Shown piece after piece: positions 1-64,000 of a stretch of DNA of 64,000 bases; positions within the stretch are counted from its first letter, which is position 1, and each line of letters opens with the position of its first letter. This stretch comes from Parvivirga hydrogeniphila. Lineage in GTDB: Bacteria; Actinomycetota; Coriobacteriia; Anaerosomatales; Anaerosomataceae. The position numbers and the translations under genes are program-made. Where the stretch lies: the NCBI RefSeq assembly GCF_023371205.1, contig NZ_JAMCCO010000001.1, forward strand, positions 58,662-122,661, in the 5' to 3' direction. The notes under the pieces were generated by a model. That model saw only the letters and a list, made by a program, of their open reading frames with translations. It had not been told where the DNA came from and searched no databases.

Positions 1-1
1 C

Positions 2-388
2 ATACGGGCCGGCGCAAGCGGGTTCATCCTGAAAGACATCGAGCCCGAGCAGCTCGCGCACGCTGTGCGCGTGATCGCCTCAGGCGACGCGCTGCTGTCG
101 CCTGGTGTCACGCGGCGGCTCATCCGCGAGTTCGCTTCGCGCCCTGAGGTCAGACGTGCGCGGCCGGAGGAGCTCGACGCCTTGACCGAACGCGAGCGCG
201 AGATCCTGGCCCTGGTGGCGCAAGGGCTCTCGAACGATGAGATCGCGGGCCGACTTCACATCAGCCCCGCCACCGCCAAGACGCACGTGTCGCGCATCAT
301 GACGAAGCTCGATGCGCACGACCGTGCACAACTGGTCGTGATCGCGTACGAGTGCGGCCTCGTCGTGCCTGCGTCGCACGAAGACTGA
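2..388 (+). CDS. NarL/LuxR-type response regulator, 5' partial
   Basis: The reading frame enters from the left edge, so only the end of the receiver domain (GFILKDIEPEQL) and the complete C-terminal DNA-binding domain are present. The HTH carries the family signature LTEREREILALVAQGLSNDEIA followed by ISPATAKTHVSRIMTKL, typical of NarL/FixJ two-component regulators. The protein would be a cytoplasmic transcription factor phosphorylated by a sensor kinase that must lie outside the window. It sits about 105 bp upstream of a MacAB-like export operon, and an inverted site of NarL type lies between them, so that operon is a plausible target. The family call is firm; the target is inferred. Confidence 0.93.
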   Translation: MRAGASGFILKDIEPEQLAHAVRVIASGDALLSPGVTRRLIREFASRPEVRRARPEELDALTEREREILALVAQGLSNDEIAGRLHISPATAKTHVSRIMTKLDAHDRAQLVVIAYECGLVVPASHED

Positions 389-389
389 G

Positions 390-405
390 TACTCCCGCAG
401 GAGTA
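390..405. promoter_or_regulatory. NarL-like 7-2-7 inverted heptamer site
   Basis: TACTCCC-GC-AGGAGTA: two heptamers in inverted orientation separated by 2 bp. The reverse-strand heptamer TACTCCT fits the published NarL consensus TACYYMT exactly and the forward one has one mismatch. It begins at the stop codon of the NarL-type regulator gene and ends 87 bp before the start of the export operon. Confidence 0.5.
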
Positions 406-492
406 TCTGCAATCGCTCCTCACGGCGGATGACGGCGCCGCGCGACCGCCCTACGCTTCTTCGTGGGACACCAAGCACACGGGAGGTGCGGC

Positions 493-1779
493 ATGGCGCT
501 TTCGAAGAGGCTGCGACGCCACAAGGGATGGATCGCGCTCAGCGCGCTCCTCGTGGTCGGAGCCGGTGCGTACTTGGCATATGCCAGCTCACGTCCCAAA
601 GCCGATACCGTCTCGTACACCACCGCGACCGCGACGAAAGGCACGCTGTCGGTGACGGTCTCGGGAACCGGCAACCTCGAGGTCGACGGCGCGGTGGAGG
701 TGTACCCGGCGACGTCGGGCACCGTGGCCTCTGTGGCCGTCGAGCACGGCGACAAGGTGACGACCGGAACGGTGCTCTTCCGCCTGGACGCCAGCACCGC
801 GAAAGCCGCCACGGCCAAGGCGCTCGCGTCGCTCAGACAAGCCGAGCAGCAGGTCGCGCAGGCCTCGCTGCAGGTCACGCAGGCCGGCAACGAACTCGCT
901 GCGCTCGAGGATAGAAGCGAGCTGCCTTCCTCGACGGTCACGTCGGAGGACGTCGCACTCGCCGAAGCCAAGCTCGCAGCCGCCAAAGCGCAGCTCGCGG
1001 CGGCCAAGGCGTCGCGTTCCACCGCCGCGATCGAGTACGACAACGCCCGGGCCGCCGAGGGGAAGCTCCTCGTGAAGGCGCCGTGCTCGGGCATCGTGTG
1101 GGAGCTGAACGTCTCGGCAGGCGACGCGGTCTCGCAGTCGACCGGCGGCGGCTCGGCGGCGGCGTCCTCAGGCTTCGCCTCCTCCGGGCAGTCCGCAACC
1201 GCCGGCGCCTCCTCCTCAGAGTCTGGCGCTCCCGTCGTCATCGCTCCGAGCCAGCCCCTCGCGGTGCACCTCCTCGTGAGCGAGGCCGACGTGCCGTCGC
1301 TCCGGATCGGGCAGCGCGCCCAGATCGCCTTCGATGCGTTGCCGGAGGTGACAGCAACCGGCAAGGTCTACAAGATCGCGGATACGGGCAGTTCGACGTC
1401 CGGGGTGGTCACCTTCGATGTGTGGGTCTCGCTTGACATCGCCGACCCGCGCTTGAGAGAAGGCATGTCGGCCACGGCGAAGATCGTGACCGACATCGCC
1501 CGTAACGCGCTCTTGGTGCCGAACGCCGCCGTGAAGAGCGCGCCTGACGGTGCGTCGTACGTCCTCGTCCTGCGCGCCGGGTCGCACGAGCCCGAGCAGG
1601 TGACCGTAACCACCGGCCTTGCGAATGACAGCTACACGCAGATCCTGTCGGGGCTGAACGTGGGAGACGCCATCGTGACGCAGACGATCGACAGCAGCAC
1701 GTCGAACTCGAGCGCCACCCAGAACCGTTCGGGCGGCTTCATGATGCCCGGCATGGGCGGAGGCAGTCCGCGTGACTGA
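493..1779 (+). CDS. HlyD/MacA-family periplasmic adaptor (membrane fusion) subunit
   Basis: Start ATG at 493 is preceded by GGGAGG. The 428-residue product has one N-terminal membrane anchor (residues about 12-32), a biotinyl-lipoyl-like half (VSGTGNLEVDG), a coiled-coil hairpin rich in AEAKLAAAKAQLAAAK repeats (about 100-180), a Ser/Gly-rich insert near 215-245, and beta-barrel and membrane-proximal domains with the motif LLVPNAAV. The C-terminus is the GGFMMPGMGG tail common in Gram-positive MacA-like adaptors. It should couple the ABC transporter encoded by the next two genes to substrate outside the membrane. It overlaps the ATPase gene by 8 bp, so co-translation is likely. Confidence 0.9.
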   Translation: MALSKRLRRHKGWIALSALLVVGAGAYLAYASSRPKADTVSYTTATATKGTLSVTVSGTGNLEVDGAVEVYPATSGTVASVAVEHGDKVTTGTVLFRLDASTAKAATAKALASLRQAEQQVAQASLQVTQAGNELAALEDRSELPSSTVTSEDVALAEAKLAAAKAQLAAAKASRSTAAIEYDNARAAEGKLLVKAPCSGIVWELNVSAGDAVSQSTGGGSAAASSGFASSGQSATAGASSSESGAPVVIAPSQPLAVHLLVSEADVPSLRIGQRAQIAFDALPEVTATGKVYKIADTGSSTSGVVTFDVWVSLDIADPRLREGMSATAKIVTDIARNALLVPNAAVKSAPDGASYVLVLRAGSHEPEQVTVTTGLANDSYTQILSGLNVGDAIVTQTIDSSTSNSSATQNRSGGFMMPGMGGGSPRD

Positions 1780-2518
1780 TCCGCTCATCGACGCCCGTGA
1801 CCTCGTCAAGGTCTACGACAGCTCGGGAGCCGAGACGGTTGCGTTGCGCGGTGTGAGCTTTCGCGTCGCATCCGGGGAGTTCGTGGCCGTGATGGGGCCC
1901 TCGGGATCCGGCAAGTCCACCCTCATGCACATCTTGGGCTGCCTCGACGTCCCCACCTCGGGCAGCTACCGGCTCGCCGGCACCGACGTCTTGACGCTCG
2001 ACGACTACGAGCTCGCCGAGGTCAGGAGAAAGCAGATCGGGTTCGTGTTCCAGTCATTCAACCTGCTTGCCCGCGCAAGCGTCCTGCGCAACGTCATGCT
2101 GCCGATGATCTACACGCGTGTGCCGCGCGACGAGCGCGAGGACCGCGCAGCAGCGGCGCTCCGCTGCGTGGGGCTCGACGACGAGTCCTTGTGGACCCAC
2201 ACGTCGAACCAGCTCTCTGGCGGCCAGATGCAGCGCGTCGCGATCGCCCGGGCGCTGGTGAACGACCCCCTGCTGCTGCTCGCCGACGAGCCCACCGGCA
2301 ACCTCGACACTGCTTCCGGGGACGCGGTGATGGCGCTGTTCGCTGAGCTCAACAGGCAAGGCAGGACCGTCGTGCTCATCACGCACGAACCGGACATCGC
2401 CGCCAAGACCCGCCGCATCGTGCGGATGCTCGACGGCAGGATCGTGGAGGACGCCGCCTCGGACGCCGCGAACGTGCGCCGATACGAGGATGCGATTCCA
2501 GGAGGTGCGTCGAAATGA
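1772..2518 (+). CDS. MacB-type ABC transporter ATPase
   Basis: Start GTG at 1772 overlaps the upstream adaptor stop. The 248-residue protein has Walker [11 protein letters not shown]-loop VFQSFNLL, signature [15 protein letters not shown], Walker [13 protein letters not shown] and switch His in LITHEP, so all catalytic elements are intact. Its length and motifs match the LolD/MacB ATPase family, which energises export or lipoprotein/peptide extrusion through FtsX-fold permeases. Substrate is unknown. Overlap ATGA with the permease gene indicates a single operon. Confidence 0.93.
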
Positions 2519-3735
2519 GTCTTACGGACCTCATCGCCGAAACGTTGCACGCAATCGCCGCCAACAAGGTCCGCAGCGCGCTCACCGTCCTCGGCATCGT
2601 CGTCGGCATCGCGTCTGTCATCGGCATGCTCTCGATCGGCAGGGGCAGCCAGGCGTCCATCACCGCGAGCATCAGCTCGGTAGGCGCCGACCTGCTCACC
2701 GTCATGCCGGCGGCAGGCGGCGGCTTCGCCCCCGGCGCCCGCATGTCCGCGAGCTCCGTCAAGTCACTCACGATCGAGGACGCCGAAGCGATCGCGTCGC
2801 TCGCGCCCGTCCGCATCGTCGCGCCGGTGGCGCAGAGCCAGGGGCAAGTCATCGCGGGCAAGACCAACGCGAACGCCACGCTCATCGGTACGACGCCGGC
2901 GTACGCGGAGGCGCAGAACCTCGTCGTGGCCTCGGGGTCGTTCCTCGCCGAGCAGAACGAGCGACGCGCATCGCAGGTGGCCGTCCTCGGCTCGACGCTC
3001 GCCACCGACCTGTTCGGCGAGGGCGTGGACCCGGTGGGCCGCACGATACGCAGCGGCTCGATGATCCTCACGATCATCGGGGTGCTCGAGGAGAAGGGCG
3101 CCTCCGGGTTCTCGAACGTGGACTCCTCGATGATCGTCCCATTCTCGACGCTGCAGCGTTACGTCACGAGCGACGAGCACGTTGGCTCGATCATCGTGCG
3201 TGCCACCAGCCAGGGAGATGTGGACGCCGCCAAAGCAGCAATCGAAGCGCTCCTGCTCTCGCGCCACGGCATCACCGATTCGAGCGCTGCAGACTTCCGC
3301 ATCATGTCGATGCAGGACATCTTGCAGACGGCCTCCAGCGTCACCGGGATCATGACCGCGCTGCTCGCCGCTATCGCCGGCATATCCCTCGTGGTCGGCG
3401 GCGTCGGCATCATGAACATGATGCTGACGACTGTGACGGAGCGGACGCGCGAGATCGGCCTTCGGAAGGCCCTCGGCGCGGACAGTGGAGCGATCTCCGC
3501 GCAGTTCCTTGCCGAGTCGATCGCGCTGACGTTCGCTGGGGGCGTCATCGGGATCCTCGCAGGCTGGGGCATCGGCGCAATCGCCGGCCGCTTCCTCGGG
3601 ATCACCGCGATCGTCACGGTCGACGCAGTGTTGCTCGCGGCAGGCGTGTGCGCCTTCATCGGCGTCGCGTTCGGCTACTACCCCGCACGACGGGCAGCGC
3701 GACTGAGCCCGATCGAAGCCTTGCGTTACCAGTGA
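2515..3735 (+). CDS. MacB/FtsX-family ABC transporter permease
   Basis: 406 residues in the classical MacB layout: one N-terminal helix (about 25-45, [15 protein letters not shown]), a large extracytoplasmic MacB_PCD domain (about 50-270), then three C-terminal helices, the first containing [21 protein letters not shown], the hallmark of FtsX permeases. The stop of the ATPase gene overlaps its ATG. Together with the adaptor and ATPase it forms a complete tripartite-style exporter without an outer-membrane partner, as expected in a monoderm. Confidence 0.93.
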
Positions 3736-3761
3736 TGCCACGACCGGAAGGAGCGCACCTG

Positions 3762-4247
3762 ATGCCCGCCAAGAAGCTCGCCGCCGTGATTGCCCTCGTT
3801 CTCGTCCTCAGCGCAGGAGCCGGATTCGCAGCCGCTTGGGTCCTCAAGCCGTCCTCTGCGGAGTCCCAAGCCCGGTCGGACGGGCCGATGGCCCAGCTCA
3901 CCGACGAAGAGCGCGCGAAGCTGCGAACGATGACGGACGAAGAGCGTCAGCAGTTCTTCGAGCAGAAGTTCGGCAGCACCATGCCTGCGCTCGGAACGGA
4001 CGGGGCCTTCCGCGGCCCGCGCGGCGGAACGACCGAGGGGACCGTGATCGAGACCGACGGCGGCTCGATCACACTCAAGACGACAGCAGGCGGCTCGCAG
4101 ACCTTGTACACCGACAGCACGACCGTCGTCGCGTACCAGAAGGGCGCCCAGACGCTCCAAGCCGGGTCGCACGTGATGGTGCTCGCGCAGCCGGACTCCT
4201 CGGGCGATGTCGCTACCGCCAAGCTCGTCGTCGTGCTCGCGAAGTAG
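3762..4247 (+). CDS. Exported DUF5666-like protein of the MacAB operon
   Basis: The ATG at 3762 follows GGAAGGAG with 8-nt spacing. 161 residues: an N-terminal signal/anchor segment (AAVIALVLVLSAGAGFAAAWVL), a charged helical linker (LTDEERAKLRTMTDEERQQFF) and a small beta domain with the pattern EGTVIETDGGSITLKT ... GSHVMVLAQPDSSG. That pattern is typical of DUF5666 proteins found beside MacAB-like exporters. It is 26 bp downstream of the permease gene and probably belongs to the operon. Function is unknown; an accessory or substrate-binding role outside the membrane is an inference. Confidence 0.75.
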   Translation: MPAKKLAAVIALVLVLSAGAGFAAAWVLKPSSAESQARSDGPMAQLTDEERAKLRTMTDEERQQFFEQKFGSTMPALGTDGAFRGPRGGTTEGTVIETDGGSITLKTTAGGSQTLYTDSTTVVAYQKGAQTLQAGSHVMVLAQPDSSGDVATAKLVVVLAK

Positions 4248-4304
4248 CCGCCGATGCCCGGCGAGCGGCCCGGCAAAGGCCCGCTTCGGGCTCGCTCTCG
4301 ACCC

Positions 4305-5453
4305 TCACCGGTGGATGAGCCGGCCGAGCGGGGGCACCTCGACCTCGATGGCGCCCTCGGGGCACATCTCCTGGCAGCAGTAGCACCGGATACACCTGGA
4401 GTAGTCATGGCGCGGCGGGCGCTTGGCCGAAGCGCCCCCGGGCGTCGCCCAGTCCACCGCCTTCGGGTCGACCGGGCACACCGAGACGCAGGTCCCGCAC
4501 GCCGTGCAGCGCTCGGGCCGAATCACGGGGCGAGGCACCGCAAAGCGTCGGATGAGCTTGACCGGCCCCTTGTCCGAGCCGGTCGTCTTGGCGGGGCTGC
4601 GGTTGACCTTGAAGTCAGCGAGCACGAACGCCTCGAGCGCGTCCCCGACGATCTCGACGTCGCTCGCCGTGCCGAGCCCGAACTCCTCGCCGTACCGGAC
4701 AGTGCCGACGAGCCCGGGGTCGAGCGCAGCGATGCGCGCGAGCGTCGCATCGAGCGCCACGGGGTCTTCGGAGGCGATGATCGCGCCGACCTGGCGCGGG
4801 TCGCCTGAGCGCGGGCCGTTGCCCTCCATCGCGACGACGGCGTCGCAGACGAACAGCCGAGGCGCGATCGCGCGGTTGAGATCGACGAGCATCTGGCAGA
4901 ACCGGTCGACGTCGGGCATCCGCGCGTGCCACTCCCCCTTGCGCATCCCCACCACACATCCGAACTGGTTCTTCACCGCGCCGGTGATGCGCGTGAGCCC
5001 GTGGGTCTTGAACTTCGGCAGCGACACGACGCCGTCTGCATCGAGCACGCCGTTGGCGAGGAAGAACTGCTTGATGAAGCGGCCGTCCTTGAATGAGACC
5101 TGCCGCCCGTCGGAGAAGTCGGCGAGCTCGATCCCGAGGCGTTCCGCGACCTCCGCGATCCCCGCCTTCTTCGCGGCTCCCGCTGTCGAGCCGAACCCGG
5201 GAGAGTCGCCATAACTCAGTGTCGCGCCCGCATCCTTGAGCGCCCGGGTCACCGCCGCGAACACGGCCGGATGGGTGGTCACCGCATCTGACGGAGCCGC
5301 GCCGACGAGCAGGTTCGGCTTGAGCAGGATGCGCTCCCCGCTTCGCACGAAGCTTCCAGCACCGCCGAGCAGCGCAAGAGCCCTGTCGACGGCCTCTTGC
5401 ACCTCGGCTTCGTCGTACGACCCGCAGCGAACGAGCGCGACGCGCGACGTCAT
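4305..5453 (-). CDS. DUF362 domain protein with two C-terminal 4Fe-4S clusters
   Basis: The start ATG at 5453 is chosen because GGGAG lies 5 nt upstream; an in-frame ATG at 5465 has no SD. 382 residues. The N-terminal two thirds match DUF362 (ILLKPNLLVGAAPSDAVTTHP; PKFKTHG; GVVGMRKGEWH), and the C-terminus has two ferredoxin motifs, CTACGTCVSVCP and CIRCYCCQEMCP. Members are thought to be iron-sulfur redox or sensor proteins but the reaction is not established. It is transcribed away from the SulP gene and convergent with the MacAB operon. Confidence 0.9.
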   Translation of the reverse strand: MTSRVALVRCGSYDEAEVQEAVDRALALLGGAGSFVRSGERILLKPNLLVGAAPSDAVTTHPAVFAAVTRALKDAGATLSYGDSPGFGSTAGAAKKAGIAEVAERLGIELADFSDGRQVSFKDGRFIKQFFLANGVLDADGVVSLPKFKTHGLTRITGAVKNQFGCVVGMRKGEWHARMPDVDRFCQMLVDLNRAIAPRLFVCDAVVAMEGNGPRSGDPRQVGAIIASEDPVALDATLARIAALDPGLVGTVRYGEEFGLGTASDVEIVGDALEAFVLADFKVNRSPAKTTGSDKGPVKLIRRFAVPRPVIRPERCTACGTCVSVCPVDPKAVDWATPGGASAKRPPRHDYSRCIRCYCCQEMCPEGAIEVEVPPLGRLIHR

Positions 5454-5556
5454 CTCGACTCCCATCCATCGCAGGGTGCGTGCTACCCAATCGTAACGCA
5501 GCACGCTCGGGGCAGGTGCTAGAATCGGCTTCCCGACCCCCGCCCGAAGGAGACCC

Positions 5557-7221
5557 GTGCCAGCGATCGTCGAGGCCGTCCGCGCGCACCTGTTTCGAAA
5601 GGACCTCATCGCACGCAACGTGATCGCGGGCATCATCGTGGGAATCGTCGCGATACCGCTCGCGATGGCCTTTGCGATAGCAAGCGGCGCCCGGCCCGAG
5701 CAGGGGCTGTACACCGCCGTGTTCGCGGGCATTGCAGTCACGCTGTTCGGCGGGAGCCGCGTGCAGATCGCTGGCCCCACGGGAGCGTTCGTCGTGCTGC
5801 TCGCTGGCGTGTCCGCTCGCTACGGAACCGCCGGCCTGGCGATCTCGGCCATCATCGCTGGCCTGCTGCTGATCCTGTTCGGCACTGCGCGATTGGGCGG
5901 CGTCATCCGCTACGTCCCTGAGTCCGTGATCATGGGCTTCACTGCAGGCATCGCCGTGGTGATCTTCGTCGGCCAGTGGTCGAACTTCTTCGGCCTGCCT
6001 GCACCGGCAGGCGACCGCTTCCTCGAGAAGCTCGCCTTCTTGGCGGCGCACCTTTCGCAGCTCGACCCTGCAACGACGCTGCTCGGCCTCGCGTCCCTCG
6101 CGGTCGTGGTGCTCTGGCCGCGCACACCGAAGCTCAATGTGATTCCAAGCCCCCTGGTGGCGCTCGTGGGTGCGACCGTCTTCGTGGCGATCGCTCGGCC
6201 CGAGAGCGTCGCGACGATCGGTAGCGCGTTCGGCGGCATCCCGCGCGGCCTGCCCTCTGTGACCTTGCCGAAGCTGAGCCTCGCTGAAGTCACGGAGCTC
6301 ATCCGGCCGGCTTTCGCCATCGCGCTTCTCGGCGCTATCGAATCGCTGCTCTCGGCGACCGTGGCCGATGGCATGGCCCACACGAGGCACGACCCCAACC
6401 AGGAGCTCATCGGCCAGGGCATCGGCAACGTCCTGGCTGGCCTCGTCGGCGGGATCCCAGCGACAGGCGCGCTCGCGAGAACCGCTACCAGCGTGAGACA
6501 TGGCGGAAACAGCCCGCTCGCGGGGATGGTGCACGCTGCGACCGTAGCGATGGTGTTGCTCGTCTTGGCTCCGCTGGCTTCGTGGGTCCCGCTGTCCGCT
6601 CTGGCCGCCATCCTCTTCGTCGTCGCCTACAACATGAGCGACTTGGGCCGCGTCGTTCGCGTCGCTCGCACGGCGCCGGCCTCCGATGCCGGCGTGATGC
6701 TCATAACGCTCGTCCTTGCCGTCTTCACGGACCTCGTGACCGCCGTCGAAGTCGGCGTGGTGCTCGCGCTCCTCAACTTCTTCCGGCGCATGACGCAGGC
6801 GGTCGACGTGAGCGCGGTGGAGGCGGCGCTTGCCTGCGAGATCCCTGGGCAGCTGGACGTCCCCGAGGACGTGATCGTGTACACGATCGACGGCCCGTTC
6901 TTCTTCGGCGCCATCGAGCAGTTCGAGGCGGCCTTGCTGCACACCAACACCGAGCCTCGCGGCGTCATCATCAGCATGACGAACGTCCCGTTCGTCGACC
7001 TCACGGCGCTGGTGGCGCTGAAGGAGGCGCTCACGAGGCTCCAGAAGCACCACGTGCGCATCGCCATCGCAGAGGCCTCGCCGGCCGTGGCCGAACGCAT
7101 CGAGCGCGCAGGCGTGCTCGCCGGGATCGAGCTTCCCGCAACGGCGTCGCTTACGGAGGCACTGGCGTACGTCGCCGGCGATGGCCCTCGTGCCGGCACG
7201 CCCGCTTCCAACCGCGCGTAG
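5557..7221 (+). CDS. SulP-family anion transporter with STAS domain
   Basis: Start GTG at 5557 with AAGGAG 6 nt upstream. 554 residues, about eleven hydrophobic segments beginning with the SulP signature (VGIVAIPLAMAFAIASGARPEQGLYTA) and a C-terminal STAS domain (about 430-540, VIVYTIDGPFFFGAIEQFE ... VPFVDLTALVAL). Length is normal. Transported ion could be sulfate, bicarbonate or another anion; no neighbour decides this. A TAGAAT hexamer at 5520-5525 may be its -10 element. Confidence 0.92.
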   Translation: MPAIVEAVRAHLFRKDLIARNVIAGIIVGIVAIPLAMAFAIASGARPEQGLYTAVFAGIAVTLFGGSRVQIAGPTGAFVVLLAGVSARYGTAGLAISAIIAGLLLILFGTARLGGVIRYVPESVIMGFTAGIAVVIFVGQWSNFFGLPAPAGDRFLEKLAFLAAHLSQLDPATTLLGLASLAVVVLWPRTPKLNVIPSPLVALVGATVFVAIARPESVATIGSAFGGIPRGLPSVTLPKLSLAEVTELIRPAFAIALLGAIESLLSATVADGMAHTRHDPNQELIGQGIGNVLAGLVGGIPATGALARTATSVRHGGNSPLAGMVHAATVAMVLLVLAPLASWVPLSALAAILFVVAYNMSDLGRVVRVARTAPASDAGVMLITLVLAVFTDLVTAVEVGVVLALLNFFRRMTQAVDVSAVEAALACEIPGQLDVPEDVIVYTIDGPFFFGAIEQFEAALLHTNTEPRGVIISMTNVPFVDLTALVALKEALTRLQKHHVRIAIAEASPAVAERIERAGVLAGIELPATASLTEALAYVAGDGPRAGTPASNRA

Positions 7222-7303
7222 CGTCGCGCTGGCTGCGCCCCCTCCCCAACTCGCGAGCACCGCTTCCTGAACCGTCCGCCTGAACCCACGGCAACACCGG
7301 GGC

Positions 7304-7342
7304 TTGCATCCGTATGGTCTGGTACTATACTGACTAGTCAGT
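7304..7342 (+). promoter_or_regulatory. Promoter with overlapping TetR-type operator
   Basis: TTGCAT (7304-7309), a 16-bp spacer and TATACT (7326-7331) form a good sigma-70-like promoter. The perfect 14-bp palindrome ACTGACTAGTCAGT (7329-7342) overlaps the -10 end and the predicted transcription start. This layout suits repression by the TetR regulator encoded downstream at 9492. Confidence 0.72.
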
Positions 7343-7379
7343 CTTGTTGCGCTCATGGACGGCTAGGAAGGAGTTCGCC

Positions 7380-9404
7380 ATGCAATCGCTCGCAATCGCG
7401 CGTGCTGAGGTCAAGCGCGCGCTCACCGACAGGAAGGTTCGGCTCGCCACACTGGTGATCGCGCTCGTGCCGCTTCTGTACGGCGCGTTGTACCTCTGGG
7501 CGTTCTGGGACCCATACGACAGGCTCGACTCGCTGCCCGTCGCGCTCGTGAACCTCGATCGGCCGGCCCGCGCCGACGACCGCGTGATCAGCGCCGGCAA
7601 CGACCTCGTGCGTGAGCTTCTCAAGCGCAAGACCTTCGATTGGCACGTCGTGTCTGCCGAAGAAGCGCACGAGGGGCTCGCCGACGGCCGGTACTACCTG
7701 TCGCTCACGATCCCGGGGGACTTCAGCGAGCGCCTCGCCTCGGTGGAGGGAAGCGAGTCGTCTCCCGCTACGCTCACCGTGCAGGCACACGAGTCGGCGA
7801 ACCTGCTCGCCGCCCAGATCGGCGACCGCGTGTTCCAGGAGGTCCGGGCCTCAGCGAGCGCCAGCGCTTCGCGTTCGTACCTCGAGCAGATCTTCGTCGC
7901 CTTCTCTGACGTGAAAGACGGGCTCGACGACGCTGCCTCCGGCGCTCGCCGGCTCTCTGACGGCCTGGTCGAGGCGACAGACGGGGCGCGGAAGCTCGCC
8001 TCTGGAGCGGACTCGGCGCGAAAAGGCGCCGAGCGTCTGCACGGCGGCCTTGCGGCGCTTGCGGACGGCACCGACAAGCTCGCCCGCGGCGCGGGCGAGC
8101 TTTCCCAGGCGCTCGCGCAGCTCGAAGCAGGAGCGCGCCAGGTCGACGCGGGCGCACAGGCGCTTCGCGACGGGACGGCCGCGCTCTCGGCCGGCGTCGA
8201 GCAGGCCACCGGGCAGCTCGCCCCTGCCATCGACGGTGCGAAGCAGGTCTCCCAGGGCGCGGCCGGGACGGTCGCGCTGCTGCAGGCGTACGCCGAGACC
8301 CATCCTGACGCGGCATCCGACCCGGCCTTCGCGCAGGCGCTCGGCACCGCCAAGGCCACCTCTGCCGGAGCGGCATCGCTCGCCGAGGGCCTCGGTCAGG
8401 CAGCCACGCAGATCCCTGCGCTTGCAGCCGGCGCGCACGACCTCGCGTCAGGCGCGTCAGACCTCGCTGCCGGAACGAGCGCGCTGGCCGCTGGCATGGA
8501 CAAGGCCGCGTCTGCCGCCGCTGCGCTGGACGCAGGCGCAGTCAAGCTTGCCGGCGGGAGCGGCGCCGCCGCATCAGGCGCGCGCGACCTCACAGCAGGG
8601 CTATCGCGCCTGAGCGCGGGCACGCACTCCCTCGCATCCGGGCTGACGCCTGCGGTGGACGGCTCGGCCGAGCTGGCCGACCGCCTCGCAGACGGCGCGT
8701 CAGAGATGCCCGCCTACGACGAGCGGTCGCGCGAAGAGAAGGCGACGCTCATGGCCGATCCCGTCCGCCTCGAGACGGAGCGGATCGACCCGGTGCCGAA
8801 CTACGGCACGGGGTTCTCGCCGTACTTCATCCCGCTTGCGCTCTGGGTCGGCGCGCTCATGGCGTTCTTCGTGGCGCACCCGCTCCCTGCACGCGCCATC
8901 GAGGAGCGGCGCAATCCGCTGGTTGCCGCGCTCGCGGGCTTCTGGCCTGCCGCGCTCATGGGCGTCGCGCAGACCACGGTCATGCTGGCCGTGCTCAGGG
9001 GCGCGCTCGGGCTGCATCCTCGCCACGTGGTCGCGCTGTACGCCTTCGCGGTGCTGTCGTCGCTCACGTTCCTCGCGATCATCCAGTGGTTGAGCGCGGC
9101 GTTCGGACCGGTGGGCAAGTTCGCGTCCATCGTGCTGCTGATGCTCCAGCTCACCTCGTCGGCAGGCACCTTCCCGCTTGAGGTAGTGCCGCCGTTCTTC
9201 CAGGCCATCAACCCGTACCTGCCGATGACGTACGTGGTCGCCGGCCTGCGGCAGGCGATCTCCGACGCAGACGCGAGCGCCCTCGCCGCCAACGCGCGCA
9301 TGCTCGGGGTGTTCCTCGTGCTCGGCCTGCTCCTCACGGCGATCACCGCGTGGCGAGCACGGAGCTGGGACGCCGAGCGGCTGCATCCGGCGCTCGAGCT
9401 CTAG
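7380..9404 (+). CDS. YhgE/Pip-family ABC-2-type membrane protein
   Basis: ATG at 7380 with GGAAGGAG 7 nt upstream is preferred over an ATG at 7344. 674 residues: one N-terminal helix (about 20-42), an extracellular domain, a long helical region (about 190-460) built from repeated L-x-x-G-A-x-x-L heptad-like units, then five to six C-terminal helices (about 480-665) of the ABC-2 permease type. YhgE/Pip proteins include phage-infection-related and type VII/toxin-immunity-linked exporters, but a specific substrate cannot be given. It is headed by a TetR operator and followed 87 bp later by a TetR gene, an arrangement common for drug or lipid efflux proteins. Confidence 0.9.
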   Translation: MQSLAIARAEVKRALTDRKVRLATLVIALVPLLYGALYLWAFWDPYDRLDSLPVALVNLDRPARADDRVISAGNDLVRELLKRKTFDWHVVSAEEAHEGLADGRYYLSLTIPGDFSERLASVEGSESSPATLTVQAHESANLLAAQIGDRVFQEVRASASASASRSYLEQIFVAFSDVKDGLDDAASGARRLSDGLVEATDGARKLASGADSARKGAERLHGGLAALADGTDKLARGAGELSQALAQLEAGARQVDAGAQALRDGTAALSAGVEQATGQLAPAIDGAKQVSQGAAGTVALLQAYAETHPDAASDPAFAQALGTAKATSAGAASLAEGLGQAATQIPALAAGAHDLASGASDLAAGTSALAAGMDKAASAAAALDAGAVKLAGGSGAAASGARDLTAGLSRLSAGTHSLASGLTPAVDGSAELADRLADGASEMPAYDERSREEKATLMADPVRLETERIDPVPNYGTGFSPYFIPLALWVGALMAFFVAHPLPARAIEERRNPLVAALAGFWPAALMGVAQTTVMLAVLRGALGLHPRHVVALYAFAVLSSLTFLAIIQWLSAAFGPVGKFASIVLLMLQLTSSAGTFPLEVVPPFFQAINPYLPMTYVVAGLRQAISDADASALAANARMLGVFLVLGLLLTAITAWRARSWDAERLHPALEL

Positions 9405-9491
9405 GAAGAAGGAGTGCGGGTGCGTGCGGTCGCGCGCACCCGCGCCGCGATTGTCGAGTAGAATCGAGACGCGATCACGAGAGGAGCAACC

Positions 9492-10079
9492 GTGCGAGCA
9501 GGGTCGCCAAGCACGCGGGAGCGGATGTTCCGCGCCGCACTCGAGCTCATCGCCGAGAAAGGCGTGAGCGCGACCACGGTCGACGAGATCGTGGAACGGG
9601 CGGGCGTGGCCAAGGGCACCGTCTACTACCACTTCCCCTCCGGCAAGTCCGAGCTCGTCGAAGCGATGATCGAGTCGCAGCTCACCCCGCTCGCCGAGGA
9701 CTTCCGTGCAATCGCGAAGGGCGGAGGCTCCCCGAGCTCCCGGATCGCCGCCCTCGTGCGCGCGGAGCTCGGATGGATCCGCGACAACCGCGAGTTCGCG
9801 AAGATCCTGGTGACGGAGCTGTGGCGTGAGGAGCGCGTGTGGCGCGACTCGCTCGTGATGCTCCGCAGGTCCATCCTCGGTTGCCTGCGAGACGCCGTCG
9901 CCGACGGCATCTCGAACGGCGCGTTCCGGGACGACCTCGACCCGGACTTCACCGCGTCTGCCCTGTTCGGGATGACCGTCACGGTGGCGCTGGACTGGCT
10001 CGTGTTCTACCCCGAGCGACCGCTCGAGTTCGTGGCCTCGCAGATCGACTCGCTCGCCTCAGCGGCCGTGCGGCCGTAG
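9492..10079 (+). CDS. TetR/AcrR-family transcriptional repressor
   Basis: Start GTG at 9492 with GAGGAG 6 nt upstream. 195 residues. The N-terminal HTH is canonical (RERMFRAALELIAEKGVSATTVDEI...GVAKGTVYYHFPSGKSELV), and the C-terminal ligand-binding half is all-helical and unassigned. It lies directly downstream of the YhgE/Pip gene, whose promoter carries a matching palindrome, so autoregulated repression of both is likely. Confidence 0.93.
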   Translation: MRAGSPSTRERMFRAALELIAEKGVSATTVDEIVERAGVAKGTVYYHFPSGKSELVEAMIESQLTPLAEDFRAIAKGGGSPSSRIAALVRAELGWIRDNREFAKILVTELWREERVWRDSLVMLRRSILGCLRDAVADGISNGAFRDDLDPDFTASALFGMTVTVALDWLVFYPERPLEFVASQIDSLASAAVRP

Positions 10080-10095
10080 GCGGGCAAGCGCAGCG

Positions 10096-11094
10096 TCAGG
10101 CCAGGCGCGCGATCCACTCCCGGTACTCGGCGAGCAGCGCCATCAGCTCGGCGTGGCTCCGCGCGTGGTTCACGAGCTCGCGGAAACGCGCGGCGCCCGG
10201 CATCTCGCGCACGTACCACGCCACGTGCTTGCGCATCCGCGTGAAGGCGCGCTCGCCTGCGAACGCCACGAGCGCTTCAGCGTGCTCGGCCGCCAGGTCG
10301 ATGCGTTCGAGCCAACCAGGACCGCAGACGCGCTCGCCGCGCTCGATGAGCGCCCGCGCTTGCGAGAAGATCCACGGGTTGCCTTGCGCGCCGCGGGCGA
10401 TCATGACGGCATCGACGCCGGTGCGGTCGAGCATCTCGAGCGCGTCGTCTGCCGTGAACACGTCGCCAGACCCTATCACAGGGACGCCGACCGCTTGCTT
10501 CACCGCGGCGATGACATCCCAATCGGCGCGCCCGGAGTAGAACTGCTCGCGCGTCCGCCCGTGCACCGCGAGCGCGGCCGCGCCCGCCTCTTCGAGCGCC
10601 TGCGCGAACTCGACCGCGTTGGCTTCGCTCTCCGACCACCCCTTCCGGAACTTGGCGGTGACCGGGACCGGCACCGCCGTGCTCACCGCCTTGACGATGG
10701 CGGCGGCGCGATGGACATCGCGCATGAGCGCGCACCCCTCGCCTTTGCGGACGACCTTCCCGACCGGACAGCCCATGTTGATGTCGATGAATGCGATCGC
10801 CTCGCCGTACCGCTCGACGAGCCGTGCGGCCTGCTCGGCCATCATCTCCGGCTCAGACCCGAAGAGCTGCACAGCCACCGGCGTCTCATCGGGCGCGAAG
10901 GACAAGAGCGCCCGCGCAGCGGCTGCCTGCGGGTTGTAGTGCAGCCCCTTGGCGCTCACCATCTCGGTGTAGGTGAGGCCAGCTCCCATGCGCTTGCAGA
11001 TCGCGCGGAAGGGCGCCTCGGTCACGCCGGCCATCGGACCGAGCACGACGAGCGCTTCGCGGAGGACGGGGACGAGGTCGCGTCGAGGTCGCAT
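10096..11094 (-). CDS. dus: tRNA-dihydrouridine synthase
   Basis: Flavoenzyme that reduces uridine to dihydrouridine in the tRNA D-loop. The roughly 330-residue TIM barrel shows LGPMAGVTEAPFRAICKRMG, the FMN-site motif DINMGCPVGKV, catalytic Cys region KGEGCALMRD, HGRTREQFYSG and GSGDVFTADDA, then the C-terminal helical tRNA-binding part. An alternative ATG at 11115 overlaps the RtcB stop (ATGA) and would add seven residues; either is possible. It probably shares a transcript with rtcB upstream, pairing two RNA-processing functions. Confidence 0.94.
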   Translation of the reverse strand: MRPRRDLVPVLREALVVLGPMAGVTEAPFRAICKRMGAGLTYTEMVSAKGLHYNPQAAAARALLSFAPDETPVAVQLFGSEPEMMAEQAARLVERYGEAIAFIDINMGCPVGKVVRKGEGCALMRDVHRAAAIVKAVSTAVPVPVTAKFRKGWSESEANAVEFAQALEEAGAAALAVHGRTREQFYSGRADWDVIAAVKQAVGVPVIGSGDVFTADDALEMLDRTGVDAVMIARGAQGNPWIFSQARALIERGERVCGPGWLERIDLAAEHAEALVAFAGERAFTRMRKHVAWYVREMPGAARFRELVNHARSHAELMALLAEYREWIARLA

Positions 11095-11111
11095 GGGGCA
11101 ATGATAGCCCC

Positions 11112-12272
11112 TCATCCCTTGACGACGCCGAGCGGGGTGAGCCGGACGAGCGGCCTGACGAGATCGCGCTGCCAGGCCATCACGGACTCTATGTCCTTGT
11201 ACGCCTGCGGCGCCTCCTCGGCGACGTCGTGCTGGCGGCCCTTGGCGAGGTGCACGCCGCGACGCTCGAGGTCGCGCAGCACCTCGTCGCGCTTCAGGCG
11301 ACGCATCGCCTCCCGCCTGCCGAGCGCGCGCCCTGCACCGTGGCTGCACGACTCGAAGGAGTCCGGGTTCGCGAGACCTTCCGCGATGTAGCTCGCCGTC
11401 CCCATCGAGCCCGGGACGACCACCGTCCCGCGCGCGTGCACGGCACCCTTCCGGTGCACGATCACGTCGCGTCCGAAGTGCGTCTCCGTCGACGCGTAGT
11501 TGTGGTGCACATCCACGTCCGGCGCGAACGAGACGCTGCCGAAGCGACGTCGCAGGACGTCTCGCACCGATTCTGCGATGAGGCGCCGGTTCTCCTTGGC
11601 GAACCGCAGGCACCACCCCATCGCCGCTAGATACTCGCTGCCGACCGCGCTTCGCACGTCGAGGTGCGCGAGACCCCACTGCGGCGGCACAGGCGAGCCT
11701 TCCCGGCGATTCAGATCGCGCGCGATTGCATCGTAGTGCTCGGCCACCTGCTTGCCGACGTTGCGCGACCCGCAGTGGATCATCACCCACACGAACCCGT
11801 CGGCGTCCTGTTGCAGCTCGATGAAGTGGTTGCCGCCGCCCAGCGTCCCGGCCTGCCGCTCGGCCCTCGCCTTCTCAGCGCGCAGCACGGGCGAGTCGGG
11901 CACCTCGTCGAACACGTCGGTGCGGTGCGCTTGGCTCTCGTGGTGCCAATCGAAACCCTGGGGAACGTCGCGCATGATGGCGTGGAGCACGTCGTCGAGC
12001 ACTGGCTCCACGTCGTCGCGCTGCAGGTCCGTCTTGAACGCGCGCACCCCGCAGCCGATGTCCAGGCCCACCGCGTGCGGCACCACCTGCCCGGCGGCCG
12101 CGAACACGCCGCCGATCGGCATGCCGAAGCCCACGTGCGCGTCAGGCATGAGCGCCACGTGGTGGTGCGCGAACGGCAGGTTCGCGATGTTGCGCGCCTG
12201 CGCAAGCGTGTCGGGATCGTCGATCTCGCCCCACACGTAGATGGGGACGCGTTCGGTCGTGATGGTGCGCAC
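11112..12272 (-). CDS. RtcB-family RNA ligase
   Basis: GTG start at 12272 with AGGAGG 7 nt upstream. 386 residues, the length of the short RtcB family. Metal and guanylate-site motifs are visible: [49 protein letters not shown] and the C-terminal [10 protein letters not shown] with the guanylated His. RtcB joins 2',3'-cyclic phosphate or 3'-phosphate RNA ends to 5'-OH ends in RNA repair. It is divergent from a macrodomain gene and in tandem with dus. Confidence 0.93.
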
Positions 12273-12335
12273 CGTGCACCTCCTGGTCGGACCGCGGGTA
12301 AGTATCTACCCACAGGCGTGCGACTGGGAGGACGC

Positions 12336-12893
12336 ATGAAGCGAGCGACGCTGGACAGGATGACGGTCGTGGTCGGCGACATCACGGAGCTCGACGTCGA
12401 CGCCATCGTCAACGCCGCCAACAGCACCCTTCTCGGGGGCGGCGGCGTCGATGGGGCTATACACCGCGCCGCCGGCCCGGGGCTTCTGGAGGAGTGCCGC
12501 CTGATCGGCGGGTGCCCGACGGGCGAGGCGCGCATCACCGGCGGCCACCGCCTGAAAGCACGCTACGTCATCCACACCGTCGGACCGGTGTGGCGCGGCG
12601 GCACGCACGGCGAACGCGAGCTCCTCGAAGCGTGCTACCGCAACTCCCTTGCACTCGCGGCGAGCCGCGGCACCGAGACCGTCGCGTTCCCTGCCATCTC
12701 GACCGGAGCGTACGGGTACCCGAAGGCAGCAGCCTGCGACGCGGCGGTCGAGGCCGTGAGCGAGTGGCTGGACGAGCATGAGCTCCCTCGCCACGTCATC
12801 TTCTGCTGCTACGACGACGAGGACGCCCACCTCTACCGCGAGCGGCTGGAACGGGAAGAAGAGAGTGCCCGAGAAGAACGGAGGAGGACATGA
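12336..12893 (+). CDS. Macrodomain protein, O-acetyl-ADP-ribose deacetylase family
   Basis: ATG at 12336 preceded by GGGAGG. 185 residues. Signature elements of the MacroD/YmdB class: [34 protein letters not shown] and [12 protein letters not shown], with the catalytic-loop N and D residues kept. It would hydrolyse O-acetyl-ADP-ribose or remove ADP-ribose from proteins or nucleic acids. Divergently transcribed from the RNA ligase and overlapping the next small membrane gene by ATGA. A link to RNA-end repair is conceivable but only suggested by proximity. Confidence 0.93.
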
Positions 12894-13102
12894 AGCGCAA
12901 CGAATCCACTGCTGACCGGATCGTCAGGCTCGTGCTTGCCGTGGCATTCGCCTTTGGCGGCTACAGCACGACGGGCGCGCTCTCGATCGTCCTGTACGTG
13001 CTCGCAATCGTCATGGCGGTCACCGCAGCCACGGGGTTCTGCCTGCTCTATAAGGTCTTCGGCATCGACACCTGCAAGATGGCGAAAGGCTGCGAGAAGT
13101 AG
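12890..13102 (+). CDS. DUF2892 (YgaP-like) small membrane protein
   Basis: 70 residues with the DUF2892 pattern: N-terminal [16 protein letters not shown], two transmembrane hairpin helices with a short glycine turn, and the C-terminal [14 protein letters not shown] motif. It overlaps the macrodomain stop (ATGA) and so is translationally coupled. The family is the membrane part of YgaP-type sulfurtransferases but stand-alone members have no known role. Confidence 0.85.
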
Positions 13103-13213
13103 CGAGCGGCTCGGCCTCCCCTGGCACGGCCCGTGCTGACGCGGTAGAGTGCACACTGCACGATTTCCGCCTCGCCGGCACGGGGCGCCGACAAAGCTCA
13201 GGAGGCACCAGCC

Positions 13214-14410
13214 ATGGCGCACGTCCGCTCGCTGTTCTTCAACGGTCCGCTGTCCGAGATCGAAGATAAGGCATTCAAAGCCGCTTCCCTCGGGCGGCCG
13301 TCCGACATCATCTGGAACATCACGAACCGCTGCAACCTGCTCTGCGAGCACTGCTACATGGCGGCCGACGGCCACCGCAGGCCGAACGAGCTGTCTGACG
13401 ACGAGGCCATCGCGCTCGTCAAGCAGATGGGCGAGGTCGGCGTGCCGATGCTCTTCCTGTCAGGCGGCGAGCCGATGGTGCGGCCGAACTTCTGGGACAT
13501 CCTCGAAGAAGCGCACCGGCAGGGCATCCGGCCGACGATCTCCACGAACTGCACGCTCATCGACCGCGACGCGGCCCGCCGGCTCAAAGAGAACGGCGTG
13601 CGCTGGATCGCGACCTCGCTGTACGGCCCGGACGAGTTCCACGATGCCATGGTGCGCGTGCCGGGCACGCGCAGACGCGTCATCGAAGCCATCAGGATCC
13701 TGCGCGAAGAAGGCGTGGGGGTCGTCTTGAAGACGGCGCTTTCCAAGGACACCTGGCCCTACATCTACGACCTCATCCAGACCGCGAAGGACCTGGACTG
13801 CGGCCTCATCTACATCTGCGACCTCATCACCAGCGGCCGGTCCGAAGGCGAGGAGGACGCGCGCGTGAGCGACGACCAGTGGCGCGAGCTCGCCGACTGG
13901 ATCATCGAAGACGTGCTCGATCCGGACCAGAAGCTCGAGTACGACATCGGGGCGCTGCCTTCCATCATCCCGTACATGGCCGAACGCCTGCTCGAGCGCG
14001 GCGTCGACGTCACGAAGGGCCTCGAGCGCCTGAAGACGATGAGCGCCTGCCCGGTCGGCAAGGGCCACATGAACATCAACTCTGAAGGCGGCATCATGCC
14101 GTGCCAGTTCGCCCAGGACTGGGTGGTCGGCAACGTCCGCGAGATGTCGCTTACTGAGGCCGTTCAGGCCCTCTACCGGCTCGACCTCACCGAATCGAAA
14201 GGGGCGTGCTCGCCGGAGGAATGCGAGTACACGCGCATCTGCCGCGGCTGCCGCACGAAGGCGTGGCAGCAGTTCGGCGATCCGTTCGCCGAGGACACGA
14301 CCTGCATCCTGCGGCGCGACAAGGAGCGCACGCTTTCCTCGCACGACGTCATGCGCGAGCCGCGTCCGAGCCCCGCAGCCCCGTGCATGGCTCCGGGCGG
14401 TTGCGGCTAG
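13214..14410 (+). CDS. Radical SAM/SPASM-domain enzyme
   Basis: 398 residues, ATG at 13214 with AGGAGG upstream. The radical SAM motif CNLLCEHC binds the SAM-coordinating 4Fe-4S cluster; LFLSGGEPMVRPNF is the next conserved loop. The C-terminal third is a SPASM domain with auxiliary-cluster cysteines (SACPVGKGHMNINSEGGIMPCQF; CSPEECEYTRICRGC; final CILRRD). SPASM enzymes mature peptides or modify haem precursors (NirJ/AhbD type), and this protein cannot be assigned further from the sequence. Its last residues (APCMAPGGCG) fall inside the first copy of a 35-bp tandem repeat, which is odd for a coding end. Confidence 0.9.
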   Translation: MAHVRSLFFNGPLSEIEDKAFKAASLGRPSDIIWNITNRCNLLCEHCYMAADGHRRPNELSDDEAIALVKQMGEVGVPMLFLSGGEPMVRPNFWDILEEAHRQGIRPTISTNCTLIDRDAARRLKENGVRWIATSLYGPDEFHDAMVRVPGTRRRVIEAIRILREEGVGVVLKTALSKDTWPYIYDLIQTAKDLDCGLIYICDLITSGRSEGEEDARVSDDQWRELADWIIEDVLDPDQKLEYDIGALPSIIPYMAERLLERGVDVTKGLERLKTMSACPVGKGHMNINSEGGIMPCQFAQDWVVGNVREMSLTEAVQALYRLDLTESKGACSPEECEYTRICRGCRTKAWQQFGDPFAEDTTCILRRDKERTLSSHDVMREPRPSPAAPCMAPGGCG

Positions 14411-14490
14411 CGACTCAGCGCGTGGCTCCTGGCGGTTGCGGCCAGTGACTCAGCCCGTGGCCCCAGACCGCTGCGACTCCCGTCTCAGCC
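14386..14490. repeat. 35-bp imperfect tandem repeat, three copies
   Basis: Units at 14386-14420, 14421-14455 and 14456-14490. Units 1 and 2 differ at 5 of 35 positions; unit 3 is more diverged. Each begins with (ATG/GTG)-GC(T/C)-CC and contains a TGCG core. The repeat covers the stop codon of the radical SAM gene and ends over the stop codon of the convergent flavin reductase gene. Confidence 0.8.
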
Positions 14491-15060
14491 GGTGTAGCGC
14501 TTCCCCACCGAGTACGCGTCGGCGACCTTCTCCCCGAGCCGCCGGTACTCCCGCACGGTCGGGACGTAGACGAGCGGGTCGATGCGGTCCGCAAGCGGCT
14601 TGGCGCCGGTCTCGTCCAAGACGTCCGCGTCGACGTGCGTCTCCACGATCTCGCCGATGACGATGACGTGATCGCCGTGCTCGAGCATGCGCATCACCGT
14701 GCACTCCAGGTTGTGCGGGCACTCGGCGATGATGGGGGCGCTCACCACCGAGCCCGGGAGCGGCGTGAGCCCGGCCTCCTTGAGCTTGTCGGGGACCGTC
14801 CGGCCGCTCACGATGCCGGCGAAGTCGAGCTCGGCGGCCATGTCGGCGCGCGGCGTGTTCACCGTGAACTCGCCGGAGCGCTCGATGAGCTCGAAGGTCC
14901 GCCGCGTGGGTCTGACGGACAGCATCACGCTCGGCGGCTTGGAGCCAGCTATGGCGATCCAGGCGACCGCCATGACGTCGACCTCGCCGTCCGCCGCGCT
15001 TGCCACGAACACGGCCGGCATCGGGTAGAGCAGCTCGCGCGGGCCGAGACGCTTTTTCAC
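14485..15060 (-). CDS. Flavin reductase-family (FMN-binding split barrel) protein
   Basis: Start GTG at 15060, with GGGAG 6 nt upstream; longer in-frame reading extends into unrelated sequence. 191 residues in the DIM6/NTAB flavin reductase fold: an N-terminal LGPRELLYPMPAVFVAS, the FMN-contacting segment VMAVAWIAIAGSKPPSVMLSVRPTRRTFELI and FTVNTPRADMA. Such proteins bind FMN and often pass electrons in anaerobes. Partner unknown. Confidence 0.9.
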   Translation of the reverse strand: MKKRLGPRELLYPMPAVFVASAADGEVDVMAVAWIAIAGSKPPSVMLSVRPTRRTFELIERSGEFTVNTPRADMAAELDFAGIVSGRTVPDKLKEAGLTPLPGSVVSAPIIAECPHNLECTVMRMLEHGDHVIVIGEIVETHVDADVLDETGAKPLADRIDPLVYVPTVREYRRLGEKVADAYSVGKRYTG

Positions 15061-15097
15061 CGAAGGCTCCCTTCTCCTGGCGTCAGACACACGGTGT

Positions 15098-15808
15098 ATG
15101 CTGACGCCGCAGGACCTGTCGCCTGGAGGCGTGGTGCAGAAGGATAGCAGGTTGCTCACACGCATGCGCGGCCGGGCCGCCGCAGCGGCCGCGCTGCTCG
15201 TCGTCGCGCTCGCGCTCGCGGGATGCGAGCCGCAGGCGGTCTGGTCGCCCGAACCGAGCGGAGGCTCAGCGGCCGCGACGCCGCCTGCCGCTGCGGTTGC
15301 GACCGCAAGCGACGAGCCGTCCCTTCCCGCGTACACAGGGGACGGCGGCGATGCCGGGATCGCTGCCGTAGAAGCGACCGAGGCGGTCGTCGTTCGCGTC
15401 GTCGACGGCGACACTGCCGTGTTCCGGCTCGCAGACGGGCGCCAGGAGAAGGTGCGCTTCATCGGGGTCGACACGCCTGAATCGACGATCGAGCACGAGC
15501 CGTACGGCGCCGAAGCGTCGGCATACACGAAGCGGCTCCTTCCGCGGGGGCGCCGCGTGTGGCTCGAGACCGACGCCGGCCTGCGCGACCGCTACGGCCG
15601 TCTCCTCGCCTACGTCTGGCTTGCGCTGCCGACCGGCGACCCGGCCCGCGAAGCGCGCAGCAAGATGCTGAACGCGCGGCTCGCGCTGGACGGGTACGCC
15701 ACGCAGATGACCGTCCCGCCGAACGTGCGCTACGCCCACGTGTTCGCCGCGTGCGTCGAAGAAGCGCGTTCGGCAGGACGCGGCCTGTGGGGGATCGAGC
15801 CGCGATGA
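15098..15808 (+). CDS. Lipoprotein with thermonuclease (SNase-like) domain
   Basis: The C-terminal two thirds are a staphylococcal-nuclease fold: VVDGDTAVFRL, GVDTPES, DRYGRLLAYVWL and a terminal AGRGLWG. The N-terminus has a lipobox (LALAGC), so the product should be membrane-anchored outside the cell and could degrade extracellular DNA or RNA. The start is uncertain: ATG 15098 is used here, but TTG 15152 (AAGG upstream) or ATG 15164 would put the signal peptide closer to the N-terminus. It overlaps the next gene by ATGA. Confidence 0.86.
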   Translation: MLTPQDLSPGGVVQKDSRLLTRMRGRAAAAAALLVVALALAGCEPQAVWSPEPSGGSAAATPPAAAVATASDEPSLPAYTGDGGDAGIAAVEATEAVVVRVVDGDTAVFRLADGRQEKVRFIGVDTPESTIEHEPYGAEASAYTKRLLPRGRRVWLETDAGLRDRYGRLLAYVWLALPTGDPAREARSKMLNARLALDGYATQMTVPPNVRYAHVFAACVEEARSAGRGLWGIEPR

Positions 15809-18117
15809 CCGCCCCGGACGCCGCCTCTGCGCGCGCGGCGAGAGCAGCCGGGCTTCTCGGAGCCGACCTCGTCGCGTGGATCCTCGATTCCGACGAGCCG
15901 GCGGCGCGTTTCGTCGCGAGGACCCGCATCCTCCATGAGCCGGAAGATTCCCCTGATGCCGCAGCCGACCGGCAGGCGAGCATCGCGACGCGGATCGTGC
16001 ACGAGCTTGTCGCGACGCTCCCTGGTTGGGCAACCGACGCGTTCGACCGCCGCGACTCGGTGCGCTACCTGCCCAACGCGCTTCGCGTGCTGCACGATCT
16101 TGGCGTGCGGACAGGCGATTTCCCCGGCGTGGACGCTGCTCTGGAGAGCCTTATCGCGCACCGTGACCGGCATGGCCGCCTCGTCAGTGTCCGGCCTGCA
16201 GACAGCGCCCGAGCGGTGCCTGCCCCGGCGCTGTGCGAATCGCATTCCGCGATCGAAGTCGCGCTGCGGTTCGGTCTTCGCGATGACGCGCGCGTCGAGC
16301 GCGCCCTCGAGCAGATGCTCATCGACATGCGCCGATCGGACTTCGGGCGCGCATGGTGCTGCGAGGCGCGTGCAGGACGCCTGCGGCTGTTCAGCTCGCG
16401 CGACTGCGAGATGTGCCCGCACGCCACCGTCCTTGCGCTTCGCGCGCTCGCCGCGCTTCCTGCATCCGAGCGGCCTGCGCTCGCCGAAGATGCCGCACGC
16501 TCGCTCCTGGCAGCGTGGCGTCGGCGCGCCGAGGCGCGTCCCAGCGGCTTCGGACACGGCTACCAGTTCGTGACCGTCCGCTGGCCGCACCTGTGGTACG
16601 ACGCGCTCGGCGTGATCGAGGCCGTCGCGCCGTTCTCGGACGTCTGGTCGGCTCGAGCCGGCGACCCTGCGAGCCGCCAGGCCGTGGTCGAGCTCGCCGC
16701 CGCGCTGATCGACGCGAACACCGACAGCAGCGGCCGCGTCGTGCCCGTGCGCGTCACGCCGGGTTTCCGCGACCTGTCGATCGGCAGGAAGGGCGAGCCC
16801 TCCCCGCTCGCAAGCGCCCTCGTGCGAGCGGCTCTCGAACCCCTCATGGAGCTCGCGGACGAGATCGCCGCCGCCGAGGTCGTCGAGTCGAAGGCGCCCG
16901 CGCGCGAGTCTGCGTCCGAGCGCGACCGATTCGCGTGTGCCGTGCTCGCACATCGCCCCGCGTACCCCTCGGCCTCCGTCATCGCTCGGCAGCTCCAGCG
17001 GCAGCACATCGGCACGCCGTGGATCCAGGCGACCCCCGAGACGCTCGTGGCAGACACCGTGGCGATTCCCGTCCTCGAACCGCGGGGGCCGTACATCGCT
17101 GCCACCGACCGTCTCGGCATCCGAGCACTGGACCAGACCGTGGAGGCGCTGTACGACCGCCGCTCGCTCGTGTTGTTCCGCTGCATGCGCGGCGTCCTGC
17201 ACGTCGTCAGGAGCGATGCGCTCCCCGTGGTCGCTGCGGCGACCGGGCGTGCGGTCCGCCACCACTCGGCGCGCTTCTTAGGATCGCGCGGCGTGAGCGC
17301 CCGCCACTACGAAATCGTCGCGGGTCAGGTGCTCGACGCGCTCGCAGAAGGGTCGCTCAGCGTGCGCGCGATCCGCGAACGGCTGCGCCCGCACGTCGAC
17401 CTGTCGGCCGTGCTCGCGCATATGTGCAACGAGGGGCTCGCGTTGCGCGACCTGCCCGAGGACGGTCCGTTCGGGCATCGGACCCGGTACGTGCGCTTCG
17501 ACCACGCGCTTCCTGGCGTGCGCCTGGACGCGCTCGACGAAGACGCGGCCGCCCGAGACCTGGTGCGGGCGTACGTCCGAGCGTACGCGCCCGTCACCGA
17601 GGCCGACGTCGCGTGGTGGACCGGCCTCGGGCCTCGACGCGCGGCCCAAGCGCTGCACGACCTCGGCGACGAGCTCGTTCTCGTCAGCGTCGAGGGCTTC
17701 GACCAGCCCGCGTTCGTCCACCTCGCCGACGCCGACGAGCTCGAATCGGCAGCCATCGCCGCACGCCCCGCTGTCGCGCTTCTCCCGGCAGGCGACGCCC
17801 TCCTCGCCTCGCGCAGGCAGCGATCGCTCTTCGTACCGGACGCCGTGCGTCGCTTCGTGTTCGACGCACGCGGACGCTCGGCTCCTGCGATCCTCGTCGA
17901 CGGCACCGTGCGCGGAGTCTGGGACCTCGCGGTTGACGGCGCCCTGCTTCTGCACGCTGCTTCTGCGCTCAGCAAAGCGGAGCGCCGCGCGGTGGAAGCG
18001 CGCGCCGAAGCGCTCACGCTGGCGTTCGGTGCGAATGGCGCCCCGAGCTGGACGTCGGACGCTCCTGAGGTCCGCGACGCTCCCCTCCACGTGCTTGCGC
18101 ACCCGCTTTCCACGTGA
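15805..18117 (+). CDS. Fusion of alpha/alpha-toroid-like domain and AlkZ-like winged-helix domain
   Basis: 770 residues. The N-terminal half (about 20-360) resembles prenyltransferase/squalene-cyclase-type alpha/alpha toroids: a HDRHGRLV-like strand, a CEMCPHATVLALRAL helix and the GYQFVTVRWPHLWYDALGVIEAV motif. The C-terminal half (about 375-770) matches winged-helix DNA-binding proteins of the AlkZ/YcaQ type (HTH_42): LGIRALDQTVEALYDRRSLVLFRCMRGVLHVV, YAPVTEADVAWWTGL, LLPAGDALLASRRQRSLFVPD and ILVDGTVRGVWDL. The catalytic Gln-x-Gln of AlkZ glycosylases is not evident where expected (IPVLEPRGP). The start overlaps the nuclease stop. Function unknown; DNA binding or repair is an inference. 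Confidence 0.75.
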   Translation: MTAPDAASARAARAAGLLGADLVAWILDSDEPAARFVARTRILHEPEDSPDAAADRQASIATRIVHELVATLPGWATDAFDRRDSVRYLPNALRVLHDLGVRTGDFPGVDAALESLIAHRDRHGRLVSVRPADSARAVPAPALCESHSAIEVALRFGLRDDARVERALEQMLIDMRRSDFGRAWCCEARAGRLRLFSSRDCEMCPHATVLALRALAALPASERPALAEDAARSLLAAWRRRAEARPSGFGHGYQFVTVRWPHLWYDALGVIEAVAPFSDVWSARAGDPASRQAVVELAAALIDANTDSSGRVVPVRVTPGFRDLSIGRKGEPSPLASALVRAALEPLMELADEIAAAEVVESKAPARESASERDRFACAVLAHRPAYPSASVIARQLQRQHIGTPWIQATPETLVADTVAIPVLEPRGPYIAATDRLGIRALDQTVEALYDRRSLVLFRCMRGVLHVVRSDALPVVAAATGRAVRHHSARFLGSRGVSARHYEIVAGQVLDALAEGSLSVRAIRERLRPHVDLSAVLAHMCNEGLALRDLPEDGPFGHRTRYVRFDHALPGVRLDALDEDAAARDLVRAYVRAYAPVTEADVAWWTGLGPRRAAQALHDLGDELVLVSVEGFDQPAFVHLADADELESAAIAARPAVALLPAGDALLASRRQRSLFVPDAVRRFVFDARGRSAPAILVDGTVRGVWDLAVDGALLLHAASALSKAERRAVEARAEALTLAFGANGAPSWTSDAPEVRDAPLHVLAHPLST

Positions 18118-18142
18118 ACGCTCGCATGCCCGCAGAAACGAT

Positions 18143-18170
18143 GCAGCACCCGGGAGGGGCCGGGTGCTGC
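18143..18170 (+). terminator. GC-rich hairpin after the toroid/AlkZ-like gene
   Basis: A perfect 10-bp stem GCAGCACCCG / CGGGTGCTGC with an 8-nt loop, 25 bp after the stop codon at 18117. No T-tract follows, so it is either a Rho-assisted or stem-only terminator of the type common in high-GC actinobacteria. Confidence 0.55.
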
Positions 18171-18312
18171 GCATCGCACGGCAGGTTCTCAGGCGGTGCC
18201 GCGCGCAAGCCGTGTGCAGGCGCGGGGTGGGGGGAGGGGAGGGACGCCCGCACACGTCGCGTTCGAAGAACGCTTCACTGCGTAGTATCGGACGGAGCAA
18301 GCATGAATTCCA

Positions 18313-18352
18313 TTCACTCTTTGTGTGCTTTATCGTAAGATGCACTTACGAT
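18313..18352 (+). promoter_or_regulatory. Predicted LysR promoter with operator over the start codon
   Basis: TTCACT (18313-18318), a 17-bp spacer and TAAGAT (18336-18341) place transcription start at or next to the ATG at 18351. The palindrome ATCGTAAG-ATGCA-CTTACGAT (18332-18352) overlaps the -10 and the first two bases of the start codon. No SD is visible, so the mRNA may be leaderless. Confidence 0.5.
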
Positions 18353-19280
18353 GCTGAACGTCAACCGCCTCCGCCTCTTGCGCGAAGTCGCGGCCCGCGG
18401 CACCATCGCCGCGGCGGCCGACGCGCTGTTCCTGACGCCGTCCGCGGTCTCGCAGCAGCTCGCGCTGCTGGAGCGCGAAGCGAAGGTGCCGCTCCTCGAG
18501 CGGGTCGGCCGGCGGGTGCAGCTCACGCCCGCGGGTCGAGCGCTCGTCGAGGACGCCGAGCGCATCTTCGCGGAGATCGAGCGCGCAGAAGCGCACCTCG
18601 ACGCCTACGCGCACGGGCTTCTCGGTCCCTTGCGGACCTGCGCCTTCCCCACCGCTGCGCGTGCGGTGCTGGTGCCAGCGCTGGCGAAGCTCAAGGCCGA
18701 ACACCCCGACCTCGCCGTGTCCATGGTGGACCTCGAGCCCGAGCAAAGCCTGCCGATGCTCAAGGCAGGTGAGCTCGACGTCGTCGTGACCTACAGCTTC
18801 GACCGGCTGCCAGAGCGCCTCGATCCTGCCACCGAGCGCTTCTTGCTCTTCAGCGAGCCGATCTCGATCGCGCTGCCAGCGGACCACCCGCGCACCGCAG
18901 GCGACTTGCGCGTGGCCGACCTCTCGCAGGAGCAGTGGATCGTCGGCCACGACGGCTCGTCGTTCCTGGAGGTCGTCGTCCGCATCTGCAACGACGCAGG
19001 CTTCGACCCCCGAGTCGACCTCCACAGCAACGACTACCAGGTCATCCTCGCCGCAGTCCAAGCGGGTCTCGGCGTCGCGATCGTGGTTCCCACCGCGCTG
19101 TTCGCGGACTACCCTGGCGTCGTCGTCCGCGAGCCGGTCGACGTGCCGATGCGCCGCCACGTGCACGCCGTCGTCCGGAACGGCAGCGCCGAGCGCCCTG
19201 CGATCTCGGCCGCCCTCGAAGCGCTTCGCAGCGCGGCGGCCAACCTTGCGTGCGATCTCACGCGTTCTGGGACGGCGTGA
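18351..19280 (+). CDS. LysR-family transcriptional regulator
   Basis: 309 residues: a typical N-terminal winged HTH (LNVNRLRLLREVAARGTIAAAADALFLTPSAVSQQLALLERE) and a periplasmic-binding-protein-like effector domain from about residue 90. No ligand can be inferred. No divergent gene lies next to it, so the palindrome over its own start is probably for autoregulation. Its 3' end overlaps the convergent histidine kinase gene by 23 bp. Confidence 0.93.
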   Translation: MLNVNRLRLLREVAARGTIAAAADALFLTPSAVSQQLALLEREAKVPLLERVGRRVQLTPAGRALVEDAERIFAEIERAEAHLDAYAHGLLGPLRTCAFPTAARAVLVPALAKLKAEHPDLAVSMVDLEPEQSLPMLKAGELDVVVTYSFDRLPERLDPATERFLLFSEPISIALPADHPRTAGDLRVADLSQEQWIVGHDGSSFLEVVVRICNDAGFDPRVDLHSNDYQVILAAVQAGLGVAIVVPTALFADYPGVVVREPVDVPMRRHVHAVVRNGSAERPAISAALEALRSAAANLACDLTRSGTA

Positions 19281-20793
19281 AGCTCGCAGCCCTCCCTCCG
19301 GGGCCTTTCGGCAGCTCGACCGTGAAGGTGGAGCCGGCGCCGGGACTGCTCTCGACCACGATCGTGCCGCCCAGCGCCTCGGCGATGCGCTTGCAGATGG
19401 CAAGGCCGAGCCCGGTACCTTCCGGTTTCTCCCCGCGCGAGCCAGGCACCTGCACGAACGCGTCGAAGATGCGCGGCAACGCGGCCTCGGGGATGCCGAT
19501 GCCGGTGTCCTCGACGACGATGCGGACGCGGTCGCCTGCGTCCTCGACGCGGACGATGACGCTGCCGTGGTTCGTGAACTTTATGGCGTTCGAGACGAGG
19601 TTCCGCAGCACCTGCCCCACCAGACGCCCATCGGTCGTCGCCTCCAGGCGCTCGGGCGCCTCCACGCGCAGCTCGAGCCCTTTCGCTGACGCGAACTGCA
19701 TGAGCATCTCGGCCGTCGACCGCGCAAGCGACGCCACGTCTGTGGGCACGGCCTCGATGATCGCCTCGCTCGACTCCAGCCGCTGGGCCTCCAGAAGCTC
19801 TTCCACGAGATCCAGGAGCTGTCGACCGGCCTCCTGGATCATCGCGACCTGTTTGGACTGCTCCTCAGTGAGCGGTCCTGCAAGCCCGCTTGCGAGCACG
19901 TCAGAGAACCCGATCACGGCGTTGAGCGGCGTCTTGAGCTCGTGGCTGACGTTCGCCAGCAGACACTCTTTGGCCCGTGCCGCTTCGCGCAGCTCCTCGT
20001 TGGCCTTCAGCAGCTCGCCGGTCCGCGCGTCAACGGCGCTTTCGAGCGCCTCGGCGTAGCGCACCTGCGCGTCGAACAGCTCCTGGCGCGCCGTCTCGCG
20101 CTCCGTCACGTCTTCAACCAGCACGAGCGTGCCTGGGGAAGCCGACCCTTCCCGACCCGTCGGCGGGACAGGCGTCGAGGAGACGGAGACCACCAGGTGC
20201 CGGCTTCCCACATCGATCGCGCAGAGCACTGCGTTCAGTACCGCTCCTGTGCCCAGCGAGACGAGGTCGAGCGCATGCGCCTGTCCGGGCCGCATCGGTG
20301 CGCACCGCATCTCCGCCTCGAATCCGAATGTCCCGTCATCGAGCTGCCGCAGCGCGAGCAGGTCCTGGGCGGTCTGGTTGGCGAAGGTGATCCTGCCGTC
20401 GCGATCCACGATCATGGCGCCCACCGGCGAGATCCGCATGACCGTGCTGAGAAACGCGTGCTCTCGTTCCAGGCTCTCCTCCGCCTGCGTGCGGCGGAAC
20501 GCCTCGACTGCGACCTGCGCCTCGTGCAGCGCGTACGCGATGAGCGGGAATACCAGGATCTCGATGTAGTCCTCGTACGGATCGAGCGCGGCCGTGATGC
20601 GGGCGTGCTCCAAGACGTTCGAGACGGCCGTGAACGCGTAGACGCCGAGCGCTGCGAGCACAAGGCCGCGGATGACGCGGGCCGCGCGCACGTCGACGTC
20701 TGGGACGGGCATGCGCGAAGCGGCGGCGAACGCCGCGAAGAACCCCAAGAACGCCACGACGTCGCACGCGACGATGACGGGCTCTGCGCTCAC
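19258..20793 (-). CDS. PAS-containing sensor histidine kinase
   Basis: 511 residues from GTG at 20793, which overlaps the upstream stop (GTGA). An N-terminal membrane region of about three helices carries the motif VSNVLEHARI; a PAS domain follows (RISPVGAMIVDRDGRITFANQTAQDLLAL), a short coiled coil, then HisKA with the phospho-acceptor in LLANVSHELKTPLNAVIGFSD, and a HATPase_c with N box NLVSNAIKF, DTGIGIPE and GTGLGLAICKRI. No response regulator is adjacent. The small membrane protein encoded immediately upstream shares the membrane-domain motif. Confidence 0.92.
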   Translation of the reverse strand: MSAEPVIVACDVVAFLGFFAAFAAASRMPVPDVDVRAARVIRGLVLAALGVYAFTAVSNVLEHARITAALDPYEDYIEILVFPLIAYALHEAQVAVEAFRRTQAEESLEREHAFLSTVMRISPVGAMIVDRDGRITFANQTAQDLLALRQLDDGTFGFEAEMRCAPMRPGQAHALDLVSLGTGAVLNAVLCAIDVGSRHLVVSVSSTPVPPTGREGSASPGTLVLVEDVTERETARQELFDAQVRYAEALESAVDARTGELLKANEELREAARAKECLLANVSHELKTPLNAVIGFSDVLASGLAGPLTEEQSKQVAMIQEAGRQLLDLVEELLEAQRLESSEAIIEAVPTDVASLARSTAEMLMQFASAKGLELRVEAPERLEATTDGRLVGQVLRNLVSNAIKFTNHGSVIVRVEDAGDRVRIVVEDTGIGIPEAALPRIFDAFVQVPGSRGEKPEGTGLGLAICKRIAEALGGTIVVESSPGAGSTFTVELPKGPGGRAASFTPSQNA

Positions 20794-21065
20794 TCCCGCC
20801 ACGCCCCCGGAGATCGCCACGCGACGATCATGATAGCCGCAGCGATGAGACCCGCGGCCGCGTACATCGCGTGCTCGAGGGTGTTGAAGACGTCGTACAG
20901 CACGAAGCCCTCCGCGATGGTCGCGGTCAGCGCCACGAGCAGGCAGCACACGAACGCGACGATCAGCCCGCGGGCCGGGGAGGACAACCCCCGAAGACCC
21001 GAGATGATGATGGGCGCCAAGAACAGCGCGACCACGAGGTCGACGACTTCGCTCGGCTGAGCCAC
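20790..21065 (-). CDS. Small three-helix membrane protein coupled to the histidine kinase
   Basis: 91 residues, GTG at 21065 with GGAGGGG upstream. Three hydrophobic segments with the motif FNTLEHAMYAAAGL; the kinase membrane domain carries the similar VSNVLEHARI at the corresponding place after ARG/ARV-rich helix two. Its stop overlaps the kinase start, so the two are co-translated. It may be a membrane partner or a split-off copy of the sensor domain. No named family recognised. Confidence 0.72.
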   Translation of the reverse strand: MAQPSEVVDLVVALFLAPIIISGLRGLSSPARGLIVAFVCCLLVALTATIAEGFVLYDVFNTLEHAMYAAAGLIAAAIMIVAWRSPGAWRE

Positions 21066-21092
21066 GCTACGTCCCCTCCGACGGCGACCGCA

Positions 21093-21548
21093 TCACTCCG
21101 TATTGTCGGCTTCCGCGGGCTCGAAGGAAAGTGAAAGCGAGTTCATGCAGTACCTGAGGCCGGTCGGCCTGGGTCCGTCGGTGAACAGGTGCCCCAGGTG
21201 GGACCCGCACCGGGCGCACAGCACCTCGGTGCGCGTCATCCCGTGGCTCGTGTCCTTGCGAAGGCGCACCGCGTCTGGCGAGAGCGTTTCGAAGAAGCTC
21301 GGCCAGCCAGAACCGGAGTGGTACTTCGCCTGCGAGGAGAAGAGCGGGTTGCCGCAGGCGCGGCACCGGTAGGTTCCCTCGGCGTCGAGATCCACGTACT
21401 CGCCAGAGAAGGGCGGCTCGGTGCCGGCCTCCCTGAGCACACGGTACTCCTCGGGCGAAAGGAGCTTCCGCCACTCGTCTTCGGTGCGCTCGACGATCTC
21501 GTCGCGATCCTGGTTGCGCCGGCTTGGGCGCCACGATGACATGTCCAT
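21093..21548 (-). CDS. msrB: Peptide-methionine (R)-S-oxide reductase
   Basis: 151 residues. Repairs oxidised methionine in proteins. Zn-binding CRACG and CARCG pairs are present, with the conserved SGSGWPSFFE and the catalytic Cys in GLRYCMNSLSL. Full family length, no MsrA fusion. Twenty-seven bp upstream of the small membrane/kinase pair and on the same strand, so a redox-linked operon is possible. Confidence 0.96.
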   Translation of the reverse strand: MDMSSWRPSRRNQDRDEIVERTEDEWRKLLSPEEYRVLREAGTEPPFSGEYVDLDAEGTYRCRACGNPLFSSQAKYHSGSGWPSFFETLSPDAVRLRKDTSHGMTRTEVLCARCGSHLGHLFTDGPRPTGLRYCMNSLSLSFEPAEADNTE

Positions 21549-21572
21549 ACGGGCTACATACCCACTTCGGGG

Positions 21573-22796
21573 TCACGCGCCGAGGTCGTCTGCCAACTGC
21601 TCCAAGAACAGCCCGACGTCGGTCACCACGCCGATGGTCTGGAAGCTTCCGCGGTCGGAGAGCTTGGTGACGACGGCGGGGTTGATGTCGACGCAGATCG
21701 TCGTCGTGCTCGCCGGAAGCATGTTGCCCGTAGCGATGGAGTGCAGCATCGTCGAGAGCATGATGCACGCGCCGGCCTTCTGGCAGTGCGCGCGCATCGC
21801 CCGCTGCGCCTCGACCGTGTCGGTGATGACGTCGGGAAGCGGCCCGTCGTCGCGGATGGACCCCGCGAGCACGAACGGCGTTCCTGTGGTGACGAGCGTG
21901 TGCATGAGGCCGCTTCTGAGCACGCCCGCTTCCACCGCCTGGCGGATGCCGCCAAGCGCCCGGATCGTGTTGATGGCCCGAAGGTGATGGTCGTGGCCGC
22001 CCACGGCAGGAACGCCGTCTTTCAGCGAGACACCGAGCGAGGTGCCGAAGAGCGCGGCCTCGATGTCGTGCACCGCCACCGCGTTGCCCCCGAACAGCAC
22101 CGTGACGTGTCCCGAACGGACGAGCCGCGCCAGGTGCTCCACCGCACCGGTGTGCACGACGGCCGGCCCGACGACGGCGATCACGTCCCTCCCCTGCGCA
22201 CGCACCTCGTCGAGCAGCCGTGCGATCTCGGCGATGACCTGCGCTTTCGGTTTCTCGGACGACACCGCCGAGTTCATGAACTCGAAGACCTGCCCTGAGC
22301 GCGGCCGCTCGAGCGGCCGGACGCGGATGCCGTCGTGGCCGACGACGATGAGGTCGCCTTCCCGGACGTCAGAAAGCGCGACCGTCTCGGCGTGGGGCAG
22401 GCCCGGATCGACCTTGATGCCCATGTCCATCTCGGGATGCTCGACGCGGATCCAGCGTCCGCCCACGCGCACCGCGGTCTCCAAGTTCGTGGTGGCGTAG
22501 AAACCGTCGGGGAAGACGCCGTCGTTCGGCGCCGGAGCCAACGCCGCGTCTGTCGGGTGGAGCGGCTCGACGCCGAACGGCTGCACCGCCGTGATGATCT
22601 CGTCGAGCTCAGCTTGGCTTGCCGCCGAGATCCGGAGCTCCGCGCGCGATACGTCCTCGTTGGTGCGTCCGACCTCGAACGACAGGGTCTCGAACTCCCC
22701 GCCCAGCGCGACGATGGCGTCCATGATCTGCGACATGATCCCGGAGTCGATGAGGTGGCCCTCGACGTGCACGTCTTCATACGGTCTGTGCGGCAT
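21573..22796 (-). CDS. LOR/SDH-domain protein (TIGR00300 type), possible ornithine cyclodeaminase
   Basis: 407 residues, ATG at 22796 with AGGGAGG upstream. The sequence follows the TIGR00300/LOR-SDH family: an N-terminal VEGHLIDSGIMSQIMDAI, a central LFGGNAVAVHDIEAALFGTSLG and C-terminal ICVDINPAVVTKLSDRGS. Homologues in methanogens and the C-terminal part of cyanobacterial ArgZ/AgrE act in arginine/ornithine breakdown to proline. That fits the ornithine racemase further along this window, but the activity here is inferred. Confidence 0.8.
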   Translation of the reverse strand: MPHRPYEDVHVEGHLIDSGIMSQIMDAIVALGGEFETLSFEVGRTNEDVSRAELRISAASQAELDEIITAVQPFGVEPLHPTDAALAPAPNDGVFPDGFYATTNLETAVRVGGRWIRVEHPEMDMGIKVDPGLPHAETVALSDVREGDLIVVGHDGIRVRPLERPRSGQVFEFMNSAVSSEKPKAQVIAEIARLLDEVRAQGRDVIAVVGPAVVHTGAVEHLARLVRSGHVTVLFGGNAVAVHDIEAALFGTSLGVSLKDGVPAVGGHDHHLRAINTIRALGGIRQAVEAGVLRSGLMHTLVTTGTPFVLAGSIRDDGPLPDVITDTVEAQRAMRAHCQKAGACIMLSTMLHSIATGNMLPASTTTICVDINPAVVTKLSDRGSFQTIGVVTDVGLFLEQLADDLGA

Positions 22797-22831
22797 CTCG
22801 CGTCCTCCCTATGCAGTGAGCGGGTACCATC

Positions 22832-23044
22832 ATGCAGGAAGGCGACGTCTCCTGGCTAGCGCACGAACCTTCGTCACCCGAAGCGCGTCTCAAAGTGCGG
22901 GAGGTCGGCGGCGCCTACGAGCGAGCCGCCTTCTCGGACATCGCCGTCGGACAGACGCTCGACGTGTGGACGACGGGCCAAGTCGCCGAATCGTACCCGT
23001 TGCAGGCGTGGGCCACCGCGGTCGTCATCCGCACCGCGAAGTGA
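22832..23044 (+). CDS. Small DUF3221-like protein
   Basis: 70 residues. The segment FSDIAVGQTLDVWTTGQVAESYPLQAWATAVVI matches the C-terminal strand pattern of DUF3221 (YobA-like) OB-fold proteins. There is no signal peptide or lipobox, and only the last half of the usual domain is present, so this may be a truncated remnant. The SD is weak. Confidence 0.5.
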   Translation: MQEGDVSWLAHEPSSPEARLKVREVGGAYERAAFSDIAVGQTLDVWTTGQVAESYPLQAWATAVVIRTAK

Positions 23045-23142
23045 GCGCCTGCCGTGTGACGGCGGTCACCGCCGGCTGAAGCCCCGCCCGGCGCGTGCCG
23101 ATAGAGTATGCTGTGTCCCTGAGCGAAGCGAGGAGACGCAGC

Positions 23143-24645
23143 ATGAATCGGAGAACCCTCGCGGCCTGTGTCGCCGTGGCATTCGCAGCAACCCTGGTTG
23201 CGCCCGCGCCAGCATCCGCGCTTTCGCGCAGCGACGTCATGGCCCGCGCGCGCCGGTGGGTCGGTCTCGCGATCCCCTACAGCCAGACCTTCTACCGTGA
23301 CGACAACGGAGCGACCGCCACCGCTTCGACGGGCTGGCGGTGCGACTGCTCCGGCTTCGTGTCGATGACCTGGCTCACCTCGCATCCGGGCATGTCGACG
23401 CGCACGCTGCACCTGATCTCGACGGCCGTGCCTCGCGAGCTGCTCCAGCCCGGCGATGCCCTCGTGAGCTACGACAACCACGCCGTGCTCTTCGGGGGGT
23501 GGGCGAACGCCGAGCGCACGCTGTACTACGCGTACGAGATGAGCTCCTCAGCGTCCCGCAACTCCACGCCGACGCCTGATGGAACCGTCGTCCGCGTGAC
23601 CCCGTACCCGTACTGGAGCTGGCCGGCCGACCAGCCGTACGTGCCGTACCGCCGCAACGGCGTCACCGGCAGCATCGACTACGAGCCGTACATCCAGCGC
23701 GTGGAGGGCGCCAACCGGTACGACACGGCCGTTGCTGCGTCGAAAGCTGCGTTCCCGGCCGGCGCGCGCGTCGTCGTCGTCGCAAGCGGCGAGACCTGGC
23801 CTGACGCGCTCAGCGCATCGGCGCTCGCAGGGGCGCTCGAAGGGCCGGTGCTGCTGTCAGCGAGCACCCGGCTGCCGGCGTCTGTCGCCGGCGAGATCGA
23901 GCGGCTCGGCGCGCGCAGCGTCGTCGTCGTGGGCGGCCCGTCCGCTGTCGCGACGAGCGTCGTCGAGGCCCTCAACGCCGTTCCAGGCGTCACGTCCGTC
24001 CGCCGCATCGCGGGACGCGACCGGTACGCGACCGCGCAGGCCGTCGCCGCCGAGACCGTGCGCCTGGCAGGAGCTCCGGCTGCGGCGTTCCTGTGCACCG
24101 GCGAGGACTTCCCCGACGCGCTCTCGGCCTCTCCCCTCGCGTATGCGAGCCGGTGGCCGATTGTGCTGACCCGGCCGGACGCGCTGTCCGAAGAGGCGTC
24201 GGCGACGCTCGTCACGGCACGCCCGCAGCGCGTGTACGTCCTCGGCGGCGAGGCCGTCGTCGCCACGCAGACGGCCGCCGCGGCCGCCGAGGCGCTCGAT
24301 CTGGCCGTCCCGGTCACGCGCGTGGCAGGCCCCGACCGCTACGACACCGCGCTTCGCGTGGCGGCGCTCGGAGTGCAGCGGTGCGGGCTTTCGTACGCGG
24401 CTCCCGCGATCGCCACCGGCCAGACATTCCCGGACGCGCTCGCCGGCGGCGCGATGGCCGGGGCGCGCAACGGCGTGCTCCTGCTCACGCCGACGAACCG
24501 GATGTATCCCAAGCTGTGGACACTGCTCGCGAAGACCAGCGCTGAGATCGGCACGCCGCTCACGCTCGGCGGCGACGCAGCGCTCACGCCGACCGTGCGC
24601 ACCGCGATCGCACTCGCGCTCGAGCCCGTGCGCCCGCCGCAGTAG
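23143..24645 (+). CDS. Secreted CWB2 cell-wall protein with NlpC/P60-like peptidase domain
   Basis: ATG at 23143 with AGGAG 7 nt upstream. 500 residues: a signal peptide (to about residue 28), an NlpC/P60-like domain (about 30-185) with the nucleophile in RCDCSGFVS and a probable catalytic His in YDNHAVLFGGW, then three CWB2 repeats opening with GANRYDTAVAASK, GRDRYATAQAVAAE and GPDRYDTALRVAA. CWB2 repeats anchor proteins non-covalently to anionic wall polymers. A peptidoglycan hydrolase or remodelling role is expected. Confidence 0.9.
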   Translation: MNRRTLAACVAVAFAATLVAPAPASALSRSDVMARARRWVGLAIPYSQTFYRDDNGATATASTGWRCDCSGFVSMTWLTSHPGMSTRTLHLISTAVPRELLQPGDALVSYDNHAVLFGGWANAERTLYYAYEMSSSASRNSTPTPDGTVVRVTPYPYWSWPADQPYVPYRRNGVTGSIDYEPYIQRVEGANRYDTAVAASKAAFPAGARVVVVASGETWPDALSASALAGALEGPVLLSASTRLPASVAGEIERLGARSVVVVGGPSAVATSVVEALNAVPGVTSVRRIAGRDRYATAQAVAAETVRLAGAPAAAFLCTGEDFPDALSASPLAYASRWPIVLTRPDALSEEASATLVTARPQRVYVLGGEAVVATQTAAAAAEALDLAVPVTRVAGPDRYDTALRVAALGVQRCGLSYAAPAIATGQTFPDALAGGAMAGARNGVLLLTPTNRMYPKLWTLLAKTSAEIGTPLTLGGDAALTPTVRTAIALALEPVRPPQ

Positions 24646-24653
24646 CCGCTCGG

Positions 24654-25115
24654 CTAGCCTTCTGCGAGCGCCGCCTTGTACGCCGCGATGCGCTCGCGGT
24701 ACTCCGGCATCCCCGTTCCGAGGATCTGCGTGGCGAGGATCGCGGCGTTGCGGGCGCCGTCGATGGCCACGCAGGCGACCGGAACGCCGGTGGGCATCTG
24801 CACCATCGACAAAAGCGAGTCGATCCCGCCGAGGTCGCTCGTCTTCATCGGCACAGTGATGACGGGAAGCGGCGTGTGCGCGGCGATGACCCCGCCGAGG
24901 TGCGCGGACTTGCCGGCCGCAGCGATGATGACGCGAAGCCCGCGCTCGACGGCCGATGAAGCCCACGCGCGGACCTTCTCCGGCTGCCGGTGCGCCGAAG
25001 CGACGACGACCTCGTGCGGCACGCCGAACTCCGCGAGCTGCGCCGCGCACGCCTCCATCACCGCCATGTCCGACTGCGAGCCCATGACGATCCCGACAAG
25101 CGGCGTTTCGCTCAT
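24654..25115 (-). CDS. purE: 5-(carboxyamino)imidazole ribonucleotide mutase
   Basis: 153 residues. Class I PurE in de novo purine synthesis. The N-terminal loop GIVMGSQSDMAVM, the catalytic His region SAHRQPEKV and the GGVIAAHTPLPVITVPM motif are intact. The ATG at 25115 is chosen because GGGAG is 6 nt upstream; an ATG at 25121 directly abuts the SD. It is separated by 2 bp from the upstream lipoprotein gene, within a cluster containing purA and purD. Confidence 0.95.
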   Translation of the reverse strand: MSETPLVGIVMGSQSDMAVMEACAAQLAEFGVPHEVVVASAHRQPEKVRAWASSAVERGLRVIIAAAGKSAHLGGVIAAHTPLPVITVPMKTSDLGGIDSLLSMVQMPTGVPVACVAIDGARNAAILATQILGTGMPEYRERIAAYKAALAEG

Positions 25116-25117
25116 GA

Positions 25118-25693
25118 TCATCTCCCTCCCGCCAGGTGCTCCTCGAAGTACGCGTCCGCCTCCGCGCGCTTCTGCGCGATCGTCTTGCTCAGCTGCTCGA
25201 TCTTCTCGCTTGCCTGCGTAAGCCGCTCGGCGAGCGCCGCGCCCTCCTCGGTGTCAGCGGTCTTGGAGGCGATGCGCTCATAGAACGCCTTGGTGGCGTC
25301 GATGAGGTCGAGCGCCTGCTCGTCGGCCTGCGCGAGCAGGTCGGTGATGGCGACCTGCATCGTCGCGTACCGCTTCACCTCGTCGCTCACGCGAAGCGAG
25401 GAGATGGAAGCGAACTCCGCGCGCATCGCGCTCACGACCTTCTGGCGCTGCTCGATCTTCGCGCGCACCTCGTCGAGCTTCGCGAGCGCAGGCGTGACGC
25501 CTTCTGGCGTGAAGTCGACCGACGACGCCTCGTCGAGAAGCCTCGTGACCTCGCTGTCGATCGCTGCGTACTCGCTTGCCTTCGCGTTCGCGCGGGCGAT
25601 CGCCTCGTTCGCCGCGCGCGTCTGATCGACGCAGCCGGAGGCCGCCACGATCAGCGTCACGAGCGCGACTACGAGTGTGACGAGCTTTCTCAC
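25118..25693 (-). CDS. Helical lipoprotein of unknown function
   Basis: 191 residues from GTG at 25693, with GGAAGGGAA upstream. A short signal ends in the lipobox AASGC. The rest is almost entirely charged amphipathic helix (coiled-coil-like, for example AKLDEVRAKIEQRQKVV and RLTQASEKIEQLSKTI). No catalytic motif. Located between the HemW-like gene and purE and almost touching purE, so it is probably co-transcribed by read-through rather than functionally linked to purines. Confidence 0.85.
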   Translation of the reverse strand: MRKLVTLVVALVTLIVAASGCVDQTRAANEAIARANAKASEYAAIDSEVTRLLDEASSVDFTPEGVTPALAKLDEVRAKIEQRQKVVSAMRAEFASISSLRVSDEVKRYATMQVAITDLLAQADEQALDLIDATKAFYERIASKTADTEEGAALAERLTQASEKIEQLSKTIAQKRAEADAYFEEHLAGGR

Positions 25694-25725
25694 CGCTTCC
25701 CTTCCGTACGATCCCCTTGCAGCGC

Positions 25726-27066
25726 TCATGGCGCCGGCGTGCCGAGCGTCTCGTCCGTGCCGCCCGCCGGGCACGCTGGCGCGCCGTCGCCGAACAGCAG
25801 CTGGCGCTCGTCTGGCGCGAGCGCGGCCCGCGCGCGGTCGCGCAGGCTGTTCAGATTCGCGAACATCGTGCGCATCATCGCCACCGTGAAATAGCGGCCC
25901 TTCGGCGTAAGCGTCAGCACCTCGTCGTCGTCGCGCTCGAACGCGCCGACCGCCCGGAAGAACGCCATCTCGAGCGGCAGACCGCGCTCCACGCTCACCC
26001 CGAAGTCGCGCGCGAACGCGCGCTTGTCGAGCGCAAGCCCGAACAGCTCCATCAAGAACCGGTACCGCATGCGGTCCTTGAGGGTCGCGCGCCGGCAGCC
26101 GAGCGACACCGCCTGATGCCCGGCGCTGATCGCCTCGTCGTAGTCGCGAAGCGAGAAGGTGTTCACGTAGATGCGACCGTCGAGGTACGAGAACGCGCCC
26201 GAGCCGATGCCCACGTAGTCCTCGTAATCGACGATGTACTCGTCGATCATCCCGCCGCCCGTCCGCGAGAACGTCCACGCCGTTGCGTGCTCGAAGGTGT
26301 CGGAAAGCGCCTCGGACAAAAGCGCGTAGTAGCGCGCCTCGCGCGAGTAGTCGACCATGCCGACCGTCCGGCGCAGCGCCACCTCCACGGAACGCGACGC
26401 CATGAGCGGGTAGAAGGTCGTCTGGTTGCAGCCGCTCTCTTTCAGCATCTCGACGTCGCTCAGCAGGTGCGCTTCTGTCTGGCTCGGGAAGTTGAAGATC
26501 ATGTCGACGTTGAGCGAGTGGAAGTACCCCTCGATCGACTGCAACCGCGCCAGGATCTCCTCGCCCGAACCGTACTTGTCGTAGCGCTCCATCTGCTTCA
26601 GCAGCCCGTCGTCGAAGGACTGGACGCCGACGCTGAAGCGCTGGACCCGCTCGCGCAGCGGCTCGAGCTTCTCCGGGACGAGGTGGTTCGGGTTCGTCTC
26701 CGTGGAGACCTCGCGAATCGAGAACAGCTCGCGCGCGAGGTCGATCGTCTGGGTGAGCTCGTCGATGAGGATGGTGGGCGTCCCGCCGCCCACGTACAGC
26801 GCGGCGAAGTCGTACCCGAGGTCCGCCACCATGCGCATCTCGTCACGCAGGTTGCGGAAGTACCGGCGAGCGCGGTCTTCCTCGAACGGGAAGCGATTGA
26901 ACGAGCAGTACGGGCACAGCCGCTCGCAGAACGGCACGTGCGCGTAGAGCAGGTACGTCAGCCCGGGGCGCGGCTCAGGGAGCGACGGCACCGGCGTGGG
27001 CCGAGCGGCGAAGTACGCCCCTTGCGCGTACTCGACTGCGCGCGTGAGCAGCCTCTCAGCGAGCAC
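25726..27066 (-). CDS. HemW/coproporphyrinogen III oxidase-family radical SAM protein
   Basis: 446 residues from GTG at 27066 (GGAGG 6 nt upstream, 2 bp after the purD stop). The radical SAM motif is CERLCPYCSFNRF, followed by VGGGTPTILI and TETNPNHL, as in HemW/HemN relatives. The C-terminal domain is a HemN-like winged region. HemW homologues are haem chaperones rather than oxidases, and substrate is not decided here. Confidence 0.87.
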   Translation of the reverse strand: MLAERLLTRAVEYAQGAYFAARPTPVPSLPEPRPGLTYLLYAHVPFCERLCPYCSFNRFPFEEDRARRYFRNLRDEMRMVADLGYDFAALYVGGGTPTILIDELTQTIDLARELFSIREVSTETNPNHLVPEKLEPLRERVQRFSVGVQSFDDGLLKQMERYDKYGSGEEILARLQSIEGYFHSLNVDMIFNFPSQTEAHLLSDVEMLKESGCNQTTFYPLMASRSVEVALRRTVGMVDYSREARYYALLSEALSDTFEHATAWTFSRTGGGMIDEYIVDYEDYVGIGSGAFSYLDGRIYVNTFSLRDYDEAISAGHQAVSLGCRRATLKDRMRYRFLMELFGLALDKRAFARDFGVSVERGLPLEMAFFRAVGAFERDDDEVLTLTPKGRYFTVAMMRTMFANLNSLRDRARAALAPDERQLLFGDGAPACPAGGTDETLGTPAP

Positions 27067-27067
27067 G

Positions 27068-28342
27068 TCACGCCTCCGCAAGCGCGCGTGCGCCGATGTC
27101 GGTGCGGTACTGCATGCCCTCGAACGAGATCTTCGCGACCGCCTCGTAGGCGCGCTCGCGCGCCTCGGCGAGCGTCGGAGCCACGGCCGTCACGTCGAGC
27201 ACCCGGCCGCCGTCGGTGTAGATGGTGCCGTTGTCCCCGCGCTTCGTGCCTGCGTGGTACACGGTGACGCCCGGGACCGTTTGGGCCGCGTCGATTCCCG
27301 ATATCGGCTTGCCCTTCTCGTACGAGCCCGGGTAGCCGCCGCTCGCGAGCACCACCGTGAGCGCCGCTTCGTCGCGCCACTCGATCGGGACGTCGGCAAG
27401 CGTCCCTGAGGCGACCGCGAGCATGACGTCAAGCAGGTCGGTCTTCAGCCGCGGCAGGACCACCTGCGCTTCGGGGTCGCCGAACCGCACGTTGAACTCG
27501 AGCACCTTGGGGCCGTCGTCGGTGAGCATGAATCCGCCGTACAGCACCCCCTGGTACACGATGCCCTGCTCGCGGAGCGCCGCCACGGTGCGCTCGAGGA
27601 TGGAGGTCATCTCGGCAAGCGTGGCGTCATCGACGGTCGGCACCGGGGAGTACGCTCCCATGCCACCGGTGTTCGGCCCCTCGTCGTTGTCGCGCACGCG
27701 CTTGTGGTCCTGCGCGGGCACCATCGGCACCACCGTCGTGCCGTCCGTGAACGCGAGCAAGGAGCACTCCTGGCCTTCGAGCAGGTCTTCGAGGACCACG
27801 ACCTCTCCAGCATCGCCGAACGCTCCCGAGAAGCACTCCTCGATGGCGTGCATCGCCGTCTCGAGGTCGCGCGCGACGGTCACGCCCTTGCCGGCGGCGA
27901 GCCCGTCGGCCTTCACGACGATCGGCGCGCCGTGCTCCGCGAGGTACGCGCCCGCGTCCTCGCGGTTCTCGAACATCTCGGCCGGCGCGGTGGGGATCCC
28001 GTGCTCGAGCATCAGCCGCTTGGCGAACCACTTCGAGCCTTCCAGCTCGGCCGCTGACGCCTTCGGCCCGAAGCACGGGACGCCGGATGCGGCCAGCAGG
28101 TTCGCGAGCCCGCTGACGAGCGGGGCCTCTGGTCCGACGACCACGAGATCGACGCCGCCGATGCGGTTCACGACCTCGAGCACGTTGCCGGGGTCTTCGA
28201 GGTCGACCGGCACGTTCATCGCGATCTCGGCCGTGCCGCCGTTTCCTGGGGCGCAGAAGAGCTCAGGGGCGTGACGCGATTCGGCAAGCGCTCTGACGAT
28301 CGCATGTTCGCGACCGCCTCCGCCAACGACGAGGACGCGCAT
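27068..28342 (-). CDS. purD: Phosphoribosylamine-glycine ligase
   Basis: 424 residues; ATG at 28342 with AAGGAGG 6 nt upstream. ATP-grasp enzyme making GAR in purine synthesis. Conserved features: RVLVVGGGGREHAI, GPEAPLV, VVKADGLAAGKGV, the PNTGGMGAYSP motif and EFNVRFGDPEAQ metal site. Complete length for PurD. Confidence 0.97.
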   Translation of the reverse strand: MRVLVVGGGGREHAIVRALAESRHAPELFCAPGNGGTAEIAMNVPVDLEDPGNVLEVVNRIGGVDLVVVGPEAPLVSGLANLLAASGVPCFGPKASAAELEGSKWFAKRLMLEHGIPTAPAEMFENREDAGAYLAEHGAPIVVKADGLAAGKGVTVARDLETAMHAIEECFSGAFGDAGEVVVLEDLLEGQECSLLAFTDGTTVVPMVPAQDHKRVRDNDEGPNTGGMGAYSPVPTVDDATLAEMTSILERTVAALREQGIVYQGVLYGGFMLTDDGPKVLEFNVRFGDPEAQVVLPRLKTDLLDVMLAVASGTLADVPIEWRDEAALTVVLASGGYPGSYEKGKPISGIDAAQTVPGVTVYHAGTKRGDNGTIYTDGGRVLDVTAVAPTLAEARERAYEAVAKISFEGMQYRTDIGARALAEA

Positions 28343-28589
28343 GGGGACCTCCTTGGAAGACCACGGCTCGCACGGCACCGTGCGCCGCGCGGTACGGGTA
28401 TCTTAGCAGAGCACGCGACGCACCCGCGGTCGTCAGCGGCGAGCGGGGGCGGGGGCGGGGGATCCGGCGCTCAGACAGTCCTCGCCGGGGCCCCTCGGAC
28501 GACATGCGGCGTCACCACGACGCCGCCTGTCGTTCTCCCCCGGCTGCGGAACTCGCGGCGGACCCCGCCCCCGACCCTACGCCCCGGCC

Positions 28590-29879
28590 CTACATGCGCC
28601 CTTCCCAGCGACGCATGATGGTCTGCTCGCGGCTCGGACCGACGGCGATGATCGAGATGGGCACCTCGGCGAGGTCTTCGAGGAAGGTGATGTAGTCGCG
28701 CGCGGCCTTCGGCAGCTCTTCGAACGTGCGGCAGCCGGAGATGTCCTCGTCCCAGCCGGGCAGCTCCTCGTAGATGGGTCGCGCGTGATGGAAGATCGAC
28801 TGGTGGCACGGCAGGTCGTTGTAGCGGCGCCCGTCGTGCTCGTACGCCACGCACACCTTTATGGTCTTGAGCCCGGAGAGCACGTCGAGCTTCGTGATCG
28901 CGAGGTCTGTAAGGCCGTTCACCTGCACGGCGTACCGCACGATCACCGCGTCGTACCACCCGCAGCGGCGTTGCCGGCCGGTGGTGGTGCCGTACTCGCC
29001 GCCGACGCGCGTCAGAAGCTCGCCCGTCTCGTCGTGCAGCTCGGTGGGGAACGGCCCGGAGCCGACGCGCGTGATGTACGCCTTGGCGATGCCGAGCACC
29101 CGGTCGATCGCCTTCGGGCCGACGCCGGTGCCCGTGCACGCGCCGCCTGCCGTCGGGCTCGACGAGGTCACGAACGGGTAGGTGCCGTGGTCGAGGTCGA
29201 GGAGCGTTCCCTGCGCGCCTTCGAAGAGCACCCACTGTCCGGCGCGAAGCGCGCGGTTGATGACCGTGCTCGTCTCTGCGATGTGCGGCTTGATGCGCTT
29301 TGCGTACGCGAGGTACTCCTCGGCGATCTGCTCGACCGTGTAGGTCGGCAGCCCGTAGACCTTCTCGAGGATGTCGTTCTTCTCCGGCAGCGCCGCCTCG
29401 AGCTTCTTCACGAAGATGTGCGGGTCTTGCAGGTCCTGCACGCGGAGCCCCATGCGGGAGGCCTTGTCCTGGTACGCAGGACCGATGCCGCGGCGCGTCG
29501 TGCCGATCTCCAGCTTGCCGAGCCGGCGCTCGCTCGCACCGTCGAGGTCGCGATGGTACGGCATGATGAGGTGCGCGTTGCACGATACGAGCAGCCGGTG
29601 CGTGGAGATGCCGTCGGCCTCGAGGCGGTCCATCTCTTCGAGCAGCACCTTCGGGTCGATGACGCAGCCGTTGCCAATGACGGGCGTGATGTGCGGGTAC
29701 ATGATGCCGCTCGGGATGAGGTGCAGCTTGAGCGTGCGGCCTGCGTGGATGACGGTGTGCCCCGCGTTGTTGCCGCCCTGGAAACGGACGACGTAGTCGA
29801 AGTCGTCAGCGAGGAGATCCGTGATCTTGCCCTTGCCTTCGTCGCCCCACTGAGCGCCGACGAGCACGATGCCTGGCAT
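28590..29879 (-). CDS. purA: Adenylosuccinate synthetase
   Basis: 429 residues, first committed step from IMP to AMP using GTP and aspartate. N-terminal GTP loop [23 protein letters not shown], the [10 protein letters not shown] loop and the [15 protein letters not shown] segment are all intact. Upstream of purD with a 247-bp GC-rich gap that contains three adjacent G5 tracts at 28445-28461. Confidence 0.97.
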
Positions 29880-30053
29880 GCGTGGTAACTCCCGTGCGTG
29901 CTCGGCCCCGCGGACACCCTAGCCGCTCCCAGGCCGTGCGGCCACGCCCACCCGACGGACCGCTTCGCCCACCTGTGGCGGGCGCGTGGCAAGTATGCCA
30001 GCAGGGGCGGTTGAGCGCTAGTGGCGCGCCGTGCCGGCGCGCCACGCACACGC

Positions 30054-31343
30054 TTACTGCTCGACCTCGCACACTCGCACGATCGTCTTGTCACCTGCTC
30101 CCGCCTCGGCACCCGATGTGTCGTTCACCATCACGAACCGCTTGGCGTCATACCCCTGAGCCAGCCATATCTGCCAAGTGCCGTCCGTCGCCGGCCTCGA
30201 TTCGTACAGCGTGAAGCACGTCTTGTGCGCCGGGTCGAACCCACGGATGCGCTGGATCTCGCGGGGCTCGCCGCCGGCGGTCCGCTCGACGCGAAGCGTC
30301 TCGTAGAACACGTACGGTCCGACCATCACCGGGTCGATGCCGTCGCCCTCGAGCACCCCGCGGGTCGTCTCGTCCGCGTAGAGCAGCGTGGTCTGGTCCG
30401 AGTCGGGCTCATCGAGCACCGCCCACGTCAGAGCGCTCCCGTGCACTTTCGGGAAGTGCGCGATGCGCGACGAGCCGTTGCGGGGATCGTACTCGCGAAG
30501 CACGGCTCCGTTCGCCGGATCGATGACTTTGACGACGACCGCCTCTCCCTTGTTGTCCACGTGCTGGCTGATGACGAGGCGCCCCTCGCTCTCCGACATC
30601 GTCGCGATGTTCGTGTCGGACTCGAAGACCGTGCGCACCTCGCCGTCCGGCAGCCGCCGGGCCTTGATGCGCGAGCCCCAGAGCGTCCCGTCCTGGTGAC
30701 CGCTCGGGGCGCTGTTCGTCATCCAGAACACCTCGTCGCCGATGACTGCGAACAGGGGACGGTTCTGGATGGACGTGATGCTCTCATCCAGAAGGACGGG
30801 CTCGCTCACGGCCGCGCCGCCGTCTTGGATCTTGGCGGCGTACAGCTTCCACTGGCAATCGTACGGCTCCTTCTGCTCGTTGCCGCGCAGCTCCTCCCAC
30901 ACGATCCATCGATCCGAGCACCGCAGCCCCACGACGCCGTACAGCTTCTCCCGGTTCACCGCGTGCGCGCGGACCACAGCGCGCCTCCCGGTCTGCAGGT
31001 CGAGCAGCAGGATCGGCGCGTCGCCGAACAGCGTCGTCTCCGTTCCCGTGAACGCCGCGAACCGGTCGCTGAGCCCGCAGAGGTTCCAGCGGCCCGGCAT
31101 CGGCCAGTCCTTCACCGACATCGGCGGCGGCGCAACCTCTGATGTCTCGATGGGGCGCTCGGCTTCGGCCGCCGCTTGCGTCGCGCTCGCGTTCGGCTTC
31201 GTCGGTGGACTCGATGCCGCCGTCCCCTTCGCGCACCCTGCCGCGCCCACCAGCACCGCCAGCGCGACGGCCGCCGCAATGCCGACCGCGCTCCGCCGAC
31301 GCGTGCTCGCCTTCCTGCACGAACGCCCGGCTCCTGCTTCCAT
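30054..31343 (-). CDS. Lipoprotein with beta-propeller-like repeats
   Basis: 429 residues: an Arg-rich n-region, hydrophobic core and lipobox (GAAGC), a Ser/Thr/Pro linker, then repeated blade-like segments (DRFAAFTGTETTLF, DRWIVWEELRG, DEVFWMTNSA, SALTWAVLDEP, GPYVFYETL) resembling TolB/WD-type propellers. Function unknown; likely a surface-exposed ligand-binding or scaffolding protein. Same strand as the C39-like gene upstream, with 62 bp between. Confidence 0.78.
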   Translation of the reverse strand: MEAGAGRSCRKASTRRRSAVGIAAAVALAVLVGAAGCAKGTAASSPPTKPNASATQAAAEAERPIETSEVAPPPMSVKDWPMPGRWNLCGLSDRFAAFTGTETTLFGDAPILLLDLQTGRRAVVRAHAVNREKLYGVVGLRCSDRWIVWEELRGNEQKEPYDCQWKLYAAKIQDGGAAVSEPVLLDESITSIQNRPLFAVIGDEVFWMTNSAPSGHQDGTLWGSRIKARRLPDGEVRTVFESDTNIATMSESEGRLVISQHVDNKGEAVVVKVIDPANGAVLREYDPRNGSSRIAHFPKVHGSALTWAVLDEPDSDQTTLLYADETTRGVLEGDGIDPVMVGPYVFYETLRVERTAGGEPREIQRIRGFDPAHKTCFTLYESRPATDGTWQIWLAQGYDAKRFVMVNDTSGAEAGAGDKTIVRVCEVEQ

Positions 31344-31405
31344 CCCCTCGTTCTCCCCTCGTGTCGGGGTGGGCCGCTGGAGCCCAGCGACCCACCCGAT
31401 TGCCG

Positions 31406-32137
31406 TCAGTAGACGATCGCGTGCCTCGGATGCGCCATGATGCCCGACCCGACGACGCTCCGCTGATACGTCTTGTGTCCGTAGGTGTCCCCGCCGCCCG
31501 GACGATAGTACCGCTCGTCGTATGGATCGTTCACGCGCACCGTGTAGCTCCGCCAGTCGAACGCCTCGAGCGGGATGATGTGCCCTGCGTGGTCATACAC
31601 GTAGTTGGGCCACACGTCTGCGTCGATCCGCACGTCCGTGGCCTCCGGATTGCCACGTACTTGCATCCCGTAGGCGATGCGGGTGTACACGTCGCTCAGG
31701 CTGGTGCAGGTGACGTACGTGTACGGGCGTCCCGTGAAGTACCTGAGCGCGTCGTCCACGAGCGAGAAGTCCGTGGCCTTGTTGACGTCGGTGCCCAGGA
31801 ACCTCGCGATGTCGTCCTGCGACGGGCAGTCGCCCCAGTAGTCTGCGATGATCTGCACGGTCGCAGGGCCGCAGTAGTAGTTGGTCTCCTGCCGGTGGCT
31901 CGGCGTCCAGAAGTAGCGGTACGGAGCATCGATCACGGTCGGCTGAACGGCCGAGGCGGTCTTCCCGCCTGTGCGCCGCAGCCACGCCTGGTACTGCTGC
32001 TCGATCGCGACATCTGCCGCGCTGACGACGTTCTTCGTGTCCGTCCGCCCATCGCCGGTGTCCGCGAGCGCGAGCGCCGGATGCGCCAGAAGCGCGATGG
32101 CAACGGCCGCTGCGACCGCAGCTTTGTTGAGTCTCAT
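31406..32137 (-). CDS. Secreted C39-like papain-fold peptidase
   Basis: 243 residues, ATG at 32137 with GAAGGGGG upstream. Signal peptide to about residue 26. The C39/peptidase_C39_2 pattern is clear: QETNYYCGPATVQIIADYWG with the nucleophilic Cys, and a catalytic His-Asp pair in DHAGHIIPLEAFDWRSYTVRVNDPYDE. A cell-surface cysteine protease or bacteriocin-like processing role is possible; no exporter or precursor is adjacent. Confidence 0.85.
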   Translation of the reverse strand: MRLNKAAVAAAVAIALLAHPALALADTGDGRTDTKNVVSAADVAIEQQYQAWLRRTGGKTASAVQPTVIDAPYRYFWTPSHRQETNYYCGPATVQIIADYWGDCPSQDDIARFLGTDVNKATDFSLVDDALRYFTGRPYTYVTCTSLSDVYTRIAYGMQVRGNPEATDVRIDADVWPNYVYDHAGHIIPLEAFDWRSYTVRVNDPYDERYYRPGGGDTYGHKTYQRSVVGSGIMAHPRHAIVY

Positions 32138-32442
32138 CGTGTCCCCCTTCGGTCTCGGTGATCCTGCTTCCCGAGGCGTCGCCGACGAGGAGCGCCCGGC
32201 TCGCTCGAGGGCCCGTCGAGGTTCCCCTGCGCTCGGCACGCCCCTCACGCGCACCGAGCCCGAGGCGACGCTACCAGGGAGGCATTAACGCGACCTTGCC
32301 GCGAACTCAACGCCCGCAGCAGTGACGGCGACGCTGCGCCGGCTGTGCTCCGGGGCGGCCCGCCGGATCGCCGACCCGCGCGATGCAGCGCGGGCCCGCT
32401 CGCATCGAACGGACCCGCGCGTGCCACCGCGATTGTGGACGT
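32138..32442. other. 305-bp intergenic region, possible structured leader
   Basis: No gene is supported here. On the minus strand it forms the leader of the C39-like gene and is rich in complementary GC blocks (for example GCTCGG ... CCGAGC within 32200-32270). I could not match it to a named riboswitch and see no convincing terminator for the downstream end of the oxidase gene. Confidence 0.35.
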
Positions 32443-35400
32443 CTAGTGGAGAAGTCCCTGGATCGTCGTCCGAACGGCCGGACTCAACGCGCCCGCGCCT
32501 CCGAAGAAGCGGACCTCCTCGATCGCGTCTTTGTTCGCGATCAGCGCGTCGCGCGTCGCCGGACGGACGCTCGTAGACGGGGTGAGCAGCAGAACCGAGC
32601 CCAGACGCCCCTGCGCAGCGCCGCCCGATATCCCGTCAGGGAAGTTCTCTCCCGTGGCGATACCAAGGCGCCGCCACGAAAGCCACCCGTTTGAAACGGC
32701 GTGCCCCGCCACCAGCGCGGACGTCTCGTAGCGGTCAGCGCCGCCGAGCCGCGTCACGGCCGCTCCGAGCGTTCCCTGGAGCGCAGACGCCACGCTCGCT
32801 GGCACGGCTCCGGTGCCGCCGATGATGATGGCGGTGTCGACGCCTGCCGCCTGCATCGCGTGCAGGTCAGCAGACCGGAGCCCTGTCGGCGAGGCCAGGA
32901 ATATCGGCCACCCTTTGCCCGCCGCAAGCGGGGCCGCAGACAGCGCGTCCGGGAAGTTCCCTCCGGTGGTCACGATCGCCGTGCCGTCCCACGCACACCC
33001 GTAGAACGACAGGGTCTCGGCAGCTATCAAGCGTGCCGTCTCGTACCGGTCGACGCCACCGATGCGCCGCACGTTCGCGTCGCCCAGAACCGCCTTGAGC
33101 GCGCTCTCCGCTGCGGGGCTGACCGCACCGGGGCCGCCGAGGAGCACGGCGTGCGAGGCCCCGAGCCGAGCGATCTCCTCGGCGACGCCGGGAGACAGCG
33201 CAAAGGGCGAGGTCAGCAGTATCGGCGATTCGTACGCGCCCGCGAGGGAGGAGCCAACGAGAGCGTCGGACCAGGCATAGCTGCTGGCCACCACGACGGT
33301 GTCGACCGAGCCGGTCGGGAAGGAGGACCTTGAGACCGCCAGTGCCGTTTCGACACGGCGCGGGCCCTCCAACGCTGTGTACGCAGTCGGTGCCGGCAAG
33401 ACCGTGAAGGACGCCGTCCGCGTCGGCTCGACGTTGCCGGCCGCGTCGACCGACCAATACTCGAGCAGGTGAGCGCCCTTGGCCTCCGTCTCCACGGATC
33501 CGCCCTTCGACGCCGCGCCGCCGTCGAGCCGCCACCACGTCGACGCGACGCCAGAGAGCGCGTCAGCGCCGCTGAGGTGCACGACGGCCTCCCCGACGTA
33601 CGCGCTGCTCGCATCATCGACCGTCGTCGGCGGCGTGTCGTCGATCAGCAGCGCAACGGTGTTCGTGGCCTCGACGTTCCCAGACGCGTCCTCCGACCAG
33701 AACTCGACGGTGTGCGTGCCCTCCCCGCTCACGTCCACAGGCGCGACGTACGCTTGCGGAGCGGCGCCGTCGACGGCCAGGTAGGTGGCCGCGACGCCCG
33801 TCAGCGTGTCGGTGGCCTCGAGCGACACCGAGAACGGGCCGGGGTGCCACAGGTCGTCCACGTTCGACGTCGTGAGCGGCGTCGTGTCGTCGACCACAGG
33901 ACCGATCGTCACCGGCTCGGACGTCGTCTCTCCCGACTCGTTGAACGCGATGACGCGGTACGCGTAGGTGTTGCCGACCGACACGCCCGGATCGGAGAAG
34001 GCGGGATGGTTGGCGAGCGACCGCCCGATCTCCTCGAACGTGCCCACCGTGCCGGACGCGTCCACCGGCGCCCGCTCCACGCGGAACCCGATCTCGTTCG
34101 CGGGATTGCCCCACGTCGATTCGAGATCAGGCGGCGTCGCATCGAGCCACGTGAGCCGCACGGCCCCTGGCGAGACCACGGCAGTCGAGTCGATCGTCGG
34201 GGTCTCTGGGAGCGACGTTTTCACGGCCACCGTGACAGGCCTCATCATGTCCATCTCTTCGTGGCTGAGGATGTGGCAGTGCCACACGTACTCCCAGTCG
34301 AAGTCACGGACCTCGTTCTGGACCGGCATCTCGTACGGCTGCCCCGTCACCGGATCGACCGTCGAGAACCCCATCATGCCGCCTATCGGCTGCGTGGGAT
34401 CGAGCGGACGCCTGCTGTCGGGCACCCCGAACGGGATGCGCGGCGCGACCGGCCGCAGCGCGACGATCGTGTCTTCCAGCGGCGAGACGCGGACCGTGTC
34501 TTTCCATCCCAGCTCGGTGTCGTCCGGATACCGCAGGAAGCCGTCCCATCCTACGCGGTTGATGAGCTGGACGTCGTACAGGTGGAAGTGCATCGGATGG
34601 GTGTCCACGCCGTTGTGCGTGATCTTCCAGATCTGCGTCCCGTCACCGGCGATCGGCGTGAGCGCCTCCATGGTGACGTCGACGGCCTGCTCGACCTCGG
34701 TGGGCGGATCGATGAACCCGTACAGGATGAAGTTCGGAGCGCCCGGGACCCCCGTCGGCCGCTCGAGGCCGAGGTTGCCGCGCATGCGGCCGTACTCATC
34801 GAACGTCTCGCCTTGCTCGTCTTGGATGGCCTTCGGCTGGAGCGCGAAGGTCGTCTCAACGCCGTCAAGGTTCTTGAACTTGTGCGTCGTCTGGTAGATA
34901 CGCACGTACTGGTCTGTCGGGAACGACCGCCCGTACGTCTCGTTGTAGCGTGCGTCAGGGATGATGATCTTGTTCTGATCGCGCTCGAAGACGCTGTCGT
35001 GATCGTCCGTGTGCCTGAACGCGTCCTCAAGGGCAGCCAGATCGAATTCCGGAGCCGGCGCTTCAGGACGTACCTTGATCTGCATGATCGTGCGCGTGTT
35101 CGGGCCGAACCCGACCCGCGGTGTGTCGTGGCCACCGGTGTCGCGCAGGTCCGGTGCTCCCGTGTAGTAGTCGTAGCGCGGATCGCCGGCGGGGAACGCT
35201 GCAGGCGCGTCGTTGTAGAGGATGAGCGTCTTGCCCGCGTACTTCGAGAAGTCGACGATGACGTCCGCTCTTTCTGCGGGCGCGAGCAGCAGCGAGTGCT
35301 TGTCGACATTGCCGGCGTTGAAGAGCGTCACGTCGGTCACCCAGGTGATCGGCTGCTGCGGAACCACCGCCACCTTGGGCAGGAAACCGCCCTCCGTGCC

Positions 35401-36456
35401 GATCTGTATCCAGTCAGGACCAGCGGTGGCCGGGTCCGGCACGCCGCCTTCGCGCCCGTCGGTCGGCCAGTTAGCGGGCCACCCCGGCGTGGGCTTCGCG
35501 GGCACCATCTTCACTTCGGTCTTGCGCCGCCCGTCGCACGAGATCGTGTTCGGGTCGGCGAGGTAGAGCTGCAGGTTCCAGAACCGGTCGCTCGCCGCAT
35601 TCAGGATGCGGAACCGGTACGCCTTCGGATCCACCTCGAGCACGGGGTAGGCGGTCCCATTGACGATCGGCGTATCGTTGAACGCCTCCATGCCGCTCGA
35701 GACGTACGGGACTCCCGGCATCAACTCGTACTCCCACGGCGCGTTTACTGGGTCGTAGTACGGGTTGGGGACCGGCGGATGCGGGATGTTGACTGTGGGC
35801 GGCCAGAACCACGGGCCGTAGTGCCAGCGGCCCATCGGGTTCACGCCGTCAGGCATCGCGGGGTTCTGCGCGGGCATGTACACGTGCGGGAACCACAGGT
35901 CGCCGGTGTGCGGGGTGCCCGGCGTCGACCCCCATGCCCACGTCGGGTCCGTCGTCGCGATGGTGCTCGCGTCGACGAAGGTCTTGTCCTGGATCACCAG
36001 CGGGATCTGGGTCTCGGGTATGAGCCCTCGCTCGATGAGATCCTGCTCGACCTCGTCGGTCAGGAAGTAACCGGCCGCTTCGCCTGCCAGGACGTTCAGC
36101 CGCGTGATGCCGTACGAGTGGTCGTGCAGCCACAGCATCCGGGCGCTCTGCTGGTTGCTGTAGAAGAACGTGATCGACCCGTCCCCGGGATCAGGCATGT
36201 CCGGGACGTTGTACACGCTCACGCCCTTCGGATATGGGGTGTTCTCGTCGGCGGGCGTGACCCACTGATGCGGCGTGCCGTCCGAGATCCACACCGTCTT
36301 CCCGCCGTGCAGGTGGAGCGACGCGCGGTTCTGCGTGTACATCGGGTCTCCGGGCATCATGCCGAGCGGCCCGTAGCCTGCGCCCATGTACGTGGTGTCC
36401 ACCGGGATGAACAGGTCGCCGCCCTCGCCCGTGGGGAGCTTGTTGGTGAACTTCAC
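32443..36456 (-). CDS. Multicopper oxidase fused to FN3/Ig-like and CWB2 wall-anchoring repeats
   Basis: Intact 1,337-codon downstream part of a larger gene. The copper motifs are all present: LHLHGG (about residue 48), WLHDHSYG (about 110), HPMHFHLYDV (about 622) and WHCHILSHEEMDMM (about 727), giving type 1, 2 and 3 copper ligands. After the oxidase come an FN3 domain (about 750-850), two Ig-like or OmpL47-type modules, and three CWB2 repeats (about 1020-1337: GPRRVETALAVSR, GVDRYETARLIAA, GADRYETSALVAG). The first cupredoxin strands lie upstream in another frame, so the listed ATG is not a natural start. Substrate could be metal ions or phenolics. Confidence 0.85.
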   Translation of the reverse strand: MKFTNKLPTGEGGDLFIPVDTTYMGAGYGPLGMMPGDPMYTQNRASLHLHGGKTVWISDGTPHQWVTPADENTPYPKGVSVYNVPDMPDPGDGSITFFYSNQQSARMLWLHDHSYGITRLNVLAGEAAGYFLTDEVEQDLIERGLIPETQIPLVIQDKTFVDASTIATTDPTWAWGSTPGTPHTGDLWFPHVYMPAQNPAMPDGVNPMGRWHYGPWFWPPTVNIPHPPVPNPYYDPVNAPWEYELMPGVPYVSSGMEAFNDTPIVNGTAYPVLEVDPKAYRFRILNAASDRFWNLQLYLADPNTISCDGRRKTEVKMVPAKPTPGWPANWPTDGREGGVPDPATAGPDWIQIGTEGGFLPKVAVVPQQPITWVTDVTLFNAGNVDKHSLLLAPAERADVIVDFSKYAGKTLILYNDAPAAFPAGDPRYDYYTGAPDLRDTGGHDTPRVGFGPNTRTIMQIKVRPEAPAPEFDLAALEDAFRHTDDHDSVFERDQNKIIIPDARYNETYGRSFPTDQYVRIYQTTHKFKNLDGVETTFALQPKAIQDEQGETFDEYGRMRGNLGLERPTGVPGAPNFILYGFIDPPTEVEQAVDVTMEALTPIAGDGTQIWKITHNGVDTHPMHFHLYDVQLINRVGWDGFLRYPDDTELGWKDTVRVSPLEDTIVALRPVAPRIPFGVPDSRRPLDPTQPIGGMMGFSTVDPVTGQPYEMPVQNEVRDFDWEYVWHCHILSHEEMDMMRPVTVAVKTSLPETPTIDSTAVVSPGAVRLTWLDATPPDLESTWGNPANEIGFRVERAPVDASGTVGTFEEIGRSLANHPAFSDPGVSVGNTYAYRVIAFNESGETTSEPVTIGPVVDDTTPLTTSNVDDLWHPGPFSVSLEATDTLTGVAATYLAVDGAAPQAYVAPVDVSGEGTHTVEFWSEDASGNVEATNTVALLIDDTPPTTVDDASSAYVGEAVVHLSGADALSGVASTWWRLDGGAASKGGSVETEAKGAHLLEYWSVDAAGNVEPTRTASFTVLPAPTAYTALEGPRRVETALAVSRSSFPTGSVDTVVVASSYAWSDALVGSSLAGAYESPILLTSPFALSPGVAEEIARLGASHAVLLGGPGAVSPAAESALKAVLGDANVRRIGGVDRYETARLIAAETLSFYGCAWDGTAIVTTGGNFPDALSAAPLAAGKGWPIFLASPTGLRSADLHAMQAAGVDTAIIIGGTGAVPASVASALQGTLGAAVTRLGGADRYETSALVAGHAVSNGWLSWRRLGIATGENFPDGISGGAAQGRLGSVLLLTPSTSVRPATRDALIANKDAIEEVRFFGGAGALSPAVRTTIQGLLH

Positions 36457-37066
36457 GCGGACCGGACGGTCCTTCCGCGCGAAGATGATGGGACCGAAGT
36501 AGTGGATCGGGTCCGGCTCGATGGTTGCGCCCGTGCTCGTCCGTCCCCTTGTTGACCTGCACGTATCCGCGCAACGTCGTCGGCGGGAGGTCGGAGTGCA
36601 GCTGCTCTGTGTACTGGCGAAGCTCGATCTCGTAGTAGTCGCAGCCCGGGTAGGTGATGGTGTCGGGCTTCGCCACGGGGAGGTACTGCCCCAGGTTGTT
36701 GGCGTTCTCGGGGCCGAGGCCCGGAAGGCCGTCGACGAACTTCCTGAGCGGCGGCGACTACGCCCAGTTCGGCGTCATGCCGAAGTAGTCCGGCGGATCG
36801 CCCGGACCGGGCATCGGCATCATGTCAGACGGTTTCAGGCCGCGGGAGGCAGCCATCTGCTTCAGCCGCTCGGCCGCCGCTTCTCGCTCTGCCTGGCTGA
36901 AGCGACGGTCCATCGCCTGGCGAACCCGCAACGCCTTCGTCGTGTACGGCGAGACGGGGACTCCGCGGTCTACGGCCGCCCAGGCGCTCGCCGTGAACGA
37001 GGCAAGGATCGCGAAGACCAAGAGAAGGAACACGAGGCTGCGTCGCTGACGGGAGGGGTTGCGCAT
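36457..37066 (-). pseudogene. Disrupted N-terminal portion of the multicopper oxidase
   Basis: The natural start appears to be ATG 37066, giving a signal peptide (SLVFLLLVFAILASFTASAWA) and DDPDYFG-type linker. The frame meets an in-frame TAG at 36758-36760 (NWA-stop-SPPLRKFVDG), yet homology continues directly after it (LPGLGPENANNLGQYLPVAKPD ... LRGYVQVNKGT). A one-base frameshift near 36538-36550 then moves the reading to the frame of the main oxidase (TGATIEPDPIHYFGPIIFARKD). Either a pseudogene or two base errors. The pieces align with related oxidases across both breaks. Confidence 0.75.
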
Positions 37067-37256
37067 ACCGGCACCGCCTTTCGAACGATCCTGGCTTGCA
37101 CCCACGCGGCGATGCCGCTGCGGTTGCGTGTTCATACCCAGGTTCGGGCCGGGGAGTAACGGGGCCGCGCCTTCAGACGACCCGTTCTCGCTGAACGGCG
37201 GGCGAGAGCGTCCGAACGGCCTGCTCGACTGAGACGCGCTCCGTGTCAGTCCCGTG

Positions 37257-37274
37257 TGCAATCATCGTATTGCA
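37257..37274. promoter_or_regulatory. Inverted repeat upstream of the NYN gene
   Basis: TGCAAT-CATCGT-ATTGCA, 6-bp perfect arms, 27 bp before the preferred start at 37302, in the divergent region shared with the oxidase gene. It could be an operator; no regulator is assigned. Confidence 0.3.
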
Positions 37275-37301
37275 GGCCCGACGACCGGGAAGGGGGACTC
37301 C

Positions 37302-38966
37302 GTGGGTGCACGACGCCGCGTTCGTAGAAAGCCGGCCGGCCGCGACAACGGTCGGGCGGTCGAGCCGGAGACGGCGAAGCCGCCGCTCAAGGCGCCGCCG
37401 GTCCCGCGAGAGGCATGCGAGCGATTGCTCGCAGCGGCGCGAGCGGACGCCGCGTGGCGGGCGCCGCTCGGAGCATTGGCGCTCGAGCTGCTCGGGCTGC
37501 ACGGGACGCCGCCGGATCGATTCTGGAAGAACAAGAAGCTTCGGGACTCCTTCCTCGAAGCGTGCGAGAACGGCACCGCCTTGGTCGTCCTGGCCGCGGC
37601 GAGCCCCGACCTCGGCCAGATCCGAGCGGCTCACCCGCGTGTGGGTGTCGCCGACGTGCGCGCGATGCTGGGCGCTGTCGGTCCCATTCCCGCCTTCCTC
37701 AGGACGTACGAGGCGTACGCGAAGGGCGAGTGCCGCAGCAAGAAGGCGTTCGACCTCGCGCTGTGTGCGCTGATGGACTCCTTCGGCGAACAGCAGACCG
37801 CGGATCAGCAGGGCGCGACTGCATCTGGCGACGGGCTCGAGCAGCTCCGCCAAAAGATGAAAGCCGCCACGCATGAGCTGAAGCTCGTGCGAAGGGAGCT
37901 CGAGCGAGCCAAGAAGCAGGTGGCTTCGCTCACGCGCAAAGCCGAAGACCTCACTGCGAAGAAGGCCGACGCCGAGAGGCTGGCGGCGGACCTTTCCGAG
38001 AAGCTGCGCGAGGTCTCGTCGCCGCACGCCGAAGCCCGCGTCGAGAACCGGGAGCTCAAACGACAGCTTGAGGAGCTCAAACGGGGCAAGACGACGCTCG
38101 AGGAGAAGCTGAAGAGCCAGGCCGCCCTCTTCGAAGAGGAGCGCGCTGTGCTGCTGGAGCGTCTCTCCGCGTCGGAAGACGCCGCGCGAGCAAGCGAGGC
38201 GCGGGCCGACGCTCTCGAGGCGGAGCTTCGCGACGAGCGGTCACGGCGTGAGCAGATCGAGGCGCTCGTTGAGGAGACCGGGCTTTCCGTGCTGTTGGAG
38301 GAGCTGTCGTCGCTGGAGCGGACGATATCGACGCTCGACCGGCTCAAGCGCGGCGTCGCGGCATACCAGGAGCGCAAGCGCGAGGAAGAAGAGCGGCGGA
38401 ACGAGGCGCTGCGCGAGATCGAGGAACGCAAGCAGCAAGCCGCTGCCGCGCGCCGGAAGCAAGAGGAGATGGAGGCCGCGTGGCGCGAGCGAGAACGCCA
38501 ACGCCTCGAGGAGTTGGAGCAAGCGATCTTCGGGAAGGAGGTCGCGGACGTCGTGGTGATTGACGGGCACAACATGATCCGCCGGCGGTTCGAGAAGCAC
38601 GAAGAGCCAGAGCAGCGGCCCCTCCTCGTGCAGTCTGCAGAACGCCTCGCGCGACGGCTGGGGGAGCTCAATCCGGACACGCGCGTCATCCTGTGCTTCG
38701 ACAGCAAGCACGGGGACAGCGTCGAGCCCCACAGCCCGAACCTCGTCGTGCGGTACTGCCATACGACGAACGGCGGCGCGGACGGGGCCATCGCCCGGAT
38801 CATCGAGGAGGGGAACCCGCAGGCGCGCTACCTGGTCGTCAGCACCGACTACAAGCACGTGTGGCGAGACGCGCAGGTCGCGCGCGTGTCTCGGGACGCC
38901 CTTGTCGCCACCATCGAGATCGAGAGGTTCGTCGAATACATGGAGGCGATCGACCGCACGCAGTAG
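37302..38966 (+). CDS. Long coiled-coil protein with C-terminal NYN (YacP-like) nuclease domain
   Basis: 554 residues from GTG at 37302 (AAGGGGG 5 nt upstream; a GTG at 37254 lacks an SD). The N-terminal ~170 residues form an unassigned helical domain, followed by roughly 210 residues of Arg/Glu-rich coiled coil (about 180-410), and a C-terminal NYN/PIN-like RNase fold with VVVIDGHNMIRR, VILCFDSKHGD, GGADGAIARII and RYLVVSTDYKHVWRDA. The acidic residues of the PIN-type active site are kept. RNA cleavage is expected from the family; the coiled coil suggests oligomers or ribosome/RNA scaffolding. Confidence 0.85.
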   Translation: MGARRRVRRKPAGRDNGRAVEPETAKPPLKAPPVPREACERLLAAARADAAWRAPLGALALELLGLHGTPPDRFWKNKKLRDSFLEACENGTALVVLAAASPDLGQIRAAHPRVGVADVRAMLGAVGPIPAFLRTYEAYAKGECRSKKAFDLALCALMDSFGEQQTADQQGATASGDGLEQLRQKMKAATHELKLVRRELERAKKQVASLTRKAEDLTAKKADAERLAADLSEKLREVSSPHAEARVENRELKRQLEELKRGKTTLEEKLKSQAALFEEERAVLLERLSASEDAARASEARADALEAELRDERSRREQIEALVEETGLSVLLEELSSLERTISTLDRLKRGVAAYQERKREEEERRNEALREIEERKQQAAAARRKQEEMEAAWRERERQRLEELEQAIFGKEVADVVVIDGHNMIRRRFEKHEEPEQRPLLVQSAERLARRLGELNPDTRVILCFDSKHGDSVEPHSPNLVVRYCHTTNGGADGAIARIIEEGNPQARYLVVSTDYKHVWRDAQVARVSRDALVATIEIERFVEYMEAIDRTQ

Positions 38967-39019
38967 CGGGCCCCGTGGTACGCTTGTCTCGCAGAGCCCT
39001 CGGACAAGAGGAGGCCGCC

Positions 39020-39808
39020 ATGCGGGCCACGCGCGTCGCTTCCGTGCTTCTCTCCCTCGCTGTCGTCCTGGCGCTGACCGCTGCGTGCGGGGGTGGTGGC
39101 AGCGGCGCAGGCACGAGCTCGCCTGGGGGCTCCAGCGCCGGCGACTACAAGGAGATCGACTCGCCCGAGGGGCTGAAGGCGGCGCTCGAACGCGACAATC
39201 CGGGCGCTGACTGGCTCGGCAACATCACCGACGTCACGCTCGAGACCTACCTCGGGGCCCCGGTCTTCGTCATCCACACCGGCTGGAAGCTGATCGGGCA
39301 GACCGACCCCGCAGTCTTCGACGAGGCGAACCGGAAGCAGCAGGCGATCAACGAGGCACTGGGCGCGTACGACAGCTTCAAGCCCGCACCGAACGTGGCG
39401 CTGCTGGACGGCGACAAGACCCTGACCCCACTGTACAGCAGCGGCGGCAAGACGATGGCCGAGGCGTTCGCGCTGCCGCCCGCGCCCACCACGCCCGAAG
39501 GGATGAAGGCGTGGCTCGCGAAGGTCTACGGCCCCGGCGGCCTTGTGAAGCTGGGGCCCGACGAGGACTGGTACGACGCCATCGAGTCGATCTCGGTGGA
39601 CACGGGCTCCGGCGGCACGCGCCTGGTCGTCACCACGTCGCTGCCGTCGTGGAACGGCGACGTACGCGCCTCGCTCATCGAGATGGCGCTCGCGACGACG
39701 GGCTCGCCGCTCCTCGAGAACTACTGGATCAGCGCGAAGGACGGCTCCGGCGCGGCAGGCTCCTCAGGCGTGATGGAGCCCGGCTCCGGCGGGTTCCAGT
39801 ACCCGTAG
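39020..39808 (+). CDS. Lipoprotein of unknown function bordering the defence island
   Basis: 262 residues, ATG at 39020 with GAGGAGG upstream. A lipobox (LTAACG) and a Gly/Ser linker are followed by an alpha/beta domain without recognisable family. The last ten codons (EPGSGGFQYP) and stop lie inside the left 98-bp direct repeat; the same codons reappear without a gene at 52935-52967, beyond the island. This gene therefore marks the chromosomal side of the insertion. Confidence 0.85.
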   Translation: MRATRVASVLLSLAVVLALTAACGGGGSGAGTSSPGGSSAGDYKEIDSPEGLKAALERDNPGADWLGNITDVTLETYLGAPVFVIHTGWKLIGQTDPAVFDEANRKQQAINEALGAYDSFKPAPNVALLDGDKTLTPLYSSGGKTMAEAFALPPAPTTPEGMKAWLAKVYGPGGLVKLGPDEDWYDAIESISVDTGSGGTRLVVTTSLPSWNGDVRASLIEMALATTGSPLLENYWISAKDGSGAAGSSGVMEPGSGGFQYP

Positions 39809-39873
39809 CCAGCGGCGGGAGCCACGCTCGCGCTGCACCGCGGCGTGCGGCACCCTACTCCGTCTCGAAGCCG
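39776..39873. repeat. Left 98-bp direct repeat (attL-like)
   Basis: Identical to 52935-53032 at 96 of 98 positions (mismatches in GCCACGC/GCCGCGC and GGCACCC/GGCGCCC). It spans the last 33 bp of the lipoprotein gene, the short intergenic stretch and the last 19 bp of the convergent DUF499 gene. Confidence 0.97.
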
Positions 39874-42800
39874 TGATCGCTGAACTTGAGCGTGTTCGCG
39901 TTCTCGGAGACCGTGCGCTGCACGTCTTCGGGTATCCCTCCCGGCACCTCGACCTCGATGTCCAGCTCGACGCGCGCCACGGCTCCTGGCAGGGTTGTCA
40001 GGTGTTTGAGCACGTGATCCGCCACCGTGGACACACTGCCAGCCGGCGTGAGGGGATCGATCGAGACCGTCGCGTGGAACCGCCTGGGCAACGGCGCACT
40101 TGCGGGCGCCCCGGGCCTGCTTTCGTCGGCGGGCGCCGTCGCTGTGCCAGAACCCCAAAGAGCGTCTTGCTCGCCGGCACCCGGCTGGCTCACCAACGGC
40201 ACCTCGATGCCTCGGCCGATCCGCGCAGCCACTTCCGGCTTCACGACGTGTCCGCTGTCCATGATGCTCACGGTCTCGCTTGCATGAACGCCCCGGTAGT
40301 CGCCACTTGTCTCGTCGAACGCCTCGGCGTACGCGAAGGTCTCGTTCGCCCAGTTCAGCGATCGCACGCCGTCTTGCACCGCTTCGAACAGAACGTTCCG
40401 GTCTCGCAGCCTCGGGAGGTAGAGGTACTGAGCGAAGAGCTCTGCGAGTTCTCGCACCTGGATGCCGTCGCCCTTCCACAGCGGGATCCGGTCGAGCCAC
40501 ATGCGAAGCACCGTGCCCGCCATGCGCGTCACCAGCTGCTCCTCGCGCGCGAGCTTGTCTGAGATCCGCTGCGCCATCGGACCATCGCCTGACACCTTGA
40601 TCTGCTGCCACTCGATGTCGCCACGCGGGTCCGGCTGAGTCGGCACGAGCACCCATTGCCACGCTTCAACGAGTTGATGCCGCACCGTCTCAGCGAGCTC
40701 TCTCGTACGCGATTCCACCTGCCGCAGCTCTGCGGCCCCCAGGTTCAACTCCTCCGCATCCTGCTGGATAGCCTCCCATGCCAGCCGCAGCCGAACGGCC
40801 GACTCAACGGGCTCAAGAAGCGAGCGGTCGGGAGCGGCGAACACAAGCACGTTGCGGTAGCGTCTGGGTGAGGTGCCGCGATTCGCGAGGATTTCCATAG
40901 CGCGAGCGCGCGCCTCCGAAGACTCGGTCTTCGCCGAATGAGGATGCGCTGGGCCCAGCACCACCAGACGCACGTCGGTTTCGTCCGGGACGTCGCCCGT
41001 CGACTCGGGAGCGACGTGCACGCCGTGGAAGTCGCCTCGCTGAGCGAACACGCTCTTGAGCTCCTTGATGATCGCGGCCTGGACGTCCGCGGGCTTGAGC
41101 GCCTCGGCGCGATCCTGCGCGAGCCGGTTCAGCGTCGGCCGGACTGTGAAGTAGTACCGGGACCCGTCGGTCGCCAGATACATCGCCTTGTCCGCAAGAC
41201 GACGCAGAGCATCGCCGAAGACGGCAGGGCTCTCGCCCGGCTGGACGCAGCCGAGCTTGACGCGCTTGTCGTCCAGGCCGGGATGCTTCGTCCCCACCGT
41301 CGGCGCCGAGCCGAGGTATATGGTGCGCGCGACCCGGCGACAGGCCGAAAAGCGCCCAAGACCCGGGTTCTCCTGGTCGAGCTTCACCGGCAGCGCGTTG
41401 GGGCCGTCCACGTCTCGCTCGATGATCGGCTTCCAGTTGTCTTCCAGGTAGCGCGTGAGCTCGTTGAGCACGCTTTCGACGTGGATCGGCACCGTCCCCG
41501 GCATCACGAGGAGGCTGGAGTCCTCGCCGACCCAGAGCGCATGCACCACCGCCGCCATGAGGCGCAACACGCCACGGGTGCGCTGGAAGCGTTCGAGCGA
41601 CGACCAGTCCGAGTACAGCCGATCGAACAGCTCGGGGTGGATCGGGTACGCGATCTCCATGCGCCGGCGGTACTCGGCCTCCCGGCACTCGCTCGGGAAT
41701 TCGTCGCGTTGCGCCGCGTACAGGTCCATGAACGCGCCGATCACGGCATCCCGCTTCTTGAACGCTTCGGGGTCGGTCATGTCCTCGAACAGGCGCCGGC
41801 GGACGATCTCGAAGCTCTCTTCCGCGGTGGCAGGTCGCCACGGCGACTGCGTCCGCCCGACCACGTTCTTGAGCCGCCTGAGCGCCTCGTAGCCGCCTTC
41901 GCCGCCGATCTCGGCAGCGCTTGCCGAGGACACGCCCTCCACGTCACGCACAGCATCTGAAGCCGGGATGGATACCACCAGCAGCGCGCCGGGCGTCGCC
42001 TTCACCGCTTCGGTGAGCGCCTGGGCGAAGGTGAAGTGCGTGTCGAACGTGCCCGCGGGCAGACTCGCGTTGCCGTACAACTGACGAGCGTACGCGACCC
42101 ACTCATCGATGAGGATCACGCACGGCGCATACCGCCTGAGCACCTCCGTAAGCGCGACCCCGGGGTTCGTGGCGGTCAAATCGGCTTCGGCAACCATCGC
42201 GTACCCCTCAGCGCCGCCCAGCTGCCAGGCGATCTCGCCCCACAGCGTGCGCACGACGGTGCCGTCGGGCTTCGTGGACGGCTGGCCCGGCGAGATGGCT
42301 GTGCCGACGATGACCGCTCGGCGCACGCCCGCCGGCCGTTCGATCCCCTTCTCTCCGAGCAGCTCGTGCACGCCGAGCAGCTTTTCCACTGGCGCGTCCG
42401 AGAACAGGTGGTACAGTGCGAGCAACGAGTGCGTCTTGCCGCCGCCGAAGTTCGTCTGCAGCTCGATGATCGGGTCGCCGCCGGTGCCGGACAGGCGCTC
42501 CGCCGCGCGGACGAGCAGCGACTTGAGCCCCTCGGTGAGGTACGTGCGGCGGAAGAACTCGACGGGGTCGCGGTACTCGTCCGCCCCTTCGCCGCGATGG
42601 ACCTGCGCGAGATCGGCGGCGAACTCCGCAGACTGATACCGACCGGTGGCGACGTCGTGGTGCGGCTTGACGACGAGGCGCCATGAGGTGAGACCGGCGG
42701 CAGGCATGCCCTCGATCGCCGTCTGCACCGCCTTCTGCTTCTCGCGACGCGCCTGCTCTTCGTAACGGAGGCGGAGCACCTCCTGCTTCATCCGATCGAG

Positions 42801-43175
42801 TTCGGCCTGCTCCGGAGCGGAGACCGCCGCCAAGAGCCGCTGCATGCTGTCGAGCGCGCGGTAGGCATCGTCCGTGGAGAAGGCCTCGTTGTGGGCCCAG
42901 CGGTTGCGCACGTCCCGAAGCTCGCTCACGAGCGAACGTTCGGCGTGGCCGAGCACCTTGCCGAAAACCGGATTCCAGTAGTCCCACATCGCCTTCAGCA
43001 AGACGTACGCATCCCGGAATTCGGCTTCGGAGGAGCCTTCTTTGCCCTGCACGTCGATGCGGTCGTACCAGTCAGGGCCCGCCGTCGCTGACATCTCGCG
43101 CAAGAAGAACGGGCGCAGTCCCTGCGCCAGGAGCTCAAGCCCCCTGCCTACCCTGTCGCGGTTCGAAAGCGCCAT
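39855..43175 (-). CDS. DUF499 (COG1483-type) AAA+ ATPase of a defence system
   Basis: 1,106 residues from ATG 43175 (MALSNRDRVGRGLELL), with GGAGG-like AAGGAG 10 nt upstream; an upstream ATG at 43220 would add 15 residues. Walker A is NFGGGKTHSLL (about residue 245) and Walker B is CVILIDEWVAYARQ (about 355). The N-terminal segment has a HEPN/Swt1-like start (RGLELLAQGLRPFFLREM ... VRNRWAHNEAF). DUF499 ATPases recur with DUF1156 methylases and SNF2 helicases in anti-phage loci. It is the last gene of the island, 97 bp after the SecB-like gene; its last codons lie in the direct repeat. Confidence 0.92.
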   Translation of the reverse strand: MALSNRDRVGRGLELLAQGLRPFFLREMSATAGPDWYDRIDVQGKEGSSEAEFRDAYVLLKAMWDYWNPVFGKVLGHAERSLVSELRDVRNRWAHNEAFSTDDAYRALDSMQRLLAAVSAPEQAELDRMKQEVLRLRYEEQARREKQKAVQTAIEGMPAAGLTSWRLVVKPHHDVATGRYQSAEFAADLAQVHRGEGADEYRDPVEFFRRTYLTEGLKSLLVRAAERLSGTGGDPIIELQTNFGGGKTHSLLALYHLFSDAPVEKLLGVHELLGEKGIERPAGVRRAVIVGTAISPGQPSTKPDGTVVRTLWGEIAWQLGGAEGYAMVAEADLTATNPGVALTEVLRRYAPCVILIDEWVAYARQLYGNASLPAGTFDTHFTFAQALTEAVKATPGALLVVSIPASDAVRDVEGVSSASAAEIGGEGGYEALRRLKNVVGRTQSPWRPATAEESFEIVRRRLFEDMTDPEAFKKRDAVIGAFMDLYAAQRDEFPSECREAEYRRRMEIAYPIHPELFDRLYSDWSSLERFQRTRGVLRLMAAVVHALWVGEDSSLLVMPGTVPIHVESVLNELTRYLEDNWKPIIERDVDGPNALPVKLDQENPGLGRFSACRRVARTIYLGSAPTVGTKHPGLDDKRVKLGCVQPGESPAVFGDALRRLADKAMYLATDGSRYYFTVRPTLNRLAQDRAEALKPADVQAAIIKELKSVFAQRGDFHGVHVAPESTGDVPDETDVRLVVLGPAHPHSAKTESSEARARAMEILANRGTSPRRYRNVLVFAAPDRSLLEPVESAVRLRLAWEAIQQDAEELNLGAAELRQVESRTRELAETVRHQLVEAWQWVLVPTQPDPRGDIEWQQIKVSGDGPMAQRISDKLAREEQLVTRMAGTVLRMWLDRIPLWKGDGIQVRELAELFAQYLYLPRLRDRNVLFEAVQDGVRSLNWANETFAYAEAFDETSGDYRGVHASETVSIMDSGHVVKPEVAARIGRGIEVPLVSQPGAGEQDALWGSGTATAPADESRPGAPASAPLPRRFHATVSIDPLTPAGSVSTVADHVLKHLTTLPGAVARVELDIEVEVPGGIPEDVQRTVSENANTLKFSDHGFETE

Positions 43176-43272
43176 CTCGACTTCGACTCCTTCCAGCATC
43201 CCAGAAATGCGGCCCCGCACCTATCGATCCATAGCCGCCCTCATCGGCGCGCCGCAGACGGTCACCGGCTTG

Positions 43273-43731
43273 TCACTGCTGCCCGCCGGCGTGCTTGCTT
43301 GCGTCCTCCGATGAAGCGGCCGCCTTGGCGAACGTGTCCACGAGGTTTATCGGGGGGATGAGGAACTGCCCCCAACGGGCGAGAGCGGTCGTTTGCGCGA
43401 CCTGCGCCCGCAATAGACCCAGCAAGATCGCAGAGCCGTTGTGGAGCACATAGCGGGCGACATCTGCTTCATCAAGACTCTCGGTGATAGTGAACAAGCC
43501 GCGCCCAACGATGCGGCCCTTGTACGGCGCAGAATTGGCCTTCGCCGGCTTGAAGCGGACGTCGAGGACGATCTGGTGATGTCGATCGTCGTCGATCTTC
43601 CTCAAGTACTGCGGTTGTACGTCTATGTCGACATCGATGTCCCCGCGCTTGCGCCTGAAGCCAGCGATTGCGACGACTTCGAGCCGGTCGATGAGGAAGA
43701 CATCAAGCCGCAGCGGCGCAGTCGTGGCCAC
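43273..43731 (-). CDS. SecB-like chaperone of a toxin-antitoxin-chaperone module
   Basis: About 152 residues from GTG 43731, overlapping the antitoxin gene by 29 bp. The C-terminal half follows SecB: beta strands around QIVLDVRFKP and GRGLFTIT, then LHNGSAILLGLLRAQVAQTT and the signature QFLIPPINLVDTF (compare LAPVNFDALF of SecB). A general SecB next to core secretion genes is not expected here; its position after an MqsA-like antitoxin gives the TAC layout known from Mycobacterium HigBA-SecB-TA and E. coli CmdTAC. It should stabilise the antitoxin and could be titrated by phage protein. Confidence 0.88.
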   Translation of the reverse strand: MATTAPLRLDVFLIDRLEVVAIAGFRRKRGDIDVDIDVQPQYLRKIDDDRHHQIVLDVRFKPAKANSAPYKGRIVGRGLFTITESLDEADVARYVLHNGSAILLGLLRAQVAQTTALARWGQFLIPPINLVDTFAKAAASSEDASKHAGGQQ

Positions 43732-44245
43732 CCGTCGTCACCACCCTCAGATGAGCGCCCCGTACTGGCTGACGCTCCCAATCCCCGCCGAGAGGATCAT
43801 CGCCCCGCCATGAAGACGCGCCACTACCCGCGTCGTACAGCGCTCCGCTTCGAAGCTCGGCGACGAGCTCGGGATGCGCCGCGATCAGACGCATGAGACG
43901 GTCGGCGGTAGCGCTTTGGAACACCGTGCCTTTCTCCCACCGCACCACCGTCTTGGGGCCGACGCCGAGCAGCTTCTCCAAGTCTGCCTGAGAGAGCGCC
44001 AGCGAGTGACGAAGAGACCGGATCTCTTCAGGCGTGAGCAGCCCTCGCGTCGTCCTGACTCGACGAACCGCCTCCTTCTGGAGCAGCTCGGCCGCATCGA
44101 GCGACAGGTACTCTTCGCCGCACGAAGCGCACACGGCGTGCTCGATGCCAGGCACGCGCACGAGCTCGCCGCGCACCTCGATCTCGATAGGTGCCGTGGA
44201 GAGGACGACCTCCCCGCCACACTCAGCACACTTCTTCGGATACAT
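43703..44245 (-). CDS. MqsA-like antitoxin with extended C-terminal tail
   Basis: 180 residues from ATG 44245 (GAGAGG upstream); longer reading to 44314 overlaps the toxin. N-terminal Zn ribbon with C6, C9, C39 and C42, then an XRE-type HTH (about 67-125: LTPEEIRSLRHSLALSQADLEKLLGVGPKTVVRWEKG). Ordinary MqsA proteins end soon after the HTH. Here about 45 extra residues follow, containing two Trp (SSWRGDD, GGDWERQ), a good candidate for a chaperone-addiction (ChAD) sequence. It would neutralise the toxin encoded 22 bp upstream and repress the promoter at 44595-44623. Confidence 0.9.
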   Translation of the reverse strand: MYPKKCAECGGEVVLSTAPIEIEVRGELVRVPGIEHAVCASCGEEYLSLDAAELLQKEAVRRVRTTRGLLTPEEIRSLRHSLALSQADLEKLLGVGPKTVVRWEKGTVFQSATADRLMRLIAAHPELVAELRSGALYDAGSGASSWRGDDPLGGDWERQPVRGAHLRVVTTGGHDCAAAA

Positions 44246-44267
44246 CGCACTCGCCTCTCTATACCGT

Positions 44268-44573
44268 CTAATGGACGGCGCCGTCCCAACAACACGACCA
44301 GACGTCAACCACAAGCTGGTCCTCGTCGACCCAGAACTTCAAGTACCACTCCTCCTCGAGCTCGACCAGGTAGACATCGGCAGTCTCGTCATTCTTCAGC
44401 ACGCACGACTTCACGTAACGGCCAGCCGACTCAAGGCTCGAAAGCACTTCGACGAGCGTCTCTTTCACGTCATAGTCGTGATTCGCGAGCCATCGGACGA
44501 CGTGCTTGGTGGCCGTGACCTTGCCTTCGCGCGCAAGCCGAACGACCTCCCTTGGATCGTAGCGAGCCGCCAT
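44268..44573 (-). CDS. MqsR-like toxin
   Basis: 101 residues; ATG 44573 has GGGAG 5 nt upstream, while GTG 44588 has none. The N-terminal YDPREVVRLAREGKVTATKHVVRWL parallels MqsR (VKKLVNAGQVRTTRSAL), and the C-terminal half has the strands DVYLVELEEEWYLKFWVDEDQLVVDVWS, like VYLKITVIHDVLIVSF in MqsR. The usual FYKSM segment is diverged (GRYVKSCVLKN). MqsR toxins are ribosome-independent mRNA interferases of the RelE fold. Pairing with a Zn-ribbon HTH antitoxin supports the call. Confidence 0.8.
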   Translation of the reverse strand: MAARYDPREVVRLAREGKVTATKHVVRWLANHDYDVKETLVEVLSSLESAGRYVKSCVLKNDETADVYLVELEEEWYLKFWVDEDQLVVDVWSCCWDGAVH

Positions 44574-44594
44574 CCGTACTCCCGCCACTCACGT

Positions 44595-44623
44595 AAGGTA
44601 GCACGATGCTACCATCGGCGCAA
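44595..44623 (-). promoter_or_regulatory. TAC promoter with palindromic operator
   Basis: Reading on the minus strand: TTGCGC (44623-44618), 17-bp spacer, TACCTT (44600-44595). The perfect inverted repeat GGTAGCA-CGA-TGCTACC (44597-44613 on the plus strand) lies in the spacer and overlaps the -10. This is the usual place for antitoxin autorepression. Predicted transcription start is about 15 nt before the toxin ATG. Confidence 0.65.
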
Positions 44624-44653
44624 CACTCGTCCTGTGTGTGCGCCCTCCACCCC

Positions 44654-47445
<2,792 letters not shown>

Positions 47446-47449
<4 letters not shown>

Positions 47450-49287
47450 AGGTCCTCCATGAACTCGGCTTCGGACTCGTCTTCGAAGTCAGTGACGCCG
47501 TTCGGCTCTTCGGCGACCGCTTCTTGGATCACCGGCTTCCCGATAGCGCGCTCGATGAGCGAAAGCATCGCCTGCTTGCGCGCTTCGAAGAACTCGTGGA
47601 AATCGTCTGCCCGCATGGCGCGAGCGTCCACCAGGTGCGAGGCGAGCAGCTCGTCCATCCGCTCGGACGGAATTCCCGCGCTCTTCTCCATCCTCGGCAG
47701 GTACTCGCTCGGTGCGCTGCCGCCGATCATGCGGTTCGTGCGAGCCGTGAGGACGGCCTTGTTCACGATGCTGTCGCACACGCCGGGCTCGATGCCGTTG
47801 GCGCGGCACCACGCCTGCGGGAAGAGGTGGTGGATGTCCACGCTCTCGTCGAAGTAGCTGTGGAGCTCGATCTTGGCACCGGTGCGGAGGTCGAGCGAGC
47901 CCTCGGCGAGCAGCAAGGCCGACAAGCCCTTGTACGCAGCGCTCTGACGCGTGCGCATCGTGAGAAGGCGCCCGGGGCTGAACATCGCATCCTTGACGGT
48001 CGTGGGCTCGTCGCCGCCGCGGATCCAGGCGACGACCTCCGGCAGGTCCTTCGCGAACCGCGACTCGATCGTGCCGCCATAGAGCTCGCCGAACACGCCC
48101 GACCAGAACCAACGGGCGATCTTGCGACGCGCGCCATCGGTGTCCGCCTCGTGGCCTAGCTCGGCGAAGATGGCCGCCATCGGCACGAACTGCGTGCGGT
48201 ACGGCACGTCGCGGGCGTCGTAGATGTGCTGCTCGTGCATGAACAGCGCACACCGCACGTACGCTTCCTGCACCTTGTCGGCCCACGCTTGGTAGTCGTC
48301 GAGCCGGAGCTTGAGCATGTCCTTGCGCTTGCAGCCGACGCCTGGAGCCGAGTTCTCGGGCACGCCGGCAGCCAGCGCGTCCTTCCGTCGGTGGTACGAG
48401 GTGAGCAGCGTGATGCTCTGGATGAAGTCGGTTCCTTCGATCTTCGACAGCACACGGTGCTTCTTGAGCTCCCCGAACCGCTTCTGCCAGTCGTTGCGCA
48501 GCCGGAAGTTGTCGATTGCGAAGGTGGCGGTCAGAAGCTCGAAGACCGTGAGCACGACGCCGCCGGTGTTCACCTTCTCGAAGACCTGGCAGACCGCCTC
48601 TTTCGGCGTCTCCTTCGTGAGCACGATCGCCGGCACCTGGTACTGCTTGAACCGCTCGATGACCTCCGCTTCGAACTCGTCGAACTGCCGAATCTTCTCA
48701 GGATCGTAGCCGTGATGCTTCTGGTAGTCGCGTCTCCACGCGGCGACGTCGAACACTTCCGATACTGGGAACGCGCCCAGCTCGAACTCCGCTTCGCGGG
48801 TGGACAGATCGACGATCGGCTGGCCGCGGAAGTCCCTGAGCACGCGGTCCTCCGGCACGCCGAAGATCGCCTCTTCGCGATCCACCGAATCGTCGAGACA
48901 CTTCGCGATGTCCAAGTAGTAGTAGCGGCGGATGGGCTTCTTCTTCGCGTCTTTGGTGGGCACAGGCCGACCCGACTTGATGGACAGGAACAGCGAGGTC
49001 AGCCGCTGCTGTCCGTCCAAGACGAGCTGCTCAGGCCGGGTCCCTTCGGGGAAGATCGCGCCTTCCAGCGCGATAGGGCGGAACTGCTGGTGATCGTCCG
49101 TCTCCAGCATCATGATGGCGCCCACCGGATACGACATCGAGACGCTCGCGAGAAGCCCGATGATGTGCTCTTCGTCCCAAACCCATTCGCGCTGGAAATC
49201 CGGCAGCTGTATTCGCCCGTCGGAGACCCTCTGCAGGAGGTCCGACAAGAGGTAGTCCGGGCTTTGGAACTGCTTGATAGCGCCCAT
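47446..49287 (-). CDS. DUF262 and DUF1524 (HNH) GmrSD-like endonuclease
   Basis: 613 residues, ATG 49287. The N-terminal DUF262 has the DGQQR motif (residues 91-95, LVLDGQQRLTSLF) used for nucleotide binding in GmrS/SspE-type proteins, and the C-terminal DUF1524 carries an HNH-like center (VDIHHLFPQAWC, about residues 480-495) with downstream ...NRMIGG. Such fusions cleave DNA in an NTP-dependent, modification-sensitive way. Placed between helicase and methylase with 17-bp and -4-bp spacings, it is the most evident nuclease in this island. Confidence 0.93.
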
Positions 49288-49304
49288 TCGGTTCCTTTCG
49301 TTCG

Positions 49305-52300
49305 CTACCTCGGCTCGCTCGAGCGAGCGAGCAGGCTGTCCAGCTCGTAGTTGACGCTTGCGCTCTCGAAGATGATGGTCGGGTCGCCCTGGAACGGGTT
49401 CTGCACGTAGCGTACCTGAGCGGTTCTATCCGCGCATACGATGACGAGCGCGAGCACGTAGTCGTCCCCTTTGTTGAGCGCCGTGATGATCTCGTTCTTG
49501 GAGACCGTCACGGTGGACGCCCCCTCGACGCGGCCTTTGACCTCGATGAAGCGCAGCCGGCCGGTGTCGGGTTCGCGCGACTTCACGTCGAAGCCTGGAT
49601 TGCCGTGCGGCTGTTCCTCGGGGATGCGCCCGAGCTCGCGCTCGGCGGCCAGCACGGCGTCGACCGCGATGCGCTCGACTTCCGCACGCGTCATGCCGAA
49701 GACGGCCGGGTCGGGCTCCTCGGCGCTCGCCTCGCCGCGCAGCGTCGCAAGCAGGCCTCGCGGCACCACCAGCGCCCCGCCGTGCACGACGGGCGGCGCA
49801 GAGGCGAGCTCGCGCTCCTGCTCGAGCTCCTCCATACGCCTCTTCAGGCGCGCCTGGAGCTCTTCGCACCGTGCGCGTGCTTTGCCTGAATTCACGCCGC
49901 CGCGGCTCTTCTTGCCTGCAAGCTCCATCTCCTTCAGCTCGACTGCGCGACTGTCCCAGTACATGATCTCGGCAACGAGCCGTTCTCGAACGGCCTGCAT
50001 CGTCCGCTCGACACGTTCGACGGTGCGCTCGCGCACCTCGGCCATGTGCTGCGGCGCTAGGTGTTCGATCGCCCAGTCCATCGCACGCTTCTCGACGCCG
50101 CGCGTGAACGGGCTCCGCTCGACGAGCGGCCGCACGAGCCGGCGCTCCTCGTCGTCCGCCGGCCGGTAGTCGAGGTGCGGCGCGTACCCAGCGTCACGCG
50201 CTTCACCGTCGGCGCCGATCTCCACGAAGTGGAGCCTCCGAGACACGAGCCTCGGCTCGCCGCTTGGAGTCTGGCGCGCGTCGTGCACGCTGTGCTCGAG
50301 GGTCACCAGGAGTCGCAGCTCCTCGCCCGGGTCGCTCTCGTCGACGAGCACCGCGCCTTGCTTGAGCGCTGAGCGCGTCTGCTGCATGATGAGGTCGCTC
50401 ACGGCTTCGAGCAGCGGGTGGCCTGGCGCGATCAACTCAGCCGGCGGTTTGCCAGGCACGGCGACGAGGTCCTTGTCGAACGTGACGCGCTCGTATCGGG
50501 CGAGGATCGGCGTGCGCGTGCCGATGAGGCGGTCGCGCTCACGCACGGCCTGGGGGACGCGCTTGATCTCGAAGCGGCCCGTCTCGCGGTGCACGATGCG
50601 CCCGCCGAGATGCTCGAACGCGGCCTTGAAGTACGAGGCCACGAAGTGAGGCTGCAGCTTGCGCGCCTCCGCCAGCTCCATCTGCTCGCGCACGCGGTAC
50701 ACGTCCTCCACGGTCATCACGTCCGATGCGAGGGCGCGCTCGTGCACGATATCCCGCACCTTCTCCGGGAGCTCCTCGTCGATGACCTGTTCGAGCCGGG
50801 CGCGCACCTCCGGCTGCTCGCCGTAGCGGATGGCCTCGACGATGAGTTCGCGCAACGGCTTTTCCACGAACACCTCGCCGAGCACGTCGTACACCTGGCC
50901 TTCGAGCTCCGCTCGCATCCGTTCGAGCTTCTCGAACAAGCGCTGGAACACCAGGCCCTCACGGGTGCCCTTGGCGACGAGGTTCCACATGTGGCAGACC
51001 TCGGTCTGGCCGATGCGATGCACGCGGCCGAAGCGCTGTTCGATGCGGTTGGGATTCCACGGCAGGTCGTAGTTGACGAGCAGGTGCGCTCGCTGCAGGT
51101 TGATGCCCTCGCCGGCCGCGTCGGTGGCGACGAGCACGCACACGTTCTTGTCCTGCGTGAAGCGCTCCTGGACGTGGCGACGCTGCTCGCGCGCGAGCCC
51201 GCCGTGGATGGTCACCACCGCTTCAGGGCGGCCGAGCAGGGTCTGGATGCGGTCCGCAAGGTACTCGAGCGTGTCCTTGTGCTCGGTGAAGACGATGAGC
51301 TTGCGGCGGCTGCCGTCCGGCCAGAACATGGCCTCGTCGGCAGTCAGAAGCTCGGAGAAGCGCTGCCACTTCGTGTCTGTGCCGCTGCGGCGCACATCGC
51401 GAGCGAGCGCCTCGAGACGCTTCAGGCTCTCGATCTCGGCTTTGAGCTCCTCGACCGTCTGCGCCGCGGTGACCTCGTCGACGACGACCTCTTCCAGCCG
51501 CTCGAATTCGGCGTCGGTGAGCTCCTCGTCGATGTCGGCCCAGTCCTCCTCGGAGAGCTCGTAGGCCGTCTTGGTGAGGTCGAATGATTCCAGCGCGATT
51601 GCGCGCTTTCTGATCTCGGCTTCTGCGAGGTGCTCCTCGAGCCGCTTTCGGCGTCGCTCCAACGAGCGGAGGATGGCCTCAGGCGAGGAAGCCAGCCGCC
51701 GCTGCAAGGTGGTGAGCGCGAAGCCGACGACGTTGCCGCGCCTGGAATCTCCACTCTCCTTCAGGCGATCGGCGCGGCTCATCTCCGTGCGCACGTATGT
51801 GGTGACCGCCTCGTACAGCCGCGCTTCGCCATCCGAGAGCTCGTACTGGACGGTGTACGCGCGCCTCTCAGGGAACAGCGGCCGGCCATCGAACGTGAGC
51901 AGGTTCTCCTTGAGAAGGCGACGCATCATGTCCGAGACGTCGGTCTTCGTGTCGCCGCGGGGCTTGCCGGCGAAGCGATCGCCGTCCAGCAACGCCATGA
52001 ACAGCTGGAAGTCCGCGTCGGACCCCGCGTGCGGCGTGGCGGTCATCAGCAGCAGGTGGCGCGTTATCTGCCCGAGCTTCTGCCCGAGCCGGTAGCGCTT
52101 GGTGCGCGTGATCTCGTCGCCTCTGTAGTGCGCGGACATCTTGTGCGCCTCGTCGACCACCACGAGGTCCCACTCGGTGGCTTCGAGCTTGGCTTGCAGG
52201 TCCTCGTTGCGAGCAAGGTGGTCGAGCCGGGCGATCACGTGGTCCCATTCGGCGAACGGGTTCCCGGTGCGCGAGTTCTCGATCATCTCACGGCCTACGA

Positions 52301-52844
52301 TGTCGAACGCGAGGTCGAACTTGTCCGAGAGCTCGTCTTGCCACTGCTCGACGAGGCTGCCCGGCGCGACGATCAGACACCGCTTGAGGTCGCCGCGGAT
52401 GATGAGCTCGCGGATGAGCAGGCCTGCCATGATGGTCTTGCCAGCGCCCGGGTCATCAGCCAGCAGGAAGCGGAGCGGCTGCCGAGGCAGCATCGTGCCG
52501 TAGACCGCCTCGATCTGGTGCGGAAGCGGCTCGATTCGCGATGCGTGCACGGCGACCATCGGATCGAAGAGGTACGCCAGCCGGATGCGCATCGCCTCAA
52601 GCCCAAGGCGGAACAGCCCGCCGTCGGCATCGAACGAGAACGGCGGGCTCTCGCCGTCCACCGACAGACGCGCTTCGTCGTCGCGGTACAAGACCTGCTG
52701 CCTCACCGACCCATCAGACAGCCGATACGTCAGCGTCAGCGCGCTCGTGCCGTGCCAGTCGGCGTGGACGACAGTGACAGCAGACCCCGGCAGCAGGCCG
52801 CTCACCAGGGTCCCCGGCGTGAGATCTTCCAGACGAGCCCCCAA
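49305..52844 (-). CDS. SNF2-family helicase with C-terminal DUF3883
   Basis: 1,179 residues. The start is TTG 52844 because GGAGGAGG lies 4 nt upstream and the protein begins with LGARLEDLTPGTLVSGLL as relatives do; the open frame further upstream is the shadow of another gene. Motifs: Walker A DDPGAGKTIMAGLL (about 133), DEAH in VVVDEAHKMSAH (about 231), TATPH, helicase-C motifs ATDAAGEGINLQ and RFGRVHRIGQ (about 611), a coiled segment, then DUF3883 (about 1090-1150: GFDVKSREPDTGRLRFIEVKGR), whose E-x-K pattern resembles restriction nuclease folds. First gene of the island operon. Confidence 0.94.
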   Translation of the reverse strand: MGARLEDLTPGTLVSGLLPGSAVTVVHADWHGTSALTLTYRLSDGSVRQQVLYRDDEARLSVDGESPPFSFDADGGLFRLGLEAMRIRLAYLFDPMVAVHASRIEPLPHQIEAVYGTMLPRQPLRFLLADDPGAGKTIMAGLLIRELIIRGDLKRCLIVAPGSLVEQWQDELSDKFDLAFDIVGREMIENSRTGNPFAEWDHVIARLDHLARNEDLQAKLEATEWDLVVVDEAHKMSAHYRGDEITRTKRYRLGQKLGQITRHLLLMTATPHAGSDADFQLFMALLDGDRFAGKPRGDTKTDVSDMMRRLLKENLLTFDGRPLFPERRAYTVQYELSDGEARLYEAVTTYVRTEMSRADRLKESGDSRRGNVVGFALTTLQRRLASSPEAILRSLERRRKRLEEHLAEAEIRKRAIALESFDLTKTAYELSEEDWADIDEELTDAEFERLEEVVVDEVTAAQTVEELKAEIESLKRLEALARDVRRSGTDTKWQRFSELLTADEAMFWPDGSRRKLIVFTEHKDTLEYLADRIQTLLGRPEAVVTIHGGLAREQRRHVQERFTQDKNVCVLVATDAAGEGINLQRAHLLVNYDLPWNPNRIEQRFGRVHRIGQTEVCHMWNLVAKGTREGLVFQRLFEKLERMRAELEGQVYDVLGEVFVEKPLRELIVEAIRYGEQPEVRARLEQVIDEELPEKVRDIVHERALASDVMTVEDVYRVREQMELAEARKLQPHFVASYFKAAFEHLGGRIVHRETGRFEIKRVPQAVRERDRLIGTRTPILARYERVTFDKDLVAVPGKPPAELIAPGHPLLEAVSDLIMQQTRSALKQGAVLVDESDPGEELRLLVTLEHSVHDARQTPSGEPRLVSRRLHFVEIGADGEARDAGYAPHLDYRPADDEERRLVRPLVERSPFTRGVEKRAMDWAIEHLAPQHMAEVRERTVERVERTMQAVRERLVAEIMYWDSRAVELKEMELAGKKSRGGVNSGKARARCEELQARLKRRMEELEQERELASAPPVVHGGALVVPRGLLATLRGEASAEEPDPAVFGMTRAEVERIAVDAVLAAERELGRIPEEQPHGNPGFDVKSREPDTGRLRFIEVKGRVEGASTVTVSKNEIITALNKGDDYVLALVIVCADRTAQVRYVQNPFQGDPTIIFESASVNYELDSLLARSSEPR

Positions 52845-52934
52845 GTGTCCTCCTCCAGAGCGCTCGTTCCGCCGACCCGCACACATTGTATGCGACGGGT
52901 GCGACACGAATCGGGACCGCTCCGCGCAACCTGC

Positions 52935-53032
52935 GAGCCCGGCTCCGGCGGGTTCCAGTACCCGTAGCCAGCGGCGGGAGCCGCGCTCGCGCTGCACCGC
53001 GGCGTGCGGCGCCCTACTCCGTCTCGAAGCCG
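52935..53032. repeat. Right 98-bp direct repeat (attR-like)
   Basis: Second copy of 39776-39873 with two mismatches. It carries the codons EPGSGGFQYP-stop of the lipoprotein gene without the rest of that gene, and lies between the helicase start and the PLP-enzyme gene. No gene is supported in 52845-53058. Confidence 0.97.
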
Positions 53033-53058
53033 CTCGCGGCCGCGCCCCGCCGGTCGTC

Positions 53059-54126
53059 CTAAGCGCCGAACTGCCGCTCGCACTCGTCGACGTAGGCGCG
53101 CAGCACCGGCGGCAGCGCGTCTTTCGGGCCCGGGTCGGGCGGCGGCGCGAGGCTGTAGGTGTCGACGAACAGCACGCTCTCGTCGCGCAGCGCTCCTTGG
53201 GCCGCATCCGCCGCCATCGCCGCGAACGCCTTGCCGGTGTAGGTCGTCTCGAGCTTGAGGCCGTGGCGGCCGCCCACGCGCACCGCCTCCAGCGTCTCGG
53301 GCGTGACGACGCCGTAGCCCGGCTCGAACCACTCCTCGCGCAGCACGAGCGCGAGGTCCTCGAACCGCAGCCCCGAGAAGCTCCTATCGAAGCGGGCGAA
53401 AAGCTCGATGGCCTCGCCGGCGAGCCGGCGGGCCGCCTGCAGGTTCGCGATCTCAGCGGGGGTGACGCGCACCGCCGTGACGCGCGTCGGCCAGCCGAGC
53501 GCCGCGAAGCCGATGGCAAGCCCGAGCGCGGTGCCAAGCGTCCCGCCCGCGACGTAGACGACGGTCGGCTTCGGCGCGAGGCCCGCTTCTACCTGCTCGG
53601 CCACCTCGAACGCCGCCTCCACGTAGCCGGCGATGCCGCGCGCGTTGGTGCCGCCCATCGGGACGACGAGCGGCTCGACGCCGTCGCGCTCCGCCAGCAT
53701 CGCGGCCACCCGCGCGCCTTCCGTCTCGCCCTCCCAGCTCTCCACCGGGTGCAGCTGCGTCCCGAGGCCGGCGTGCGCCAAGAGCGTCGCGCGCGCGAAC
53801 GGGCCCGGCGCCTGCGGCGAGAGCACCGCGTGCGGCTCCAGGCCGAGCGCTCGCGCGTGGACGGCCGTGGCGAGCGCGTGGTTCGAGCCGTACGCCCCGA
53901 AGGTCACCACGGCCGTGCGCCCCTCGGCGATCGCTTGCCCGAGCAGGAACTCCAGCTTGCGGACCTTGTTGCCGCCGTACACCGCGCTCGTGAGGTCGTC
54001 CCGCTTCACCGCCAGGCTGCCGATGCCGAGTTCGCGCGCGAGGTCCGGCCGCATCTCGAGCGGCGTCGGAAGCGACGCGAGCGAGACCCTCGCAAGCCCT
54101 GTCCTACCCACGCCGGCCTGCTCCAT
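53059..54126 (-). CDS. ACC deaminase / D-cysteine desulfhydrase-family PLP enzyme
   Basis: 355 residues. Fold type II PLP enzyme: SLPTPLEMRPDLARELG, the PLP lysine in VYGGNKVRKLEFLLG, VTFGAYGSNHALATA and the phosphate-binding glycines VAGGTLGTALGLAIG. D-cysteine desulfhydrase and ACC deaminase cannot be separated from sequence alone. It overlaps the membrane protein gene upstream by 23 bp. It forms the chromosomal right flank of the defence island. Confidence 0.9.
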   Translation of the reverse strand: MEQAGVGRTGLARVSLASLPTPLEMRPDLARELGIGSLAVKRDDLTSAVYGGNKVRKLEFLLGQAIAEGRTAVVTFGAYGSNHALATAVHARALGLEPHAVLSPQAPGPFARATLLAHAGLGTQLHPVESWEGETEGARVAAMLAERDGVEPLVVPMGGTNARGIAGYVEAAFEVAEQVEAGLAPKPTVVYVAGGTLGTALGLAIGFAALGWPTRVTAVRVTPAEIANLQAARRLAGEAIELFARFDRSFSGLRFEDLALVLREEWFEPGYGVVTPETLEAVRVGGRHGLKLETTYTGKAFAAMAADAAQGALRDESVLFVDTYSLAPPPDPGPKDALPPVLRAYVDECERQFGA

Positions 54127-54664
54127 CCAACAGCACCCCTGTCACGATTGCCGCCACCTTCGGTTCCACGTGCGATGCGACCAGCGCGTACAGGTCGCCG
54201 TGACGCTCCGGCATCTGGTGCCAGAACCGCGCTGCCACGTGCTTGAGCGCGGGCGTGAGCCGCTCGAGGTCGCGCACGCCCACGCGCTCGCGCGCGAGCA
54301 CGTCGAGTGCGGCGTCGAGCGAGTCCGCGAGCTGCATCCCCACCGCGGCGCGGCTCGCCGGCGACTCGTCGAACGCGAGCCCTCGACGCCCGAGAAGCCC
54401 CGGTCGCATCCGCCACACCCGCATCCCGGCGAGCAGGCCGACGGCCTCAGCGCCGATCCACGCCGGGCGGAACCACCACGGCCCGCCGCCTGCAAGCGCC
54501 GCGGCCGACGGCGGCCCGAGGAGCGCAACGAGCACGCACGCGCCTGCGACCGCTCCGCCAGCGGGCGTCCGCGCGAAGGACTCACGCGGCGCGATGAACG
54601 CATAGCCGACGAGGTACGCGCACGCGCCGGCGATCGCGGCGATGCCGATGAAAAGGCCGCCCAT
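54104..54664 (-). CDS. Membrane protein of unknown function
   Basis: 186 residues, ATG 54664 with GGGAAGG upstream. Two to three N-terminal hydrophobic segments (GLFIGIAAIAGACAYLVGYAF; GAVAGACVLVALLG) and a cytoplasmic C-terminal helical region with LADSLDAALDVLARERVGVRDLERLTPALKHVAARF. No named family recognised. Overlap with the PLP-enzyme gene suggests co-translation. Confidence 0.7.
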   Translation of the reverse strand: MGGLFIGIAAIAGACAYLVGYAFIAPRESFARTPAGGAVAGACVLVALLGPPSAAALAGGGPWWFRPAWIGAEAVGLLAGMRVWRMRPGLLGRRGLAFDESPASRAAVGMQLADSLDAALDVLARERVGVRDLERLTPALKHVAARFWHQMPERHGDLYALVASHVEPKVAAIVTGVLLDGAGRRG

Positions 54665-54823
54665 CGCGTCCTTCCCTGCGGGCCCGGCGGCTGCCCGGAT
54701 TCCTTTGCAGAGGGTATCACGCGGGTGTAGAGACGGAGACCGCCGCGCTCCCCACAATCATCAGGACGACCGTGAAGCAGCGCCATGCAGACGCGCCCTC
54801 GCTTCGCGCTCGGTTCGCCTTCG

Positions 54824-55126
54824 TCAGCCTCTCTGGTTCGAGAGCCGGAATGCGAGCACCGCGTCGAGGATCAGCGCGACGAGCAGGACCGGTACGGACA
54901 GCACGAGGATCCCCGCGAACGTCGCCAGGTCCTCCCACCCGGAGGCGCGCCTGATGAACCCGAAGAAGACCGCCCACCCCACGTACGCAAGCACCACGGC
55001 GCCTTTCATGACGAGCGACGCGATGGCTGCGCCTTTCCGCTCTTTGCGCCGTATGGCGACGACGTCCGCGATGATGCCGACGAGCGCCAGGAGCGCGAGC
55101 GCCCAGAAGAGGTACACCCAGGTCAT
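54824..55126 (-). CDS. Small hydrophobic membrane protein
   Basis: 100 residues with three predicted membrane helices (YLFWALALLALVGIIADVVAI; LVMKGAVVLAYVGWAVFFGF; AGILVLSVPVLLVALILDAVLAF) separated by basic loops. AAGGA lies 9 nt upstream of the ATG. Six bp downstream of another small membrane protein gene, forming a pair. Function unknown. Confidence 0.72.
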   Translation of the reverse strand: MTWVYLFWALALLALVGIIADVVAIRRKERKGAAIASLVMKGAVVLAYVGWAVFFGFIRRASGWEDLATFAGILVLSVPVLLVALILDAVLAFRLSNQRG

Positions 55127-55132
55127 GGCCGC

Positions 55133-55531
55133 TTATCCTTTCAGTTCGCAAATCTTCTGCATACGGGCAGCGAGCAGGAACAGCACGCCGGCGATTGCCA
55201 TGGGCGCTGCAAGGACGGCCATCATGATGAACCAAACGCCGGACTCCCAGCCTGCGACGATGCCCCACACCACAGTGGCGATAGAACCGGCCAGCAGCAG
55301 CACGCCAGCGAGGTTCTCGTAGAACCAGCCGATGGCAAGAGCGGCGATGGTGATCGCGAGCGGGATGGCAGCGCTGCCCGCCGCCTCGAAGACGCTCTTG
55401 TCTCGATAGCCGAGGTCCATCCCGAGCACTCCTGCCACCCAGAAAAGGCCGCCACCCGCGACGAAGATCCTCGCGAACAGCCGCTCGAAGTTCATCTCCT
55501 CGGTCTTGCAGACTTTCGCCAGCAGCTCCAT
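55133..55531 (-). CDS. Small four-helix membrane protein
   Basis: 132 residues, ATG 55531 with GGAAGGAG 6 nt upstream. Hydrophobic segments at about 22-40, 52-72, 74-92 and 98-122. It opens the two-gene membrane cluster with 54824-55126, divergent from the DUF2779 nuclease gene. No family recognised. Confidence 0.72.
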   Translation of the reverse strand: MELLAKVCKTEEMNFERLFARIFVAGGGLFWVAGVLGMDLGYRDKSVFEAAGSAAIPLAITIAALAIGWFYENLAGVLLLAGSIATVVWGIVAGWESGVWFIMMAVLAAPMAIAGVLFLLAARMQKICELKG

Positions 55532-55653
55532 GGGAAGCTCCTTCCGTCGTCCTCGGGCACGTTGTTCTATTACGTACCCCTGCGACCGGCCTGCGCGACA
55601 CGTCCTGTCAGACCCAGCCTGTACACTTGGAGCAACCGATGCGAGGAGGTCCG

Positions 55654-57105
55654 ATGCTGAGCGAAGCGCCGCTTTCCAAGAGCCGATACCTGCGGTGGCT
55701 CCAGTGTCCGCTCAGGCTCTACCTGGACGTGCACCACCGCGAGCTGGCCACGCCGCCTGCCGCATCCGTCCAGGCACGCTTCGACGTCGGCCACCGCGTC
55801 GGGGCGCTCGCGCGCGCCCGGTACCCGGGCGGCGTGCTCGTCGAGCAGGGGCCCCACCAGCACGCTGAGGCCGTGGCACGGACGGCGGATCTCATCCGCT
55901 CGGGCACGCGCGACATCTTCGAAGCGGCGTTCACGTACGACCGCGTGAAGATCAGAGCGGACGTGCTGCACGCGCTTGACGGTGGCGGCTTCGAGCTCGT
56001 CGAGGTGAAGTCGACGAGCCGCTACGACCCGGCGAAGCACCTTCCGGACGTCGGCATCCAGGCCTACGTCACACTGGGCGCCGGGCTCGATGTCCGCCGG
56101 GTGACGCTCATGCACCTCGACACCACCTACGTGTGGCCCGGAGGGCCGTACGACCCCGAGCGGATCCTCGCCGCCACGGACGTCACGGCCGAGGCGTTCG
56201 ACTACGCGCGAAGCATGGCGCCGCACGTGGCTGAGATGATCGCGATCCTCGAGGCGGCCGAACCGCCCTCGGTGCAGCCGTCGGACTCGATCTGCCGCAG
56301 GCCGTACGAGTGCGAGTTCTACGCCTACTGCACGCGCGGCATCGAGCCGCCCGACGGCCTGGACGTGGAGCCGACCGTGGACGCCGCCACCGCACAGCGG
56401 CTCGAGGAGCTGCGCTTCCCGCTCCTGTTCGTCGACTTCGAGACGGTGAACCCGGCGCTGCCGCTGTTCCCGGGCACCAGCCCGTTCCAGGTGGTCAAGG
56501 TCCAGTGGTCGGTCCACCGTCTCGAAGCGGACGGCGCGCTCACCCACGACGAGTGGCTGGTTGCGAGCGCCGAGACCGACCCCCAGCCCGAGTTCCTGTC
56601 GACGCTTCTCGATGCGCTCGGGACAAGCGGCACCTTCGTGCACTACTCGCCGTACGAGCTCACGCAGCTCGTCGACCTGGCGGCGCGGCTCCCCGACATG
56701 CGAGACCAGCTCCTCGCGACCCTACCCGGACTGTACGACAAAGTCGCGCAGCGGCTTGCCGACCGCGGGGAGGAGCTCCCACCGCGTCCCGACACCGGCG
56801 GCGGGCTTGCCAGCTTCGACCTCGGCCGCGAGGCGGTCGCCCGCGGCGTGTCGCACCCGGCGCTCGCGGGCACCTGGAGCATCAAGGCCGCGTTGCCGAT
56901 ACTCGCGCCCTCGCTGCCGCCCTACTCGTCGCTCGCCGTCACCGATGGTGACGCGGCGATGCTCGCGACTGCGGAGATGCTCGACCCCGAAACGCCGCCC
57001 GAGCGCCGAGCCGAGCTCCGCAAGGCGCTGCTCCGCTACTGCGAGCAGGACACGCTGGCCATGGTGGAGATCTACCGGAGGATGGTCTCCCGCGCGTCAT
57101 GGTAA
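55654..57105 (+). CDS. DUF2779 protein with Cas4-like Fe-S nuclease domain
   Basis: 483 residues, ATG 55654 with GAGGAGG upstream. The N-terminal half is PD-(D/E)XK of the Cas4/DUF83 type: a first Cys in WLQCPLRLYLD, catalytic D in VKIRADVLHAL, E-x-K in FELVEVKSTS, and a Cys triplet in SICRRPYECEFYAYC that completes a 4Fe-4S site. The C-terminal half is DUF2779, starting with the DEDD-like LLFVDFETVNPALPLFPGT and ending with a conserved CEQDTLAMVEIY. DNA nuclease/exonuclease activity is likely; cellular role unknown. Confidence 0.88.
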   Translation: MLSEAPLSKSRYLRWLQCPLRLYLDVHHRELATPPAASVQARFDVGHRVGALARARYPGGVLVEQGPHQHAEAVARTADLIRSGTRDIFEAAFTYDRVKIRADVLHALDGGGFELVEVKSTSRYDPAKHLPDVGIQAYVTLGAGLDVRRVTLMHLDTTYVWPGGPYDPERILAATDVTAEAFDYARSMAPHVAEMIAILEAAEPPSVQPSDSICRRPYECEFYAYCTRGIEPPDGLDVEPTVDAATAQRLEELRFPLLFVDFETVNPALPLFPGTSPFQVVKVQWSVHRLEADGALTHDEWLVASAETDPQPEFLSTLLDALGTSGTFVHYSPYELTQLVDLAARLPDMRDQLLATLPGLYDKVAQRLADRGEELPPRPDTGGGLASFDLGREAVARGVSHPALAGTWSIKAALPILAPSLPPYSSLAVTDGDAAMLATAEMLDPETPPERRAELRKALLRYCEQDTLAMVEIYRRMVSRASW

Positions 57106-57140
57106 AGTCGCTGGAAAGCCACGACGGGAAGGAGAGGCCG

Positions 57141-57824
57141 ATGCAGCAGGTGGCGTCCTACACGACGGCCGGCGGGCAGACGAAGCACGTGATGTGGGAC
57201 GAGGGCCGCTTCTCCGTCGACGGCTACGAGATCGCGCTTGGCGATGTCCTTTCGTGGGACGAGAACGGGTTGCTCACGTGAGCGTCACCTGAGACGCGGG
57301 AGTGGGCGCGCTCGCTCGCGCACCTCGTCGCGCCCGCCCCTGCTCTTGCCCGAGACGAGCCTGCAGCCACCGAAGGTGCCGCGCACGCGAGCGGCCGTGA
57401 TGCGCTCATCGCAGACGTCCGGGCCGCCCTCTTTGAGCGGACGGGGTACTCCGTCGCGACCGGCACGCGCGCAGATCTCGAGATCGGAAGCGAGGTGGCC
57501 AGTGCGAACTGGGGCACCGGCGCGAAGAAGGTCTTATTCGAGGCGGTCTTGACCGTGCAGGAGGCCGACAAGACCGTGCGGTACTGGGAGGCGCTGAAGG
57601 AGTCGAGCAGCGGGCTCGCGTTCGGAAGCTCGTCAGTGGAGGCGTACTCCACTGTCGGCTGGAAGCGCTCGGGAGCGAAGAAGGAGACCGTGCTCGGACC
57701 CGAGGGCGTGGCCGTGGACTACGCGTGGGACTACGCGAAGACCCGCGAGCTCGTGGAGCAGGTCTGCGCCCGCCACGGCTACAAGCTCAAGGTGGTCCTG
57801 CTCAAGTCCAAGGCGCTCCGATGA
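57141..57824 (+). pseudogene. Hypothetical gene split by an in-frame TGA
   Basis: ATG 57141 with GGAAGGAG upstream starts a 46-codon ORF that stops at TGA 57279-57281. The same frame continues open to 57824 with protein-like sequence (ASPETREWARSLAHLV ... ALFERTGYSVATG ... VLFEAVLTVQEADKTVRYWEAL), and has no good start of its own apart from GTG 57492. A single TGG to TGA change (LLT-W-ASPETREW) explains it. Could be a pseudogene, a base error or genuine readthrough. The full product would be about 227 residues; no family recognised. Confidence 0.65.
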
Positions 57825-57928
57825 GCGCACTGTGCTCGCCTGAATGATGCCGGAGCCGCACGTCTGCTGACACGCCAGCCAGAGGCGATTACGAGCGCAG
57901 CGCAGCGAACCTCCGCGCTGCATCAGTA

Positions 57929-57958
57929 GAAGAGAGGGCCGGGAAGACCCGGCCCTCT
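57929..57958. terminator. Bidirectional hairpin terminator
   Basis: A perfect 13-bp stem AGAGAGGGCCGGG / CCCGGCCCTCTCT with an AAGA loop, between the convergent genes ending at 57824 and 57990. Very stable and purine/pyrimidine asymmetric; short T-rich flank (CTCTCTCGTTG) on the plus side. Confidence 0.8.
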
Positions 57959-57989
57959 CTCGTTGCGCTGAGCGCAGCCCGGATGGCCG

Positions 57990-59551
57990 CTAGTCAGACA
58001 CGTACTGCTTCCACAAATCTCTGAACTGTCCGTACGTGGATGCACTGATCGCACCGGGGCCGCCGAGCACGTAGCAGCCGATACCCTGCGTGCCATCGTA
58101 GGGTTCGCCGATCCCGCCCGCTGCGTCGAAGTACGTCTCGACCCACGGCGAGAGCGAGTCTTTCGGGGTCAAGAGCACGGGCGCTCCGGTCCACCAGCCG
58201 ATCGAGGCCGCCACGAGAGCGTCCGGCGGGTTCTCGCCGCTGGCCAGCGTCGCGAGGTACGGATTCATCCCGAAGTTGTCCACGCCGTACTCAGCGAGCT
58301 TCTCCGCGGTCTCGTACCGGTTCGCACCGGCGACACGCTCGACGTTGTATCCGAGGTCCGTGAGGTCGGCCTCCACACCGGCGCTGATGACGCCCTCGCC
58401 GCCGACGATGACGACGTCTGTGACGCTGTTGTCCTCAAGCCACTGCAGCGTCTCTGCAGGCACGGTGGTCGCCTTGCTCATCAGCACCGGCGCCCCATCC
58501 CACGGTGCGACAGTCGATGCCGCGAGCGCGTCCGGCCACGCAGTCCCGTTCACGAGGAACGCTGTGTTGTTGAACGACGCTTCAGACACCGTTTCGTCAG
58601 CGATCGCGACCGCCGTGCGGTACCTGTCGGCTCCGGCAAGCCGTTCGACTTCTGTCACGTACTTAAGACCCGCGATCTCGTCCTCGACGGCCTTGCTGAC
58701 TGCGCCCGTCCCTCCGAGGATGTAGACCTTCACGTCGTCGTAGTCCCAGTACAAGGACTCCGAAAGCCGGCTGATCTCGTTGCGCGTGACGCTCGGGAGC
58801 GAATCCGGCCTCGTGAGCAGCAGCACGCCGTCCATCTGTGCCGCGAACGCGCCGCCGGCAAGGGCGTCAGCCGGATTCAGGCCGTTCGCTACGACGATCG
58901 CGCCCGGCCCATGACCGGGGCCGTACCCGGGTTGGTCGTGTTGTCCCACTGGAGCTTGGACGCAGCGACTGCCGTCGCGAACCGGTCCGCGCCGTAAATC
59001 CGCCGGGCGTCACCGACCGTGATGTGGAGCTTGTACGAGTACGGGTAGTAGCTCGTGTCGATGGGCTCTGCCGCCAGGTAGTAGGTGCCCGGTGCCGGCG
59101 CCACGTAGTACAGGCACGACGAGTAGGTGTCGCTCCAGTAATCGTGGTCGTCATCGGAGGCGAGCTCATTGCCGTCAGCATCGTACAGATACAGGTACGA
59201 ATCGTAGTACCCTGCGACGTACTCGGTCTCGGCCCAGATCGGGGTGCCTGTCTCGGCGACAGAGATCGCCACGTAGTCAGCCGGATCCTCGATCGTCGAA
59301 CCTGAGCCGTGCACTGTCCGCATGCTCGTCCACGAGTTGCCGTCCGTCGCCGGGTTGTACACGTGCGCTGTGGCGGTCGTGTCGTCCGGCTCGTAAGCGT
59401 CCGGAGCGAACACCGCCGTCGTCGGCGCGAGGCCCTTTGCCGGCGCGTGCTTCGCAGCCGTCGCTGCGACGCTCATGCTCGGCGCCGCAAGCGCCGCCAT
59501 AAGCGCGATGGCCGCGACGAGCGCGGCCGACTTCCGCCATGAACCTGCCAT
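57990..59551 (-). pseudogene. Frameshifted PPC-like/CWB2 cell-surface protein
   Basis: Natural start ATG 59551 (GGGAGGG upstream). A signal peptide and a pre-peptidase C-terminal-like beta domain (DAYEPDDTTATAH ... GTYYLAAEP) lead into the first CWB2 repeat (YGADRFATAVAASK). The frame is lost at the CCCGGG run 58926-58931: one missing base moves the rest (YGPGHGPGAIVVANGLNPADALAGG) to another frame, which carries the remaining CWB2 units (GADRYRTAVAIAD, GANRYETAEKLAEY) down to 57990. Restoring one G yields a continuous protein of about 520 residues. Confidence 0.8.
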
Positions 59552-59615
59552 ACGCAACACCCTCCCTTTTCTCCCGGGCAGGCGATCCCGGAGGACCCCC
59601 ACTCCATGCCTGTCA

Positions 59616-59635
59616 GGTCGGCTGATGCGCCGACC
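59616..59635 (-). terminator. Hairpin after the racemase gene
   Basis: GGTCGGC-TGATGC-GCCGACC, a 7-bp stem 33 bp beyond the stop of the gene ending at 59669. No T-tract follows on the minus strand, so it is only a possible terminator. Confidence 0.35.
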
Positions 59636-59668
59636 CCTTTGAGTGTTGCTGCCCTAAGGCTCCCGGTT

Positions 59669-60748
59669 TCAGACAGTCTCGCGCGGTTTCTTGCGCACCT
59701 TTTCGACGTACGGCGAGGTGAACAATGCGAGCATCGCAGCGTAGCCGGGACGGAAGCGGAGCGCGTCTCCGACGCGTGGCGGCACGCGCATCTCCTCGGC
59801 GTCGCACACGAGGTGGTCGCTCGACGCCCCGAGGACCTCCACGCCCTCGTCCAAGGGCGTGAGCCCTTCTGGGACGACATCTTGCCGGCCGATGGCACAG
59901 ATCGCACGCAGCCGCTCACCGCGGTCCGAGAACGCGGGGGTGTGTCCGAACGCGTCTTGGGCGATGCGGCCCTGCGGGAGGCTCGGCTTGCGCGCGACCT
60001 CGATGACGGGCACCTCCAGCGTGATCGCGTCGGTGCGCAAGCCAAGGACGGGCGTGCGCGTGACGGTGCTGACGCCGAGGATGATGCTTTCCCCGATACG
60101 GAGGTTGTCGACGCGGTCCGGCAGCTCGCCTGCGATGAGCGCGTCGAGCGACGAGGACATCCCGCCGCTCACCATGAGACGGCGCCCGAGCATCTGCTCC
60201 GTCTCGCGCACGAGCTCGACCAGGCGGCCCAGGTTGTCGGAGTCCGGCACCACGCCGCCGAAGCAGGTGAGGCTCGTGCCGATTCCGACGACGTCGACCG
60301 CCTCGAGCGAACGTGCCGCCTCGACGAACGCAGGCAGCGCGCCCGGCATCATGCCTTCCCGCAAGTCGCCGAGGTCGACCATCGCCACGACCGCGTGCCG
60401 GCGGCTCGCTCGCCGTGCCGCGGCGTCGAGCGCCGCGAGCGTGGCTACCTCCGATTCCAAGGAGACGTCCGCCAGCCGGACGACCTCGTCAGCGGCGGCG
60501 GGCACCGCCGAGCGCAGCAGCCACAGCGGCGCGCGAACGCCTGCTTCCCGCAACCGTTCGAGGTTCTCCAGCCGCGAGTCGCCGATCGCCGTGCAGCCGC
60601 CGTCGAGCATGGCGCGAGCGACGTCTGGGTCTCCGCAGGTGACCTTCGTGACACCCACCACCTGCCGTCCACCGAGCGCCGCCACGACGCGTTCGGCGTT
60701 CGCGCGGATCGCGTCCAGGTCGACCGTCACCGTGGCTCGCCCAACCAT
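59669..60748 (-). CDS. orr: Alanine/ornithine racemase-family PLP enzyme
   Basis: 359 residues of the type III PLP barrel family (YggS/ornithine racemase group): VTVDLDAIRANAERVV, PLP lysine in VVGVTKVTCGDPDVA, DLGDLREGMMP, GIGTSLTCFGGVVPD and LRIGESIILG. The length and GTSLTCFGG loop fit ornithine racemases, which make D-ornithine for the aminomutase route. A GlmL-type reactivase gene lies just upstream, as in ornithine fermentation clusters, supporting the assignment, but no mutase genes are present. Confidence 0.83.
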   Translation of the reverse strand: MVGRATVTVDLDAIRANAERVVAALGGRQVVGVTKVTCGDPDVARAMLDGGCTAIGDSRLENLERLREAGVRAPLWLLRSAVPAAADEVVRLADVSLESEVATLAALDAAARRASRRHAVVAMVDLGDLREGMMPGALPAFVEAARSLEAVDVVGIGTSLTCFGGVVPDSDNLGRLVELVRETEQMLGRRLMVSGGMSSSLDALIAGELPDRVDNLRIGESIILGVSTVTRTPVLGLRTDAITLEVPVIEVARKPSLPQGRIAQDAFGHTPAFSDRGERLRAICAIGRQDVVPEGLTPLDEGVEVLGASSDHLVCDAEEMRVPPRVGDALRFRPGYAAMLALFTSPYVEKVRKKPRETV

Positions 60749-60840
60749 GCGCTCCTCCCACCTCTCGTCGCCCGTCGCGACCTAGTGTACGCCGTTCATT
60801 GGCCGCAAGCAGCCGTTCGTCGCCACGCGAGGCGGTGCCG

Positions 60841-62187
60841 CTACGCCGAGAGCCCCGTGCTCGCGAGCATGAGCGCGACGACCGCCTCGGGGTCGAACGC
60901 CGCGAGCAGCGCGCCGCAACAGGCGAAGACGTAGTCGCGATCGAGCGCCACCCGCGCGTCGGCAGGCGGCAGCAGCCGCTCGTCGCCCTCGCGCGCGAGC
61001 CCGCCCCGGAGCGCGTCCTCGCCTCCAGGCAGCCGCACGAGCCCGCCGCCGGTGCCGATGACGAGCCTGCACGCCGAAAGGTCCCTGCCGCGCACCACCG
61101 TCTGGCGCCCGCGCGGCGTGTAGAGGTGCGCGAGCCGCCCTGCGTGCCGCTCCAGGGCCGTGCGCGCCGCGACGCGTGCGAGCGCGGCCGCAGCCGCGAT
61201 TTCGGCTCCGCTTCCCGGAATCGGGGGCGGAAGCGGATCCGGGCGCTCGGCCTCGGGCAACAGCGACGCGGTGGTGCGCGCGCTCACGTACGTGCCGAGA
61301 TCGCCCTCGACGGTGCGCTTCGCACGCGGCTGCGGCTCGGTGGCGCGCTGTGCGAGCTCTGGGCTTCCGGCCGTCACGGAGTGCACGTCGGTCGTCGCGC
61401 CGCCGACGTCGACCACCACGAGATCCCCCACGGCTTCCGCCAGCGCCTCAGCGGCCAGCAGGACCGCGCCCGGCGTCGGCAGGATACGGCCGCGCACGAA
61501 TTCGGCGACGCGCTCCATGCCCGGTGCGCGCGTGATGTGCTCCTCGAACGCGTCGTGGATGATGTGGCGAGCGGGCTCGACGGCGAGCTCGTCCACCGCC
61601 GGGTAGACGTTCGGCGTGACGTACACGCGGAACCCGGCGCCTTCGAGCGCAGCGCGCGCCTCGTCGGCGACGGCAGAGTTCCCGCCGAAGATCACCGCCG
61701 GGCGTACGGGGAGCGCGGCGAGCGCCCGCGCGTTCGCGAGCACCGTCTCGGTGTCGCCGCCCTCGACGCCGCCGGCCAAGAAGATGAGTGCGGGCCGCGC
61801 TTCGTGGATCGCGCGCACGTCGCGCTCGCGCAAGACGCCCGCCGTCGTGAGCGTGACGACGGCGCCGGCCCCGAGGGCCGCCTCGCGCGCCGCACGAGCC
61901 GTCATGCGCTCCGTAAGCCCGTGCACCGTCATACGCAGCCCGCCCGCAGCAGACGAGGTAGCGAGCGTGACGCCCGGTTCGAGCGGGCCCGTCTGCGCCT
62001 CCAGCGCCGCGCGCGCCTGGACGAGCCCGACGCCGACGTCGCCTGCCGCCACGCTGGTGGGCGCCATTCCTTGCGCGAGCAGCGTCGGCTCGGTTTCCGG
62101 GAAGCCCGAAAGGCCATCGAACGCCGAGACCACCGTGGTGGTCGAGCCGATCTCGGCGACCAGCGCGTCTATGCGGCGTGCGCTCAC
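60841..62187 (-). CDS. GlmL/MutL/OraX-family aminomutase reactivating ATPase
   Basis: 448 residues, GTG 62187 with GGGGGA upstream. ASKHA-fold chaperone family: LVAEIGSTTTVVSAFDGL (phosphate 1), FGGNSAVADEARAALEGAGF, LVVVDVGGATTDVHSV (phosphate 2) and VIGTGGGLVRLPGG. GlmL/OraX proteins accompany B12-dependent glutamate or ornithine mutases and are thought to reactivate them. Here the mutase is not in view, though the ornithine racemase gene is adjacent. Confidence 0.9.
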   Translation of the reverse strand: MSARRIDALVAEIGSTTTVVSAFDGLSGFPETEPTLLAQGMAPTSVAAGDVGVGLVQARAALEAQTGPLEPGVTLATSSAAGGLRMTVHGLTERMTARAAREAALGAGAVVTLTTAGVLRERDVRAIHEARPALIFLAGGVEGGDTETVLANARALAALPVRPAVIFGGNSAVADEARAALEGAGFRVYVTPNVYPAVDELAVEPARHIIHDAFEEHITRAPGMERVAEFVRGRILPTPGAVLLAAEALAEAVGDLVVVDVGGATTDVHSVTAGSPELAQRATEPQPRAKRTVEGDLGTYVSARTTASLLPEAERPDPLPPPIPGSGAEIAAAAALARVAARTALERHAGRLAHLYTPRGRQTVVRGRDLSACRLVIGTGGGLVRLPGGEDALRGGLAREGDERLLPPADARVALDRDYVFACCGALLAAFDPEAVVALMLASTGLSA

Positions 62188-62221
62188 AGTGGTCCCCCTT
62201 CGCGTGCTTGCATGCAGCGTA

Positions 62222-63355
62222 TCACGCGAGAAGCGTGCCGGCCGAGCCGAGCACCGGGCACGCTTTCAGCATCGCCTCGTCCCACTCGGCCGGAGGATCG
62301 CTGTCGATCGTGATGCCGCACCCGGTCCCCCACGTCGCGTGGCCGTCTCGCGTGATCTCCAAGGTGCGGATGAGCACCGACGAGTCGATCTCGCCGGGAC
62401 GCGCCACCACGAGCGAGCCGCAGTAAGCACCGCGCGTCGAGCGCTCCAGCTCGCTGATGACGCGCATCGCGGCGCGTTTCGGCGCGCCCGTCACCGACCC
62501 GCACGGGAACGCCGCCTCGAGCACGGCTGCGACCGGTACGTCCGCACAGAGCAGCCCGCGCACGCACGAGACCATCTGCCAGCAGTACGGCGTGGGAACG
62601 ACCGAGCGCAGCGAACGAACCACGACCGAGCCGGGCAGCGCGACCCTGCCGATGTCGTTGCGCTCCAGATCGACGATCATGGTGTGCTCGGCGCGCTCCT
62701 TCTCACAGGCGACCAGATCCGCCGCAAGCGCACGGTCCTCCGACGCCGTGCGGCCGCGCGGCCTGGTGCCCTTTATCGGCCACACCTCCACCGAGACACC
62801 TTCCAGCTCGTCTCGCAACCGCACGAACCGCTCGGGAGATACAGACGCGAGCATCCGGCCGTCTGGGAGCACGACGAAGGCCGACATCGCGCCTGCTCCG
62901 CGTGCCAGCAGCGTCGAGAACGCAATCGCGGAATCGTGCGCAAGGCGACCGGTGATTCTGCGCGTCAGGTTCGCGACGTACACGTCGCCTCCCCTTATGC
63001 GCTCGTGCAGAGCGTCGACAGCGGCCATGTACTCCTCGCGGCCCATGTCAGTGTACGGCTCCGCAAGAAGCGGAAGGTCCGCGGGCAGCGGCGTGGGCCA
63101 CGCCACATCGGCTGCCGGCACGACGTGCTCGAACAGCGCAACTTCGGGCGTCCCGTCGTACGGGAGGACTGCGACCGCGAGCGCGCTGCCGCAGCCGCGG
63201 AACACTCGCTCGAGCAGCTCGGCCGCTTCGCGCAGCCCGCACGCGGGACGGTGCTCGACAGGCGATGCTGCAACGAGAGCGGTGCCGCCGAACCAGCCCT
63301 CGGCGCCTGCTGGCGCCAGCACCACGCCGCCTGCAGTCAGGATGTCTTGCAGCAC
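62222..63355 (-). CDS. pabB: Aminodeoxychorismate synthase component I
   Basis: 377 residues from GTG 63355. Chorismate-binding fold with the conserved MIVDLERNDIGRVALPGSV, FPCGSVTGAPKRAAMRVI and GITIDSDPPAEWDE; the ANLTRRI and PIKGTRPRG motifs are also kept (the lysine of KGTRPRG is typical of PabB). It would form 4-amino-4-deoxychorismate for folate with a glutaminase partner that is not in view. Anthranilate synthase component I cannot be fully excluded. Confidence 0.9.
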   Translation of the reverse strand: MLQDILTAGGVVLAPAGAEGWFGGTALVAASPVEHRPACGLREAAELLERVFRGCGSALAVAVLPYDGTPEVALFEHVVPAADVAWPTPLPADLPLLAEPYTDMGREEYMAAVDALHERIRGGDVYVANLTRRITGRLAHDSAIAFSTLLARGAGAMSAFVVLPDGRMLASVSPERFVRLRDELEGVSVEVWPIKGTRPRGRTASEDRALAADLVACEKERAEHTMIVDLERNDIGRVALPGSVVVRSLRSVVPTPYCWQMVSCVRGLLCADVPVAAVLEAAFPCGSVTGAPKRAAMRVISELERSTRGAYCGSLVVARPGEIDSSVLIRTLEITRDGHATWGTGCGITIDSDPPAEWDEAMLKACPVLGSAGTLLA

Positions 63356-63358
63356 TCA

Positions 63359-64000
<642 letters not shown>

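Follow-up and report, generated by a model that had tools for sequence, protein, structure and literature searches.

The 770-amino-acid open reading frame at positions 15805..18117 (+ strand, ATG start) of the window, a 64,000-nucleotide stretch of the Parvivirga hydrogeniphila genome, is predicted by structural modeling to be a fusion of an alpha/alpha toroid with an AlkZ-type domain. We propose, with moderate confidence, that its AlkZ-type half is a DNA-binding module without catalytic function, to which a toroid with a conserved pocket of Cys, His, Trp, and Tyr residues is attached. The two folds, their single origin in trees, the loss of the catalytic motif, and purifying selection on both halves were all computed directly.

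An initial annotation of this gene described a toroid-like half followed by an AlkZ-type half, and structure prediction agrees: two separate folds, not one, were recovered, and both are confidently predicted. The AlphaFold2 (AF2) model of the whole protein, built with 19 sequences (pLDDT 82.7, pTM 0.56), features two domains and a low-confidence linker; because of the pTM of 0.56 and the weak linker, the interdomain orientation in this full-length model was left out of account. All parts lie on the + strand. The AF2 model and PDB toroid matches place the toroid at residues ~6-357 (15820..16875), the model assigns residues 358-384 (16876..16956) to the linker, and a complete AlkZ/HTH_42 fold occupies residues 385-750 (16957..18054) based on PF06224 and structure matches. 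In Pfam, PF06224 (AlkZ-like) covers residues 425-737 (E 1.2e-42; bit score 147, cut-off 25.9), and the first half of the protein has no match. The closest named record, from Coriobacteriaceae bacterium EMTCatB1, is 73% identical, and the source genome encodes a single copy of the fusion and no other AlkZ-like protein.

Over its full length, the C-terminal half matches AlkZ (PDB 5uuj; Z 34.5, 352 residues), DNA-bound AlkX (9zd6; Z 30.9), and the Lhr C-terminal domain (7lhl; Z 19.0). The PF06224 profile, three winged helices, and a beta barrel, which are the criteria for the HTH_42/AlkZ-like superfamily, are all present. The catalytic residues are a different matter. It had been noted that the Gln-x-Gln pair expected of a crosslink glycosylase is missing, and this is borne out: a profile alignment to AlkZ (5uuj) pairs the family-consensus H and T with both catalytic Gln residues, and at these positions the window protein has no QxQ but reads P422-V423-L424 and then E425 (17068..17079, + strand). 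The choice of QxQ as the reference requires correction, since the nearest relatives are AZL2 proteins with an H-x-S/T-D/E motif, which is also eroded in the fusion. Accordingly, the window fusion lacks the (Q/H)xQ pair of AZL glycosylases and the QxD pair of YcaQ/AlkX (YQL) glycosylases, with P-V-L at the aligned positions, as well as the AZL2 motif H-x-(S/T)-(D/E), in place of which it has P-V-L-E.

This loss extends across the family. H or Q at motif position 1 together with D or E at position 4 occurs in none of 22 aligned fusions and in 34 of 35 AZL2 sequences, a count that may be slightly favored by sampling because the AZL2 set (n=35) was gathered with an AZL2 query. When 359 aligned columns are ranked by lost constraint (entropy gain relative to AZL2), position 4 comes third and position 1 sixth. 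Fusions lose position 1, position 4, or both in a lineage-specific manner (PVLE, QATN, HATS, TAAD, VAPE, RTMS), and the window's genus features its own variant, P-x-(L/I)-(D/E)-P-R. One fusion, L015, reads HAQ and fits the AZL form of the motif, so single members may be active. The C-terminal half carries no net positive charge, a point against DNA binding, although net charge does not separate the fusions from their active relatives (mean of -3.1 for the C-terminal half versus -2.5 for AZL2). For reference, the AZL2 motif is HPhi(S/T)(D/E), the AZL2 of S. caeruleatus excises 7mG (PMC9040887), and 7mG excision by YcaQ is abolished by alanine at either catalytic residue (PMC7367128). The C-terminal half of the fusion has, most likely, lost its glycosylase activity.

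The N-terminal half, when modeled alone, yields an AF2 prediction of a ring of inner and outer helices with pLDDT 91.8 and pTM 0.92. Compared with the PDB, it matches a range of alpha/alpha toroids that are tied at Z 12-14 (squalene-hopene cyclase, drimenyl diphosphate synthase, MstE, and complement thioester domains), with squalene-hopene cyclase and drimenyl-PP synthase at Z about 14. When the N-domain profile was searched directly against PDB sequences, no match reached significance, and the sequence link to the toroid clan runs through distant standalone homologs that score above the SQHop_cyclase_C cut-off. Two toroid-type motifs highlighted in the initial annotation, CPHATVLALRAL (residues 204-215) and HLWYDALGVIEAV (residues 262-274), each fall at the start of an inner helix in the predicted toroid. 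None of the 19 fusions tested has a DxDD acid motif within residues 1-365, and the QW repeat is absent from the N-terminal half of the fusions; the domain is therefore not recognizable as a terpene cyclase despite its fold.

What the toroid does have is a set of cavity residues (16234..16599, + strand) that do not vary across the fusions and closely related standalone toroids. They comprise Cys144 (16234-16236), Cys186 (16360-16362), Cys204 (16414-16416), His251 (16555-16557), and Trp264-Tyr265 (16594-16599), all on the + strand. In the toroid model, invariant Cys144, Cys204, Trp264-Tyr265, and Ser333 sit at or near inner-helix starts, with Cys186 and His251 alongside. Cys144 and Cys204, which the model places on successive inner helices, at or close to where each begins, co-vary: both are Cys in 31 of 35 sequences and both are Ser in the other four. 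Protein prenyltransferases hold their zinc ligands (Asp/Cys/His) at inner-helix starts in an arrangement that resembles the Cys/His set here. By analogy, we hypothesize that this set is a putative metal site.

The fusion is not a local oddity. Instead, a genome survey identified an order-wide family, carried by 24 of 69 genomes of the order (two of them as assembly fragments only). Another eight of the 69 genomes encode only the toroid, and two (G034 and G035) harbor a second, standalone toroid copy besides the fusion. Within a phylum sample of 396 genomes, fusions were recovered only from the window's genus, and strong toroid matches outside that genus were standalone within the fetched flanks. 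The C-domain tree groups all fusions in one clade (100/100) that is sister to the AZL2 clade (100/99; joint clade 100/98), with the QxQ proteins outside; the window fusion is thus not nested within AZL2. Likewise, the N-domain tree recovers a fusion clade (99/99) and places standalone toroids outside, including those from other families of the phylum, with the sole exception of G038. Both trees place the window's genus on a long branch. The C-terminal tail of standalone toroids, SSKGGSGTPxPP, recurs in the linker of most fusions other than the window protein, which marks the junction. Given the single origin in trees, the toroid appears to have been joined to the AlkZ-type domain once, within this Coriobacteriia order, whose members are mostly uncultured actinobacteria. 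Pairwise dN/dS, estimated by a simple counting method, ranges from 0.08-0.30 for the N-terminal half and 0.10-0.38 for the C-terminal half, indicating that purifying selection maintains both.

Some loci depart from this architecture. In G038 (L149/L021, G038:C37:21433-22737), an in-frame deletion has removed most of the AlkZ domain, and a single reading frame now encodes the toroid followed by the final ~63 AlkZ residues; this is one secondary loss within the fusion clade. A fusion match in another genome (G043:C92:6164-7559; covering the toroid and the first part of the AlkZ domain) and a toroid match in a third (G402:C208) are split over several frames, through either decay or assembly errors. 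Separately, standalone toroids of ~330-350 aa (L051-L066) form a wider Actinomycetota family related to squalene-hopene cyclase profiles; the searches made found no function for them.

Gene neighborhood offers little guidance. Directly upstream of the fusion is a gene for an SNase-family, thermonuclease-like lipoprotein with an AGC lipobox (15098..15808, + strand), the stop of which overlaps the fusion's start codon as ATGA. The same gene is directly upstream in three of three congeners (four species of the genus including the window's), two of which share the ATGA junction; among the remaining loci examined, whether fusion or standalone, none has an adjacent SNase gene. The translational coupling to a secreted nuclease proposed earlier therefore holds at the level of the overlap and fails as a family-wide trait; because the adjacency is limited to one genus, a functional nuclease link was rejected for the family and the partner gives no general clue. 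Across the families examined, the fusion has no recurrent neighbor. A downstream LysR / histidine kinase / MsrB / ArgZ-like stretch, part of which is also present in G035 and G013, was rejected as a functional operon since it fits vertical descent. Anti-phage defense was also set aside (no meaningful PADLOC match; best E 0.018), as was plasmid carriage (a single weak hit, to the AlkZ half). Elsewhere in the window, an RtcB RNA ligase gene (11112-12272, - strand) lies divergent from an open reading frame (~12290-12893, + strand) with a macrodomain-like sequence (ADP-ribose-binding). In the literature searched, no paper was found that pairs HTH_42 with a toroid.

We suggest that a single joining event placed the toroid in front of an AlkZ glycosylase domain of AZL2 type and that this domain afterwards lost its known catalytic pair. 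Judging from the fold, the AlkZ half would now most likely only bind DNA, as plain or damaged duplex, via its three-winged-helix cradle, and the toroid half would perform the specific work at DNA by binding a small ligand or partner or by catalyzing a reaction. Retention of the fused gene by selection despite the loss of catalytic residues suggests that an old repair enzyme serves as a DNA-binding part. The DNA-binding sensor or repair scaffold envisioned in the initial annotation is a putative role compatible with these data. Confidence in this pseudo-glycosylase reading is held down mainly by Lhr: the C-terminal domain of E. coli Lhr is AlkZ-like and lacks QxQ, yet it removes uracil using Asp-1536 (PMC10953399). 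By this precedent, the fusion could still be a DNA glycosylase with a similarly rearranged active site, in which the toroid aids lesion recognition or partner recruitment. The retained AlkZ fold and selection are in keeping with activity, as is Asp417, just N-terminal of the old motif and invariant in fusions; however, Asp417 is also present in part of AZL2 and the motif positions vary by lineage with no single replacement motif, and we regard an active glycosylase as unlikely.

Alternatively, the protein may be a ligand-responsive transcription regulator, with an isoprenoid-like or other small molecule bound by the toroid and operator DNA bound by the winged helices. Winged helices are common in regulators and hydrophobic ligands are common in toroid folds such as the SHC, MstE, and drimenyl-PP synthase matches, but there is no conserved adjoining target gene or operon, the neighbors differ between families, and to our knowledge the AlkZ cradle is not a sequence-specific binder; this role is distinctly unlikely. 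If the AlkZ half were instead a structural or oligomerization remnant, the functional protein would be the toroid alone. Eight genomes have the toroid only in standalone form and two have it as a second copy, G038 keeps its toroid although most of its AlkZ domain is gone, and M. smegmatis Lhr has an HTH_42 domain that tetramerizes and thereby covers its putative DNA surface (PMC9040887); yet the complete fold is kept and purifying selection on the C-terminal half is similar to that on the N-terminal half, making a mere remnant very unlikely. Finally, we give only the slightest credence to a reading in which a retired glycosylase keeps hold of damaged DNA and the toroid, through a metal-thiolate site (Cys144/Cys186/Cys204/His251), catalyzes alkyl transfer or adduct chemistry; if true, this would make the protein a DNA repair or modification enzyme of an undescribed kind, built on a terpene-cyclase-type fold.

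If the non-catalytic DNA-binding reading is right, the AlkZ/HTH_42 superfamily would gain, next to Lhr, a branch that is linked to a toroid and eroded at its catalytic site. The fusions would then offer a natural case in which to ask whether the AlkZ winged-helix cradle can take on a new role as a simple binder of DNA or of lesions. The association with a DNA-repair fold would also be a clue to the function of the standalone toroid family.

Relative to known systems, the N-terminal half shares its alpha/alpha toroid fold with squalene-hopene and other class II terpene cyclases (Z about 13-14), which feature DxDD and QW where the fusions have the conserved Cys144/Cys186/Cys204/His251 cavity. 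AZL2, the sister clade of the C-terminal half, has the full AlkZ fold and the LLPALDP and DVAWWTG stretches in common with it, whereas the fusions lack the catalytic pair (22 of 22 aligned), carry a toroid in front, and occur in only one order among the sampled genomes. AlkZ (QxQ) and AlkX/YcaQ (QxD) likewise have the three winged helices and beta barrel of the C-terminal half; the fusion has neither pair, and the QxQ proteins, the sole AlkZ/AlkX type in the tree, are more distant from it than AZL2. The Lhr C-terminal domain, like the fusion, is an AlkZ-type fold without QxQ in a multidomain protein, but its partner is a helicase rather than a toroid, and uracil glycosylase activity has been shown for Lhr of E. 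coli.
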